64,000 nt of DNA, from positions 169,501-233,500 of the forward strand of contig CAJHNH020008459.1 of the NCBI GenBank assembly GCA_905116865.2. Direction: 5' to 3'. Made by a program: the position numbers and the translations under genes. Below the pieces are notes generated by a model. The model was not told the DNA's origin. It saw only the letters and a program-made list of their open reading frames with translations, and searched no databases. This DNA is from Candidula unifasciata. Its lineage: Eukaryota > Mollusca > Gastropoda > Stylommatophora > Geomitridae. How positions within the stretch are numbered: position 1 is the stretch's first letter; every line of letters starts with the position of its first letter. This document shows, piece after piece, positions 1-64,000 of this stretch.

Positions 1-60
1 CTGATTGTTGATGATGATGATTTATTGCTGCTATCTTCTTTTTGTTTGTGTTCACTGCTG

Positions 61-275
61 TAAAATCTTGTTGTTTTTCCACTTCAAGACCCAGAACTTG
101 AGTTTTGCATGCACATCCATTTTACAGATCTCACTTATTTATATGCAGACTGTTAGTTCCTCTCAGGCTGATGCACTCCGACTTAAAAGGAAACCCCTAT
201 TTGTTAGACTTTCAAGACAAATATTTTAGGGAGGCAGTGGGTCTATTCTTTTGCTTCTTCCCAAAATGGAGCCTC
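61..275 (-). repeat. SINE family A copy
   Basis: This is a minus-strand copy of the commonest short interspersed repeat in the window. It contains the family block 'gcatgcacatcc', then an AGAT/GCAGACTG segment, then 'aggcagtgggtct'. At least ten related copies occur on both strands (for example 7530, 23560, 42905, 62740). No protein is encoded; the short open frames here are incidental. Lines 1-60 are unassigned AT-rich DNA. Confidence 0.7.
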
Positions 276-429
276 AGAACCAACATGGAGAACTGCTGCT
301 TTGATTGAGGTGTTTCTCACCTCTGTGTGTTAGTATCTTTATGGTAGGATTTCTGCTAAAACAGTGAAATGCACACTTGCCTAGACACTGTGCGTCTTGA
401 TTGTATAAAAATTTAATCACATAGATCAG

Positions 430-720
430 GGTCAAGCCTTACCCATGTGGGCACCGGGGCCCAATATTTGGGAGCAGAGAATAGACCCACTTCTTCTTCT
501 GCCTTTCTAACCCCCAATGGAGCATACACCCTCATCCAACTCACTCTATCCTTCGCTATCGCATGGAGCTGTCTCCATCTTTTTAGCTTCACTCTCTAGC
601 TCCCTTCTCCATGTTTTTGGTCTTCCTTTGTTTCTTTGACCCTGCGGGTTCCAGTGCAAAGACATTCTAGTTATTTTGTTCTCAGGTTTTCTAAATGTGT
701 GTCCTATCCAACGCTAGCAG
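430..720 (-). repeat. SINE-A head fragment and LINE 3' fragment
   Basis: Positions 430-495 match the 'catgtgggnnccgggg...agaccca' head of SINE A. Positions 505-715 match, on the minus strand, the C-terminal coding region of a LINE whose better copy lies at 12180-12620. The same block recurs at 61520-61735. Both pieces are broken and non-coding now. The stretch 720-940 shows nothing recognisable. Confidence 0.55.
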
Positions 721-944
721 AACCTGGTGCCACGATACCAAAAATGTGTTGAAGTCAATGGTGACAACGTTGGAAAATAATTTAAATGTATGGTTTTGGC
801 TGCAATAAATAATTTTTATATATGATGGTTTTAAAAAAAAAGGTTTATACCAGGACCTTAAAAAACATGCCTTGTAATTAGGGACCCCGACCCCAGCTAG
901 GGTGGGGCTAATAAAATTTTTTTATGCATTCTCCATAGGGATGG

Positions 945-1062
945 ACTTCAATATAATGTAAGTCCATGACTCGCATGAATATGCTGCAACAGGCAAGATT
1001 TCCAAATCTTGACTCTCATTTTTGATTGCTTAGCCATAACTTAACTTTAACTTTTGTTTAAT
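945..1062 (-). repeat. LINE reverse-transcriptase fragment
   Basis: Read on the minus strand, this AT-rich stretch matches the C-terminal part of LINE reverse-transcriptase ORFs, the region that follows the YLGS motif; compare 52080-52300. It runs directly into the 32-bp minisatellite, which appears to be an expansion of the same coding stretch. Confidence 0.5.
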
Positions 1063-1712
1063 CTTTGATGAGGCCATCCTCCATTTGACTTCTGTTGAAC
1101 AATCTCTACCCTCGCTTCAACTTCTGCTAAACAATCTCTACCTTCCCTTTAACTTCTGTTGAACAATCTCTACCTTCCCTTTAACTTCTGTTGAACAATC
1201 TCTACCTTACCTTTAACTTCTGTTGAACAATCTCTACCCTCGCTTCAACTTCTGCTAAACAATCTCTACCTTCCCTTTAACTTCTGTTGAACAATCTCTA
1301 CCCTACCTTTAACTTCTGTTGAACAATCTCTACCCTACCTTCAACTTTTGTTGAACAATCTCTACCTTCCCTTTAACTTCTGTTGAACAATCTCTACCCT
1401 ACCTTTAACTTCTGTTGAACAATCTCTACCCTACCTTTAACTTTTGTTGAACAATCTCTACCTACCTTCAACTTTTGTTGAACAATCTCTACCACCTCTT
1501 CAACTTTTGTTGAACAATCTCTACCTTCCCTTTAACTTCTGTTGAACAATCTCTACCCTACCTTTAACTTTTGTTGAACAATCTCTACCCCCTCTTCAAC
1601 TTTTGTTGAACAATCTCTACCTTCCCTTTAACTTCTGTTGAACAATCTCTACCCTACCTTTAACTTCTGTTGAACAATCTCTATCCTACCTTTAACTTCT
1701 GTTAAACAATTA
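1062..1712. repeat. 32-bp minisatellite, about 20 copies
   Basis: The repeat is built on 'cttctgttgaacaatctcta' plus a variable 'ccttccctttaa' spacer, with a period of 32 bases and variants such as ctgctaaac and ttttgttgaac. The monomer resembles the adjoining LINE coding sequence read on the minus strand, so it probably arose by local tandem amplification of a LINE fragment. After it, 1712-2170 is AT-rich DNA with no feature I can support. Confidence 0.85.
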
Positions 1713-2199
1713 TGGAGCCTGATATTCAGAGTTTATGTCATTTTACATTTCTTCATCCTTGATTTACAAAAGTTGAAGTTGATTTACCACAGAGTTAAAG
1801 TGACATATAATAAAACACACAAATCAATCCTTTTCCCTGAAATACACAAATCACAATGTCTAGTCACAGTGTACATCTCTCAGCCAGAAATTCAAGATTA
1901 GCCACGTGATTACCATGGCAGTTTTAAAGTATCACATGTTCTTTTTGTTTTTGTGTTTCATTATTTGTTGATTTAACTCATTAGTAATGCACTAGACAAT
2001 ATACTCATAAATATGCCTGGTTTTAAATTGTATAATATATTGCTTTTATCAGCATAATTTATATTTATAACTGAAAACATTCTTTTGAATCATCCTTGAT
2101 TGTTATGAATTGAAATACTGTGCATATAAACAATCAACTTAACAGCTGACAAACTGAACATACAGACACTGACACGACAGTTCAACTTCCTAACTGTTT

Positions 2200-2500
2200 T
2201 TTCCCATGTGGGTTCCGGAGTTGAAGGGTGGGGGGAGAGGGGGGGGGGGGAAGAAGAGACCCACTGCCTCTCAAACAAGCATGTCCTAACAGTTGGCATG
2301 GGTGCATTCTTTGAAGTCAAAGTACATCTACCTGAGAGATAAGGAACCAAGAGTCTGCATACAAATAAGCCAGATATGTGGAATGGATGTGCATGTAATA
2401 CTACGGTTCTGGAACTAAAAATCCGGAGGCTGTCAAATACCAAGAACCTTCGCCTGAAGTTTACAGCCAGTGAACGCAAAAAAAAAAAAAAAAAAAAAAA
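2200..2500 (+). repeat. SINE family A copy with poly(A) tail
   Basis: This is a plus-strand SINE A: head with 'cccatgtgggttccgg', a G-run, the 'gacccactgcctctcaaaca' block, 'gcatgtcctaacag', the body, and a 3' end 'cagccagtgaacgc' followed by a pure A-run at 2479-2500. It ends about 30 bases beyond the TAB1 stop codon, in the opposite orientation to TAB1. Confidence 0.75.
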
Positions 2501-2529
2501 GAATTAACAAACTCTGGGTATATTTCTCC

Positions 2530-2535
2530 TTTATT
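2530..2535 (-). promoter_or_regulatory. AATAAA overlapping the TAB1 stop codon
   Basis: Read on the minus strand, the sequence CATTAATAAAGG contains the TAA stop and an AATAAA polyadenylation hexamer sharing two bases. If used, cleavage would fall about 10-30 bases further on, just before the SINE A poly(A) tract, giving almost no 3' UTR. Use of this signal is inferred. Confidence 0.4.
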
Positions 2536-2674
2536 AATGTTCGGACAAAGGTTCTTCTTGAATGGGATCATATACTGACTTGGGCATCAGCTCCTTGTAA
2601 AGATTTTCTTTCATGTCTTCAGTGAAACTTTCCATTGCAGCGTACCATTCAGAAAAATTCACATAGGCCTTAAC
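2534..2674 (-). CDS. TAB1: TAB1 last coding exon (C-terminal TAK1-binding segment)
   Basis: The exon follows an acceptor read as GTTTCAG and starts in phase 0. It encodes 46 residues beginning VKAYVNFSEWYAAM and ending PLSEH, then TAA at 2534-2536. The aromatic pattern Y-V-x-F-x-E-(W/F)-Y is the conserved C-terminal motif by which TAB1 binds the TAK1 kinase domain. The tail after the motif is acidic and differs from vertebrates. The stop codon overlaps an AATAAA hexamer. Confidence 0.93.
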   Translation of the reverse strand, partial: VKAYVNFSEWYAAMESFTEDMKENLYKELMPKSVYDPIQEEPLSEH

Positions 2675-3004
2675 CTGAAACAATATCACATTTGAAAGGT
2701 TATTAAGATTAACAATAAATTTGTCAGGACTAAGACACTAACGTATTTTGTGACTAAAATTAGCTAAATTTAGCTGGAGTAGATTAGAGGTAACAGTGTT
2801 TGCTCAACTTTGTTCGCCTTATGGTGCTGACTGATACATTTTTATTAAATAGGAATTAGTATGGTATACTTATCTTGAACCTTGGCAGTAAATAAAGTCT
2901 CTAGCCTTCTCAGAGAAAAGACAAAAAAAAAGAATGGAGGATCTGTATCGTCATTAAAAAAGGCAGGCTGAATTAGCCGCAGTGCAGGCAAATTTCAAAA
3001 TCAG

Positions 3005-3069
<65 letters not shown>

Positions 3070-6000
3070 TGTGAGAGAGAGAGAGAGATAAATTAGGTGA
3101 GAGAGAGAGACTGTCACATTTATCTTTCTAGATTAAGCACATCTGGGTCCTTGCTGACACTCTGGAGTTTGTCAACTTTGCAGTGATTCTTCTTGTGTTA
3201 TCTTGTGGGAAGAAGGGGGTTGGGGGTTCTGTGGGTCTTAAGGCATGGTGTCCGCTTTGAGTCCTGGAAGTCCTGGGTTCAGGCCCCGGTGAAGGCTAGG
3301 ATTTTTTAACGTGGACTTCTAGTAATTTCCCCCTGGTCTCTGGGTAGTAAGATTGGACGCCCATGTGTACTGCTGCACGTGTTTAAAAAAAATCCCTTGG
3401 GAGTTGAAACTGAAAAGAGTAGCCTAACGGCGCTGCTCGGGCAGAATTTTGAGTTAAAAATCTACCCAAAGTATTTCAGGATCCTTACCGGTGCTACGGA
3501 GTTCGTGCACTGTGCTGAGATGACTCAGGCTTGAGTTAGAAGTACAGCGGAGCACTTATGGGTTACTACTCTTGTGCCATGCTGTTGATCTGTTGTAAAA
3601 CTAAACAAAACTAAATATCTTTGGGAGGAGATGGAGCATTTATGGAGGTATTCGTTTTAAATGAAAAATCTTTATTTGAAAACTAGACTATACTTAGATA
3701 AAAAATAACTAACATATACCACTGCTGGTGTGATCTATATATGAGGTAAGTATGATCCAGCAAAGAAAGCAGTTATGAAACGCATTGACAAGGCATCAGT
3801 AGCATTAAAAAGCTTCAACAAAATATGGAACTTTAAATTCTATAGTTTTAGAACCAATTCTTCGCTTGCTGCTGAAGATGGGGATGGAGCGCTTATGGGG
3901 TGTCCCGAGTGCTGTGATGTCAATTCTCAATTCAACATTCAGTTTTAGAACCATTAGAACTAAAGTTATGTATTTTCAGTTTAAAGCTATTTCAGTTTTA
4001 ACATATGCCGGTAAAAGTTGGAGAACTACCTAATACTTGGAGTGAAAGTTGAAGAACTAGTTAATACTTGGAGTGAAAGTTGGAGAACTACTTAATACTT
4101 GGAGTGAAAGTTGGAGAACTACTTAATACTTGGAGTGAAAGTTGGAGAACTACTTAATACTTGGAGTGAAAGTTGGAGAACTACTTAATACTTGAAGTGA
4201 AAGTTGGAAAACTACTTGATACTTGGAGTGAAAGTTGGAGAACTACTTAATACTTGGAGTGAAAGTTACATGCATTTAAAAACAAATGCCTGAGGAACAT
4301 GATGACCATAAAATGGGATGATTCCAAGAGAAGCGAAGAAAACAGAAAAATGTCTGGGCAACCACTAATATCAACAGTTACAAGACAGAGAAGATGGCAG
4401 TATATTAGACACATTCTTAGAAAAGACAAACAGGCACTGAAAAAGGAAACAAATGGATTATGGAAGCGAGGACGCCCAAAAGAAATTGCTAAGTGGATGT
4501 TGTTGAGAGGGGCCAAAGATGCTGGACTGGCTTCCACCCATGATATCGAGGTGACTGCCCAGGACAGAACAGAGTGGAATATTATATTAGACTGCGAGCC
4601 CTAGGTGACACACACAAGCGCAACAGGACAATGAATAAATGAATGAAAATGACTCGGCAAATTTACGGTTTCTCGGCAGCGAGTAAATTAATATCCTACC
4701 TTCCCTTCAGCATCCAGCTCCAGTTTGTCATTCTGTGACTGAGTGTGAGAAAACAACTGCATCTCCCCGCTGGAGTTGGTGCTGTATGTGCTGCTACCAT
4801 TTGTACGTGTATCCGTGCTATTCGTGTCTGTGGCGCCCAGCAGATTCGGCCCTGACAGGAAGTAGTTAGTCGGCGTGGTCGGGGAATCCGCGCTTGAGCT
4901 GTCCGTGGTGCGCTGTCTGGTGGACTCTGGACTGTTGTAAGAAGCCCCATGGGGGAAGCCGGAAGCTCCATGGGCCACACTGTAGGACGGGGTGTGTGCT
5001 GGCGATGAAATACTGCGGACTGAACTGGGGCTGTGGACTGACAGCGGGTAGTTGAAGTTTCTTACCAGCAGGGTTATATCATCCCGTTTCTGGCACAGAG
5101 CCTTCTGAGTTTCGTTGCCGGTCATGAATGTATCGTGGTGGATACGCACCACCCTGTCTACCACAGCTTGAGCGACGCCGGTCAGTGTCGTCTGCTGGGA
5201 GAACTCTTGGGCGACCATCTTAGCAATGTCTCCGTTCACTGTATCTGTACCTGTGGCATCGGCCAAAGCCTGGTACAAGCCGTCAGACATTAAAACCATG
5301 AAAGCACAGGAGCTGTCTATCGGCAGTCCCCCATCCACGAATGGGTCGGCGATGACTGGTTCAACTTTGGCTGCACTGTTCGATAAACAAACACCCAGTG
5401 TGTTAATGTAATGGATGAATGGGTGAATGCTGTGGAGTCAAAACTGCTGGTAAAACCTCATGTGTAAAAATAATGATAAAATAAATGTGCACAATTTATT
5501 GCCTAGCATATTTCAATCAGGAAGTCGTAGTGACTAGGCATATGCCTGCAGGCCTGAAGGGTGTGAGTTTTAAACTGCACGAGACAATTTTTTTTTTTAA
5601 CTGACCTAGGCTACTAGGTCGGCCCAGTCTCAAATGGGTTACAGGTATCAGTCTGGGAAAAAAGTGGCAGGAATATTGCATTCACATCACCCAACAGTTG
5701 TCGACTGGTCTTTACAAATATGAGTTTGAACTTGTATGTTTCTTTTGTTTTGAACAACGGATTAACATCATGGCACATGGGTGTAGCCCATAAGTGCTCC
5801 ATTCTTCTTCTAACTTGTCTGAGTCTGAAGAAGCTCAGCAAAGTGCACAGGCTCCGTAGCACCGGTAAGGATCCTGAAATAATTTGGGTAGATTTTAAAC
5901 TCCAAATTTTGCCCGGGCAGCGCCATTAAGCTATTCTTTTCAATTTCCAACTGCCAAGGGATTTTTTACCTGCGCAACAATGCACACAGGCGTCCGATCT

Positions 6001-9000
6001 CACTACCCAGAGACCGGGGGGGGGGGGGGGGAAATTACTAGAAGTCCAACTAAAAAAAAATTCTAGCCCTTGCCGGGGATTGAACCCGAAACCTCTAGCA
6101 CTTGAGGCGGACACCATGCTTTGAGACCCCACAGCCCCCTATATTGTGAGTCTAGAACCTATGCCCCATGCGCCAAAGAAAGAAACAGTGTACTTGAGTC
6201 ATGTGATAAGAGAGGTTTGAAGAACACTGTGACCAGTGGAATGATCAGTGGTAGATAAGACCCAGGATGCACAAAGGATAAGATCTGTGAAAATACAACT
6301 ACACCATCTGGAAAGCAACTCAATGATGATGATGATGATGGGAAGCCATTAGTCATGGCTCCCGCTGGCATCTTGAATCTTCCCATATGATTGTGTTAAA
6401 CTGTGCTATATGGAGGCATTGGAATGACAGCCCAGGGCGATGGGGTCTGTGATTAGTAAGACCCACTCATGTTATAAGAAGTCTTCCACATTAGAGCATA
6501 GTCAGACTTCAGGACCACTGTTATCATTGCATTTATTGTGGCTAGCAACTGCCATAATCTGTATTGTTTCTCGTTTGATTATATTTGTGAAATATTTCCT
6601 TAAAACTAACAGATTTTATCAACAGTCTTTAAAAATTCTTTGCAAAACTTCAATTATGTATGAAAAATGTTTACAATCAAATGAGTTAGACAAAGACAGG
6701 AAAACCCCATATCCTTTATGAGTTTTCAAAGTGTTCTGGTCAGGTGGCAACTGACTAATCAACATACAACTAACTAATGATGCTCAGGTAATGTAGACAG
6801 TTCTTCTTCTTCTTTTCTTCCACCTTGTACCTTACCAAAGTGTCGGGGGGAGATGTAATTTTCGTTGATGAGCTCTGTCAAGAGCACTATTAAGACTGAT
6901 GTTCATTTCTGTAAGGCTGTTCTTAGTGCCATCACTCCATATTTTCCGAGGTCTTCCACTCGCTCTATACCCGTTGTAACGTTTTAGTGTGGCTCGCTGT
7001 GGCAGATAGTAAGAGGGCATTCTTGTTAGGTGTCCAAACAACTTCATCTGTTGTTCTTTGATGACCTGTAAGACTGGCTTTATTCCTAGCATTCGTCTGA
7101 TTTCATGATTTCGTATTCTGTCTTTCCTTGAAACACCTTCAACTCTTCTAAGGTATTTCATCTCTGTTGTCACAATTTTACGTTCATTGGAGGATGTAAG
7201 TGTCCACGTTTGGCACTGATAGCATAGTGTTGGCCAAAACATAGTTTTCATAAGATAATGTAGATAGTAACTGATATAAAAACATTTGTTCTGCATGTTT
7301 CTGAATCTGGGTTTGAATCTGCATCGATCCAGTTTTTTTTCTCTCTTCAAAATGACTTCCTATCTTAAACCAGTCTACAAGTGGTACCAGGCAATGTCCT
7401 GGGAAGTAAAGGTGGCCGGTGTGATGTTGACCACATCACCCATCGAGTACCGACTGGTCTATACAAATATATGTCTGGCATCACATGGCTGATGCACCAC
7501 TGGCGTGGAAAGGATCCTTTACTTACTAACCTCCCCGTGTGGGTTCCGGGGTCCCACTGTGGGGAAAACAAGAACAGACCCACTGCCTACCTAAAAGCAT
7601 GTCGTAACAGTTGACTAGCTGGGGGCTTCCTTCAAAGTGGGAGTGCATCTGCCTGAGAGGCATGGAACCAACAGACTACACACACGTGAATCAGATCTGT
7701 AAAACAGATGTGCATGCAACACTCAGGTTTTGGAAAGGACTGTAGTCAAGAAGTGGACGAACAATCAGAACTTTACATCAGAGTCTGCAGCTGGAGAGTG
7801 CGAAGAAGAAGAAGAAGACAGTATTGTACAACCTGACCGATTCATGTTTTTGTAATAGTATGAGTAAGAGACAAATATCAAAAGGAGTCGGTCATCCTTT
7901 TAGGCCATGTTTGAAGAAAAAGGAAACTGGAATATGTTGTTACAACTGCAAACATTTGTGGAAAGAGAGACAGAGAAAGACAACATGAGAAGATTCCTTG
8001 ACAGCCTTTTATTATAGCAAGGAGGGGTGTCAGCACACGGACTGATAGGTTGTCGGAGATCACAGGCTGTGGAAAGGCAGAATCACCCCACACCAGATGG
8101 CAAGGCACTTGATGATGATGAGGTGTAATCGATCGGCTTGTGGTGGTTTGGTAATGGAGGGAAAGTGATCAATGTCTCACATCTTCTTCTTAATTCTTTA
8201 TGCACCAAGGAAAGCAAATTGCGTTTGTCGATTTTCATTATCTGCCTTTGTGACCTACATGAGCTCATCTATTTGTTATATTCACCCATTCTGCATCAGT
8301 TGTTTATTTAGATCTTCTACCTCAAAGTTTAATTATTTTAATTGCCTCAGAGAAAAGCAACCATTAGTTCAAGTAACAACTTCTTCAAATGCAAAGAGTT
8401 AAAGTCCATGCTGTGAGGAGTTGGTTGCCATATCTATCGCCAACAATCTGTGCTGTGTACTTTCAACCATTTATGACTACAGATGACCTTAAATGCTATG
8501 CTGTCAAACTGTCCAGCATCTTCTTTCTTGGTTTCCCTCTGTCTTTTCTCCCCTCCAGCTTTCTCACTGAGGCGATGTACTGCAGTCTTCTCCCTCTCAT
8601 GGTATAACCAAAGAATGTAGACTGTCTCCCTATGATTCGAGCAATCAGTTCTGGTTAGGAGTCTGTTTTTTTTTCTTTCTTTTATATATATACATAAAAA
8701 ATTTTGTTCATTCGTCCAGGGACTCGTCATTTTTCTATGAAACCAATCCTCCACTGCTTGCACATAATTTTTCCCTTATTGGTCGACTGATCATGATTCA
8801 CTTCCATATATCAGGATAGCATTTAGGAGGCTGTTGAGAATTCTCTTTTTCGCTTCAAGTGACAAAGAAAGATTGCACAGAATATTTTTTTTTGTTCGGG
8901 CATCTGCATGTTAGGGAAGCTACCGTGGTGTTGTGGCTAGCTGAGAAGTAGAGGTGCCTGGCGAGATGAGATTCTAAACACATCACCCACTGAGTGACAA

Positions 9001-12000
9001 TTGGTCTATAAAATATAGGTCTAGCCCTATATGCCCAATATGTCTGACAATATGGAAAAGGGTCCTCTACTTTTTCTATTACATGTTAGATTTAAATTCA
9101 TTAGTACTACAAACCGGGGAGAGGCTGGCCGAGCAGTTTCAATGTCAGACTCTCGTGCAGGAGACCTGAGTTCGACCCCTCAGTAAGGCAATGGAGTTTT
9201 TCCTGTTAGGGCAAAATTAAACATCCTAACATGCAGAGTCTGTGGTGACAGCACTAGCAAAGCAACCCTAAATCCTCAGGCTTAACTCTTTGAGAAGGAA
9301 CACATCATACGTTCATAGGCTCCTACCCAGAAGCCCAATGAGCGCATGATGCGCCGATTTTATGACTCTCTTGACTACCTCTTGGGCCTGGGACTCAAAG
9401 AGTTAAGGCCTCCCTGTCTACACCGCTCTAAAATGTGGTAAAACAGACAGTATGACAGTACCACAAACCTCAGAATAAAATTGTCCTTATAGCCTCCCTT
9501 CATGTGGTAATCCCCAATGCAGCGGGTACAATCTGAGTTCCCCACTTTCCTTAATACTTTCAGTGTATTGATATCAAGGCCCAACTGTTGTAGTCTGGCC
9601 TGCTCTCCTGGGTCAGAAATGGTGTGGTCATATGACAGCTGAATGACCCGCAGGACTCCATCTGGTCCAGTTTTGCATAGAATGGCCCTAGTATCGCCTA
9701 AGAAAATCAAAATGATCTTTAAAGAAGTCACAATGTCCATTATGGAGTAGCAATCACAATGTCTATTATGAAGTAGCAATCACAATGTCCATTATGAAGT
9801 AGCAATCACAATGTCCATTATGAAGTAGCAGTCACAATGTCCATTATGGAGTAGCAATCACAATGTCCATTATGAAGTAGCAGTCACAATGTCCAATATG
9901 AAGTAGCAATCCAAATGAAGTACATTAAAAAAAAATTAGACTTCCTGTGTTGATTCTGGTGCAGCATAGAAGGGAGAATAAGGAAATAAACCCACTGCCT
10001 CCAAACAAACATGTTGTAAGAGTAGACTAATAAGGGATTCCCTTCGAAGTCAGAATGCATCTGCTTGAGACGCGAAGGAACCAGCAGTCTGCATATAAAA
10101 AAGTTCCACCTGTAAAACAGGTGTGCACACAAAATCAACTTCTTGAACAAGACTAAAGTCCAGAAGTGGACCCAAAAAATCAGAACTTTCTGCCAGAGTT
10201 TATAAACGGTGAACGCGAAGAAGTAAATTATTAATTAAAGATTTCTATAGCCTGCTGTCTACATGCAAAAAATTATGACAAACACTGGCAAGCAGAAGCA
10301 GCATTTAAAAGCCTGAACACAATATGCAATTCTAAATTGTATAGTTTTAAAATCAAGTTAGACATTTTTTAATTCTAATGAAATTTCAATATTTATATAT
10401 GCCAGTGAAAGTTGGGGAAACCACCAAAGACATGGAGCGAAAGTTTAAAACTAGAAACTGTTGAGCATTAAATGGGAAGAATTAATTTGAAAAAAAAGGC
10501 AAAGAAATAAGACAAATGTCTGCACAAACTCTTTATCAAAATTCATAAGAAAAAAAATGACAATATACTGTTGACATCATGGGGAGAAGTGGACAGATAA
10601 TTAATAAGCAGGTACTGAAATGAGAAACAAATGGACTGAGGAAATGAGGATGTCCAATAGGAACCCTAAGACGAATGTTTCTGGGACAGGCCACAGGTAC
10701 TGAAATGAGAAACAAATGGACTGAGGAAATGAGGATGTCCAATAGGAACCCTAAGACGAATGTTTCTGGGACAGGCCACAGGTACTAGACTAGAGTCCAT
10801 TCATATTTAAAATGATTTCTTGGTTCTAAACAATTTCAAATATCTTCAACAGCATGCACAAATCACTGACATCTAGATGAACAAGACACTAAGAAAATAA
10901 AAAGAATTGTCAACTGTTATGAATACTCAGCCCTGCTGTACTGTGCGGAGAACTAGACCAGTGTTTCCCAAACTTGTCTTAGTCGCGGCTCCTTTTTCAA
11001 TTACAATGTTTCCCTAACCCAAGTAAAAGTATGACTATTGGTATGTAAGAGATTTAAAAAAAATAAACCTCGTGTCTCTTCAAATATTTTGAGGCGCCTC
11101 TGTAAAGAGGTCGCGCCTCTGTGAAGAGGTCGCGCCTCTGTGAAGAGGTTGCGGCTCCCTGGCGCACAGTTTGGGAATCATTGATCTAGACAATGAAAAG
11201 CAACTAGAAATCATATTTAATACCACGTTATGTGAATATACAGAAGAATAGGTTGTATTTAATATAATTGATAACGAAATAATTTATATAGAGGTTATGA
11301 GAAGACTAAACAAATAAAAACAGAGTTGCCGAAAGAAATAAAAAAAGAGACAACTGAAATATTCCAGCTACATTAAGACATAAAAGCTTTTTAAAGAAAA
11401 AAAGGACCCCTTCCACGCCTTCAGGTGTATTGGGCATATAGGGCTAGACTTAGATTTCACAGATCAAATGGCACTTGGTGGTCAACATTGCACCAGGCAG
11501 CTTTACTTCCCAGGAATTTACCTGGTACCTATTTAAGGCTGGGTCGATCTGGGAGTCGGGGTCATTTCTGGGAGAAAAGGGGGGGGGGGGGGGTGCTCCT
11601 CCATCAGGAATATTAAGATATAAGACATAAAAACCACACAGTAAGGAAAAGTTGAAAACATGTGAGCAAGAGGCACACAGTAATGCAAGTGGAAGGATAA
11701 CATCAAGAGGCGAATGAACAGAAGTGTGAGAGAGCGTACATTGATGGCAAAAGACAGCATGCTTGTAGCCAACTTTCACTGTAGAGATTAAACCTGATTC
11801 TTCTACCTCTCCTCTGATTCTTTTACCAGAAAACGTATATCAGGAGGCCAGTAACCTTTATGAAAGCTATCGTCCAGCAAATATCTTTAAATTTAACACA
11901 CAGCTTTGTCTTCATTGTGGTTGGAACAGGCCAGATTGCGTCTCTATTGTCAGCATACAACTGACAAGGGTTGGAGCACATCTGATTGGTTTCTAGGTTT

Positions 12001-15000
12001 TAAACAAAGCTAAACTGGCACTTACCAACATTGGCCACGTACAGCTTGTTGTTGTATATGAGGACCACTGTAGCAGTTGTTCCTCCTGAGATTTCTTTGT
12101 CCAGATCTTCCAGGCCTTTCATGAGTCCTGGGTATTTGTTGTAGGCTTCATAGTCACTGATGCCCTGAAATCACACAAATCAGTGCTTTTGTATGGAGCG
12201 GAAACATGAACAACTAAGGCAATTACTAATAAATTACAGACATTCATTAACTGGTGCCTGCTCAGAATAGAGTGAATTTAATGGTATGATAGAATCACGA
12301 ATGTAGAGCTTTGGGAGAGAACTAAGCAGGCTCCACTGAACAAAGAGGTGAAGAAAAAGATAGGACACACATTGAGAGAACCCGAGAACAATATAACTAG
12401 AATGTCTTTGCACTGAAACTCACAGGGGCATAGGAATAAAGGAAAGCCAAAAAAACACATGGAGAAGGGAGCTGGAGAATGAAGTTACAAAGACAGGGAG
12501 GACATGAGGACAGCTGCATGCGATAGAAAACGATACAATGACTTGGTGTGAGTTGGTTTAGGGCCTATGCTCCACTGGGGGCTAGAAAGGTAAAAGAAGA
12601 AGAAAAAGAAGCAGAATGCGAAGAAGAACTAAGACATTTGGAAGGGGTGAGACAAGAACAGTGACTAGATCCATGATTCTGGTGAGTACGTGAGAGGATG
12701 AAATAATACAACCTAACCTTATGAAGAGAACTGATTGCCCACATCAGAAAGAGACAGTCTACATTCTTTGGCCATGTGATGAGAAAGAAAAAACTGGAGT
12801 ACATCATGACAGTAGGAAAGTTGGAGGGGAAGAGATGCAGAGGGAGACCAGGAGAAAAGATGCTGGAGAGTCTGACAGAATGGCATGGAGGATCAGTTGT
12901 GTCAGTTGACTGAAATACACGAGACAGAAGGTCGTGGACAGATATGACTACCGACACCATGGCCTCTTTCTAAACATTTAGATGACTTCTTTTTCTGTTC
13001 AAAGAATTTTAAGCATTGTTTTTAAAAACACATTTCTGACACCTTAACAAATTTTTGATGTTGCTAGTTTACTAATCATCCATGACCCACTGGATATGAA
13101 AAACTTCTTCATCAGCATTCTGAGCCCTTGAGGTTCACTGCTGCAGATATTATCAACCTTCATTCACCTCTGTGACTGGCTCTCTCTTTGTGACTCCAAG
13201 TGTGTGTAGGTCTACATGTATATCACCTCTTCATCGTCTTCTTGGTCTACCTCTCTGTCATCCGCCATTCTCTCTATATGCCCCAGCCATTTAAGTCTAT
13301 TAGCCTTCATGTTGCCACAATAATCAATGGTGATTTAAACAGATGATGAATTTCATTGTTGCTTCTCTGTCTTTGACATTTAAAAAAATATGTAATGAGG
13401 CTTCATCTCTTTTAGCTGCATTCCAGGTTTCAGAATCATATAGGACAACTGGTCTTATTAGTGTTTTATGTATTTTGATCTTGGTCTTACAAGAGAGAGT
13501 GTGCGATTTTTAGCAGAAGTTGTAGGGCACTGTATACTTTTTTTTTTCAGATTGTATTCTAGATGATATTTCTTCTCTCAAGTCTGTTGGAGCAGTTGAA
13601 GTTTGTACCTATGGAGTTGTATGTTCGTTTGGAAGAAAACCTGAAAAGATAGTCATGAAATAATCACATTTTGTCATTCAGTCTGACAGTTCCGAGCACT
13701 TACTTCTGGTAACTGGTCTTGATACTGAGACCTCTTTGCCAGTGTGTTGTCCATGTCTTCAAAGTAGCCCTTCTCAACGACTATAAATGCCTGTGGATAT
13801 TCAATACAGAAGTTTGCAAAGAGTAAAAAGGAGTAAAGTCAGTAAGGAACTTTTTTTTAACACAGCAGGCTTACAGTCGTAGACTCCTACTTTTATTATG
13901 TTATCACAATAGACGTCTTTGCACATTGGGCATCCCCATGCGGGGTCAGCTCTCCGATGTAGCAGCCACTCCAAGGTACCTCTAATGACTGTTCCCATGA
14001 GGAGATGGTTACAATATCTCCTGTCTTTACCACACAGACGGCATAGTCATGATTCACCAAGCTTACATCCTCGGTTGCGCAGTCGTGTTAGCGTCAGATT
14101 CACCACTGACCCCCAGCCTAGTCCGTACAACATTGACGATGTCAGCTCTGTCCATGCTTCTTCCCATTTCCACTGATGCATTACTTGCCAGCTGGTCAGC
14201 TCTTACAATTATAGACCAATCTGCACTCAGTGGGTGATGTGGTCAGTAGCACACGGGCTGCCTTTACCTCCCAGGAAATTGCCTGGCAGCCATTTTAGAC
14301 AGGGTCAAACGGAAGCCAAGGTCAGTTTTACAACAAACAAAATTCATCAGTGACAATTCGGATTCCAATCCAAGGCCTTCAAGAAAGCAGGCGAGCGTCT
14401 TACTGCTACACCACTGGGGTTTCCTGTTCAAAGCATATACTATTCTTACAAAGTTATTAGTTTGCGTGGGAGCCAGGGTAGTGCAGTGGCTAGATGCATG
14501 CTTGCTGGCAAGAAAGTCTTGGGTTCAGACTTACTTTCATCATCATCGCCCCCATAACACTGCAGGACGTTGGGTTACCAGCTGCTGGTGACTGTCTGAT
14601 AAGATCTCTCTCTCTACCTCTGACTGCCAGATGCAATGAATTTCATGACTGCATACCTAAGGCCTATCCAGTCAATTAAGTTCTGTACCCAGGTGTTTCT
14701 TAGTCTGCCTCTTCCCCTCTACTAAGCCCTGACTCACTTTAGTATTCCAGGGGTCATTGAAAGCGTGAGTGCACATTGATATTTATGAGGACGCCGATTT
14801 TGTCTTCCTGTATTTCCCTTTCCTTAAATATATCTAGTTATCACAACATATTCCATAAATTGTATTCAGGTCTTAACCTTTTTCAAATTATTACTCATTT
14901 TGGCTATCCAGGCAATTTTAAGCCTTCTTTAGTACAACTACATTTCTAATTCCCTAAATTTTGATGCTGTTGTTGTTGATTAATTTATAAATAATCTAGT

Positions 15001-16845
15001 CAAATGTGGGACTATCAATAGAAATTCTGCTAAACAATTAATACTTTAATTACAAAGTTTTCAGCTATGTTACATATACCACAAAACTTTAAAAAAAAAA
15101 ACATACACACACATCGTTGAATTACAGGTTCCTACCTGTCTCAATGCCTCCTTCACCTCTTCATCTGAATAATTTGACTGCAACTGTCCAAACAAGAGCT
15201 CTGCTGGCATCCTTTGAGCAGCAAAGTCAGCAACTCTAGAGCCATTGTGACCATCAAAAACCCCATACAGGAAGCAGCCATCTTGCCTGGAGAGGTAAGT
15301 TTTCATTAGTTTAATGCATAGCTAATGCATACTTGGACAAGTATACGGATCAGTTGAACTGTAAATAATGCTGAATTAAGTAAATAATGCTGAATTAAGT
15401 AAATAATGCTGAATTAAGTAAATAATGCTGAATTAAGTAAATAATGCTGAATTAAGTAAATAATGCTGAATTAAGTAAATAATGCTGAATTAAGTAAATA
15501 ATGCTGAATTAAGTAAATAATGTTGGAATTAAGTAAATAATGCTGAATTAAGTAAATAATGCTGAATTAAGTAAATAATGCTGAATTAAGTAAATAATGA
15601 AATAGTCTGGCTGGTTGGAAGATTTCAGGAAGAGTGAATTTTTTTGTTTAAAATCTGACTCGATGCAGACTTGAACTCAAGACTCCCAGGCGGAAGGTGA
15701 ACATCTCGCCATTACCCTACAACGGCTCCACAGGCAAAGCATAACGACTGATCTACAACAAACTGTCAAATGCAGTGAGAAAAAGAATATAAAAGCTGTC
15801 CTATTAGATTTAGATGACAGGTCAACATCATGGCACAAGGGTAGTAACCCATAAGTGCTCCGTTCTACTTCTAACTCAAACCTGAGTCTAAAGAATCATG
15901 GTGCAGTGCACAAACTCTGTTACAACGGCGAGGATCCTAAAATACTTAGGGTAGATTTTTAACACCAAATTTTGCCTAGGCAGCGTATTTAGGCTACTCT
16001 TTTTGATTTCCATCTGCCAAGAGATTTTTTTTTTTTACATGCGTAGCAATATACACAGGCGTCCAATCATACTACCCAGAGACTAGGGGAAATTACTGGA
16101 AGTCCACGTGAAAAACCCCCAGCTTTCACCGGGGCTTGAACCCGGGACCTCCAGCACTCAAGGTGGACGCCATGCCTCGAGACCACGCAGCCGTCCTACC
16201 GTATGGATGTGAGACTTGAACTATAAGCATTACTCTTCCATTGCTATGAAACATCTGATAGCGTGGTACTGAACACATCACCATGCTGAGAAAGGCACGG
16301 CTGGTCCAGTGATTAGAGACCAATCTCCCATTCTTATGCAGGAGATCAGAGTTCAGTAATGGGTGGAGATTTTCTCTGTTAGGGCAAAATAAAAATATCC
16401 TAACCTGCATAGTCCGTGGTGACTGCACCAGCCATGCTGCCTGAAACCATCGGGTCGTGATGTCCTACACTGCTCTAAAAGTGGTCAATACAGGCAGTGA
16501 AGACAGTTTCCCTCTTTTGAGTACACATGTGGCAACATATACACTTATCAAAGCACTGAAAATTGTTTTTTAATGTTTTGTTTTTTGTTGTTGAAGAAAC
16601 TAATTCTCCAACAGAATTGTTCCATCTTTAATGATGGTCTAAAAAAATACAGAAAAAAATGTTTCAAGCTGCTTTCTCACCATTACCTTTTGAAGAAGCC
16701 ATTCATACCTGAAATGAAAGTTTCGATCTTCAAAGTCATGAGCCTCCCTTCTATTCCCATCCTCTCTGTAGATCTGATTGGTAGAAAGTCCTACACCTGA
16801 TAAATGACAAACAGGCAAATCATCTGTCCAACTGAGTTTGGGGTC
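2534..16845 (-). CDS. TAB1: TAB1, TAK1-binding protein 1 (whole gene span, 7 coding exons, first exon missing)
   Basis: TAB1 is the PP2C-fold regulatory subunit that binds and activates the MAP3K TAK1 and recruits p38 in innate-immune and TGF-beta/BMP signalling in the cytosol. Exons on the minus strand are 16709-16845, 15136-15286, 13704-13790, 12026-12164, 9469-9697, 4700-5375 and 2534-2674. All junctions are GT-AG, all phases agree, and the sum is 1560 nt (519 residues plus stop). Human TAB1 has 504. The order is N-terminal PP2C-like fold (residues about 5-355 of this partial protein), a Ser/Thr-rich linker (about 356-470), and a C-terminal TAK1-binding segment with AYVNFSEWY, matching human PYVDFAEFY. 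Unlike human TAB1, the PP2C metal-site aspartates are present (D57, D173, D279, D346 in this numbering). The exon holding the initiator Met was not found upstream of 16845. Introns hold SINEs, LINE scraps and minisatellites. Confidence 0.95.
3003..3113. repeat. (GA)n microsatellite in the last TAB1 intron
   Basis: A nearly pure GA dinucleotide run with one GTGTGT interruption near 3068 and a decayed right end. The flanks 2680-3000 hold no recognisable element. Confidence 0.95.
3225..3600 (+). repeat. SINE family B copy, tRNA-derived
   Basis: The head 'ggtcttaaggcatggtgtcc' followed about 35 bases later by 'gggttcaggccccggtgaag' looks like Pol III box A and box B of a tRNA-derived SINE. The body has the family blocks 'ctggtctctgggtagtaaga', 'aatcccttgggagttg' and 'agtagcctaacggcgctgct'. 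Other copies are at 5620, 15825, 39160 and 44817. Confidence 0.75.
3857..3940 (+). mobile_element. 84-bp 5'-truncated LINE tail with 13-bp target duplication
   Basis: The insert ends in the 3' tail 'gtgctgtgatgtcaattct' shared with the RNase H-bearing LINE at 40496-41345. It is flanked by the perfect direct repeat AGTTTTAGAACCA (3844-3856 and 3941-3953). This is the signature of target-primed reverse transcription with extreme 5' truncation. Confidence 0.8.
4014..4268 (+). repeat. 31-bp minisatellite inside a LINE ORF, about 8 copies
   Basis: The unit contains 'gttggagaactacttaatac' and then 'ttggagtgaaa', period 31. It corresponds to the SWRTT...TWSE stretch of the LINE reading frame, seen unexpanded at 10400-10450. 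Since 31 is not a multiple of three, the expansion scrambled the frame. Confidence 0.85.
4700..5375 (-). CDS. TAB1: TAB1 exon: end of PP2C fold and Ser/Thr-rich linker
   Basis: This large exon starts in phase 2 (one base completes the Ser codon of SAAK) and ends on a codon boundary before a GTAGGA donor. It encodes SAAKVEPVIAD, matching human SAAKSKPIIAE. It continues with the LMSDGLYQAL helix, AQAVVDRV and KRDDITLLVRNFNYPL, the last strands of the PP2C fold. A linker of about 110 residues follows, rich in Ser, Thr and Asn, the region that in vertebrates binds p38 and is phosphorylated. Two aspartates here (SDG and RDD) match PP2C metal ligands; human TAB1 has SEG at the first. Confidence 0.95.
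5600..6150 (-). repeat. SINE family B copy
   Basis: Minus-strand tRNA-like SINE. Its box-B-like 'ccggggattgaacccgaaac' lies at about 6070-6090 and the head 'ttgaggcggacaccatgct' at 6103-6121. A G-run at 6018-6032 interrupts it. The left part 5600-5720 resembles SINE C ('ggcccagtctcaaatgggtt'). Confidence 0.7.
6155..6345 (+). repeat. LINE 3' end with (GAT)n tail
   Basis: The plus-strand reading contains SHVIREV, resembling the FGHVMR motif at LINE ORF2 C-termini, and ends in a GAT/TGA microsatellite at 6328-6340. Several other LINE 3' ends here finish the same way (8110, 33230). The stretch 6345-6830 shares only a diffuse repeat block with 31140-31300 and has no gene I can support. Confidence 0.45.
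6832..7350 (-). pseudogene. LINE ORF2 C-terminal fragment
   Basis: Minus-strand open frame of 172 codons with a LINE post-RT pattern: CQTWTLTSSNERKI, then LRRVEGVSRKDRIRN, KLFGHLTRMP, and GRPRKIW. It lacks the RT catalytic region, so it is a 5'-truncated copy. A related copy is at 41345-41590. Confidence 0.75.
7370..7820 (+). repeat. SINE C followed by SINE A
   Basis: 7370-7525 matches SINE C ('gtggtaccaggcaatgtcct', 'ggtggccggtgtgatgttga', 'ctggtctatacaaatatatg'). 7530-7820 is a full SINE A ending in a (GAA)n tail at 7803-7818. The tandem placement suggests one inserted into the tail of the other. Confidence 0.75.
7845..8130 (+). repeat. LINE 3' fragment
   Basis: The plus-strand reading includes KLEYVVTTANICGKRDRERQ, similar to LINE ORF2 C-terminal fragments at 12720 and 33400, and ends in a GATGAT run at 8112-8121. 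The frame is interrupted. 8130-8400 has no recognisable feature. Confidence 0.5.
8400..8830 (-). pseudogene. LINE ORF2 C-terminal fragment
   Basis: The minus-strand reading contains DCSNHRETVYILWLYHERE, the diverged equivalent of the DCPHQKETVYILWPCDEKE stretch at 12720-12790 on the plus strand. A LINE C-terminal piece; non-functional. Confidence 0.6.
8925..9275 (+). repeat. SINE C fragment and SINE E (tRNA-derived)
   Basis: 8925-9095 is a SINE C-like copy. 9110-9275 begins 'ggctggccgagcagtttcaa' and has 'gacctgagttcgacccctca' about 40 bases on, resembling box A and box B of tRNA-Leu/Ser, followed by the 'tgttagggcaaaat' body. A second SINE E copy lies at 16290-16480. Confidence 0.6.
9282..9406. 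mobile_element. Short TTAA-flanked MITE
   Basis: TTAA at both ends (9282-9285 and 9403-9406), with inverted ends CTCTTTGAG and CTCAAAGAG. It is a 125-bp relative of the 694-bp element at 37449-38142. A TTAA duplication points to piggyBac-like transposition. It sits 62 bp from a TAB1 exon. Confidence 0.65.
9469..9697 (-). CDS. TAB1: TAB1 exon: central PP2C fold
   Basis: The exon begins with GC, completing a Gly codon, and ends AG, completing Ser in the next exon; the donor reads GTTTGT. It encodes (G)DTRAILCKTGPDGVLRVIQL, then YDHTISDPGEQARLQQLGL and RCIGDYHMKGGYKDNFIL, colinear with human NRALLCKSTVDG...RRIGDYKVKYGY. The GDTRA motif matches the PP2C GDSR motif, which is NVGTNRA in human TAB1. 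Confidence 0.95.
9745..9905. repeat. 26-bp minisatellite next to a TAB1 splice acceptor
   Basis: About six copies of 'tagcaatcacaatgtccatt' plus 'atgaag'. On the minus strand it begins roughly 48 bases upstream of the acceptor of exon 9469-9697, so it occupies the branch-point neighbourhood of that intron. Confidence 0.85.
9955..10225 (+). repeat. SINE family A copy
   Basis: Plus-strand SINE A with the blocks 'gacccac...aaacaaacatgttgtaag', 'gcatctgcttgagacgc', 'ggaaccagcagtctgcatat' and 'aagtccagaagtggac', ending near 'ggtgaacgcgaag'. Confidence 0.75.
10240..10950 (+). pseudogene. LINE post-RT fragment with an 85-bp internal duplication
   Basis: The reading resembles 3755-4620 (YASESWGTTKDMERK). 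The block starting 'ggtactgaaatgagaaacaa' occurs twice, at 10611 and 10696 (period 85). The frame is broken throughout. Confidence 0.6.
10959..11183. mobile_element. hAT-type MITE with 8-bp target duplication
   Basis: Ends CAGTGTTTCCCAAACTTG and AGTTTGGGAATCATTG are inverted repeats typical of hAT elements. It is flanked by aactagac (10951-10958) and atctagac (11184-11191), an 8-bp duplication with one change. It contains a small internal repeat 'gtgaagaggtcgcgcctct'. Relatives are at 18935 and 38196. Confidence 0.85.
11395..11620 (-). repeat. SINE family C copy
   Basis: Minus-strand SINE C, from the 'aaaggaccccttccacgcct' tail block through 'ggtgtattgggcatatagg' to 'acctatttaaggctgggtcg', with a G-run at 11580-11592. 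11620-12020 has no recognisable element. Confidence 0.7.
12026..12164 (-). CDS. TAB1: TAB1 exon: PP2C core strand with LYVANVG
   Basis: Starts in phase 0 after TTTCAG and ends with one base of a Gly codon before GTAAGT. It encodes GISDYEAYNKYPGLMKGL, then KEISGG and VLIYNNKLYVANV(G). Human TAB1 has REISGGAMAVVAVLLNNKLY and VANVG at the same place. Confidence 0.95.
12180..12960 (+). pseudogene. LINE ORF2 C-terminal fragments
   Basis: 12180-12620 reads LYGAETWTTKAITNKLQTF, then ELWERTKQAPLNKEV and KIGHTLREPENNITRMS, a common animal LINE C-terminus. 12640-12960 contains TDCPHQKETVYILWPCDEKE. Both have stops and belong to different LINE families. They lie in a TAB1 intron. Confidence 0.7.
13080..13610 (-). 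repeat. LINE RT fragment
   Basis: On the minus strand this resembles degraded LINE ORF2 coding sequence after the RT domain. A related stretch lies at 17290-17560 ('ggtctacctctctgtcatc' versus 'ggtctacttctaatcatc'). No intact domain. Confidence 0.45.
13704..13790 (-). CDS. TAB1: TAB1 exon: 29 codons after the DGH motif exon
   Basis: A phase 0 exon flanked by ATCCACAG and GTAAGTGC. It encodes AFIVVEKGYFEDMDNTLAKR and then SQYQDQLPE, matching human QAFDVVERSFLESIDDALAE and LQSQLPE. Confidence 0.95.
13830..14240 (-). pseudogene. LINE RNase H C-terminal fragment
   Basis: The minus-strand reading contains ADQLASNASVEMGRSMDRAD and IVNVVRTRLGV, the end of an RNase H domain of the type carried by I-like LINEs. 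The related plus-strand copy is at 40496-41345. Later stops show decay. Confidence 0.6.
14225..14770. repeat. SINE C (minus) then tRNA-like head and LINE scrap
   Basis: 14225-14430 is SINE C on the minus strand ('gggtgatgtggtcagtagca', 'gccattttagacagggtc'). 14465-14530 is a tRNA-like head ('gtagtgcagtggctagatgc', 'tcttgggttcagac'), and the rest to about 14770 resembles degraded LINE sequence. 14770-15070 shows nothing. Confidence 0.5.
15136..15286 (-). CDS. TAB1: TAB1 exon: PP2C DGH motif
   Basis: One base completes an Arg codon, then 50 codons. It begins QDGCFLYGVFDGHNGSRVAD and ends in DEEVKEALRQ, with donor GTAGGA and acceptor CTCTCCAG. FDGHNG is the classic PP2C DGH(x)G metal-binding motif; human TAB1 reads FNGYDG here. 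FAAQRMPAELLFGQL matches human FVAQRLSAELLLGQL. Confidence 0.96.
15350..15600. repeat. 19-bp minisatellite in a TAB1 intron
   Basis: About 13 copies of TAAATAATGCTGAATTAAG, nearly perfect; one copy has ttggaatt. It begins about 60 bases upstream (minus strand) of the acceptor of exon 15136-15286. Confidence 0.92.
15820..16205 (-). repeat. SINE family B copy
   Basis: A well-preserved minus-strand SINE B: body 'atcatggcacaagggtagta', 'aatacttagggtagattttt', box-B-like 'cggggcttgaacccgggacc', and head 'cgccatgcctcgagacca'. Confidence 0.8.
16285..16485 (+). repeat. SINE family E copy
   Basis: tRNA-like head 'ggctggtccagtgattagag', box-B-like 'gatcagagttcagtaatggg', then the body 'tgttagggcaaaataaaaat'. 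Second copy of the element at 9110. Confidence 0.6.
16709..16845 (-). CDS. TAB1: TAB1 first recognised exon (start of the PP2C-like fold)
   Basis: Phase 0 start after TTTTCAG; ends with AG before GTATGA. It encodes DPKLSWTDDLPVCHLSGVGL, then STNQIYREDGNRREAHDF. Human TAB1 has PSWTDDLPLCHLSGVG, so only about 15-20 N-terminal residues are missing. The Arg of NQIYRED aligns with the PP2C motif-1 arginine. The exon with the start codon was not found. Confidence 0.94.
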
Positions 16846-16939
16846 CTGAAAACAAAATTACCAATTAGAAAATAGTTGTATTATCCAACTATATGTAACA
16901 CTTTTTAAGATACCCACACTGTCTTATTCTTCAGCAGCA

Positions 16940-17300
16940 TTCTAACTCTTTCAGTCCCAGGGTGTTTAGCATCGGAGGACCAAGGGATGGTTTTGAAATG
17001 TCACAAGTGCAACACATTAAAACAGACCGCAATAATTCGGCTGTTACGCAACATACACATATTGTATATCAAAGTGACCGGGGATTGTTGGTGAGTTACA
17101 CTTTTAACCACATTTCTGAATAAACATAATGGTCAACACATGTGTTATTGCACATAAGGAACAGGAAAGACCATTCAAAACTGCTGATTTGTGTTTTTGT
17201 ACTGGTCAGTGGTAAATTAAATACCTCTACATGTCACACGCCGACTGGGTAGTAACCAACAGGTGTGTGCTGCCTTCCTTGGGACTCAAAGAGATGAGGC
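16940..17300. mobile_element. Decayed TTAA-type MITE
   Basis: Same ends as 37449-38142 ('aactctttcagtcccaggg' and 'gggactcaaagagatga') and a shared interior ('cacattaaaacagaccgcaa', 'tatcaaagtgaccgggga'), but the TTAA sites have mutated. Confidence 0.6.
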
Positions 17301-18480
17301 TCACTACTGCAGATATAACCCTCTATTCATCTTTGTGACTGGCCTTCTCTTTCCAGTTGGTGACTGCATGTGTTTGTAGGTCTGTCAATATATTATCTCT
17401 CCACTATTTCCCTTTTCTGGCTCATGGTCTACTTCTAATCATCTATTTTGTATTCACAGTTTTTGAATCTCTGTTATCTGCTGTTCTATTTATCTGCCTC
17501 AACCAATGCAGTAATTCAGCTTTTATGATGCCAGTATTCAGTGGTGATTAAAACATAGTATAAATGCGGTTGCTGTTTCTCACTCTCCATTAGTTGGTTA
17601 GTTAGTCTTTCCTCTTGAGCCTAAAGTGACGCATAAGGCAGATGTCATAGCTCTCCACATCTGGCGGTCCGTTGCCACCTGAATTAGGTCTTGGATATTC
17701 ATTAGGCCCATAGTTGAGCCTTCCCTGATGATGGTTCTACGTAGAGTCTCTCTTGGTCTTCCCCATTTTCTTATCCCGTCCAGTATCCATATGAGGGCTT
17801 GATGGGGGAGTCTTGTCTTATCCATTCTGAGTGCATGGCCGATGTAATTCCAGCGGCGCTTTCTTTAAAAAATCTGATACATTTTCTTGCTTGGTCTCTT
17901 GTCTTATTTGCGTGTTGGATCTGAAATCTGTCCAGTGCAGATTCAGTATTCTTCTAATTCATTATTCTTCCAAGACGTCTGTTCTCAATATAAAATTGTC
18001 TAATTTTTCATCAAGAGCTCCTGTTGCTGTCCAACTCTTGCCTCCATAACTCAGTACTGGAGATCACATAAGATTTGAAGATCTTAAGGTTTATGTGCTT
18101 GCTGAGTCTTTGACTTCCAGATATTTGACAGTTTGGAAAAGGCACTAGATGTCAGTGTAATGCTTAATTATATTTCTGGCACTGAATCCCCTGTAGATGT
18201 CATCTTACTCCCTAGGTATGTAAAGCTGTCGACTTTTTCAAGAATGTGATTGTTTAGTTTGATGTCCTCTGAACTACTGGTAAGATCAATAATTTTTGTT
18301 TTTGCTGTGTTAATTTGGAGACCAGTGTGTCTTGAACTCAGAAGCATTCTACATTGAAGACACTTAAATATATAGGATGAATCATTCACAACTGAACAGT
18401 TATGTGTCTTTATAGAGACTATCACACTTTCAAACAAGTGAAGTTTCAAAGTGTTTTTCCTCCATATGCGTGAATAATGT
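17300..18480 (-). pseudogene. LINE ORF2 fragments
   Basis: The minus strand holds MDKTRLPHQALIWILDG, then RGRPRETLRRTIIREGS-like text at 17598-17825 (here WGRPRETLRRT). At 18168-18449 it has LQINTAKTKIIDL and VDSFTYLGSKMTSTGD, the RT palm/thumb boundary. Related to 51545-52350. Multiple frameshifts. Confidence 0.7.
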
Positions 18481-18509
18481 GTTCTGAATTCTGGTTAATA
18501 TGGAGGATT

Positions 18510-18735
18510 AGTTAGTTAGTTGTGTATCCTTTACAGGGCGTTGCAGAACCAACCCCAACAGCCCCTGGCTGTTGTGTGGTTTTTCTAGACAAATTTACAT
18601 CCAGTAGTTTGCTATTGCTTTCTGGACGGTCGGCTTTCTTGATACCACTGTGGAAACCAACACAACGTGCATGGCCCGCAGCAATACGAAGAGTTTGCAT
18701 CGACTTAGCCACAGAGCCGACAATATGGAGAATAG
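18510..18735 (+). repeat. SINE family D copy
   Basis: Shares 'gtatcctttacagggcgttg' and 'tttttctagacaaatt' with copies at 23930, 25680 and 59110. The far end of better copies carries a minus-strand box-B-like 'gggatcaaaccc', so it is probably tRNA-derived. Confidence 0.65.
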
Positions 18736-18934
18736 GGATGATTAATGTTTGTCACAGCAACAAGTTTGTGCTTTTTGCACAATTGTAAGCCACTGCATTT
18801 TCCTCCATATATACGGTGAGTGGACGGTGCAACACTGTGGACTGCATATGTTATTTTGAATGCTTTTCTTTTTTTACTGTACCAAATGGTTTTATTGTAA
18901 ACTTCAGATTCAGAAAATGTGAGTAGCCAGTTGC

Positions 18935-19124
18935 CAGCGTTTCCAAAACATTTGTTAGTCGCGGCACCTTTTTTTCAAATAAAATTTATCTACGGTGCCC
19001 TAACCTAAGTAAAAGTATGACTATTTGTGTCTTGGTTAAATTAATTATGAAGCTTTTACTATATTTCGTGGTGCCCCTGTGAAGAGGTCGCTGCTCCCCG
19101 GGGTGCACAGTTTGGGAATCACTG
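18935..19124. mobile_element. hAT-type MITE
   Basis: Same family as 10959-11183 and 38196-38392. Ends CAGCGTTTCC and GGGAATCACTG; the interior contains 'gtgaagaggtcgctgctcc'. No matching 8-bp duplication is visible. Confidence 0.65.
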
Positions 19125-19129
19125 GTGTA

Positions 19130-20350
19130 TACTATTGGCTTTGGTAGGATTGCAGCTTGTGTCAACTGTTTCACAAGGGACAATGATAGACATTCTGTGT
19201 GGTTGTGATTGGCGCAGGAAAAAAGCAATTATGAGGGGACCTGTTTGCTATTAAGCTGGAACTGCAACTGCAGTGTTTTCCATTATTTTCCTATACAAAT
19301 ATGAGGCCCGATCAAATAAAACCACCAAACTTTGCTGTGTCGGGCTGGAAAGCTTAAGTGGAGCATGATGACACCTTACACTTGTAATTAGAGCAAACCA
19401 GTGAATATGTGAAACTGAAACTTGTGCATTCTCAAAGTAGGTTGTGCTGCAGATCATTAACATTGTGTATCATATCAAATCTATGAATTGTGGATCTGCA
19501 ACAGCGGTTCAGTTCTTTAGATGCAAAAGATGATCAGATTACCTTCATCATAGACTGGCACTGTTTGTGACAAATGTACATATAAAAGACAAGAGTGAAA
19601 GAAGCCTGATGCAAATGTTTCAAGAAAGGCTGTAAACTGATGAAGAATCTGCTACGCCAGGCCTGGTGCATACTGTTGGGACAGACTAGGGTAGTTATTT
19701 GGATGGGGTGAGATCGGCGATTACTTTGTTCATTAGACTTAGTGGAGGATTCTGAAGCGTTGCTCATTTATTTTGCAGTGCCATCAAATATAGTGCATCG
19801 CAAGAAACTGAAGTAGATGATGAAGATCAGAATGTGTGTTTCACAATGGGTCTCGTGGATGCTGATAGATCATTATGGTAAAAAAAAACGTATACATATT
19901 TGTTTTATGAACTACAGTATTTACTATTTATTTTAATTTCAACTCTGCTGGAGTCCAGTCAGTTGAGTCTGTGTGAGTGTTCAGTGTTGATGTTTACATT
20001 TTTAAAGTCGCTCTCTCACTCTGATTATCTTGGGTCGGTAATGAAAGATAATAATACTGCATCTATAATTTGATTTGCAAAACAACAGAAAAGGGTACAA
20101 ACCTGCATTCTCAATCCTGCAGCGAGTTAATATACAGAAACGTTTAACAAAACTTGATATCAGCCAGTTCCATCCTACTAGTGCTGTAGGACATAAATTT
20201 ACTAAACCAGTGTTGCCAGATAAATAGCTTAATTTTAAGCCAAAATTCTACCCAAAATACGCCAGAAAACGCCAAATAAAATATTACATTGTACTCACTT
20301 CACATCAAAAGCTTTAGATAAAATTCCTCACTGTATCCTCACTAGACCGA
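19130..20350. other. Unassigned stretch
   Basis: No coding exon can be supported. Around 19300-19330 'gaggcccgatcaaataaaac' resembles mariner-type ends, but no transposase can be read. At 20205-20290 'ccagtgttgccagataaa' and 'acgccagaaaacgcc' resemble text at 29690-29790, a possible shared degraded element. Confidence 0.3.
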
Positions 20351-20354
20351 CACG

Positions 20355-20490
20355 AAGATGGGCGCAGGATATAAGTGACTCCTTGAGTATGAAAGTATAT
20401 GAGGCAGGAGAACTGGCGAGAGACCGAGTTTCTTTCAGGCAGACTGTGATAAGAGCGACGTTCTGCAAAGCACCTGCTACATGATGATTA
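20355..20490 (+). pseudogene. LINE ORF2 C-terminal tip
   Basis: Plus-strand reading VYEAGELARDRVSFRQTVIR then ATFCKAP and a stop. The same end is on the minus strand at 50660-50785. Confidence 0.6.
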
Positions 20491-20759
20491 TTCTCACTAG
20501 AACAGGTGGAAGATACAGCTTAAGTGTAAACGATATATTTGTTATTGTGCATTATCGTTTAGTTCTATGCAACTGTATGTGCTCCTGTGTGCGCTAATGA
20601 TTTCACTTAGATGATCAGCTGTGCGTATTGCACAATGGCAGGTCATGCTTACAGCAAATACTCGGCTGCCTTAATTTTATAATTACTTTGTTGTAATGAG
20701 CTGTGACTGGCTTTTTGATGGAGTTTTTGTCCTATGTTTTTCGGATTTTGAGTTGAGGT

Positions 20760-20960
20760 GAGTTAAGTCAAGAATTGACATCACAGCACTCGGGGTATTT
20801 CCACGCATGCTCCGTCCGAATCTTCAGCAACCAGCGCAGAGTTCTAATACTGATGGTACAGGTCACAATCTGGTTAAAGGTCCTTCTTGCCTTTCCTCTG
20901 AGTGTAGTGAGCCGGTCAGACCCCTCTGGTTACACCCAGATTTCGGATTTTGGTGTTTTA
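20760..20960 (-). repeat. 3' tail of the RNase H LINE
   Basis: Complement of the 41200-41345 tail: 'caagaattgacatcacagca', 'ccacgcatgctccgtcc', 'gagtgtagtgagccggtcag'. Other copies are at 50068 and 55080. Confidence 0.7.
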
Positions 20961-20965
20961 ATAAT

Positions 20966-21256
20966 ATCCTACCCAAAACAGGGGAAATCCACAGGTCACG
21001 GGACAGTCTAATAATTCAGGGGGTGGTAGATAGGCTGCATGCAGTCGTGGGACCTAGGCTGCATTCAGTCGTGGGACCTAGGCTGCATGCAGTCGTGGGA
21101 CCTAGGCTGCACTCTCTCGTGGGATGTAGGTGGGCTGGGGTTAGAGCCAGTTCTATATGTTTTGGTGTCGGTAAAAACATCAAAAATCGGGAAACTTTGT
21201 CTTACCACCCTCTAAAATGTTTGACTGTCCTGTGACGTCATCTGGGGTAGGATATA
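20966..21256. mobile_element. MITE with an internal 24-bp tandem repeat
   Basis: Outer ends TATCCTACCC and GGGTAGGATA are inverted. Inner blocks GGGACAGTCTAATAA / GACTGTCCTGTG and GGGTGGTA / TACCACCC also pair. Between them are four copies of 'ggctgcatgcagtcgtggga' with 'ccta' (21030-21125). Confidence 0.5.
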
Positions 21257-21284
21257 AAGCACCCGGATTATTTATGAGTTCAAA

Positions 21285-21400
21285 CTACTGGACGTAATTT
21301 TGCCTAGAGAAACCACACAACAGCCAGGGGCTGTTAGGGTTGGGTATGCAACGTCCTGTAAAGTATACGCAACTAACTTTATTCATCAGTTGATATGTTA
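21285..21400 (-). repeat. SINE family D fragment
   Basis: Minus-strand piece with 'tgcctagagaaaccacacaa', 'gcaacgtcctgtaaagtata'. It precedes about 300 bases (21400-21710) with no recognisable feature. Confidence 0.5.
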
Positions 21401-21717
21401 CTAACTCATGGTGCAGCAGAGCACTGACACAATTTACAATATGCTGCCTGAAGATCTTTTGAGCATGTTTGGGTATCTCCAAATTACTATTATACTTGCG
21501 AATGCTGTCATAAGATGCTTTCCATTTTTTTAATGACGTTGCCGTTGGTAAAAGTAATAAAAATCTATCACAAATAGAACTACGTCTATTTCATCTCTAT
21601 TTTCTATTCTTAAGTAGTTTTTGAACAGTCTGAATCAATAGGTATCAGTCGTGGGTTTTGGTTTTATATCCCGCATGTATATAAATTAACATAAATTACA
21701 GAGGGCATTGGTTTATC

Positions 21718-22042
21718 CATGACCGGCTCCAGCTGACGGGCCGTGCTGCTGACGTCACCGCGTCAGGCTGACGATGCGGTAACGCAGCGGTTCTCAAACA
21801 AGATATAAACTATTTTCGACAGTGGCAAGGAAAGACAACTTAAATTTTATCTTTAAGTATCTACATGCCTTCTTCATTATTTCACATTTTTAGCCGACTT
21901 TTCTTTATTACGCGGCAGCCCTGGCATACGCTCAGGACACCCCAGGCTGCCTCAGCACCCAGTTTGAGAAATGCTGCGTTAACGCATCGTTAGCCCGACC
22001 CGGTGACGTCAGCAGCACGGCCCGTCAGCTGGAGCCGGTCGT
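21718..22042. mobile_element. Left MITE copy
   Basis: Terminal inverted repeats of about 79 bp, the first 40 perfect, starting GACCGGCTCCAGCTGACGGG at 21721. Only about three substitutions separate it from the right copy, so the pair is recent or has been homogenised. No coding capacity. An 8-bp duplication would fit hAT, P or Merlin; the superfamily is unassigned. Confidence 0.88.
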
Positions 22043-22050
22043 GGACAAAT

Positions 22051-24107
22051 TGTCCGCAGTTGAGATCAAACCTGGCATTACGAAGCGTGTTCGCGTGAAA
22101 GGGTACATTAATCTTCACAACTGTGGAACCTGTGTGTTACATATATGCTCTCTACATGCAATAGAGCGATCTCAGGTTTGCCCGGTTGGCATTCCAATAT
22201 AAACCAATTACGTGGAATGGTGGAAGAGATGTGTCGTACCACAAACTTCTTAGATGTATGTGGTCTTCTTATCCAAAAACAACTGGCAGGGGGAACGGAA
22301 AGAAGAAGATTAAGATACATGAGTTAACAAATTAAAACTGTGTTCAGAGAGCTCAGTTTACCAACTATACCCACACAGGCTAGCATGATCGTTACGGGTG
22401 CCCCAGTTCTAATCTCCCTACATGTTGAACGGAATGTCTGAGCTTTGTCACGTTGTTTTGTCACCCATGAAGAGAAGCTAAATTTCTCAGGGATTATCAA
22501 ATTCTCAGGGGTTATCAAATTTTTGGAAGGCATCCTGTGTGGGAAAAACCAGCAAAGATAGCCAACCCAGCAAATGTTCTGAAATCTTTCAACATGAATA
22601 AGTCAAGGGAATAAATTCTGGGCGAGGATTTCTTCCTACTTGTTGCAATGTTGTAAAGTTTGCGGTGGGGTAGAATGTTAACAATATCGCCCAGTGAATT
22701 CTGTTACTACTGGCTAGTGAATACTGGGACCGGCTCAATCAATAGTAGGACAGACTAGATGAAGATTGGAACAGGTTAACTGGATGTTGACATTCGGTAA
22801 CTGAGTGCCGGAAGTGGCAAACTGAATGCTGGGAGTGGCAAACTAAATATTGGGCGGGACTAACTGAATACTGGGCGTGGCTAACTGAACATTGGGAGGG
22901 GCTAACTGAACATTGAGAGCGGCTAACTGAACATTGGGAGCGGCTAACTGAACTTTGGGAGTGGCTAACCCAACATTAGGAGCGGTTAAGTGAACATTGG
23001 GAGCGGCTAAGTGAACATTAGGAACGGCTAACTGAACATTGGGAGTGGCTAACTGAAAGTTGGGAGCGGCTAACTGAACGTTGGGTGTGGCTAACTGAAC
23101 GTTGGGAGCGGCTAACTGAACGTTGGGAGCGGCTAACTGAACGTTGGGGGCGGCTAACTGAACGTTGGGAGCGGCTAACTGAACGTTGGGTGTGTCTAAC
23201 TGAACGTTGGGTGTGGCTAACTGAACGTTGGGAGCGGCTAACTGAACACTTGAAGCGACTTACTGAATGTTGGGAGTGGCAAACTAAATATTGGACGTGA
23301 CTAATTGAATACTGGGCGTTGTTAACTAAATGCTGACCCTGGCAGACTCAGTGTTGGGTGCGGCTGACTGAACATTGGGAGCGGCTAACTGAACATTGGG
23401 AGTGACTAACTAAATACTGTGAGTGCTAACTCAGCGTTGGGAGTGGCAAAATGAATGCTGACACTGGCGGACTGAATGTTAAGGGTGGCTGACTGAATGT
23501 TGACGTGTTCAAACTGGCGGACTGGATGTTGACAGCGGCAACATGGGAGTGTATTATGTGCAATGACGTCGACTATGATAACACACAAGCATGTCGTAAG
23601 AGTCCACTAACTGTGGGCTTCTTCAAAGTCAGAGTGCATCTGCCTGAGAGGCAAGGAACCAATAGTCTGCATACGGGTAAGACAGTTCTGTAAAAAGGAT
23701 GCGCAAGCGGCATTCAGGTTCTGGAACAAGACTAAAGTCTAAAGGTGGACGAACAACTTGAAGTTTCCGCCGGAGAATCCAGACGGTAAACACTAAGAAG
23801 AAGAAACGGTCTAAAATTGGTATCGAGGTAAAGTCCTGGAAAGTAAAGGCATCAGGTGGTGGTTATCCATAACGACCATCTAATTCCGATTAGTCAGTAA
23901 AAAATATATGTCTTGCACAATATGTTATTTGCGTATCCTTTACAGGACGTTGCAGAACCAGCTTTAGCATTATTTGACTTTTATGGTTTCTCTAGGCAAA
24001 CAACATTTTTTGACTGTTGTGGTTTTTCTAGGCAAATTTTACGTTCAATAGTTTGTCATTGCTTTTGAACAGTCAGCTCTTGGTACCATTGTCGAAACCA
24101 ACGCAAA
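22051..24107. repeat. Tandem unit 1 (SINE D end, 21-bp minisatellite, SINE A)
   Basis: Order: SINE D right half (tgtccgcagttgagatc), a unique stretch 22100-22440, 'gctttgtcacgttgttttgt', a 21-bp minisatellite (about 22780-23480, 'ggagcggctaactgaacatt'), SINE A (23560-23815), then SINE D left part (23930-24107). Landmarks recur in unit 2 at offsets of 1750-1753 bases. Confidence 0.8.
22780..23480. repeat. 21-bp minisatellite, first array
   Basis: Over 25 copies of 'gttgggagcggctaactgaa' (period 21) with point variation. The period is seven codons, so it creates a repetitive open frame (LTERWER) that is not a gene. Confidence 0.9.
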
Positions 24108-25827
24108 ACAAATTGTCCGCAGCTGGGATCAAACCCAGCAACCCAGCATTACAAAGCGCGTTCGCATGAAAAGGTTATATTAACCCCTACTGGAGCTTTG
24201 TCACGTTGTTTTGTCACCCATGAAGAGAAGCTAAATTTCTCAGGGATTATCAATTTCTCAGGGATTATCACACTTTCAGAGGTTATCACATTTTCGGCAA
24301 GCATCCCGGATGGGAAAAACCGGCAACGATAGCCAACCAAACAAATGTTCCGAAAATTGTTAACATAAATAAGTGAAGGGAATAAATTCTGAGCGAGGAT
24401 TCCTTCATACTTGTTGCAATGTTATAAAGTTTGCGGTGGGGTAGAATGTTAACAATATTACCCAGTGAATTATGTTACTACTGGCTCTTGAATACTGGGA
24501 CCGGCTCAATCAATAGTAGGACAGATTAGATGAGTACTGGAACAGATTAACTGGATGTTGACACACGGTGACTGAATGCCGGGAGTGGCAAAACTGGATA
24601 TTGGGCGTGAATAACTGAATACTGGGCGTGGCTAACTGAATGTTGACACTGGCGGGCTGAATGTTGGGAGCGGCTAACTGAACACTAGGAGCGGCTAACT
24701 GAACATTGGGAGTGGCTAACTGAACATTGGGAGCGGCTAACTGAACATTGGGAGCGGCTAACTGAACATTGGGAGTGCCTAACTGAAAACTGGAAGCGGC
24801 TAACTGAACGTTAGGAGTGGCAAACTTTACATTGGGAGCGGCTAACTGAACACTGGGAGCGACTTACTGAATGTTAGGAGTAGCAAACTGAACATTGGGA
24901 GTGCCTAACTGAAAACTGGAAGCGGCTAACTGAACATTGGGAGTGGCTAAGTGAACATTGGGAGCGGCTAACTGAACGTTGGGAGCGGCTAACTGAACCC
25001 TGGGAGCGACTTACTGAATGTTAGGAGTAGCAAACTGAATATTGGGAGTGACTAACTGAATACTGTGAGTAGCTAACTCAGCGTTGTGAGTGGCAAAATG
25101 AATGCTGACACTGGCGGACTGAATATTAGGAGTGGATGGTTAAACGCTGTGAGTAGCTAAATGAATATTGGGAGTGACTAACTAAATACTGTGAGTGGCT
25201 AACTCAGCGTTGTGAGTGGCAAAATGAATGCTGACACTGGCGGACTGAATGTTGACGTGGTAAAACTGGCGGGCTGGATGTTGGCAGCGGCAACATGGGA
25301 GTCTATTATGTGCAATGACGTCGACTATGATAAAACAAAAGCATGTCGTAAGAGTCCACTGTGGGCTTCTTCGAAGTCAAAGTGCATCTGCCTGAGAGGC
25401 AAGGAACCAATAGTCTGCATACGAGTAAGCCAGTTCTGTAAAAAGGATGCGGAAGCGGCATTCAGGTTCTGGAACAAGACTAAGGTCTAGAGGTGGACGA
25501 ACAACTTGAACTTTCCGCCGGAGATTACAGACGGTGAACGCAAAGAAGAAGAAACTGTCTAAAATGGGTATCGAGGTAAAGTCCTGGAAAGTAAAGGCAG
25601 CAGGTGGTGGCTATCCATAACGTCCACCTAATTCCGATTAGTCAGTTAAAAAAATATATGTCTTGCACAATATGTTATTTGCGTATCCTTTACAGGACGT
25701 TGCAGAACCAGCTTTAGCATTATTAGACTTTTATGGTTTCTCTAGGCAAATTTCACGTTCAATAGTTTGCCATTGCCCCTGAACTATCAGCTATCGGTGC
25801 CAATGTCGAAACCAACGCAAGACAAAT
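24108..25827. repeat. Tandem unit 2
   Basis: Starts with the uninterrupted SINE D junction 'acaaattgtccgcagctggg' at 24109, which is the empty-site version of the MITE target. It then repeats the order of unit 1: 'gctttgtcacgttg', 21-bp array (24540-25250), SINE A (25312-25560), SINE D left half (25681-25827) ending at the right MITE. Divergence from unit 1 is visible throughout the array. Confidence 0.8.
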
Positions 25828-26152
25828 CATGACCGGCTCCAGCTGACGGGCCGTGCTGCTGACGTCACCGCGTCAGGCTAACGATGCGGTAACGCAGCGG
25901 TTCTAAAACAAGATATAAACTATTTTCGACAGTGGCAAGGAAAGACAACTTAAATTTTATCTTTAAGTATCTACATGCCTTCTTCATTATTTCACATTTT
26001 TAGCCGACTTTTCTTTATTACGCGGCAGCCCTGGCATACGCTCAGGACACCCTAGGCTGCCTCAGCACCCAGTTTGAGAAATGCTGCGTTAACGCATCGT
26101 TAGCCCGACCCGGTGACGTCAGCAGCACGGCCCGTCAGCTGGAGCCGGTCGT
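25828..26152. mobile_element. Right MITE copy
   Basis: Same length and TIRs as the left copy. Its left flank AGACAAAT belongs to SINE D, and its right flank GGTTTATC matches the left flank of the other copy. Confidence 0.88.
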
Positions 26153-26335
26153 GGTTTATCGAAGCCACGATCCGTTTAGGAAGACAACAACAAACACAAT
26201 AAGAGATTGCGCGAATCTCCATTCGTTCCTACCTGGACATCAGAACAAAGACAAACTGAAATAAAGATGTTTGTTAACTGCAGGCCTACACAGCTTTTAG
26301 TAAATCTGCATGTTTCTCACGGAGGAACCATATAG

Positions 26336-26637
26336 AAAATGTAAGCACGTCTTTTTTAGAACTGGCAGGAAGCTAGCTGATCGTTTCCGGGAACACCTCT
26401 CCGATATTGACAAGAGGACACTTAAACCAATCCACTGCCTTCTCTAAATAGAGAAGGCCGTGAATCCCTCTCCATTTTAATAGCTCTGACCACAGAGGTA
26501 AAGATGATATATCTGTCACAGCATTAAAATCTTGCTCTGGCGATCATACTACGTGCCTCGCTTTGGAAAATCGCCTCATCCACAGCTTAGGCGTTCTTAG
26601 TCCAGTTGGTATCAATATCCAACATACCTTTTTCTAA
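26336..26637 (+). pseudogene. GIY-YIG endonuclease remnant of a Penelope-like element
   Basis: The plus-strand reading RTGRKLADRFREHLSDIDKR is followed after a frameshift near 26460 by DDISVTALKSCSGDHTTCLA, then LENRLIHSLGVL, PVGINIQ and a stop at 26635-26637. The GRKLADRFREHL block and the Glu of LALENR fit the GIY-YIG nuclease of Penelope-like retroelements. The YIG tyrosine region is degraded. 26160-26335 is unassigned. Confidence 0.65.
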
Positions 26638-26734
26638 ATAGTTTTACACTTATCACATTTTAAATGGTAATTATTTTCTTTTCTTTTAATTTATTTCATA
26701 TTATAACTTTATTCTATTTCTTATCAGTATCATT

Positions 26735-26900
26735 TATGTATCTCCCCTCGAAGTCGGAGTACATCTGCCCGTGAGGCAGGGAACGGCAAAAGCCAATAAA
26801 ACGGTTGTACACGCAAAACTCGGGTCCAGGTAAAACAAAATTCAAACGGACGAATAACCCGACCTTCCGCCGGAATTCACAGCCGGTGAACGAAGAAGAT
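26735..26900 (+). repeat. SINE family A 3' part
   Basis: Starts at 'cctcgaagtcggagtacatc' and ends at 'cacagccggtgaacgaagaa'. It is interrupted only by drift. 26900-27085 is AT-rich with nothing recognisable. Confidence 0.7.
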
Positions 26901-27318
26901 TTATGTATCATTTACATTTGTATTTCTTGTATTCCTAGTATTATATCACATATTAACAATACTACTGTTTATTATTATAATTTTTTTTGTGATTATATTT
27001 TTTACCCATCGTTTTTTTATTTTATTTCATTTATTCCACATCAATTTTTTTAAACGTTGCTCACGTCACCCCTTAGAAATCTACATACAGTAGAACCTCG
27101 CTTAAAGAGCACCTCTCATAAAGAGTAATTCGCATAACGAGCAAAACAAATTGTAAAAGAATGACTCGCTTAACGAGCGACGTTTCGCATAACGAGTGGC
27201 GAGGAGAGGGGAAGTCCCGGATTGTGCGCATATTACATGTGTTTAGCACTCTTTCCATTAGCATCGAAGTGTCGCTTGTGATCACACATTTTCTCAAACT
27301 TGTGTTATATTGTGATAT

Positions 27319-27651
27319 ATGTACATGAATCCCCCAGGCCTACAAGATGACCTCCCTGAAGAATTTAAGTTCATCAATGTCCAGTTTCTGCCTCCCGACA
27401 CCACTCCGTTACTCCAGCCCACGGACCAGCAAGTTATTTCTAACTTTAAGAAGCTCTACACTAAAGCACTCTTAGAGCGTTGTTTTCAAGTGACTGAAGG
27501 GACCAATCTCACTCTCAAAGAGTTTTGGAAAAATCACTTCCACATCGTTGTCTGCCTCAAGATGATCGACAAGGCGGGGGAAGGGGTTACCAAGAGAACC
27601 CTAACTTTTGCTTGGAAGAAGCTTTGTCCGGAGAGCGTTGTCGATTTGTGA
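27319..27651 (+). pseudogene. Tigger transposase, C-terminal catalytic fragment
   Basis: The open frame encodes PGLQDDLPEEFKFINVQFLP, then DTTPLLQPTDQQVISNFKKL and EFWKNHFHIVVCLKMI. The LPP(D/N)TT(P/S)LLQP(T/M)DQ block is diagnostic of pogo/Tigger DDE transposases, with the final acid near DQ. The DNA-binding N-terminus and the first Asp are absent. Further sense-like text to 27840 (with stops) continues the Tigger C-terminus. Confidence 0.82.
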
Positions 27652-28021
27652 CTTTGAGGAGATGGAGACAGTACCTGTGGAACCTGTAGTCAACGATATT
27701 GTGTCTTTGGCCACTATCGTGGGATTGTAGGTGGATAACAATGATATCAAAGAGCTTGTGGAAGAGCACAGCCAAGAGCTGACCAACGAAGAGCTTATGG
27801 AGTTGCATTGTGTTTCACAGCAAGAGATTTTAGAGTAAAGTTTGTCGGAGGAGGAGGAGGTAACAGGAAAGCAACAATCTTCTGGCGAAAAAGAGAAATA
27901 GTGAAAGCATGGGAAACTGTTGCATCTTACATTTAGAAGCATCACCTTAATAAGGAAGTGGCTATGCGCGCTAAAATTTATTTAATGATAATGCTGTGTC
28001 ACATGTTTGTCAAATTTTGAA

Positions 28022-29185
28022 GCGTCATTCATTCATTGATTCAGTAGCATGTCCCTCGCGGAACCTCGCTGTCATAACAACCCTCCGGAAAACCTTCCTA
28101 TCCTGAGCAAGATGTCCTGCGTCTGATACACCCATCTGGAGATCATCTGCCACATCCTGCACCCATCTTCTCCTTGGCCTTCCTCTTCCTCTCTTCCCAG
28201 GCATATACCCCTCCATTATTGTTCTCTCTAGACTTCCATGACGTTTCAAGTGACCAAAATATTTCAATTTTCTTTGTTTTATTGTCTTTACTAGCCAACC
28301 CTCTTCAATATTCAGCTCTTGAAGTATGGATGCATTTGTTCTTTTCTTTACCCAAGATATTCTTAGAACCTGTCTGTAACATTTATATTCAAATGCATTT
28401 ATGCGCTGTTCCGCTTGTTTAGTAAGTGTCCAGGTCTCACAGGCGTATGTTGCAATGGGAAAGATGCATGCTTTTAAGAATCTGACCTTTGTAATTCTAT
28501 CTGTACAATTCCATAATTTATTCAGTTGTTTTAGTCTTTGAAGAGCAATTGATAGTCGCCGTTTAATTTCTTTCATTGTGTCACCATTGTTGGTAACCAG
28601 TGACCCAAGATATTCGAAATTTTCCACCACTTCCAATCTTTCCTCATTAACATATATTTCCTTCTCCATGGCAGTTTTGTTTGTATGCATTATCTTTGTT
28701 TTTGCTATGTTAAGAAATAAGTTATGATTTTCACTATTTCTTTGGAGTGAGGTTAATAAGTTTTCAAAACCATTTTGTGATGTTGATAGTAATACTGTAT
28801 CATCAGCATAACGAATTTCTGGTATTTCATGACCACCGATGTTTAGGGCATCATATTGTTCCTTGTTTATATCATCTCTTACATTTCTCATTATATTTTC
28901 GGCGTACATGTTGAACAAATACGGTGACAGCACACATCCCTGACGGACTCCTTGCTTGATGCCAAACCAGTCTGATGTCTCTCCATCTATTCTGATTGCT
29001 GCTTGTTGGTCTTGATAGAGCATTTTAATGAGCTGCACTATATGTGATGGAAAGCCCATATTCCTCATGATTTCCCAAAGCTTCTGATGTTGTACACAGT
29101 CAAATGCTTTTGAATAATCCACAAAAGCGTCAGCAAAAACAAATGTCTCTGAACATCTTTCTAGTAAAAAAAAAAAAAAAAAAAT
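28022..29185 (-). pseudogene. 5'-truncated LINE, RT domain to C-terminus
   Basis: The minus-strand open frame 28025-29122 gives 365 codons: DYSKAFDCVQHQKLWEIM, IKQGVRQGCVLSPYLFNMYA, RYADDTVLLS (the F/YADD catalytic box), VENFEYLGSLVTNNGD, KYFGHLKRHGSLERTIMEG, RGRGRPRRRW, LAQDRKVFRR. It ends in a (TCAT/TGAA) tail and has a T-run (on the minus strand) at its upper edge. No stop interrupts the RT part, so it is the youngest LINE in the window. It lacks the endonuclease and RT fingers. Confidence 0.88.
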
Positions 29186-29509
29186 TAGCTATGTATTTAA
29201 TACATATTTAATTAGCTATTTCGACTTTTTGTTGTTTGTTTCCTGCAAATCAAATTCGCATTCCATGTGGGTTCGTTCCGCGTTTGAAGAAAAGATGACG
29301 ATGATTCACTCTCCTTAACAATTTGTATATAATTTTCTTTGAATAAACGTTATATATAGAATTTTGTAAGTATTTGTTTTCGACGTGGAGCGCGTTATCG
29401 TATTTTACTTTAATTTATATGAGAAAAATTGTTTCGCATAACGAGTTTTCGCTTAACAAGTATGATTCTGGAACGAATTATGCTCGTTAAGCGAGGTTCC
29501 ACTGTACTA

Positions 29510-29855
29510 TCGTCTCCTCGTTGTTACGTTTGTATAGTTCACTTATGTTTGAAGATGCCTGCCCGGTCGAAACGTTACGTTGTGTTGTTTTGTTCACGTT
29601 TTTCTGCTTCCCCCATTTTGTTGAGCTTTTGAGTCAAATTTCTCTGGAATTCCTTGTTTAGAAAAGGCATGGAAAGCCCATATACGTCACACACACAAAA
29701 ACGCCAACTCATTATCTTAAGCCAGATTAATTTCAAAGACGCCAAATATGGGGAATCTGGCGTCAAATGCGCCAGTATGGCAATCCTGATTTGGTTTCCT
29801 GCAAAGGGGGATAAATTAGAAAATATTTGTGAATAAGGAACCAAACAAGGGGTAA
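29510..29855. other. Unassigned stretch between Tigger and hAT
   Basis: Contains 'gatgcctgcccggtcgaaac', a motif often seen trailing retroelements, and the pair 'acgccaactcatta' / 'ctggcgtcaaatgcgccagt', which resembles 20205-20290. No coding feature can be supported. Confidence 0.3.
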
Positions 29856-29858
29856 GGG

Positions 29859-30436
29859 CAGGGATGCCAATGCTGGGTTTTTTCCCCAAGATCTTGGTTT
29901 TTTAGTTGCTGTCTTGTTTTCTTGGTTTTTATTTTGAAAATTATTGAAAATCTTGGTTTTCAGTCTTAATGATGAAAAAAACTACAATTAATAAATATTC
30001 TAACAAGAATAATGTGTGTACACATATCTATAATAGTTTTACCCGCAAATTATATTTTGGAATGTCCTACAAACACTTAAACTCAGTGTAATTATTGTAA
30101 CAGAATACAAAGGTTAACTCCAGGGCTATTCAGGAAAAATTTAGCAGACCACCAAAGGACCAGATTTACGATCCCCAAGTAGTGTCCCTTAAGTAACAGA
30201 TACTAGGGGCGGAGAAGCAAAATAGATGAAGCCTGGGACTTTTGATCGTAAACTTTACAGAAGAAAGAAGGGACCTGACATTTAATTATTGAAGAAAGTT
30301 TGGGAGGCTTTTCCTCTCTTCTAGTGGTTATTGACCTGACATTGTAGCGTCTCATTGGTTGAATTGAAAGAAAGCAGATTAGCAGAAACCAACTAAGGAC
30401 TACTAGGGTTAAGTACCTTTAGTTAGGTTTTCACTA

Positions 30437-30468
<32 letters not shown>

Positions 30469-31118
30469 GTTGTGGTTTGTTGAACTGTGCTATCAAAATT
30501 TACTCTGGTTATAACCTTGTTGAATTCAAAATGAGTGAACAGATTACACCATCGTAGAAAAGAAAATGGTATGCTCAGTGTTTCAAAGAGGAATGGCAGT
30601 ATTGGTACCAGTTGAGAAGCATAAAAGGTGGCCTAAAATGTAAAATATGACATTTTATCCGCTTTTATGACCAATCTCAGTATTTTGCCTCACTCGTCAG
30701 CAACGGTTGAACGCATATTTTCTCTGATGATCTGTGTCAAAACTAAACAAACTAATTCTCTGAAAGCAGACACTGTAAAATATCGAATTCTTGCAAGGCA
30801 AGCAATCACAAGAGGAAATAGCGACTGCACGACATGGACACCTAATAAAGAATTGCTAAAAGAATTGCAAAGTGGCGCAGTTAGTCAAAGATATTTAAAC
30901 AGAATAAAAAAAAACAGAAAGAGACGGTGACAATTAAAATTGGTGAAGAAGGAGAGATGTTAGAGTAACAGTTTAATAAAGGTGGGTATATGTTCAGTTT
31001 CATAACTATAAAATACTTTTTGCACAGTGCTGGGTTTTTTTATTTTATTTTTTGTTCATATCTTGGGTTTTCGTCAGCCCCATCTGGGTTTTTGACAAAA
31101 ATCTCATTGGCAGCCCTG
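29859..31118 (+). mobile_element. hAT element with perfect 8-bp duplication GGTAAGGG
   Basis: Ends CAGGGATGCCAATG and, inverted, CAGGGCTGCCAATG. The flanks are GGTAAGGG on both sides (29851-29858 and 31119-31126). Both sub-termini hold 'tcttggttttt'-like repeats. It is internally deleted: only the C-terminal transposase piece (30667-30930) remains, and a T-run of about 35 bases sits at 30429-30463. Confidence 0.9.
30667..30930 (+). pseudogene. hAT transposase dimerisation-domain fragment
   Basis: 87 codons: LPHSSATVERIFSLMICVKT then KQTNSLKADTVKYRILARQA. The PHSSA(T/A)VERIFS motif is the hallmark of the hATC dimerisation domain. The catalytic core is missing. Confidence 0.85.
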
Positions 31119-31139
31119 GGTAAGGGGGCTGTCCTCTAA

Positions 31140-31330
31140 CAATCATTGGCACCTTTCCGTCTTTCCAGACGATAGTGTTATATTGCGCTATGAGATGACA
31201 TGGACTCACAGCCCATGGCGATGGCGAGTATGACTAGCAAGACCCGCCCGTGTTAAGAAAAGTCTTCCACAATGATAGCATGGGATTTCAGGACCATTGT
31301 TAAGCTTTTCACATTAGGTAAAGGATGATA
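31140..31330 (+). repeat. Diffuse repeat shared with 6400-6530
   Basis: Common blocks include 'cagcccatggcgatggcgag', 'aagacccgcccgtgttaaga' and 'ttcaggaccattgtta'. Function and class unknown. Confidence 0.4.
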
Positions 31331-31339
31331 TTATTCCTT

Positions 31340-31555
31340 ACTTACGTCCTTTTCAGGACGTAATTTTTTCTTATTTGAAGCCCCACTCTGGCTTTTGCCA
31401 GGGGCCGCAATATAGGCAGGCCATCAATATGGCCAATTGTCTGAACGCGGTTTCTGGGACCTCTCCACGGTGATCCTCATCCGCATGGTGGCACTTTGTG
31501 TCATCGGGTGTTTATCGCTTGTGTGATGTCCTAGTGGGGTAGAAAGTCAGTCAGT
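31340..31555 (+). repeat. SINE family F copy
   Basis: Begins 'gtccttttcaggacg' (palindromic), then 'gaagccccactctggctttt', 'caattgtctgaacgcggttt', 'tgtgatgtcctagtggggta'. Other copies are at 32220, 38805 and 49795. 31560-31975 is unassigned AT-rich DNA. Confidence 0.7.
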
Positions 31556-31984
31556 CAGGTAAAGGATATATACTATCTAAGGGGGTGCTTCGCATTGCTC
31601 CATGCATTATCCGTAAGGCCATATTTTGAACCTCGTATAAGTCTTACAAGTTCCTTTTCGCTGCTTCAGCCATCCATGAGATTGAAGTGTCGTCTGTTCA
31701 AGACTTACCTTCTCAAGTGTAGACTAGCCTTCATTTTTTATTTATTTTTTGGGTTACTGGTTACACAGTACTATTTTCCATCCAGATATTGTTTTTATTA
31801 CAGCGAGTCTTTGCGTACGTTCTGATTCGATTTTCCTCTTTTCAGTTTGCCTTCCAGGTAGGTCTGGTGTCTAGTGAAACTGCACCCCAAAAAAGTTGGT
31901 AAATCTATGATAATGGTTGATTTTGTTAGCACTAAGAATATTATATCTTTGTGTAGATGAGAGAAAGTATACTGTTCCACTAGA

Positions 31985-32160
31985 CAACATAAAAATCGAA
32001 AGCTATAGTTACCGTGCCGGGAATTGAACCTGTCACCTCCAGACGGCGTGTGCGCCTCGCTATGGATACAGGTGCACTCATAACATGGTCAACTAGGCAC
32101 CACCTCTGTAACACAACATAGCACTATCATCTGGAAAGACGAAAAGGCCATTAACAATGT
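31985..32160 (-). repeat. tRNA-like repeat head
   Basis: 'gtgccgggaattgaacctgt' is a minus-strand box-B-like sequence. The right end 'agcactatcatctggaaaga' pairs with text at 31165-31190. Probably a tRNA-derived SINE fragment. Confidence 0.35.
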
Positions 32161-32219
32161 TAGACTTCAATTCTTTTTCAAACTCTCTACTTTCCCTCCT
32201 GATTTTTTAAACTGACAGG

Positions 32220-32592
32220 ACAGACGGACGGACTTTCTATCCCACCAGGATATCACACAAGCGATAAAGACCAGATGACACAAAGTGCCACCGTGTGGCA
32301 GAAAAGCCTTTCTATCCCACCAGGACATCACACAAGCGATAAAGACCCGATGACACAAAGTGCCACCATGTGGCAGAAAAGCCTTTCTACCCCACCAGGA
32401 CATCACACAAGCGATGAAGACCAGATGACACAAAGTGCCACCGTGTGGATGAGAATCACCGTGGAGAGGCACCAGAAACAGCGTTCAGCCAATGTGCCAT
32501 ATTTATGGCCTGGCTAAATTGTGGCCTCTGGAAAGAGCCAGGGTGGGGCTTCAAATAACGAAAAATGTCGTCCTAAAAAGGACGGAAGTTGT
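32220..32592 (-). repeat. SINE F copy with a triplicated 75-bp segment
   Basis: The segment 'tttctatcccaccaggacat' to 'gtgtggcagaaaagcc' occurs at 32234, 32309 and 32384 (period 75), then the remainder of SINE F to 'aaggacggaagttgtaatta'. Single in all other copies. Confidence 0.8.
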
Positions 32593-32599
32593 AATTAGC

Positions 32600-33190
32600 T
32601 GACAGGAGGCTGTTGTGGTGTTTTAAATAGCTGTCTCAACAGAAAAGCCTTCGACAAGCATTGGTTCTATAACGCTCTCGTTCAGTTAGCTGTTGGCGAC
32701 TGGTCAGTCACAACATTTAGTAATGTCAGTTAGGTGAATCAGGAAGAGCCTTGGCTGTTTTACGCTGCTCTGGGAGACTTCTTATCTGTGTTACTGATTA
32801 AACAGCTCAACAGTCAATATAGCTGAAATTGTTTTCTATTTAAATTCTGTAAAATCGTTTCTAACAACGCTTTGGCGCATAGAAAGATATCTCTGTCAAC
32901 TAAATAAAATCTCATAAGAGACATAAATTGTCACGTTTAATCAGCATCCCCGAAAGGGGAGCTTTTGGTTATAACTATGACTGTGTTTATTTGCGCCATA
33001 TAGTATGGTTTCACACTTCTCGCCCCAAGTGACCCTGAAACTCTTGCAGTGTTGATGCAATTAAAAAAAACCGACCCAAATACTATCACGACTAGAGACG
33101 AAGTCGTCTACCGTTGAGCAGAGGGGCAACCCGTCTCTTTTTTTTTTTTTTTTTTTTTGCGTTCGCTCTATTTCAGTTAGCCACGTTCAA
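32600..33190. other. Unassigned stretch with a T-run
   Basis: No coding exon or known repeat could be recognised. A pure T-run lies at 33138-33158. Part could be 5' flank of TAB1 or LYRM1, but nothing in the bases shows that. Confidence 0.25.
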
Positions 33191-33193
33191 CCT

Positions 33194-33800
33194 TTGACTA
33201 TGGAGGCAGTCTCGTCCTTGTCAATCATCATTATCATCATCATCATCATCGCCATCATCATCATCATGTGCTCTGCCAACTGGCGTAGGCTCATGCGTCT
33301 CCAGAGGTCACGATCCCTGGTTGTCTGGAACAGCTCTGTTGGTGATATTCCTCGATTGTTTCAGCCCATCCAGCATCACTCTCTTGGTCTGACTCTTCCC
33401 CTTTTTCCACTGATCTTTCCAGTTGTCAAGATGTTCTCCGATGTCTCACTTCTCATTATGTGGCCAAAGAACAGTGTTTGTCTCTTTCTTATTGTTGTGC
33501 ATAGATATCTACTTTTATTAGCTTCTTTCAAACAATCGTTGGTAGTTACTCTGGTCGAAAAGGTATTCGTAACATTCGTCTCAGAAACCACATCTCTGTT
33601 GCTTCCAAATTCTTCATAATTTGTTAACTGACATTCCAAGATTCGCTGCTTGTCAATATCGGTTATAAATATGGCAACAAATTGTGCTGCAATTACATTG
33701 CGTAGTATCAGATGCTTTATTTTATGTCTTCCGTGTCCATCTGGCCGGCTAGGTCGTGCCCTCTCATTGTGCAGGTTTGGATCTGTCACCTCCTTCTGTG
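33194..33800 (-). pseudogene. LINE ORF2 C-terminal fragment
   Basis: The minus-strand reading includes DVVSETNVTNTFSTRVTTND, then RKRQTLFFGHIMRSETSENI and GKISGKRGRVRPRE. It ends in an ATG/GAT microsatellite at 33225-33270. A standard LINE C-terminus; defective. Confidence 0.65.
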
Positions 33801-33829
33801 TGTTTGAGGCTTCAGCCCCAATGAAATGG

Positions 33830-34940
33830 GATGAGAAGTGCCCACTACAAAAAGGGCTAGTGAATGAACATCGAACTGGGGCGAATAGTGCTCATTACGA
33901 GAAGACTGGTGAAAGAACATCGAACTGGGGCGAGTAGCGCTCACTATAAGAAGACTGGCAAACGAACATCGAACTGGGGCTAGCAATGCTCGCTACAAGA
34001 ATGCTAGCGAGCAGTACTCCCTACAAGAAGACTGGTGAACGAACATAGAACTGTGGCAAGAAGTGCTTACTACAAGAAGGCCAGTGAACGAACATCAAAC
34101 TTGGGCGAGTAGTGCTCACTATAAGAAGACAGGTGAACGAACATCGAACCTGGGCGAACAGTGCTCACTACAGGAAGACTGGTAAACCAGCAATTAACTA
34201 GGGCGACTGGTGCTCAATACACGAGGTGAACGAACATCGAAGTGGAGCGAGTAGTGTTAAATATAAGAAGACAGGTAAAAAAACATCGAAATTAGGCCAG
34301 AAGTGCTCACTACAAGAAGACTGGCGAAACGGCAGTGAACTGGGGCGAGCAATGCTCACCACAAGAAGAATGGTGAACCAACATCGAACTGGTACGGGCA
34401 ATGCTCACTACAATAAAATTTGTGAAACAGCAATGAACTGGTGCGAGCAGTGCTCACTACAAGAAGACTGGTGAACGAACATCTAACTGGAGCAAGTAGT
34501 GCTTACTACAAGAACTCTGGTAAACGAACATCGAAATGAATCGAGCAGAGCTCACTCAAAGAATACTGGTGAACGAACATTGAAATGGGGCGAGCAGAGC
34601 TTACTACAGGAAGGCTGGTGAACTAACATCAAACTGAGGCGAGAAGTACTCACTACAACAAGACTGGCGAGCAGTGTTTACTACAAGAAGGTTGGTGAAC
34701 GAACATCAAACTGCAACCATCAGTGCTCACAACAAGAAGACTGGTGAACCAACACCGAACTGGGGCCAGCAGTACTCATTAAACGAATACTGGTGAACTG
34801 CATCGAACTTCGGCAAGCTGTGCTTAGTACAGAAAGGCTAGTAAACGAACATCAAACTGGAGCAAGAGTTGCTCACTACATGGAGGCTGGCGAACGAACA
34901 TCGAACTGGAGCGAGCAGTGCTAACTACAAGAAGGCAACC
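33830..34940. repeat. 49-bp minisatellite, about 22 copies
   Basis: Unit 'gtgctcactacaagaagact' plus 'ggtgaacgaacatcgaactg' plus 'gggcgagca', considerably diverged, with some copies truncated. Not coding. It is followed by (GAA)n at 34990-35060. Confidence 0.88.
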
Positions 34941-35445
34941 TAACAGAAATGAACACCAGCTTGTACAAGACATTGGAAATAAAGCGCATAAACAAGAAGA
35001 AGAAGAAGAAGGAGGAGGAGGCAGACGAAGAAGAAGAAGAAAAAGAAGAAGAAGAGGAAGGATATGAGCAAAATGAAGGAAGAGTAAGGTGAAAATCCAG
35101 TTTAAAACAAAGGGTCGCCCTGAAGAGGATTAGATTAAATGATCCGTTCGGCAGACAAGCTTAGTGGCCAATACGCCTTACCTATAGATAACAGAGAACC
35201 TTTTAAACATCCTCACCCCCCCCCTCCTGTGGGTGGGTTCTGTATAAAGCATTTGGAACCTTTAATTGAGATTTCAGATTTCTGGACGTCACATCAACAG
35301 GATGTATAACAGATACCCCGTTCAGCTTGCAAAGAAGTTATAATTGTGGCACCCGTAACGGCTACACAAGGATGGGTACCTGGAGTTCTGTGTCGATGAG
35401 GATCTAACCTGCTGACTTTCTGAAGTGTGCGCGCATGAGTGTGCC

Positions 35446-35520
35446 GCCCTCCCCCCCCCCCCCCCCCCCCCACCCCCCCCCCCCCCCCCCCCCCCACCCC
35501 CCCCCCCCCCCCCCCCCACC
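35446..35520. repeat. Poly-C tract
   Basis: About 70 C with single A interruptions. Such tracts can form i-motif/G-quadruplex DNA and are prone to sequencing length error. The open frames of Pro or Gly across it are artefacts. 35060-35445 and 35520-36080 hold no gene I can support. Confidence 0.95.
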
Positions 35521-36082
35521 CAACACCCCTCCCCCTTTTCTTTCAGACTGCTCCCCGAAGGTTTGACACCATGTGAAGAAAAAAAAATTCCCAATTTGGA
35601 TGGCAGATCAACAGTGCCTGAGACTTTCACACCTTGAGATTAGAGAATCTGGTGCTGGTAACAAAACAGCAAGACAATCTCAAATACCCCGTTCAACCTC
35701 AAAAGAAGCTACAATTAGGTCAGCATTAGTGAATGTACCCTTTAAGTGTAACTTGCAGGGTTTCACTACAGATTGTATAATCGACTTATGTCCTCATTTA
35801 AGGGAGGCTATCCTAAAAATGTTTAAAGCTAAGAGTTATAGGCGACTACGATCCGAACATTTCGTTACCAGGCAAGGTAACCTCTACACATGATAGCAAG
35901 CACTTCCATACGTTTGTTACTGAATTTCATGTAAGTGTGGATACTCTACTGTGAATAGCAACTGTTTGACTAGATGGTTAAAAGTAATCACTCTTACTTA
36001 CGATAGGATACTAAATTAGTAAAAGAAACACTTCTACATCGAGTCTTGTCTACTAGTACTATCCTTCTCCGGAAAAAAGTTC

Positions 36083-36440
36083 TGGTTGGTCGTCCACTTT
36101 TGACTTCTGGACTGTTTTAGAGTTTTACCGCAAGAAGACCCACAAACCCAAGGATCTCCGACAGAAGAACTAGGGCCATTAACCGGGCTCTCACACCATA
36201 CAAGTTGTCTCTGAAGGGCAAGAAAGAGCTGAGGAAGCAGCGACTTTACCCTCTGAGGAAATATGCTGTCAAAGAATAAATGTTACCATTAAAATAACAC
36301 ATTTTTAAATGAGAGAAAAAATTTACGGGTAACTAGTATTGTTCCAGAATTTGAGTGTTGCGTGCACATCGTGTTACATGTCTGGTTTATTTGTATGCTT
36401 TCTGTTGATTCCAGTTGTCTACAGCCAGTTTAAACACTAA
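36083..36440 (-). repeat. SINE A copy split by an RPL35 retrocopy
   Basis: 36083-36118 has SINE A text ('ggtcgtccacttttgacttc', 'tggactgttt') and 36345-36420 resumes with 'ttgttccagaatttgagtgt', 'tgcgtgcacatcg'. Together they form one minus-strand SINE A interrupted by the RPL35 fragment. Confidence 0.6.
36120..36279 (+). pseudogene. RPL35: RPL35 (ribosomal protein eL29-type uL29 family member L35) 3' retrocopy
   Basis: The first frame reads EFYRKKTHKPKDLRQK then hits TAG. After a 2-base deletion the sense resumes with RAINRALTPYKLSLKGKKEL, then RKQRLYPLRKYAVKE and stop. Human RPL35 ends RKERLYPLRKYAVKA and has KPLDLRPKKTRAMRRRL, so identity is clear. Only the C-terminal ~50 residues remain. 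It is frameshifted and nested in SINE A, which points to a 5'-truncated retroposed copy. No long A tail remains. Confidence 0.88.
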
Positions 36441-36632
36441 AAAAAAAAAAACACACACACAGTTCTCAGCTAAACTCCAAATAATGGTCCCAAATTATTG
36501 AGGCCGGAAATATACCCTAACAGAGCCTCAGTCATATGTAAATTCAGGATTTTTTTTTTCAGTGAATAAACTGCGCAAAAGTAGGATTAATTGCACACGA
36601 AAATTTGGCAGATTGCAACAATAGATCTGATA

Positions 36633-36994
36633 GGGCTATCCTATGACAGGGCCTCAGTCATATGTAAATTGCAGACCTTTTCCCGGCAGTTATACCACCA
36701 CGTCTGAGAGTATTCCCCACGCGGCTATGTGCAGCGCAGAAGGGGCTAAACTAGATGGCTGGGACTCACGAGCATCAGCTACCGCTTCTCCTGCAGCTTC
36801 CTCCATTTTATTTGCTCGTGAGTACCAGCCATCTAGTTTAGCCCCTTCCTCGCTGCGCTTAGCGGCTCCGGCGATACTCTTGGAGGTGGCGGTATAGTCG
36901 CCGGAAAAAAGTCTGCAATTTACATATGACTAAGGCCATGTCAGCGTATTTTTCCGGCGTCGATAATTTAGGACCGTTCTTAGGAGGATAGCCC
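36633..36994. mobile_element. Fold-back element with ~150-bp arms
   Basis: The left arm (36633-36774) and right arm (36813-36994) are inverted copies: GGGCTATCCT ends, CAGTCATATGTAAATTGCAG, and GGGGCTAAACTAGATGGCTG near the loop. The loop is about 40 bases. Partial left-arm text also lies at 36520-36550. No protein. Confidence 0.8.
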
Positions 36995-37448
36995 AGTTCT
37001 TATTTCCATGCTTTTACATAAACATCTTTACCATAAAATATTTACAAATTAGCAAAATTACCATCATCGACCTTTGAACTAAAATATGTCCCTCTCAGAT
37101 CAGCATTTAAAATCATGACAGCATTTGTGTTGAAAGCTGTGGTTGGGGCGGCGAGGTAAGGGGTATATACACACCCCCACTCTACTTTCAGTACTAAAAA
37201 GTTGTTATTTGTGTGTGAATTAAAAGAAGTACATACTACAAAGTCGTTCAACAGAGAACACTGTGTAACACAAGTTGTTAAATTAATAATTCACTACCAA
37301 GGGTTAATTTACTATCTGTCTGCGACAGACAAGAGCAAGAACATTAGATTATCTTTGGCAAAACCAAGAAATGTATAGTGAGCTTTTTAGTGCTGAAAGA
37401 GGTAAAAAATAAATACAAGTAGACCATATTTTTATTCCATGGTAATTA
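36995..37448. other. Unassigned AT-rich stretch
   Basis: No splice-flanked coding text or known repeat. It could contain untranslated exons of LYRM1, but this cannot be shown from the bases. Confidence 0.25.
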
Positions 37449-38142
37449 TTAACTCTTTGAGTCCCAGGGGGTTTAGCTTTAGAGGCCCAAGGGGTGGTAA
37501 TGCATTTTTTTTTTATTTCACAAGTGTAACACATTAAAGCAGACCATACTAATTCAATTGCTACGTTACACACACATATTATACATCAAAGTGACCAAGG
37601 ATTGTTGAGAAATAATCACAAATTAATATGAACCACTTAGTAATGTATAAGTAAAATATAAACTCAATCTATACATTAGATTCTGTTCCAGAGAATCTTT
37701 TGAAGCATCATAACAGAGCACCATTATTTGGTAAAGAAAACTGACTTCCAAAACAATAAGTATCTTCACACAATACAAAGTTTATCTAACACTCAATTTG
37801 CCTGTAATTTTGTAGCTATGTACCTAAATAATAAGGGGAATAGCACTAGAAATAACTGACACTGAAGAAAATCGTCTTTTTAGTAATGTTTATTCTATTT
37901 GTGTCAGCTGACTTTGCTATTGTTTAACCCTTCGCGTGAGGTGAAGTACACATGAAACCCACGTTTCTAATTGAGCACGCTTAATATCAGACACAATTAA
38001 CTCTCTAGGAAGTTGAAATTGCGCGGTCTGCATTTTATAACTGGTCCGTGGTAGATTAAAAACCTTCACTTGTTACACGTCGATTGGGCCGCTCTGTTGA
38101 AACAAAAAAGCGTGATGCGTTTCCTGGGACTCAAAGAGTTAA
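37449..38142. mobile_element. 694-bp TTAA-flanked MITE
   Basis: TTAA at 37449-37452 and 38139-38142; inverted ends CTCTTTGAGTCCCAGG and CCTGGGACTCAAAGAG. TTAA duplication suggests piggyBac-like mobilisation. Relatives at 9282 and 16940 differ in length. Confidence 0.78.
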
Positions 38143-38195
38143 TATTTTTATTATTTTTAAAAACATTATTCAGTTAAGATTTTATAGTTTAAACC

Positions 38196-38392
38196 AGTAA
38201 TTCTCAAACTGTGCGCCAAGGTGCCCCAGGGAACTGCGACCTCTTCACAGGGGCGCCGCGAAATATTGCAAAAAGCTTCATAATTAATTTAACCAAGAAA
38301 CCAATAGTCATACTTTTACTTGGGGTAGGGCGCTGTGGAAAAATTTGTAATTGAAAAAAGTGCCTCAACTAAGACAAGTTTGGGAAACATTG
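38196..38392. mobile_element. hAT-type MITE just upstream of LYRM1
   Basis: Ends CAGTAATTCTCAAACTGTG and AAGTTTGGGAAACATTG. Flanks gtttaaac (38188-38195) and gttcaaac (38393-38400) are an 8-bp duplication with one change. It ends 60 bp before the splice acceptor of the first LYRM1 coding exon. Confidence 0.85.
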
Positions 38393-38451
38393 GTTCAAAC
38401 TGTAAAATCTGACACCAATATATGTTTTCTTTAACTGATGTCTTTATTCAG

Positions 38452-38643
38452 TTTAGAGGAAATTCAATGTGGCATACACTTGTGATGTCTGGCATTTACC
38501 GCTACCAAGTGCTTTCCCTTTACAAACAAATCCTGCGTCTGGCAAAGTCATGGACAGCATCGAGTGGACAACTGCGTGACACAGAACAAGAAAGAACATA
38601 CATAATAGCTGAGGCACAAGTGCTATTCAGGAAAAACATGCAT
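38452..38643 (+). CDS. LYRM1: LYRM1 exon 1 (first coding)
   Basis: Follows the acceptor TCTTTATTCAG and ends ...RKNMH before GTATGT. It carries the LYR-type helix, the KSW block and the invariant F of LFRKN. The bases before the ATG are 5' UTR, so an upstream non-coding exon must exist. Confidence 0.9.
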
Positions 38644-41600
38644 GTATGTATGATTCACACATATGGATGAATGAGATAGAAATCATAGTCTTTATTGTTG
38701 GAGTATTAGAATAAATCAGTATATTTTTTTTACTGAATCCATTTATTGCCCATTGTAGGACTCAGTCAGTTAAACAGATTTTGAATATTTAGCCTCAATG
38801 TATCCTTTCGTCCTTTTTAGGACGGAATTTTTTATTTGAAGCCCCACCCTGGCTTTTGCCAGGGGCTGCAATATAGGCAGACCATATATGTGGCCAATTG
38901 TCTGAACGCGGTTTCTGTGACCTCTCCACGGTGATCCTCATCCACATGGTGGCACTTTGTGTCATCAGGTGTTTATCGCTTGTGTGATGTCCTGGTGGGG
39001 TAGAAAGTCAATATTTAGGCTCAGAAGTGGACAACAGTGGTGACTGCACAAAAGAAAAAGACTAGCTTTAGCATTACAAAGACTAAACAGTATGAAGAAC
39101 CTATGACACAGCACCTGAAAGCAAGTTAAAGTAAACATTCTGAGATCATACATCTAGGTTTAGGTTTAGACAACGGAACAACATCATGGCACAAGGGTGG
39201 TAACCCATAAGTGCCCTGTTCTACTTTTAACTCAAATCTGAGTCCGAAGAATCTCAGTGCAGTGCACAAACTACATAGCACTGGCGAGGATCCTGAAATA
39301 CTTTAGGTAGATTTGTTAGGCTACAATTTTTTTATTTCCAACTGCCAAGGGATTTTTTATGTGCGCAACAATACACACAGGTGTCTGATCTTACTACCCA
39401 GAGACCAGGGGAATTTACTAGAAGTCCACCTGAAACAATCTTAACCTTCACCGGGGCCTGAACCTGGGACCTCCAGCACTTGAGGCCGACGCCATGCCTC
39501 GAGACTTGAGATCATACATCTTTCCAGTGGTAACTTATGGATGTGAGTCAGGGACTCTTACTCATTCAGTGAAGAAACACATCAGAGCTTTTGAACAGTA
39601 ATGTTATTAAAAAAAAAAATTCTTAGAATACCATGGACCATGTATTATGTATCATTTATCTTTCTGTATGTGGCGTCCATGGCTTTGGCATTGCGAGTCC
39701 GACTCGTAATTCCAACGTACCTCTATCGCTGTGTTGATTTTTATCATGGTATGGGATGTCGCAGGTCGACCCAGCCTAAAATGGGTACCAGGATGCATGT
39801 CCTTGGGAAGTAAAGACGGCCGGTGTAATGCTGACCACAGTACACACCTAGTGCCGATTGGTCTGTAAAAATATGGGTGCTCTATCCATATACCCGATGC
39901 ACCTTAAGGTGTGAGAAAAGGGTCTTTACTTTACTTTTTCTTTCTGTATAGGAAACAAATGAAGAAAGAATCAAAGAGTATATCAGGGAAGCAGAAACAA
40001 GAATAGGACTAGGTAAGTTAATGGTGCTGTATTGATCAGCACCTGTATTAGAAATAGTTGGTCCTTTTTGCTCTGTTTTACTGTAAAATGTGGCAGGCAA
40101 TGGCAAATATGAACATTCCATACATTTTAAAAGAATTTGATGACTGAATAATAAAGTAAATCAGTTCACATATTCAAAGCAAATCCTAATGTTATAGTTC
40201 ATTATAACATATAACAGCAAGCAGGGTTTATAGAAGATAAATAACAGAGACTAATTTGCTTGAGAATAAAGGATTGTGGCATTAACAGATTCCAACCAAA
40301 TTCATAAAAAGCACTAGAGACCAGGTGATGTTGATTAAAAATCTTTAATGACAGTGAGTAGTATGAATTTTCAAGAGAAAGTATATTGTAAAAGCTTAAT
40401 TTAATATAGATTAGTCTTTTGTGTTATCAGGTATTTTGTGATTCAAATAATACTCTTTAGATTCATAGCTGTATAATTTTCTGTGAATACTGGCATTTCT
40501 TCTTCTTCTTCACAAAAAGACACGTATGCATGCTGGAGAACATTGGTCGAGGAGAGGAGTGGGCCAGAGTATTAGAGGAAAAGTATGACCTGTGTAGGGT
40601 TATGATCATCACATTGGGCCGGAAGTGCAGAGAGTGGCCAGAGGTGGAAGTCCAACAGTTGATTCACAACAATTTACGCCCAGGTAAATGACAGGTGATT
40701 ATCTATACAGATGGTTCTATGGTGAGAGGAAAGAAAAGTGCCTAGGGGTTCGTAGCAAAAGTAAATGGAAAATCTTTAATGCAAGACAGTCTAGCATACG
40801 AAACCACATCTAGCATGAGAATGGAGGTGGAAGCGGTAACTACAGCTCTCCGGTGGCTACAGAACAAGATGCATATACATGTAATTGTAACAGACTCTGA
40901 AAGCATGCTGAGAAAGGTGAAGACAGGGATGCTTCGAACAGAATGGCAATCTACACTGGGAAGGTCACGGGTAGTGAGCAAATTTTGGATCTTTTCTCCA
41001 GGCAATGCTTGCATGGTGGGTATTGACCAGGCAGAAGATTGGCTGGATCTGCACCACTAGGTGGTGAATTGATACATGACAAGGAAGATGCGGTCAATGC
41101 CCTTTGGGAACAAGCAACGGAATCAGTAGAGAAAGAAGATTATTATGGCCTGGAGAGAATGAGACACCTGGGTGTAACCAGAGGGTCTGGCCGGCTCACT
41201 ACACTCAGAGGAAAGGCAAGATGAACATATAATCAGACTGATCGGTATCATCAGTATTGGAAATCTGTGCTGGCTGCTCAAGATGCGGACGAAGCATGCA
41301 TGGGAATGCTCCGAGTGCTGTGATGTCAATTCTTGGCTCAACCCAACTCAACTCTTCTTCTTCTTCTTTTCCGACTACTTCTTTTTCTTATTCATCCTCC
41401 TCCTTCTCCAATTACCTCAGTAACTTGCTTGGGGGAGATGCACTCTTTCTAATCTACTGTGTAAGTGGGTCTTCATTTCTCTAAGATTGTTCCTAATGCC
41501 ATCATTCTGTTTTTAGCGTACTTTTCCCCTGGCTCTGTATGCTCTTTTTATGTTTCCATTGTTACTGTTTGCTGTAGTTGGTACCATTTGACCTCTTGCA

Positions 41601-43218
41601 TTTTAATGAATTGTAAAACTGACAATAAAAAAAGCAATAGTTAAGATAGGACAGTAAAATAAACACATCTGCTAACATTGTAAATGCTATTCAGTAGTTT
41701 GTTTTTACATTGTATTGTTTATCATAAGTTTATCTTGTATTGTTTATTATAAATTTTTTATCTTTTACTGTTCACAGCGAAACATTATGGAAACCCCTAC
41801 CCTCGAATGGTAATATAATTAATTTGTCTGTTGTTTTGACCAAAAATTGATTGTTGGAAAAAATGTCACAGTTTTATGGGAAGTTTTGTTTGATTGTTCT
41901 CACATTTTGTTTGCATCATTTATCCTTTCTGTCCATTTGAGCATGTCTGATGAGTGCACGTACATTCATGTACAAATATTTATATGTCAAAATTGTCTCA
42001 AACAAAGTGATCAGTTCACTGGATGACCAACACAGTTGTTGTTTATCTTCTAGTATTAATGGCATTTTTCTAATCAGTGCAGTTAATAAAATGATTTCAC
42101 ACTCATCATCATCAAACATCAGGTCTTTAACAGGATGTAGCTCTTGTCACAGAACAACTGAAAATCTCTCTTTCTCTAGCCAGCTCTCCAGCCCTATGTG
42201 CTTCGTAGCCAGTGCATCTATAATGTCTTGTATCCACATTCACAAAGGTCTGTCTCTGCCTTAATTTCTGGAAACTACCCTCTGTCACAGTTCTCTCCAG
42301 GCCACCATGATGAATAAAATGGCCTAAATACCTCTGCTTTCAGGGCAGGATGCTGTGCCTGAGCCAGTTCTCCCCAGTGCTCAGACCATGTAAGATGTCA
42401 GTGATTTTCTTCTTCTTGGCCCATGGTATTAGAAGAATTGTTCTTATTTCACAGTGACAGTCTTGAAACTGAAATAATTTGGCTTTATTATACGTCAAGG
42501 TATCTTAGCAAGAACAGTAATGGAAGACATGGTTCAGTAAGAAAGTGCTGGGGTTGACCAATGTGAAGATGGACACAGGGCATTAAAGACATAAAATTAA
42601 CAGAACAGGGAAACTAGTGGAAGGTCAGGAGTTTCTAGTAGGCTGTGATAAGAGAAACATTCTTCCAAGGGCAGCATAGCTGTGTCTCTTGCAGAATAGG
42701 CAGATTTTTAAATTATTTTTTAAATAGCAGGAATCATAAACCAAAATTTCATGTGTAGGTTCCATCGTCTTCTTTTCCCTACTCCTGGAATGCCTCACGG
42801 CGTCAGAGCAGGAAGAGATCTCTGGACGGGCCCTTCTGTTCGCTTCATATAAAGTACTTTTCAATGTCTCTTGATATTTCTGTGGCCCATCTTCTGCCCT
42901 TTTTTATTTGGGGGGTTTGGAGGCGGGAGATAGACCCACTGATTACCTAATAAGCGTATCTTAAAAAGTGACCAATTAGGGGCTTTTCCCCCTAAGTTTG
43001 GGCGCATCTGCCTGAGATGTGAGGAACCGACATACAAATATGTAGATCTGTAAAATGGATTTGCACGTAAAGTTCAAGTTCTGGAACAAGGCTAAAGTCC
43101 AGAAGTGGATGAACAGTCAGAACTTTTGCTGGAGTTTACAGATGGTGAATGCTAAAAAGAAGAATATAAACCTTAAGAATCCAACAAGAAAGTCACTTAG
43201 AAGAAAAAAAATGCTGCC

Positions 43219-43257
<39 letters not shown>

Positions 43258-45459
43258 AGAGACTGGAATATCTATTGAGATACTGCCCCTAGTTTTCACA
43301 GTACCTTTTCCTTTCCATAATTTAGGATTTTCATTCTTCTGTGTGACTCTCCATGTTTGATTGTTGTGGTTTATTATGTTTCTTTTCATTGCATTCCTTG
43401 ATAAAGACTTTGGTAAAAACAATTAGCTTTTTTTTTTATTATACATGCCTTTTCTTTTCTCTTCTTTGAGCTCACTAGTAATAATTTAGGTTGCGTTAGT
43501 TCCAGGACTTTTCCTTTTCCAGAAGAAGAGGTTCCGGTACTCGGTATTCACCACTTAGTGTTTTACAAAAGGTGCTGGTACTCACACTTAGTGTTTTGCA
43601 AAAGGTGCTGGTACTCACCACAAAGTGTTTTACAAAAGGTGCTGGTACTCACCACTCAGTGTTTTACAAAAGGTGCTGGTACTCACCACAAAGTGTTTTA
43701 CAAAAGGTGCTGGTACTCACCACTTAGTGTTTTACAAAAGGTGCTGGTACTCACCACTTAGTGTTTTACAAAAGGTGCTGGTACCCACCACAAAGTGTTT
43801 TGTAAAAGGTGCTGGTACTCACCACTAAGTGTTTTACAAAAGGTGCTGGTACTCACCACTCAGTGTTTTACAAAAGGTGCTGGTACTCACCACTCAGTGT
43901 TTTACAAAAGGTGCTGGTACTCACCACTCAGTGTTTTACAAAAGGTGCTGGTACTCACCACTCAGTGTTTTACAAAAGGTGCTGGTACTCACCACTCAGT
44001 GTTTTACAAAAGGTGCTGGTACCCACCACAAAGTGTTTTACAAAAGTTGCTGGTACTCACCACAAAGTGTTTTACAAAAGGTGCTGGTACCCACCACAAA
44101 GTGTTTTACAAAAGGTGCTGGTACTCACCATGAAGTGTTTTACAAAAGGTGCTGGTACTCACCGCAATTGTCTAGAAAAGGTGCTGGTACTCGGTATTGA
44201 CCACAAAGTGTTTTACAAAAGTGCTGGTACTCACCACAAGTGTCTAGAAAAGGTGCCGGTACTTGGTATTCACCACAAGTGTCTAGAAAAGGTGCCGGTA
44301 TTCATCATAAAATGTTTTACAAAAAGTGCTGGTACTCACCACAAGTGTCTAGAAAAGATGCTAGTATTTACCATGAAGTGTATATTACAGTGTTTTTGAA
44401 ATATGTGGTGCCTATAAATAAGGGGTAGGTACTGCATGCTGCCTGAAAAAAGCCCTGGTTAATTCTTTTGTTTTTTTTTTTAAGCTCGACTGCAGTTGCC
44501 CCTGTTTTTGACAAAGAAAATACATTTCCATATATTTTGTGTATTCTATATATCTTCTTCTTTGTGTTTACTGGCTATAAACTCTGGCAGAAATTTCTGG
44601 TTGTTTGCCCACCTCTGGACTTAAGTCTTGTTTCAGAAGCTGAGTGTTGGCATGCACATCTGTTTTAAAGATCTGACTTTGTGCGCAGATTGTTGGTTCC
44701 TTGCCTCTCAGGCAGATGCATTCCGACTTCAAAGCAAACCCCTAAATAGTCGCCTCTTATGACAATTTTGTTAGGGAGGTAGTGGGTCTATTCTTGTTTT
44801 CCTCACAATGGAGGGGACTGGGTGGTCTCAAGGCATGGTGTCTACCTTGAGTGCTAGAGGTTTCGAGTTCAATCCCCGTTAAGGGCTGGGATTTTTTCAC
44901 GTGGACTTGGACTTCTAGTAATCCCCCCTGGTCTCTGGGTAGTGAGATTGGATGCCTGTGTGCATTGTTGCGCACGTAAAAAATCCCTTGGCAGTTGGAA
45001 ATAAAAAAGAGTAGCCTAATGATGCTGCCCGGGCATAATTTGGAGTTTAAAATTTTCCCTACAGAGCCTATGCACTGTGCTGAGCTTCATCTGGATTCAG
45101 ACTTAAGTTGGAGGAAGAACAGAGCACTTATGGGTTACTACCCGTGTTCCATGATGTTGATCCGGTGTTCGGACCACAAACCTTCCCCACAGTGGTGCTC
45201 TGGAACCCACATGGGGAAGTTCTGTATTTGATGTGACTGTATTTTTTCAAAAACCTTATATAATATTTTGTTTGTTGTTCTCAGAATTTGTATATATATA
45301 TATGACTATTTTTAATATTTTCTTTTTCAGATGAACTTTCCACAAAATGTGCTTTCACCCAAAGGCCATGCCAAGCTTAAGAAAGATAAACAAATTCTTG
45401 ATCAGGCTACACCTATTTATCTGAAATCATATGAAGATGAAACACATGGAGTCAGATAG
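38467..45459 (+). CDS. LYRM1: LYRM1, LYR-motif protein 1 (whole gene, 4 coding exons)
   Basis: A small helical LYR/complex1_LYR family protein; family members bind acyl-ACP and act in mitochondrial Fe-S or complex assembly, while LYRM1's own role is poorly known. Exons are 38467-38643 (coding part; the exon itself begins at 38452), 39952-40012, 41778-41809 and 45331-45459. All sites are GT-AG, phases agree, and the product is 132 residues (human about 122). It reads MSGIYRYQVLSLYKQILRLA, KSWTASSGQLRDTEQERTYI, then AEAQVLFRKN, matching human VLGLYRSIFRLARKW and LFRKN. It ends QILDQATPIYLKSYEDE, like human KLSKPVYLRSHDE. The LYR tripeptide is LYK here. Two in-frame ATGs are possible (38467, 38485); the second gives MSGIYRYQ, closer to the human length. 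Confidence 0.92.
38800..39015 (+). repeat. SINE family F copy in LYRM1 intron 1
   Basis: 'tcgtcctttttaggacggaa' start, 'caattgtctgaacgcggttt', end 'gtgatgtcctggtggggtag'. Near full length. Confidence 0.75.
39165..39515 (-). repeat. SINE family B copy in LYRM1 intron 1
   Basis: Body 'catcatggcacaagggtggt', 'gaagtccacctgaaacaatc', box-B-like 'accggggcctgaacctggga', head 'gccatgcctcgagacttg'. Confidence 0.78.
39690..39945 (+). repeat. SINE family C copy in LYRM1 intron 1
   Basis: 'gcaggtcgacccagcctaaa', 'atgggtaccaggatgcatgt', 'gccgattggtctgtaaaaat', tail 'gggtctttactttacttt'. It ends at the polypyrimidine tract of LYRM1 exon 2, so the SINE tail seems to supply part of that tract. Confidence 0.72.
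39952..40012 (+). CDS. LYRM1: LYRM1 exon 2
   Basis: 61 bases, phase 0 to 1: ETNEERIKEYIREAETRIGL plus one base of Ala. Acceptor TTTCTGTATAG, donor GTAAGT. Corresponds to human DTDLIKQCIDECTARIEIGL. Confidence 0.9.
40496..41345 (+). pseudogene. I-type LINE, RNase H domain to 3' end
   Basis: The plus-strand reading has IYTDGSMVRGKKSA (RNase H first Asp), EVEAVTTALRWLQNKMHI, VIVTDSESMLRKVKTGMLR and RHLGVTRGSGR. It ends in the tail 'gagtgctgtgatgtcaattc'. Stops and a frameshift inactivate it. This tail is shared by the short insertions at 3857, 46975 and 59038. Confidence 0.75.
41345..41600 (-). repeat. LINE C-terminal fragment
   Basis: Minus-strand relative of 6832-7350 ('gattgttcctaatgccatca' versus 'ggctgttcttagtgccatca'). 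Confidence 0.5.
41778..41809 (+). CDS. LYRM1: LYRM1 micro-exon 3
   Basis: Only 32 bases: completes Ala, then KHYGNPYPRM, between TTCACAG and GTAATA. Human has LHYKIPYPRP at this point, so the micro-exon is well supported by homology and phase. Confidence 0.85.
42100..42420 (-). repeat. Probable LINE fragment
   Basis: The minus strand resembles degraded LINE C-terminal text ('ccaccatgatgaataaaatg gcctaaatacctc'). Weak assignment. 42420-42900 has only 'RSREKKTMEPT'-like open frames that I cannot assign. Confidence 0.35.
42905..43165 (+). repeat. SINE family A copy
   Basis: From 'gcgggagatagacccactga' to 'tttacagatggtgaatgcta' on the plus strand, in LYRM1 intron 3. Confidence 0.75.
43218..43257. 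repeat. Poly-C tract
   Basis: About 40 uninterrupted C. Length is probably unreliable. Flanking short Pro/Gly open frames are artefacts. Confidence 0.95.
43545..44370. repeat. 34-bp minisatellite, about 24 copies, in LYRM1 intron 3
   Basis: Unit 'gtgttttacaaaaggtgctg' plus 'gtactcaccactta', period 34. The later copies diverge ('gtgtctagaaaaggtg'). On the minus strand each copy holds GGTGAGTA, a perfect 5' splice-site consensus. The long open frame across it (period 102 = 34 codons) is not a protein gene. Confidence 0.93.
44580..44815 (-). repeat. SINE family A, left part
   Basis: Minus-strand SINE A: 'ggcatgcacatctgttttaa', 'tcaggcagatgcattccgac', 'gaggtagtgggtctattctt'. Its head resumes at 45180 ('ccacagtggtgctctggaac'), so a SINE B has been inserted in it. 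Confidence 0.75.
44817..45165 (+). repeat. SINE family B nested in SINE A
   Basis: Head 'ggtctcaaggcatggtgtct', box-B-like 'gagttcaatccccgttaagg', body 'cctggtctctgggtagtgag', tail 'acttatgggttactacccgt'. The best head sequence for family B. Confidence 0.8.
45331..45459 (+). CDS. LYRM1: LYRM1 exon 4 (last coding)
   Basis: After TCTTTTTCAG: MNFPQNVLSPKGHAKLKKDK, QILDQATPIYLKSYEDETHG, VR and TAG. The KL.K...PIYLKS.DE block matches the human C-terminus. No AATAAA was seen in the next 150 bases. Confidence 0.9.
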   Translation: MNFPQNVLSPKGHAKLKKDKQILDQATPIYLKSYEDETHGVR

Positions 45460-45629
45460 CATTTTCCCAACTTTCTGACTGCCATATAACATTGTGTGTA
45501 AATCTAACAGATCATTGGGCAAATGTGACTAAATGCATATATCGATCCTACCATCTTTACAGTACAAAGTATTAAGTTATTCAAATTTGGACCACAAAGT
45601 GTTCACAATCATATAGAATCTCAGATGAC

Positions 45630-45780
45630 AGAGAGGTAAAAATTGTATACACAGGGGAGTTGAATGGTCATAGACCACGAGGCAGACCAAGAAGACAATA
45701 GAGAGATAATGTCCAGACAGACCTGCAAACACTTCCTGTCACCAACTGAAAAGACAAGGCCAACCAGAGAGATCAGTGAT
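45630..45780 (+). repeat. LINE 3' end
   Basis: Reads GHRPRGRPRRQ-like text ('catagaccacgaggcagacc') downstream of LYRM1, typical of LINE ORF2 C-termini. Broken. Confidence 0.4.
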
Positions 45781-45979
45781 TCCCATCTTTTTCAGGTTCC
45801 CTTCTCCACCTGAGTTTATGTTATAGAGACAGTGTACTGTTTGTACGCGCATGACGGAGAGGTGACCAACAGATCAGAATGGTGGAATCATGACTGTCTG
45901 TCTATGTACTGGAATGACTGATGGAAACCACATTTCAACCCGATACAGTTGTGACAGCGATAAAGCATGGCTGAATTAA

Positions 45980-46120
45980 ACACTTCAGTTGCGGGCCCAC
46001 GACTTCTGCATGATCCCGAATGAGCGGTTGGACTATGACACAATCACGGGAGAAGATTGGAAGAAGCGAGTCGGCGTTGGAAATCAGATGAGAGGCAAAG
46101 GACAGCTGATAGTAGAGTGA
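45980..46120 (+). other. Unassigned 46-codon open frame
   Basis: Reads TLQLRAHDFCMIPNERLDYD, then TITGEDWKKRVGVGNQMRGK. It has coding-like composition, in a locally GC-richer patch after 'acacttcag', a possible acceptor. I do not recognise it. It could be an exon, a LINE piece or chance. Confidence 0.2.
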
Positions 46121-46129
46121 CTGTTCAGA

Positions 46130-48750
46130 ATCTCAGCATGTTGTAGTGATATTTTCTAGTGACCAATAGTTCGTGGTAATGTGTTTCGCTGGGGTCTTGT
46201 AGTCATTCTGTGGTTTTTAGCGTTTGACGGTGAAAGCGTTTTAAATAACATGTCACATAAGTAGTGTTACGGTATTCTGGTAGTCAAGGTTGTTTTGGAC
46301 TGGCTGTTATGATATTGCCTATCCGCTGCACACTGTTCCCTTTAATTTGCAGCCACTGCGCAATCCTGGTGGAGTCCAGTGACATCAGAAAAGAGCGTAT
46401 CAGGAGCAGTGTGGGTTCGGACCTCAGTATTATCCATGGGGACGGGAAGGCGGGCATGGTGAATTGTAAAGCCAGCACGGCCTGCGTTTTGGGTAAGGGT
46501 ACCCACATTGTCTGAAGTCAACAGTCTTTTGTTAGTCTGTGCTTTGCATTAAAGATTGTGGTATGTGCTCTGTGGGTGTTGGGCTTAGTGTGTTTTTAGA
46601 TAGATTATCTGTCACAGGCTTGTACAGCGAGCCACGTACCATCAGGGTAGATCAGAGGTCTGTGTCAACCTTGTATGTATGTATACATAATTTTACCATA
46701 TCATTGTTAATATTGTTATGTGGAAGCCTACCATGCATTTTGATGCCTCATATTTTCTTCAAATTATCAGTGATGTATGCAGCACTTACAGTGACAACGG
46801 GTACAAAGAACATGACTCTGTATCCCTGTCTAGACTGATGGACATGGGGGTGTAGTCTGAAGCTGCAAGACATGAACATTTCACTAAGGGGACAAGATGT
46901 TTCGTTAACCAACACAGAGCAGGCGGCATCAGTAATTTTACACTTGTGGAGCTTTTGAGGAGGAGATCAGAGCTCCTATGGATCTGTCCAGAGTGCTGTG
47001 ATGATAATCCTTACTAATCACTGTATTTTCTTCAAAAAACATTTCACATTACTTACACAAAATTTCAATCCTATTTGAACAAAAAGATTTCTATAGGCTG
47101 CATGCAAATTTTTTTTACGGTCTTATCTTGATGACTGGGGCTTAGGGATCGCAAATTTGTAATTCCAAAATCGCAGGTTTTATTCAGCTGCAAGCGATTT
47201 GGCAGCAAACTGCTTTGTGTTGAGTTTGACAATGAAATGCTGGCCATTCAAAAAGCAGTGGCAAACTGCTGAACTTGAAATTGCTTACTGAAACCACAGA
47301 CCGCCAATAAATGCTGTAGCTGGTTTCTTAACATCCTGTAAAAGGATAATACATTAAAAAAAAAAAGTTGCATGTCTTTTAGAATGATGAATTAAGAATC
47401 AACATCATAGCACTCAGAACACTCCAATAAACAAGTGAGTTAATAAAGAGTAAAAAGACACCAAGCACATAAGAAGACTAAGAATTGAATGAGATGCGAA
47501 GAATTTTTTTTTTTTAAACATCATATATTTGAGCTGTCAAACACACATCTGAATACACAAATTTGCATATGCAGGTCATCGTTGGAGCTTCCGAAATCAT
47601 GCTTTGCCACCAGCCCACCTTTCGCGTGGTGGTCCCCTTCCTCTGTGTACGTTATATTTCTTCACCGTGGCTTTGCAGAGAAAATCGAGCTGTACAGGAT
47701 ATAGCTGTTGAAGATAGAACATGATTATAATTTCCAGAAAAATATAATTAGACAAGCATAGCATGGAATAACTATGGACATTTATCTCCCAATTAATAAC
47801 CCTGAAAGAGGCATCACTGACATAATACATATACTTAATCATGATGCCTCCCTCCCCCAGTGCACTGTGCCACACCTACACAATTGCTGAAATAAATTCA
47901 AACAGTCAAAGACTCCTTTCAATGCCTTCAGGTGTATTGGGCATATAGTAAAAGTTAATGTGGCAGGGTGCCAAAAAAGATCTGTTAATTTGGTCGGACT
48001 ACACTCACGGACTAAATATCTGGCTAGTGGAGGGATCAGAAGTTGATAAAAGGTCTTGTGCAGGGCTGTGCACACACTTTCTCTCTCTCTCTCTGTGTTC
48101 TTGGCTGGCCCTGGTTAGTTGCCCAGTGGTTGCTGATGCTGACCGCATGTAGTCTTATCACGGCACAGGGGCGATTGACTCAGCCGAGATAGAGGGTTCA
48201 GCTCGTTGATTTTAGCGGTGGTATATTCTATGGTTAGTTTCGGTTTTAGATATAAATATTATCCAGTAGTAGAGCTGTGTAGATTATCAGTGTGTATTTT
48301 TGCTCTTTTTGTTTTTAATTCAAGTCGCTAGAGGCAAAATTTCACTTTTGTTAGCTGGGGTGCTTAACGTGTGGCCTGTGTAGACATGATGCTGGTTGTT
48401 AATGAATTGTTATTTGTGAACCACATGAGTTTTTTGTTCAGGAAAATAAACAGATGTTGAATGTGATGGTTATATTTATTTGCTTGATTCAAGATAGAAC
48501 TTGTAATTCGTTCACATGGTCTGACTAGGTCTTGCCGATGTAGTAATACGTAGCTATAGTCGGTTGTTGTAGTACAATTATTCATATATCCTTTGCCAGG
48601 GCTTTGATGATCATATTTCATGGCCCCTGCACAGAAGAACCATTGTCTTTTGCTGTTTAGCAGGGAATTACTTATTGTTCTTACCACATTTTCTTTTTTC
48701 CTCATCTCCCTTCTTCTGTTTTTCTTTTTTTCCTTCGCCCCGCTAGCACA
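46130..48750. other. Mostly unassigned stretch
   Basis: 46264-46515 has open frames on both strands without recognisable domains. 46975-47015 and 47385-47430 are short tails of the RNase H LINE. 47910-47950 is a SINE C fragment ('aatgccttcaggtgtattgg'). The 5' exon of PGS1 may lie somewhere here but was not identified. Confidence 0.3.
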
Positions 48751-48754
48751 TTAA

Positions 48755-49310
48755 GAAAATTAAGGACCCCTTTCCAGGCATATTTGGTATACAGTGCCAG
48801 ACTTACATTTTATAGACTAAGTGGCCCCTCGGTGACCAAATCATTGATGGGATGAACATCACGGCAGCCGCAGGACTTTCTTTACCTAGCACCAATTTGA
48901 GACTGAGTCGACCTGGAAGTCAACGTAATTTTTGGAGAGAAAAAAAGTTTTGATTTGAACCCAGGACCTTCAGATCCGCAGGTCTGCATCTAGCCGCTAT
49001 ACCTCAGCTGCTTACATAAAAAAATAAATAGACGTGATGAAATTATAAAATTGATTGGCATAGTGAAGACAGCAACTGAAATGGTTTGCCAACTTGGATA
49101 TAATGCTTTCTGATGCTGTATCATACAAGGCATATACAAGGACGTAGATCAATAGGCAGACCTCGAACAAGGTGGGAGGATACTCGTAACATCAGAGACA
49201 CTCTACAGGACCACGATGGCGAAGCAGCCAGAAGAGTACCAATCAGGACCTTATATCTCCCTCGGCACCTGAAGCGGTAAAAGAGGATGTAAAGAAGCAG
49301 AAGAAGAAGA
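48755..49310. repeat. SINE C (minus) and LINE 3' end (plus)
   Basis: 48755-49010: SINE C, 'aggacccctttccaggcata', 'tgagactgagtcgacctgga', 'ttgaacccaggaccttcaga'. 49020-49310: LINE tip 'caggaccacgatggcgaagc', ending in an (AGA)n run. Confidence 0.6.
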
Positions 49311-49789
49311 CTGGCATTTAAGGACATGAATAGTGGATTTCAATGTCCTTATGTTAAAATGGCGCTGATATGAGTTCATAGTTATGTATCTCCTTACAAT
49401 GTTTTCACAATTCCCCTCTTCCAGCAGGTTATTCCAGAAGGGTATTCAGTGTAGACGTTACAGGTGCCCTGAATATAACTTCTTGAGGTTCTGAATTGAG
49501 TGTCTTGGATCTTTTCTGTGGAGCTCAGATGCTGCTCATGTGGTATTAAGATCTTCAGCCGGGTGTGGAAAAGCAAAAAAAAAGTGAAAAATACCAGGCA
49601 TGTGAAATGGTTTTTAAAAAAACATACGATCAGCATCACAATTTCCTTGGAGAAATTAATTTAAGTGGCATATGGAGACACGTGGTATAGAATAGATTAA
49701 TTACAGCAAATTTTTAAGAAAAAGGTATAAAATGGAAAAGGTAAATCAGATATAATCAGCCAACAAAAGTAGGGAGTTAGGTAGGTGTG

Positions 49790-50000
49790 TAAGTTGTACC
49801 CCACCAGGACAGTACACAAGCGATAAACACCAGGTGACACAAAGTGCCACCATATGGTTGAGGATCACCCGTGGAGAGGTTCCAGAAACCCTGTTAGGCC
49901 ATATTTAATGCCCAGCTATATTTAGGGCCCCCAGAAAAGCCAGGATGGGGCTTCAAAATAACTAAAAATTGCATCCCACAAGGGGATGACGGTTAGTGAG
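49790..50000 (-). repeat. SINE family F copy
   Basis: 'gtaccccaccaggacagtac', 'aagtgccaccatatggttga', 'agaaaagccaggatggggct'. Confidence 0.72.
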
Positions 50001-50059
50001 GTGGTGGGGAAGGCTCTTTTCACGGAAGAGGTATGAAGCAGTACGAGCTAGTCGAAATG

Positions 50060-50335
50060 AATTTTGAATGTTGAATTAAGAATCGACATCACAGCACTCG
50101 GGACACTCCCTTTAGTGCTCCGTCCCCATCTTCAGAAGCAAGCAAAGAGTTCCAATTCCGATGGTACCAGTAACCGTCTGATTGTATATCCGTCTCATCC
50201 TTTCCCTGAGTGTCGAGCGTCAGCCAGATCCCCTGGTAACGCCTCACAGAGCCATTCTCCTCAGACCGTAATTATCTATCTGCTCCTCCGCACTGTTTAC
50301 TCCTTCCTAAATGGCCCTCACAATGTCTAGCTTGT
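50060..50335 (-). repeat. RNase H LINE 3' tail
   Basis: 'gaatcgacatcacagcactc', 'tgctccgtccccatcttcag'. Same tail as 20760 and 55080. Confidence 0.65.
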
Positions 50336-50654
50336 CATACATAAATTCTCTACCAGGTGGTGCAGAGCCGGCCAGTCTAACTGCCTGCTCATTTCCCAAC
50401 ACACGGCATGACCCGGAGAAAATATCCAAAGGATGCTAACCACCCGGGGAAATGAGTTTTGGCAGATTACTTACCCGTTTCCACCTGTGTAAGTCTCTAG
50501 AATCTGCACATAGAATGTTAAAAAAAAAATATCTCATGAAAACGGGTGATTACATACTGTATTCCCAGCCGGGTCCAGACTTCAGGTTACTAGGCAACAG
50601 TGTGCTGCCGTTGAATAATTGATTTTTGTGTCAAGCGGGGTTTACGAAATGTGT

Positions 50655-50990
50655 ACCTGTTTGGTTCTCATTCACCGTCATGTAGCAGGCCTTTCGCAGA
50701 ACGTCGCTCTCATCACAGTCTGCCTGACAGAAACTCGTTCCCTGGCCAGCGCTCTCGTCTTGTGCACTTTCATATTCAAGGGGCCATATCCTGCTAAAAT
50801 GACCTTGGCTCCCTGGTCGGCCCAGCCTTGAGTGGGTACCGGGTGCAGTCACCCATCACCCATCTTGTGCCGTTGGTCTATAAAAATATAGGTCTATCCC
50901 TATATGCCCTATAGCCTAAAGGCGTGGGAAAGGGTCCTTTACTTTTTATATCCTGCGCCCATCTTCGTATTGATCGGCCCCTGCTCTTCC
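50655..50990 (-). repeat. LINE tip split by a SINE C with 9-bp duplication
   Basis: The LINE text (complement of 20355-20490) is interrupted at 50795-50947 by a plus-strand SINE C ('cagccttgagtgggtaccgg'). The flanks are perfect ATATCCTGC repeats at 50786-50794 and 50948-50956. Confidence 0.75.
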
Positions 50991-51109
50991 TTCCTGGTAC
51001 CATGCCATTTGTTATTTTTGTTTTAAAATTCGCAGTGGCGTGGTCATATCAGTATATTCAGCTTTTGAGACATGATGCTATTTATTAGCTAATCTTCCTT
51101 GATGTTCAG

Positions 51110-51545
51110 ACTTTTTAGTTAGTTAGTCTTTCCTCTTTATACCAACCCTCTGCTACCAATGCCAAACCTGGTCCCTAACAAGAGCACAGGAGAAAAAGAT
51201 CACGACGTGCGAAATGAGATGCTAACGTAAGGCTGCCAATGTCACAAGGAGAGACAGAGTTCGAAACGAGAACATTAGATCAATTGTAGGAACCACACCA
51301 TGCCTGCAATACATAAAGAAGCAACAAATAGAGTGGTTTGGCCACTTGATGCGAATGCAAACCGACCAACTGCCTCTACGAGCATACAACGAACAACACT
51401 ACTGCCCTAGAGCAAGAGGCAGACCGAGAGTACGATGGATAGACAATATATCAGAGATCCTGAGGCAACACGGACTAACAACAACACATGCAACACACCT
51501 GGCCCAGGATAGAAAACTGCGACTCCCCACTACGCTGTGAGGCAA
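51110..51545 (+). pseudogene. LINE ORF2 C-terminal fragment
   Basis: KQQIEWFGHLMRMQTDQLPL, then ARGRPRVRWIDNISEILRQH and HLAQDRKLRLPTTL stop. Typical LINE end. Confidence 0.7.
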
Positions 51546-52350
51546 TTGTGGACAAGACAAGACAAGTCTTTCCTCTTGTGTCGAGTGCGGCACATATGGC
51601 AGAGGTCATGACTCTCCATGCATGGCGGTTCGTTGCAATCTGTTGTAGGTCTTGGATGTTTGAGTGGCCCATGAGTGAGCCTTCCCTGATGATAGTTCTA
51701 CGTAGGGTTTCCCTTGGTCTTCCACGAGATCTTTCCCCCTGTGGTGTCCAAATGAGGGCTTGGTAAGGAAGTCTTGATTTATCCATCCTAAGGGCGTGGC
51801 CGACATAGTTCCAGCGGCGTTTTCGTATAAAATTAGACACATACTCTTGCCTGGATTCTTTTCCAGAATTTTTAAGATGTCAATATTTCTTATCTTCTTT
51901 GTCTGTGGTGTCAATGACCAAGACATTTCAGCTTTCGAGACAAGATGCTGTTTATTAGCCAATCTTACTTAATGTTCAGATCTGTCAAAATGTCAGTATT
52001 TCTTCTCTTCTTTGTCCGTAGTATTTCGAGAATCTTTATATAGCATTTCAGCTCAAAAGCCCCTATTTTCTTTCTTAAGGACTGTGAGATAGTCCACGAC
52101 TCACATCCGTATGTTGCTACAGGGGAGATGCAGCTCTCAAAATTTTTACTTTAATTTCCTTGCTGGTGCTTAACCGTAGACTTTTAGTGCTTTTTAATCT
52201 TTGTATTGCTATGGCCATCCTCCTTTTAATTTCAGTCGAGCAATCTCCATTGCTATTAATTACGGGTCCTAGATATCCAAAGTTTTCACTTACTTTACCA
52301 TTTATTGTTATTTTTTAACGACTGCAAGTTTTGTTTGTAGAGCTTATTTC
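51545..52350 (-). pseudogene. LINE ORF2 fragment (opposite strand)
   Basis: RRWNYVGHALRMDKSRLPYQ, then ALIWTPQGERSRGRPRETLR. It is a better copy of 17598-17825. It abuts the plus-strand LINE end, giving a tail-to-tail arrangement. Confidence 0.7.
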
Positions 52351-52549
52351 TGTTTTCTCTAAATTAAAGAATAGGTTTAGAGCCTCACTGCCCCCTCCCC
52401 CTCTCCACACCCCCCTCCATCATACACGATTAAATGTTCTATTCCCGTTGCATTGTTTGAAATGAGGACTGACATCTGCACAGCACAGTTCCGGAACAGG
52501 GTTGTCACTAATTTTGAGCGGTTCAAAACTGAACAAAAGTCAGGTCATT

Positions 52550-53050
52550 TTCCACTATGTTTTCTGCATAGGATGGGTTCAGTGTGAGAAAATACACCCC
52601 TGCCTCACCTTATTTTGCACCTCGAAATAATTCGATGTTTCACATCTGCTCTCATGGCTGCTGGCTGTTTATTATATAAACTTTCAATTAAATGCACCAA
52701 ATGAGCTGGAAACCCATTATTTCTCATAACACTCCACAATTTCTGACGTTGGACACAATCAAAGGCCTTTGCTATAATCAACGGAACACGCATGACGACC
52801 TACGTTGTATTGTCTAAACTTTTCAAAGATTATAATCATATTAAAGACATTATCCCTAGTTCATCAACCCTGTCTGAAATCCACTTGTGCATCAGGTAGC
52901 TCATATTGTAGTTTCCTTTCAATCCTCTTCATGATTCTCGCCCATGTGATGTTAATTTTACAGATTACAATCCCGATTCCTGGAAGGGAACAATTACATA
53001 CCAAACGGATGGATGAGAAGGATGAAATAAGATGAGCTGCACACCGTGAC
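52550..53050 (-). pseudogene. LINE reverse-transcriptase fragment
   Basis: KAFDCVQRQKLWSVMRNNGF then PAHLVHLIESLYNKQPAAMR, the RT block seen intact at 28960-29110, followed by frameshifted text. Confidence 0.65.
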
Positions 53051-53137
53051 AAAGAATAGAACGACCAAGCATGGGTTGGGTTGAAGCCTATGTCGAACTC
53101 GGGAATAAAGAGATGTAGGGGGAGTGATGGAGAGACC

Positions 53138-53186
<49 letters not shown>
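53138..53186. repeat. (GA)n microsatellite
   Basis: Pure AG repeat. Confidence 0.95.
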
Positions 53187-53195
<9 letters not shown>

Positions 53196-53238
53196 TGCAG
53201 AAACATCTACAGGAGGCTATGCAGCGAACCTCCTAGGC

Positions 53239-53468
53239 CAGATGTTCTCAACCTGTGGTTCGCGACCTTTTTCTGGGTCAAACGACAATTCCATAAGGGT
53301 CGCCTAAGACTATAGGAAAACACCAATAATAAATAGAGAAGGCCGTGGAAAACACATATTGATTGAAGTTATGAAGTAGCAACGAAAAAGATTGTATGGT
53401 TGGGGGGTCGCCACTAGACCAAGAACTGTATTAAAGGGTCGCGGCATTAGGACGGTTGAGAACCACTG
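53239..53468 (-). mobile_element. SPIN-type hAT MITE with 8-bp target duplication
   Basis: On the minus strand it starts CAGTGGTTCTCAACCGTCCT, then AATGCCGCGACCCTTTAATA, contains CAACGAAAA... 'ttatgaagtagcaacgaaaa' (plus) and 'gggtcgcctaagactatagg'. It ends 'cctgtggttcgcgacc' (plus-strand left end). These blocks match, in order, the SPIN consensus as I remember it. Flanks are tcctaggc (53231-53238) and tcctacgc (53469-53476): an 8-bp duplication with one change and a central TA. Confidence 0.88.
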
Positions 53469-53479
53469 TCCTACGCGGA

Positions 53480-55070
53480 GAATTATTTGTTGTGAAATAT
53501 GGAACTAAGAACAATCACTCTTGGGAGATAAACAGACAAAATGGCAGCCGCCTTGGGCATAAGGACGGAACTTTGTCATATATTACGACCCTCAATAACT
53601 CAAATGCGTTTGTTGAATCAGAGGTTCGGAGATTTGTCGTTGCTTGATTTGTACAAATATGTATGGCTAAATGGCACAAATTTGTTATAAAAATACTACT
53701 AAAGTACTACTACTACTAAATACTACTAGACTGAGACCTTATCTTCTTCAACTAGTTACTTTAGTCACATTTTTAAAATGCTCTACACCAATAAAACCAG
53801 CACAGTTAGATAGCTGTAAACAATCTCTTTCCAACGGTACCTCATTTAGGCTTGTGTATCATTTCTGAGCTGAGATATGTAGGTTTTTGTGGAGATGGAG
53901 ATGTAGAAAGCAGCTGCTAAAACTTGTGACCCAGAAACAAGAAGTTTTCTCTGCGCAACCAACCCTGCCCACTTATCGTTTTGGCTTTGTTTACATTGGA
54001 CAAGATGGCAGGCAATGAGACACAGCCACTGGCTGAGCCAGCGATTGTCTGAAAAATGTCACTGTACATCTACCTAGCCACGTACCAGAAAGAAATTTTA
54101 TATACAAATGTAAAATTGGACGGAGAATTCAATTATAACTAGCATTACCAGGTACAGTAACAGTTAAAGCCTAAAGCCAACCCTGAATACTTATCGCTAT
54201 TTTCAATCAAACTGATGTAACAGAAAAACAGGACGTCCGGCTGTCGTAGACATGCGCTGTTAATCAGGTTCCTTCAGCTTTTTACAGTGGGTGAAAATCA
54301 CACCAATCGCAAAATTTCATGAGAGATTAGGACCCATCCCGAAACCCCAGCCGACATTTGCGAAGCAAGTTTTGAACGGTTTCCAGGGTAACGGAAATTG
54401 CCAAAAGACCGCATATTGCCGAACACCGTAGTCGCTACCTTTAGAGACATCAACCTGTTCAAGTTTAGTGTTTTAAAAACAAAAGGCAACACTTAGCTTG
54501 ATCACTGACAGCTGGGTCAGAATTTAAAATATTAGGATTAAAAAAAGGAGAACACTGCAGACAACATACACATCAAAAGCTTACCAGGATTTGTACATGT
54601 CACCCCCAGACAACAGCCACCGTCTTTAAGAACAAGTATTATTATTTATGCAAAGCCAACTGCAGGGGGGATAACTGGCAGAAGAAGAAATGTCCAACCT
54701 GGCAAACTTGAGATGCCTCCGTATTACTGTATTTGTATGTGTATAGGACACACGTTTTTTTTTTCAAAATAGGTCTTAAAATAAGGCTGTGTCTTTTGCA
54801 GTGAAGGAGGCCTACATGTACCGTTATTTTTCATGGTTGCCCACACTCTAGTTTTCCCCTTTCAACATCTTGGAACGATCTGCGTTCAAGCAATATCTAT
54901 GCGACCTATGAATGAGACAGAGAGGAGAACAGTATCATGTGGGAAATGCATGGCTGTCGAACTCCCTAATTCTTTGTAGGTAGTAGTCTAGTGTTTCATG
55001 TCATCACCCCAGAGCGGTGTTTGCATCAGCTCTTTTGTTTTTACTGGTAATGTGCCTGAGACAGAAAGAG
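53480..55070. other. Unassigned stretch
   Basis: No exon or repeat can be supported. 54005 has an AAGATGGC-type start context followed by only 15 codons. 54298-54492 has an unassigned open frame on the minus strand. Confidence 0.3.
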
Positions 55071-55074
55071 AGAG

Positions 55075-55300
55075 TTGAGTTGAGTTTGGTCAAGAATTGA
55101 CATCACAGCACTCAGGGCATTCCCACGCATGCTCCATCCTCATCTTCAGCAGCCAGCGCAGAGTTCCAATACTACTGGTATTGGTCACAATTTGGTTATA
55201 TGTCTCTGAATGTAGTGACCCGGCCAGACCCTCTGGTTACACCCAGGTGCCTCATTCTCTCCAGGTCATAATAATCTTCTTTCTCTACTAATTCCATTGA
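55075..55300 (-). repeat. RNase H LINE 3' tail
   Basis: 'caagaattgacatcacagca', 'ccacgcatgctccatcctca'. The next 500 bases are unassigned. Confidence 0.65.
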
Positions 55301-55839
55301 TTGTTAGAAAGATAGAGAGACCAAAAGAAAGAGGTGAGATCATCACACGCTACTGAAAGTTAATTAGTTATGAAGCCCCGAATGCTTACTGCCTCACCAT
55401 TTCTTAAGTAGGTTAGAGATGCAGATTACACTTGATTGTGTTAACAGTACTGTGCTGATAGTTCATAAGTACATCTTCACAATCAAAATTCCGATATGGA
55501 AACAGATAGTAAGCAGCATTCCTACACTGAAAGTTTTAAACTCCAGGTGATAAAATATGGTGAAGAACACGGCAATAGGTCAGCAGAATGACGTTTCAGA
55601 CCTCCATCGATGGAAGAAACCATAAGTCTTTGGGTATCTCAACAAGAATTTAACGGCATATGAAGATCAATGAATAATTTATAGCAGTAATATATATCTT
55701 CAAATTTGAGTTTTTTTTATAGAAAATGCGTGACATTTTTCAGGTGTGTCTGATACAATGGAGCGTCTTGTACACCAACAATTACAGTAATAGGATTATT
55801 AATAGTGTTGGTTCTTATTATATTACATGTAATAACATG

Positions 55840-57250
55840 TTTATACACTGTTGCAAAAAAAAAAAAACACCAAAAAAAAAAAAATGCATAGTTATCTGAT
55901 TTTTATTAGTTTGTAAATAACATATCATTCTCAGGTATGTGAAAAGCAGACTCAAATATTTTTTATCATGTCCAATGGACATGTGAGCGTAAATTGCGTG
56001 GGTATTTATAATGGTTACAATGCAGTGTCAATTGTGTTAAACACCATATTTGTGAGCATAATTCATGATGCGCGCACGAGAAAGCACCACAATTTGGGGT
56101 GAACACTATTCACTGCCTACGCAGTTGAAACCCTATAAAAGGATAATGCTACACCAAAACATTCAGTTTATTTTCAAGCAGTCACAAATGGCGCCTCTAT
56201 CTATAAATTTAAAGAATATTGCTATTGGCCGATTGCAGTCAGGAGGAAGTCAAAATCAGGTTGCCAGGCACCTAAACGTGCATTAGATTATCATCAGTCG
56301 ACTTTTGCACTGGTTCCAAGCCACTGATTCAGTTGAAGACCAACATCACAGAGGACGACTCATAGTAACAACAGCAGCAGAGAATCGCTTTATTCGACTT
56401 CATCATCTCAGAGACAGGTTTACAACAGCTTACTCAACTATGCAGATATTGCTTCCAGGACATCCTGTGTCTGATCAAACTGTTTGGAACAGACTGCATG
56501 ACATTGGACTGCGTGTTACCACCGCCAAAATCAACTTCTTCAGGCCAACCAACATCATCCCTGGACAGGTGATAATCACTTGAGATGTGTCTGGTTCAGT
56601 GACGAATCTTTCTTTTTGTTGCAGCATCATGATAGACAGCATAGGTTCTACGGTAGGCGAAATGAAGGTTTAGCCCAAACGTGTGTTTATGAAGCTCTCT
56701 TCTTAGTGGTGGAGGTGTAATGGTGTGGGGAATGATCAGTTGCAACGGAAGGAGTCCATTGGTGCAAATTGAAGGAAGCTTGAATGTGCAACAATACATC
56801 AGGGAAATTCTTTAACTTCCTCTTTGGAATGTCAACAGATATCTTTTTCAACAGGACAATGCCAGACCCCATTCTGCACAGTTGACCATGCAGTTTCTGG
56901 CTGCCAATAATGTTCAAAGCCTTCCCTGGCCATCCCTGTCTGCAGACATGAGGTCGATTGAGCACCTATGGGATGAGCTGTTGGATGTATTTATCGCTGG
57001 GATGTTGCTCCAGCAAATGGTTGAGATCTGTTCCAGGCACTCCAGGAAGAGTGGCCAGCCATCAGACAGGCCCACATCAGACATCTGATCGCATCCATGC
57101 TCAGGAGATGCCAGTCACTGACGGGAAAGGCCATACGCTTAAAAAATATGACCTAGATGCAAACAAATGTGTCAGTTGATTGATGGAACCCTAAGGTATT
57201 ATTATGTGAAATTTGAGTAATTTCACTTATTGCATTACAAAGATGTAGAC
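55840..57250 (+). mobile_element. Dead Tc1-type transposon
   Basis: The transposase can be followed in pieces: GRLQSGGSQNQVARHLNV (helix-turn-helix), HRGRLIVTTAAENRFIRL, GHPVSDQTVWNRLHDIGLR, CVWFSDESFFL (first catalytic Asp), 'aggacaatgccagacccc' (second Asp region, decayed) and MRSIEHLWDE (final DE region). Many stops and frameshifts. A/T-rich ends at 55842 and 57240; exact TIRs were not defined. Confidence 0.75.
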
Positions 57251-57309
57251 TCAAAATAATATGTATGAGGGGAAGTTAAGTAAGGCACAAATGGTTGTTT
57301 AAAAAAAAA

Positions 57310-58074
57310 CAAAAAAACTTGAAGATGATAATTTGAAAACCCTTTTATTATTACACATACACTGTGTCTTTATTTTTCAACATAATTTCCACCAACTTTG
57401 AAGCACTTGTTCCCCATCGTTTTATCAGTCCTCTCAAACCTGCTGCATAGAACTGCATGCTATGTTTTCTAAACCACATTTTCACTTCACATTCAACTTC
57501 TGCGTCATTTGCGAAATGTCTCCCACCAAGGTGGGTTTTCAGTGGACCAAAAAGGTGGGATTCGCTTGGGGCTAAGTCGGGGCTGTAAGGTCGATGTTCC
57601 AGAAGTTCCCACTCTAGATGGTTAATTTTCTCCTGAGTTAACTGAGCCGTATGTGGTCTGGCATTATCATGAAGGAGCAGTTCTCCTCCAGTCAGCAGGC
57701 CTAGACGTTTTCTTCGAATTGCATCATGAAGCATCGATGGAACTTTACAGTATGCATCAGCATTGACATTGTCACCTTTTTTTAAAATTGCAGCTGCTAT
57801 AGAATCAGCCGTTATTCAACTGTCACCTCTAATCATCTTCTCCACCCGCTGCATAGATAGTCTGTTGCAGTCTCAACAGGACGACCAGATGGGACTTCAT
57901 TAACAATATTAGAGCACCCTTGATAATTTTTTTTACAAAGCTGTGCACCGCTTTGTGGGATAAACATATGCCAGCATAAACAGGAAGCATTTCCTTATGA
58001 ATGTCCTTTGCAGGCAGCCTTTTTGCCCCCCCCCACCCCCCCCCCCCCCCCCCACCCCCCCCCCCCCCCCCCCC

Positions 58075-58140
<66 letters not shown>

Positions 58141-58260
58141 CACAACAGCACGATGTTCTTTGAGGGTATACTCTGTAAGTACAGTTGCTGATTTGTTTTG
58201 GGTTTTGGTGTTGCGAATACACATGCAACACCTAGCGCCACCTAGAAAACGGAGACATGA
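57310..58260 (-). pseudogene. Mariner transposase with internal deletion and poly-G insertion
   Basis: The C-terminal part 57351-57775 reads LLLHDNARPHTAQLTQEKIN, then LLEHRPYSPDLAPSESHLFG and FYAAGLRGLIKRW. That gives HDN (second Asp) and SPDLAPSE, where mariner has the final D. The N-terminal part at 57836-58030 has AKRLPAKDIHKEMLPVYAGI and SHKAVHSFVKK, preceded beyond a poly-G run by YTLKEHRAVVR. The catalytic middle is missing. Confidence 0.82.
58027..58139. repeat. Poly-C tract of about 113 bases
   Basis: Almost pure C with a few A interruptions. It falls inside the N-terminal helix-turn-helix coding region of the mariner copy, between EHRAVVR and AKRLPAKD on the minus strand. Confidence 0.95.
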
Positions 58261-58489
58261 AGTTTGATGTTGCTGTCCCCTAATGACACCTTTAGAAATC
58301 ACCAGCTACATTTTCCTGCCAACCCATAACCATTTGTGACTTACTTATTGACCTTCCCTCGTAGGTTCCTTTCAGTAGCTATGCGTTTTCTTTTTTTTTT
58401 TTTGGACATCATATTTACCTGTGTTACGAATGTGATGACTTACAACAGATAAACATTTGAGAACTTAAATAATCTTTGATGTTTAACAG

Positions 58490-58691
58490 ATGTTTTTGCA
58501 ACAAACCGCCAGCACGGGATGCAGCTCACAAGAGAACCAACAGGTCAACTAGACATGGTCAGCCTGGTGTGGTGCCAGACAATAGACTAAACACATTTGA
58601 TTGGTTATCACAGTATGGGCCCAGGTTTGTCATCCAAGGCGAACAGGTGCAGGTTATCACAGAGCCTACACAGTTTTATGAAGTGCTAAAA
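58490..58691 (+). CDS. PGS1: PGS1 exon (N-terminal side)
   Basis: Acceptor GTTTAACAG; one base completes a codon, then [20 protein letters not shown] ... FYEVLK, donor GTGAGG. The basic, Arg/Lys-rich first half is not conserved; conservation begins at FDWLSQYGP (human FQWIRNLVP). Confidence 0.88.
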
Positions 58692-61600
58692 GTGAGGAGT
58701 TCAGTAACATATTTTTATTATGTAACTGTACAGCTATTTCATTTTTGACCACCATTAGATCAACTTCACTTAAACTCATATCTTAAACAGTTGTTACTTT
58801 ATATTAAAATATGAGTACAAAAAGCAAGAAGAGTTTTTAAAGCACTAGGAAATTTGTTTAGGCAAAAAGAAATTAAAACTGATACTAAACTTAACATTTT
58901 TAATGCTAATGTCAAATCAGTACTGTTGTAGGGAGTGGAAACATGGAAAACATCTATAGCAGTTACTAATAAACTTACAAACCTTCATTAACTGGTGCCT
59001 GCGCAGAATTAAGGGAATTTAATGGTATGATTAGCCATTTGGGAGCGCTTATGGGAGTGTCCCAAGTGCTGTGATGTTGATTCTTATTTCAACATTCAAT
59101 GGTATGATAAAGTTAGTTGTGTATCTTTTACAGGGTGTTGCAGAACTAACCCCAAAATTTGGCTGTTGTGGTTTTTGCTAGGCAGATTTATATTCGGTAG
59201 TTTGCCATTGCTTTCTTAATGATTGACTCTCAGTACCACTGTTAAAACCAACGCATGACGGCCTGCTACCAAATTGCCCGTAGTTGGGATCAAACCTGCA
59301 TTATGAATCACGTTTGCAAGGCTAAGCCGCAGACAGTGTGATATCACTAATATTAACATAAATTTATATTACATAATAATCTAGAAAATGTAAGAAATAG
59401 CTAGAAGGAATAGTCTAAATTTGTATTCAGGAGACAAAAGAAACTTATCACAGACAGAAAAGAAACTTATCACAGACAGAAAAGAAACTTATCAAAGACA
59501 GAAAAGAAACTTATCACAGACAGTAAAGAAACTTATCACAGACAGAAAAGAAACTTATCACAGACAGAAAAGAAACTTATCACAGACAGAAAAGAAACTT
59601 ATCACAGACAGAAAATAAACTTATCACAGACAGAAAAGAAACTTATCACAGACAGAAAAGAAACTTATCACAGACAGAAAAGAAACTTATCACAGACAGA
59701 AAAGAAACTTATCACAGATATCAGAAGCAAATCATTATATTTCTGTGGTGAACAGCATTCACCACCTTGTTCATTTCTATCAGTTCTGGGCAGCTTTTTG
59801 TTGGTTGTGACAGTGGTATCAAGAGTCTTCCATTCAGAATGCAGTGGCTAATTGTTGTGATTAAGGTGATTGTTTAACCACTAAAGAACTGTTGAGGGAT
59901 TCATGATAGCTTGAGGCCCACTTGATTTACATACTAGGAAGACCATCGGAACATCAGGAACATACTTTATTCCTCCCCCCAAATGATGGTGAAGGTAATG
60001 TGAAAAATCTCTGTCGCTGTCAGACACAACATATAAGACTGGAGCAATAGTTACCTATACATTGTAACAAGTTCCTGTTTACACTGGGTAAACAATCCAA
60101 TCATGGGAGCGTTGCTACAGGAGTGGAATAACTATGGAGGATAATCCGGCACATAGTCTGATTAGCCCTATCAATATTCACAACTTGGAGCTGCTAAATT
60201 GTGATGTTTATACACATCGGCACAAGCAGAAATCACTGATCACATCAACAACACAAACCAGCACAAAGGCCAAACTGTCTATCAATCTCCACAACTTTGA
60301 AATGATAACCTGTATCTGCATACAACACTGCCAGCAGGTCTCACTAATCACATCTATATCTGAGCCGTTATTTCATTCCCATATCTACCCGTTCAGTGCA
60401 TGCAAATAAGTTTTGTCTTGCTGAATGGCGCACAATCGCTACACAGTTCTCGGGAACTACAAATACTGCGACCTTCCCCAAGTCTTAGCTAGTATTCTGA
60501 GCTCCTGCCTGCTCACTTAACATTCAGTTATTGATCATGAGATGATTGAGACATTAATATTCATACGTTCATGTGCCAGTCCCTCTCATCCCATTATCAT
60601 TGTGGCTCTCTCACTCTCAAAATGTATATGTGTACGAGTGACACACAACCCTAATTACTGAATGTAAAATTGCCTAGAAAATTGGTTTAGAACGTCCTGC
60701 ACAAGATACACAAGTAACTTTTTATCTGCTTGCTGCAGGTTTTTCCTCAAGTGTGGCTAAAGTGGTTGAATTTGCCTGTTGTTCTAATTGTGTCTATTTA
60801 TTGTTATTACAGTTGAAGTCCAGAAAAGCTAAAAAGAGAATAACACTTGCATCTTTGTATCTAGGAAGTGGTGATCTGGAAAAGGATTTGGTTAGTTCAT
60901 TTGATTTTTTCTTTTATGAAATATCAATGATAATAATTTGAGTTTTACTTTGGTCATACATGCTTCCTTATGTATGATTCTGTACTACTTGAAGCTCTCT
61001 GCTCCTGAAAGGGTCATACTTTTGTCATAATTTTGACATTCAATTTAATAAGTGGAAATTGTTCAAATTGCACACAAGAATACCCTAGGGTTTAACCAAT
61101 CAGGTGACAGTTCTTTGACATGTGAATCCTCCATAGTTTATAGGTGTACAGGCTTTCTCATCAACTAATACTAACCTGACCATCTGATAACTGTGTTTCT
61201 TTCCTTTTTTGTGTGGGAACAGTATAGTTCTCTTAAAAAAATATAAAAAAACTTATGACAATAACTTGAAAATCATTAATTTTTTTTACACATCCTGTCC
61301 CTTTATTTTTCAACATAATTTCCACCAACATTGAAGCACTTGTCCCATCGTTTTATCAGTCCTTCCAGGCCAGTGTTTGACTTTTCCTTAGTTATCATCT
61401 ATCTTTATTTATTCAGAAAAATATATAGATAAAAACATTTTTTATGAATTTATTAGGGACATATGTGACATTTTTTTTGTGTGTAGAATAGTTTTCTTCT
61501 GAAATTTCAACGGATTTGTGACCATCTTCTTCTGACTTTCTAATCCCCAATAGAGCATAGGCCCTCAACGCCGTTGTTGATTTCCCCATGCCCTCATCTT

Positions 61601-62666
61601 TTTAACTTATCTCGCTGGCTTGCTTCTCCGTGTATTTTTTAGTCTTCCTTTATTTCCAAGCCCCTGTGGGTTCCAGAGCAAAGATGTTCTAGTTATATTA
61701 TTTTCAGGTTTTCTCAGCGTGTGTCCTTTTCAACGCCAGTGTATTTTCTTCACCTCTTGGTATACTGGAACTTAATTAGTTATCTCCTAAAGCTCTACAT
61801 TGGTAATTCCATCATACCATTTAATTCCCTCTATTCTGCGCTGGGACCAGTTAATACATTTTTATAGTTTATTTTTAAATGCCTTAGTTTTTCTCCATGT
61901 TTCTTCTCCATACAACAGTACTGATTTGACATAAGAAATAAAATGTTATAGTTTAGTAACAAATTTCCTAGTGCTCTGAAAGCTGCTCTTGCCTTTTGTA
62001 TTCATATTTTAATATCTCTATCAGTTCCCCCATCTTTATCTACATTACTGTCTAAGTAGATGTACGACTCCACGTCGTGACCTATTTGTATTTAATGTTC
62101 CCCTTTCTTTATCTACATTACTGCCCAAGTAGATGTACGACTCCACGTCGTGACCTATTTGTATTTAATGTTTCCCCCTTCTTTATTTACATTACTGCCC
62201 AAGTAGATATATGACTCCACGTCGTGACCTATTTGTATTTAATGTTTCCCCCTTCTTTATTTACATTACTGCCCAAGTAGATGTATGACTCCACATCAAG
62301 ACCTATTTGTATTTTGTGTTCCCGAGGCAAGAGCGTGTATTATAAAAAATATAACAATTTCTGTGATCAATTTGTGTTTCAGGTTGCTTGTGTGAGAGAG
62401 GCATGCCTGGCTGCTGTTGTTTCTGGGAACTCTGACTTTCAGGTGAACATTCTTCTGGACTACACCAGGGGCTCCAGAGGCACAGTCAATTCCAGATCCA
62501 TGTTGCGTCCCCTTCTTGCTGAGTTCAGAAATGTCAGCGTCTCATTATTTCACACGCCTGACCTCCGAGGACTGTTGAAAAAACTTATACCAGACCGCTT
62601 CAACGAAACAATAGGATTAACACATGTGAAGGTTTACCTGTTTGATGACAGTTTTATTATTAGTGG
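58490..62666 (+). CDS. PGS1: PGS1, phosphatidylglycerophosphate synthase (three internal exons; both ends missing)
   Basis: PGS1 joins CDP-diacylglycerol and glycerol-3-phosphate to give phosphatidylglycerophosphate, the committed step of cardiolipin synthesis in mitochondria. Exons: 58490-58691, 60813-60890, 62383-62666. All GT-AG; phases agree. Residues include [18 protein letters not shown] and [12 protein letters not shown], then [19 protein letters not shown]. The last exon has [45 protein letters not shown] and [15 protein letters not shown]. Human PGS1 has VVMASLYLGTGPLEQEL, ILLDFTRGSRG and [24 protein letters not shown] is the first HxK(x4)D motif of the PLD-type active site. The second HKD motif lies beyond the window. 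The N-terminal exon with the mitochondrial presequence was not found. Confidence 0.93.
58800..59100 (+). pseudogene. LINE fragment plus RNase H LINE tail
   Basis: 58830-59030 reads [28 protein letters not shown], related to 12180. 59038-59100 is the 'gggagtgtcccaagtgctgt' tail, inserted at 'aatggtatga', which flanks it on both sides (59020 and 59098). In a PGS1 intron. Confidence 0.65.
59105..59345 (+). repeat. SINE family D copy
   Basis: 'gtgtatcttttacagggtgt', 'gtttttgctaggcagattta', 'gtagttgggatcaaacctgc', end 'aaggctaagccgcag'. Read on the minus strand the last part looks like a tRNA head (box-B-like GGTTTGATCCC). Confidence 0.7.
59430..59722. repeat. 21-bp minisatellite in a PGS1 intron
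   Basis: About 13 copies of 'aagaaacttatcacagacag' plus one A. Period seven codons, hence an open frame; not a gene. 59722-60810 otherwise has no feature I can support. Confidence 0.93.
60813..60890 (+). CDS. PGS1: PGS1 exon with SLYLGSG
   Basis: 26 codons, phase 0: [20 protein letters not shown] then DLEKDL. Acceptor TTATTACAG, donor GTTAGT. Confidence 0.92.
61220..61380 (-). mobile_element. Mariner 3' end remnant
   Basis: Near-identical blocks to 57310-57432: 'atttttcaacataatttcca', 'gaagcacttgtcccatcgtt', 'ttatcagtcct'. Only the transposase C-terminal tip and end survive, in a PGS1 intron. Confidence 0.78.
61510..62340 (-). pseudogene. LINE ORF2 fragment with a 72-bp tandem expansion
   Basis: 61520-61960 is the minus-strand version of 12180-12500. 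62038-62300 holds four copies of a ~72-bp segment ('cccaagtagatgtacgactc', 'cacgtcgtgacctatttgta') whose complement encodes [15 protein letters not shown], the RT YLGS block. Confidence 0.75.
62383..62666 (+). CDS. PGS1: PGS1 exon with the first HKD motif
   Basis: Acceptor GTGTTTCAG. It starts [13 protein letters not shown] and ends in ISG with the Gly codon split before GTGAGA. H (codon 62623-62625), K and D of HVKVYLFD are all present. The expected next residues (ANLSDSYF in human) do not appear before the window ends. Confidence 0.93.
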
Positions 62667-62739
62667 GTGAGATTCTTGTTTGTTACTGTTTTGTTGTTGT
62701 TGTAGAAGTTGACATAAATTTATCATAACTCAGTATTCC

Positions 62740-62895
62740 CCATGTGGGTTCTGAGACCTCATTGTGGGTTAAACAAGAATCGACCCACTGCTTTCCAAAC
62801 ATGTATTAATACCAGGTGCACGGGTGGACGAACAGCCAGAACTTTTGCTGGGATTTACAGCCGGTAAACGTGAAGAAGAAGAAGAAAGAAATGTG
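62740..62895 (+). repeat. SINE A, internally deleted
   Basis: Head 'ccccatgtgggttctgagac', then after a deletion 'ggtggacgaacagccagaac', tail (GAA)n. Confidence 0.7.
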
Positions 62896-63289
62896 AGAGT
62901 ATCATACTGACTGTTACTTTAAACATTTTCACGCTGATATTTGAATATAAATGGAAAAAAAAACAAGAAAATTATTTGGTAGTTGAGACCTTTAGAAGAC
63001 TGATTTTGAACACTTATGTTTTGATGTTCAGGTCATTTGATTTCTCAGAATGGAAAATAGCTTGTATATATCCACTTGAATTTGGTATATAATATTTTCC
63101 CTTCCCTCTCCACCTGATTCAATAGTACTATCTCCACAGCAGCTGTGTGGCAGAACTCTTGAGGTATCTGACTCAAGCGGACTTTATTAAGTTGCTTCTT
63201 ACATTGCACCTGCTAGGTTACAATGTTACTGTTCTTTACTTCTCTGTAATACGTGGGCCGAATGAGGCAGTTCTCGAACAGACTCACCC

Positions 63290-63718
63290 ACGCAGGACTA
63301 CAGTTTACTTTGTAACTGTCATGTGGTGCTCTAGTATGACTACAGTTTACTTTGTAACTGTCATGTGGTGCTCTAGTATGACTACAGTTTACTTTGTAAC
63401 TATCATGTGGTGCCCTAGTATTACTACAGTTTACTTTGTAACTATCATGTGGTGCCCTAGTATTACTACAGTTTACTTTGTAACTATCATGTGGTGCCCT
63501 AGTATTACTACAGTTTACTTTGTAACTATCATGTGGTGCCCTAGTATTACTACAGTTTACTTTGTAACTATCATGTGGTGCCCTAGTATTACTACAGTTT
63601 ACTTTGTAACTATCATGTGGTGCTCTAGTATTACTACAGTTTACTTTGTAACTATCATGTGGTGCTCTAGTATGACTACAGTGTACTTTGTAACTGTCAT
63701 GTGGTGCTCTAGTATTAC
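63290..63718. repeat. 42-bp minisatellite, 10 copies, in a PGS1 intron
   Basis: Unit 'actacagtttactttgtaac' plus 'tatcatgtggtgccctagtatt', period 42 = 14 codons, open on both strands (TVYFVTIMWC.. / NTRAPHDSYKVN..). Repetition, not homology, explains the frames. Confidence 0.93.
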
Positions 63719-63819
63719 TCTTCTTCATGGCTATACTGTTGGACTAAATATGGTCACATTAATGAGAAATAAAGCCAAATGAGCAGTGTTTTATTTTAAA
63801 GTAGAGTGATGAGAATACC

Positions 63820-64000
63820 ATGGACAGATCAGAGAACATAGAGTTTATCTTGGAAGAAATTTGCTCACAATGAGAGCTGATTGCCCACATCAGGAGGCTG
63901 TCTTCATTCTTTGGGCATATCCATGTGGGTTCTGGGTTTCATTTTGGGGGGGAAACAAAAATAGACCCACTGCCCCCAACAGGCATGGCAGAAAAGTCTA
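63820..64000 (+). repeat. LINE scrap and start of a SINE A
   Basis: 63860-63920 has LINE C-terminal text ('gattgcccacatcaggaggc'; compare 12730). 63925-64000 is a SINE A head ('catgtgggttctgggtttca', 'tagacccactgcc') cut by the window edge. Confidence 0.65.

Follow-up and report, generated by a model that had tools for sequence, protein, structure and literature searches.

The sequence at positions 21718 to 26153 of the window (the whole stretch of 64,000 nucleotides from Candidula unifasciata that was analysed) is very probably one copy of a family of composite DNA transposons, or macrotransposons, that spread en bloc. We put the probability of this reading, which was drawn from sequence comparison, at roughly 0.86. 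The ends of the block are two complete MITEs and its cargo is two units of satellite DNA.

Structure of the window copy

The left terminal MITE (21718-22043) and the right terminal MITE (25828-26153), both on the forward strand, were aligned and found to be 326 bp each with 3 differences. The initial annotation had given about three differences, as found, and a length of 325 bp, which is corrected here. The heptamer GTTTATC was present to the left of the left MITE (21711-21717) and to the right of the right MITE (26154-26160), and GACAAAT was present to the right of the left MITE (22044-22050) and to the left of the right MITE (25821-25827). The match was 7/7 for both pairs, while the left and right flanks of each MITE taken by itself agreed at only 2/7 in both MITEs. 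The earlier proposal that the flanks match crosswise, with neither MITE having a pair of its own, was thereby confirmed. Two random 7-mers of the window agree at a frequency of 1.3e-4, which puts the chance of both crosswise matches at about 2e-8 if the choice of pairing is left uncorrected. The outer pair was deemed to be the target-site duplication of the block, and the inner pair the two halves of the founding MITE's own duplication. The outer duplication had previously been read as 8 bp; it is real but 7 bp long, the extra G being the last base of the element.

The terminal element was assigned as a MITE on the basis of its short length, its inverted repeats, the existence of solo copies with their own duplication and its high copy number. 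Exact copies of the MITE end cores numbered 534 in the genome, and an exact copy of the 22-base MITE end was absent from viral contigs. The termini read CA...TG and carry long inverted repeats; in the left MITE, the inverted arms are 82 bp long and 91% complementary. The element is itself nested: sequence inspection placed a 192-bp element (21785-21976 in the left MITE) midway in a near-perfect palindrome of 126 bp, of which 116 positions are self-complementary. This inner element is flanked by CGGTAACG and CGTTAACG (8 bp, 7/8 match), and its ends are presumably hAT-like. No Rfam match and no tRNA was found in the window. P-type transposase domains gave 116 matches in the genome; the two copies that were opened had ends unlike those of this MITE, and an autonomous partner was not found among these two of 116. 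The target duplication of 7 to 8 bp fits the P superfamily (Galileo-like), and the account of Galileo gives flanking duplications of 7 bp for most copies (PMC3573991).

The interior was resolved into two satellite units on the forward strand, unit 1 (u1, 22044-24112) and unit 2 (u2, 24113-25827), whose alignment gave 82.6% identity over the shared part. Two units had been predicted, as observed; their sizes are 2.1 and 1.7 kb rather than 1.75 kb each. The same alignment defined U1x, a stretch of 329 bp (22112-22440, forward) that is in u1 and not in u2 and that also occurs, once split, in array units to the right of MITEs at another locus, C6350. Repeat analysis located a 21-bp minisatellite of about 31 copies on the forward strand within each unit (22813-23455 in u1, 24581-25228 in u2). 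A dispersed repeat, which we take to be SINE-like, is embedded in u1 at 23582-23805, with relatives in the window at 91, 2272, 7595, 10002, 43004 and 44553; a 25-mer from it had 6873 exact genomic copies.

The u1-u2 junction is spanned by SINE D (23924-24183), which comparison within the window identified as the undivided counterpart of the sequence that the MITEs interrupt and which we assign to the reverse strand on the assumption of a tRNA-type box. When the inner halves of the block were joined, a unit-to-unit junction like that at 24090-24190 was obtained, including a gap of 12 nt; the SINE copies at about 59.2 kb and 47.3 kb in the window are without it. Since the rebuilt junction includes this gap, the inner halves have the look of a satellite unit rather than of an arbitrary SINE copy. 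The initial annotation had taken the inner flanks for the two halves of a SINE D copy; the rebuilding of the junction stands, with a satellite unit in place of a generic SINE copy.

Copies of the block elsewhere in the genome

The reading of the block as a one-off scar was abandoned, as the same MITE-satellite-MITE arrangement recurs many times. Exact inner junctions numbered 46 (left) and 50 (right) genome-wide, and the order of parts was constant in all fetched loci of sufficient length, which held one, two or three units. Both outer ends were available for 26 sampled copies; the flanks of two of these were set by hand (C1088, left; C2545, right), and the left outer end was unreadable in the fetched pieces of C1136, C1166, C2889, C2357 and C6773. 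The outer duplication was exact in 22 of the 26 (21 of 7 bp and one of 8 bp, with C2545 counted although it is rearranged), matched at 6/7 in two, and was without a match in two (C435 and C4719). Examples are CACAGGC on both outer sides of C3501 and GTATACC on those of C6933, the left MITE of which has an internal deletion. By comparison, none of 65 terminal MITEs, a number that includes 9 truncated ones, had exact flanks of its own, and left and right flanks taken from different loci gave no exact match in 600 combinations. Thus, as expected of a macrotransposon, the target duplication encloses the block as a whole and not its individual MITEs, and the block is present at several independent sites with constant boundaries. 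The alternative offered earlier, that the whole unit had transposed once, was right about transposition en bloc and wrong about the number of events, and the suggestion that satellite arrays disperse on MITEs is supported by these dispersed copies with target duplications.

The spread of the block en bloc was deduced from its interior. Between loci, the mean difference was 1.2 to 3.3% in five of six interior pieces, whereas u1 and u2 within a block differ by about 17%. Movement en bloc of blocks with unlike ends is also supported by sequence variants at a few loci. The two copies at C2334 have in common the variants 104G and 108G, which are right-end-only, and are mutually nearest in the head, U1x and the last Ub, though not in Ua and the first Ub; in both C278 and C620 the left end is of the old type and the right end of the young type.

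Over 18 sites, the targets showed a shared palindromic preference that approximates RTYNRAC, with 30 of 54 pairs symmetric (p 5e-5 by permutation). When left and right flanks were joined, contiguous related empty sites were found for at least 8 of 29, including that of the window, a search the initial annotation had recommended. These uninterrupted targets are relatives of the target repeat, 73 to 85% identical, and not alleles, and two of these eight alignments, those for the window and for C6965, are broken beside the junction by a gap of 7 or 12 columns. Seven of the 29 were without a recognised duplication and were joined whole; C4243 was left out of the count, as the matches shown lie in its own flank.

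Likeness of the ends and solo MITEs

The left and right ends of one locus shared 32 non-consensus states over 22 pairs (truncated MITEs left out), compared to a permuted mean of 9.3 and a maximum of 23 (p 5e-5). As this is far above chance, the ends of a locus were deduced to be homogenised. On the tree, left and right ends were intermingled (21 label changes, where shuffling gave a mean of 18.7), and the mean differences over 14 pairs were 4.9 (left-left), 6.4 (right-right), 5.6 (left-right between loci) and 4.0 (within loci). That left ends and right ends are inherited strictly apart was ruled out by the intermingled tree and the within-locus likeness. Simple repeated cut-and-paste of the whole block leaves this concerted evolution unexplained by itself; the homogenisation perhaps proceeded through tandem multimers or one-MITE circles.

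The sampled solo MITEs numbered 19, a count that omits 4 of 23 sampled non-composite loci for which there was no match over 250 bp. All were old (74 to 89% identical) except C55 (97%), and 9 of the 19 had exact 7-bp flanks. Young solo MITEs look rare from these sequences: in those contigs that were opened out of the ones covered by the first 100 of 534 positions, one clear case (C55) was found against eight composite loci, C88 being unusable for this call since it ends inside its MITE. In a tree that held 4 of 11 old solos and C55 beside the composite ends, the 62 full-length composite ends formed one young lineage against the four old solos.

Alternative interpretations

The initial annotation had suggested that a resident solo MITE took up, by recombination, a circle composed of one MITE and two satellite units, and that the GTTTATC duplication of this solo MITE now flanks the product. 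This would account for the crosswise flanks at a single locus, and solo MITEs with 7-bp duplications do exist, as does an array MITE with GACAAAT on both sides. It requires, however, a resident young MITE at each composite locus, and the solos sampled were old with the exception of C55. Furthermore, no composite end was above 3/16 old-type states, from which it follows that none of the 62 is chimeric with a resident old MITE. Terminal repeats chimeric between a resident and an incoming copy would be the mark of eccDNA reintegration into a resident repeat. The one chimeric case, outside these 62 ends, was the last MITE of the rearranged locus C2545: its terminus at the start is of the old type, and just before it stands the left flank of the locus in a second copy. 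Recombination between MITEs therefore does occur, here as a later rearrangement, but the C2545 block itself was found within an old, inversely oriented MITE, at a point some 48 bp from the end of that MITE and hence not at a homologous position, and GGTTAAC lies outside the block on either side. Resident and circle MITEs would also be independent draws, yet the ends of a locus share alleles. Capture of a circle by a resident MITE was accordingly judged very improbable as the general mechanism.

A different role for circles would be replicative, cointegrate-like insertion of a one-MITE circle (MITE-u1-u2), in which the MITE is copied and a fresh 7-bp duplication arises outside. This predicts exactly the observed anatomy, with both ends from one template as in LTR elements, as well as the shared end alleles and the intermingling of ends on the tree. 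Heterogeneous blocks nonetheless kept their end differences (the C2334 pair, C278 and C620), and tandem multimers or conversion can homogenise ends without such a reaction. We know of no eukaryotic cut-and-paste family that makes cointegrates. A class II element with such an LTR-like cycle, excised or copied as a one-MITE circle with n units and inserting replicatively, is considered unlikely. The direct terminal repeats that are alike within a locus could also suggest a degenerate LTR-retroelement with a palindromic LTR, but this is scarcely credible: the terminal repeat also occurs solo, between 7-bp duplications of its own, the inner flanks were left when a MITE inserted in the satellite junction and duplicated its target, and the termini, which carry long inverted repeats, read CA...TG and not TG...CA. 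Repeats of this kind can be misassembled, and a small number of copies are located at the ends of contigs; an assembly artefact is nevertheless extremely improbable, because the structure recurs with differing flank pairs in dozens of contigs, many of hundreds of kilobases, and the target duplications are exact in most copies. Helentrons are without terminal inverted repeats and without target duplication, and a satellite-carrying Helentron of the Cg_HINE type was ruled out by the long inverted repeats and the 7-bp duplication.

Founder array and proposed history

A candidate for the founder was found in the resident satellite array at C6350. The order there is unit 2-MITE-unit 1, with GACAAAT flanking each MITE on both sides; the initial annotation had proposed a search for an array with such flanks. 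The unit to the left of the MITEs is u2-like (95.6 to 97.3%) and the start of the right unit is u1-like (96.0 to 96.5%). Beyond its start, the right-hand unit resembles u1 no more closely than other units do (Ub of u1, 90.9%), and C6350 may therefore be a relative of the founder or a later recipient of the MITE. Outside the window, five of six middle MITEs had GACAAAT on both sides.

The following history is proposed. A palindromic MITE would have inserted in the SINE-derived junction of a 1.75-kb tandem repeat, duplicating GACAAAT. Recombination between array units, by unequal exchange or circle excision, would then have given MITE-u1-u2-MITE, a circular permutation of u2-MITE-u1. A putative transposase acting in trans would recognise the block by the outward-facing termini of its left and right MITEs and move all that lies between, and the window copy would have entered a dispersed repeat at GTTTATC in this way. 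Tandem multimers (MITE-array-MITE-array), formed by unequal exchange or from one-MITE circles, would launch new blocks and so keep the ends alike, and gene conversion, with or without multimers, may add to the homogenisation. A one-MITE circle may have contributed to how the block arose, or to how its ends stay alike.

Relation to known systems

Composite elements bounded by TIMEs have reportedly been described in bacteria (PMC13367494). Like the snail block, TIMEs are MITE-sized elements that mobilise adjacent DNA in a composite-like manner with a target duplication; as portrayed in that work, they are bacterial, of the Tn3 family, with plasmid cargo and duplications of 5 to 6 bp, whereas the snail block is eukaryotic with satellite cargo (PMC4133298). 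The block also resembles the maize Ac/Ds macrotransposons, in which two nearby transposons and the DNA between them move via their outer ends and excision leaves a modified 8-bp target duplication (PMC9910405). As far as that account goes, the maize cases are individual alleles in lines, with enhancer cargo, and the snail block is a dispersed family with satellite cargo that differs further in its 7-bp duplication, its whole MITEs as ends and the continued likeness of those ends (PMC9910405).

Galileo of Drosophila, of the P superfamily, is described with long inverted repeats and mostly 7-bp duplications, as in the snail block (PMC3573991), and macrotransposition of neighbouring copies was proposed as the origin of one of the P-MITEs of Anopheles gambiae (PMC1562414). 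Satellite cargo between two complete MITEs is not described for either in the portions of these papers cited here (PMC1562414, PMC3573991). On the snail side, the likeness to the P superfamily is one of duplication length and long inverted repeats, and the two P-type transposase copies opened in the snail genome gave no transposase link. Among molluscs, the Cg_HINE Helentrons of the Pacific oyster are likewise mobile elements that disperse satellite-like tandem repeats; in their description the tandem repeats are central, while the snail block has terminal inverted repeats and a target duplication (PMC7492417). Tetris/DAIBAM of Drosophila virilis similarly links a foldback or MITE-type transposon to satellite arrays, but its satellite is reported to come from the transposon's own end repeats, whereas in the snail an outside satellite was presumably captured between MITEs (PMC4079207).

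If the proposed reading is correct, a pair of animal MITEs can serve as a composite transposon and carry several kilobases of unrelated DNA to many loci. How satellites arrive at new chromosomal sites is an old question, to which the usual answer is circles, whose reintegration is hard to see. The block would provide a concrete route for the spread of satellite DNA, which would jump as cargo between two MITEs. The LTR-like class II cycle, if true, would mean that satellite DNA spreads in eukaryotic chromosomes by a cointegrate-type reaction. In the snail each step is testable by sequence, since one and the same genome contains the mobile block as well as a candidate for its founder array, multimers in tandem, the target duplications and related sites without the block.

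Structure of the block and its surroundings

The block at 21718-26153 consists of two MITEs (21718-22043 and 25828-26153), each of 326 bp and with 3 differences between them, that enclose two tandem-repeat units, u1 and u2, with 82.6% identity over their shared part. The crosswise matching of the MITE flanks described in the initial annotation was borne out, as the crosswise pairs agreed at 7/7 positions in both directions compared to just 2/7 for the pair around each copy. The MITE itself was found to be nested, a feature missing from that annotation: a 192-bp element with 8-bp flanks (matching at 7/8) sits within a 126-bp palindrome that is self-complementary at 116 of the 126 positions. Both units contain a 21-bp minisatellite, an abundant SINE-like repeat (23582-23805, with relatives elsewhere in the window; one 25-mer gave 6873 perfect matches genome-wide), and part of a presumed tRNA-like SINE, so named for its B box. 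When joined, the inner halves gave a unit-unit junction. A 12-nt gap was common to the joined halves and to the uninterrupted junction at 24.1 kb and was absent from SINE copies around 59.2 kb and 47.3 kb.

Elsewhere in the window, the minus strand carries an exon of TAB1 (MAP3K7-binding protein 1) at 4688-5338, for which the closest named relative was from Batillaria attramentaria (77% identity over 46% of the query, with unnamed matches scoring better), pointing to a gastropod mollusc as the source of the window, and a reverse transcriptase fragment at 28025-29122, which we take to be from a retroelement of the non-LTR type.

Distribution and flanking duplications

A query made of the left MITE plus flanking sequence was run against the genome of the window (1.34 Gb in 7176 contigs). 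Under a scoring that favors long matches reaching the query end, 40 of 2445 candidates were scored, and 36 of these (window included) extended to the query end, i.e., into the inner flank GACAAATTGTCCGCAG; the outer flank was for the most part not in common. Exact junction patterns were found genome-wide 46 times for the left and 50 times for the right. Sampling of 20 loci of 3-10 kb, and then of the ends of additional ones, revealed a recurrent order of MITE, Us, U1x, Ua, minisatellite, Ub, Uc (the pieces of a unit), further units, and MITE, with 1, 2, or 3 units. Internal deletions of the palindrome that kept both termini were observed at C2189:105417-105469 (G000), the right MITE of C2357 (L010), and the left MITE of C1088 (L030), leaving MITEs of 31, 21, and 35 bp, respectively. 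The composites on C2503 (L018) and C4719 (L044) have the same left flank beside them, representing either alternative haplotypes or a duplication.

An exact direct repeat was present outside the block in 22 of the 26 loci with both outer ends readable (7 bp in 21 and 8 bp in 1). This count includes the rearranged locus on contig C2545, and its exclusion gives 21/25. The outer flanks matched at 6/7 for two others (C1088 and C6361) and were without a match for the remaining two (C435 and C4719). When left and right flanks were compared across different loci, none of 600 combinations was exact and 13 agreed at 6 or more bases (with C6933 misplaced here). Not one of the 65 terminal MITEs (9 truncated) had an exact flank pair of its own. 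Among the 6 middle MITEs lying between satellite sequences, GACAAAT was present on either side in 5, the sixth having one extra base. The target sites showed a palindromic preference close to RTYNRAC (n = 18 sites), which explains the likeness of GTTTATC, the outer flank in the window, to the reverse complement of GACAAAT.

Insertion targets

The outer flanks were joined for 29 loci, with a single copy of the duplication kept in the 22 where it was recognized. For eight of the 29 (the window, C3654, C6965, C115, C2265, C6361, C1088, and C2545), a relative in other sampled DNA was continuous through the junction; these matches are related repeats, not alleles. The relative of the window site lies on C2334 (76% over 283 columns). 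An alignment gap of 7 or 12 columns adjoins the junction for the window site and C6965. The C1088 composite had SINE D as its insertion target, and the C2545 composite an old (diverged), inverted solo MITE.

At C2545, GGTTAAC lies outside both the left and the last MITE, and the joined flanks reconstitute the old MITE. The last MITE (L051, L086) is a chimera, with an old-type terminus at its start and the young variants of this locus further in, and upstream of it is a copy of the left flank of the locus in place of satellite. From the joined flanks and the chimeric MITE, insertion into an old MITE was deduced, followed by recombination between MITEs that rearranged the locus. C2545 partly opposes a simple reading.

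Candidate transposase superfamily and precedents

The 7-bp duplication and the CA...TG termini point to the P superfamily for the MITE. Matches to P-type transposase numbered at least 116 in the genome, and the MITE ends were not found on the two copies inspected. Transposase-domain copies on C307:287600-291700 (L089) and C3121:310600-314800 (L090) share 98.6% identity over 3.2 kb and are a recently spread family. A 7-bp duplication is also found at most copies of Galileo (PMC3573991).

Macrotransposons are known from maize (PMC9910405), macrotransposition is proposed for one MITE of Anopheles (PMC1562414), composites bounded by MITEs are described in bacteria (PMC4133298), Helentrons of oyster carry satellite (PMC7492417), and mollusc satellites have MITEs nearby (PMC5139131). 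Among the literature matches listed, none described satellite DNA carried between a pair of MITEs as a composite transposon in an animal, which does not amount to proof of novelty.

Origin and spread of the block

The initial annotation favored a circle recombining into a resident MITE. Sixteen positions distinguish old solo MITEs from composite ends, and none of 62 composite ends had more than 3 of the 16 old states, which speaks against that route. Identical old states were found at both ends in C236 and C6361, as expected of retained ancestry, and in C2265 for one of three. Solo MITEs of the same family were 74-89% identical, and of the 19 sampled, 9 were flanked by an exact 7-bp repeat belonging to the solo copy itself. 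The sole clearly young solo sampled, C55:5480-6060 (L064; 97% identity, own repeat GGTGGTA), falls inside the composite clade and may be the remnant of a block whose interior was lost by end-to-end recombination or a MITE that moved alone.

The initial annotation proposed a search for the array with a single MITE between two GACAAAT flanks. Contig C6350 comes close to this: it has a resident array of at least 6 units that includes two MITEs, each with GACAAAT on either side. No outer MITE ends were seen over ~12 kb of C6350 (excluding the unit between the MITEs, 240121-241879). The unit left of these MITEs is u2-like (Ua 97.1%, Ub 95.6%, and Uc 97.3%), and the start of the unit to their right is u1-like (U1x 96.0% and Ua 96.5%). 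U1x, a 329-bp segment of u1 that is absent from u2, is present in the units right of the MITEs. Other pieces of C6350 were at 77-94%, except for short pieces of 56-70 bp at 95-96%, and the best match there to Ub of u1 was 90.9%. The array order u2-MITE-u1 and the block order MITE-u1-u2-MITE are circular permutations, as predicted by unequal exchange or circle formation, either of which could have converted the array into the block. Judged by these sequences, C6350 would be the founder or a relative of the founder; it is also possible that the MITE entered this array later through recombination.

Overall, the left and right MITEs at a given locus are alike. Non-consensus states common to both ends numbered 32 in 22 pairs compared to 9.3 expected (p 5e-5), the tree contained no grouping of left ends or of right ends, and the states of most old solos (e.g., 173T and 184C) were retained on the left and right alike in several loci, whereas in others both ends had lost them to replacement. 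From this likeness and this joint retention or replacement, it was concluded that the ends are homogenized from time to time. Tandem multimers would provide a simple path; middle MITEs occur on C2357, C3656, C2545, C6350, and C6773, with the two on C6350 identical and the left and middle MITEs of C2545 different at 1 position.

Blocks with unlike ends were common to two pairs of loci, namely the two C2334 copies, and C278 and C620. The matching unlike ends point to inheritance of the whole block in both pairs. The C2334 copies were mutually nearest in the head, U1x, and last Ub; this did not hold for Ua or for the first Ub. Mean divergence between loci was 1.2-3.3% in 5 of 6 interior pieces and 9% in the 65-base head piece, in part owing to the single locus C3654. 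Since the interior divergence between loci is far below that between u1 and u2, it was concluded that the block was copied elsewhere after it had formed.
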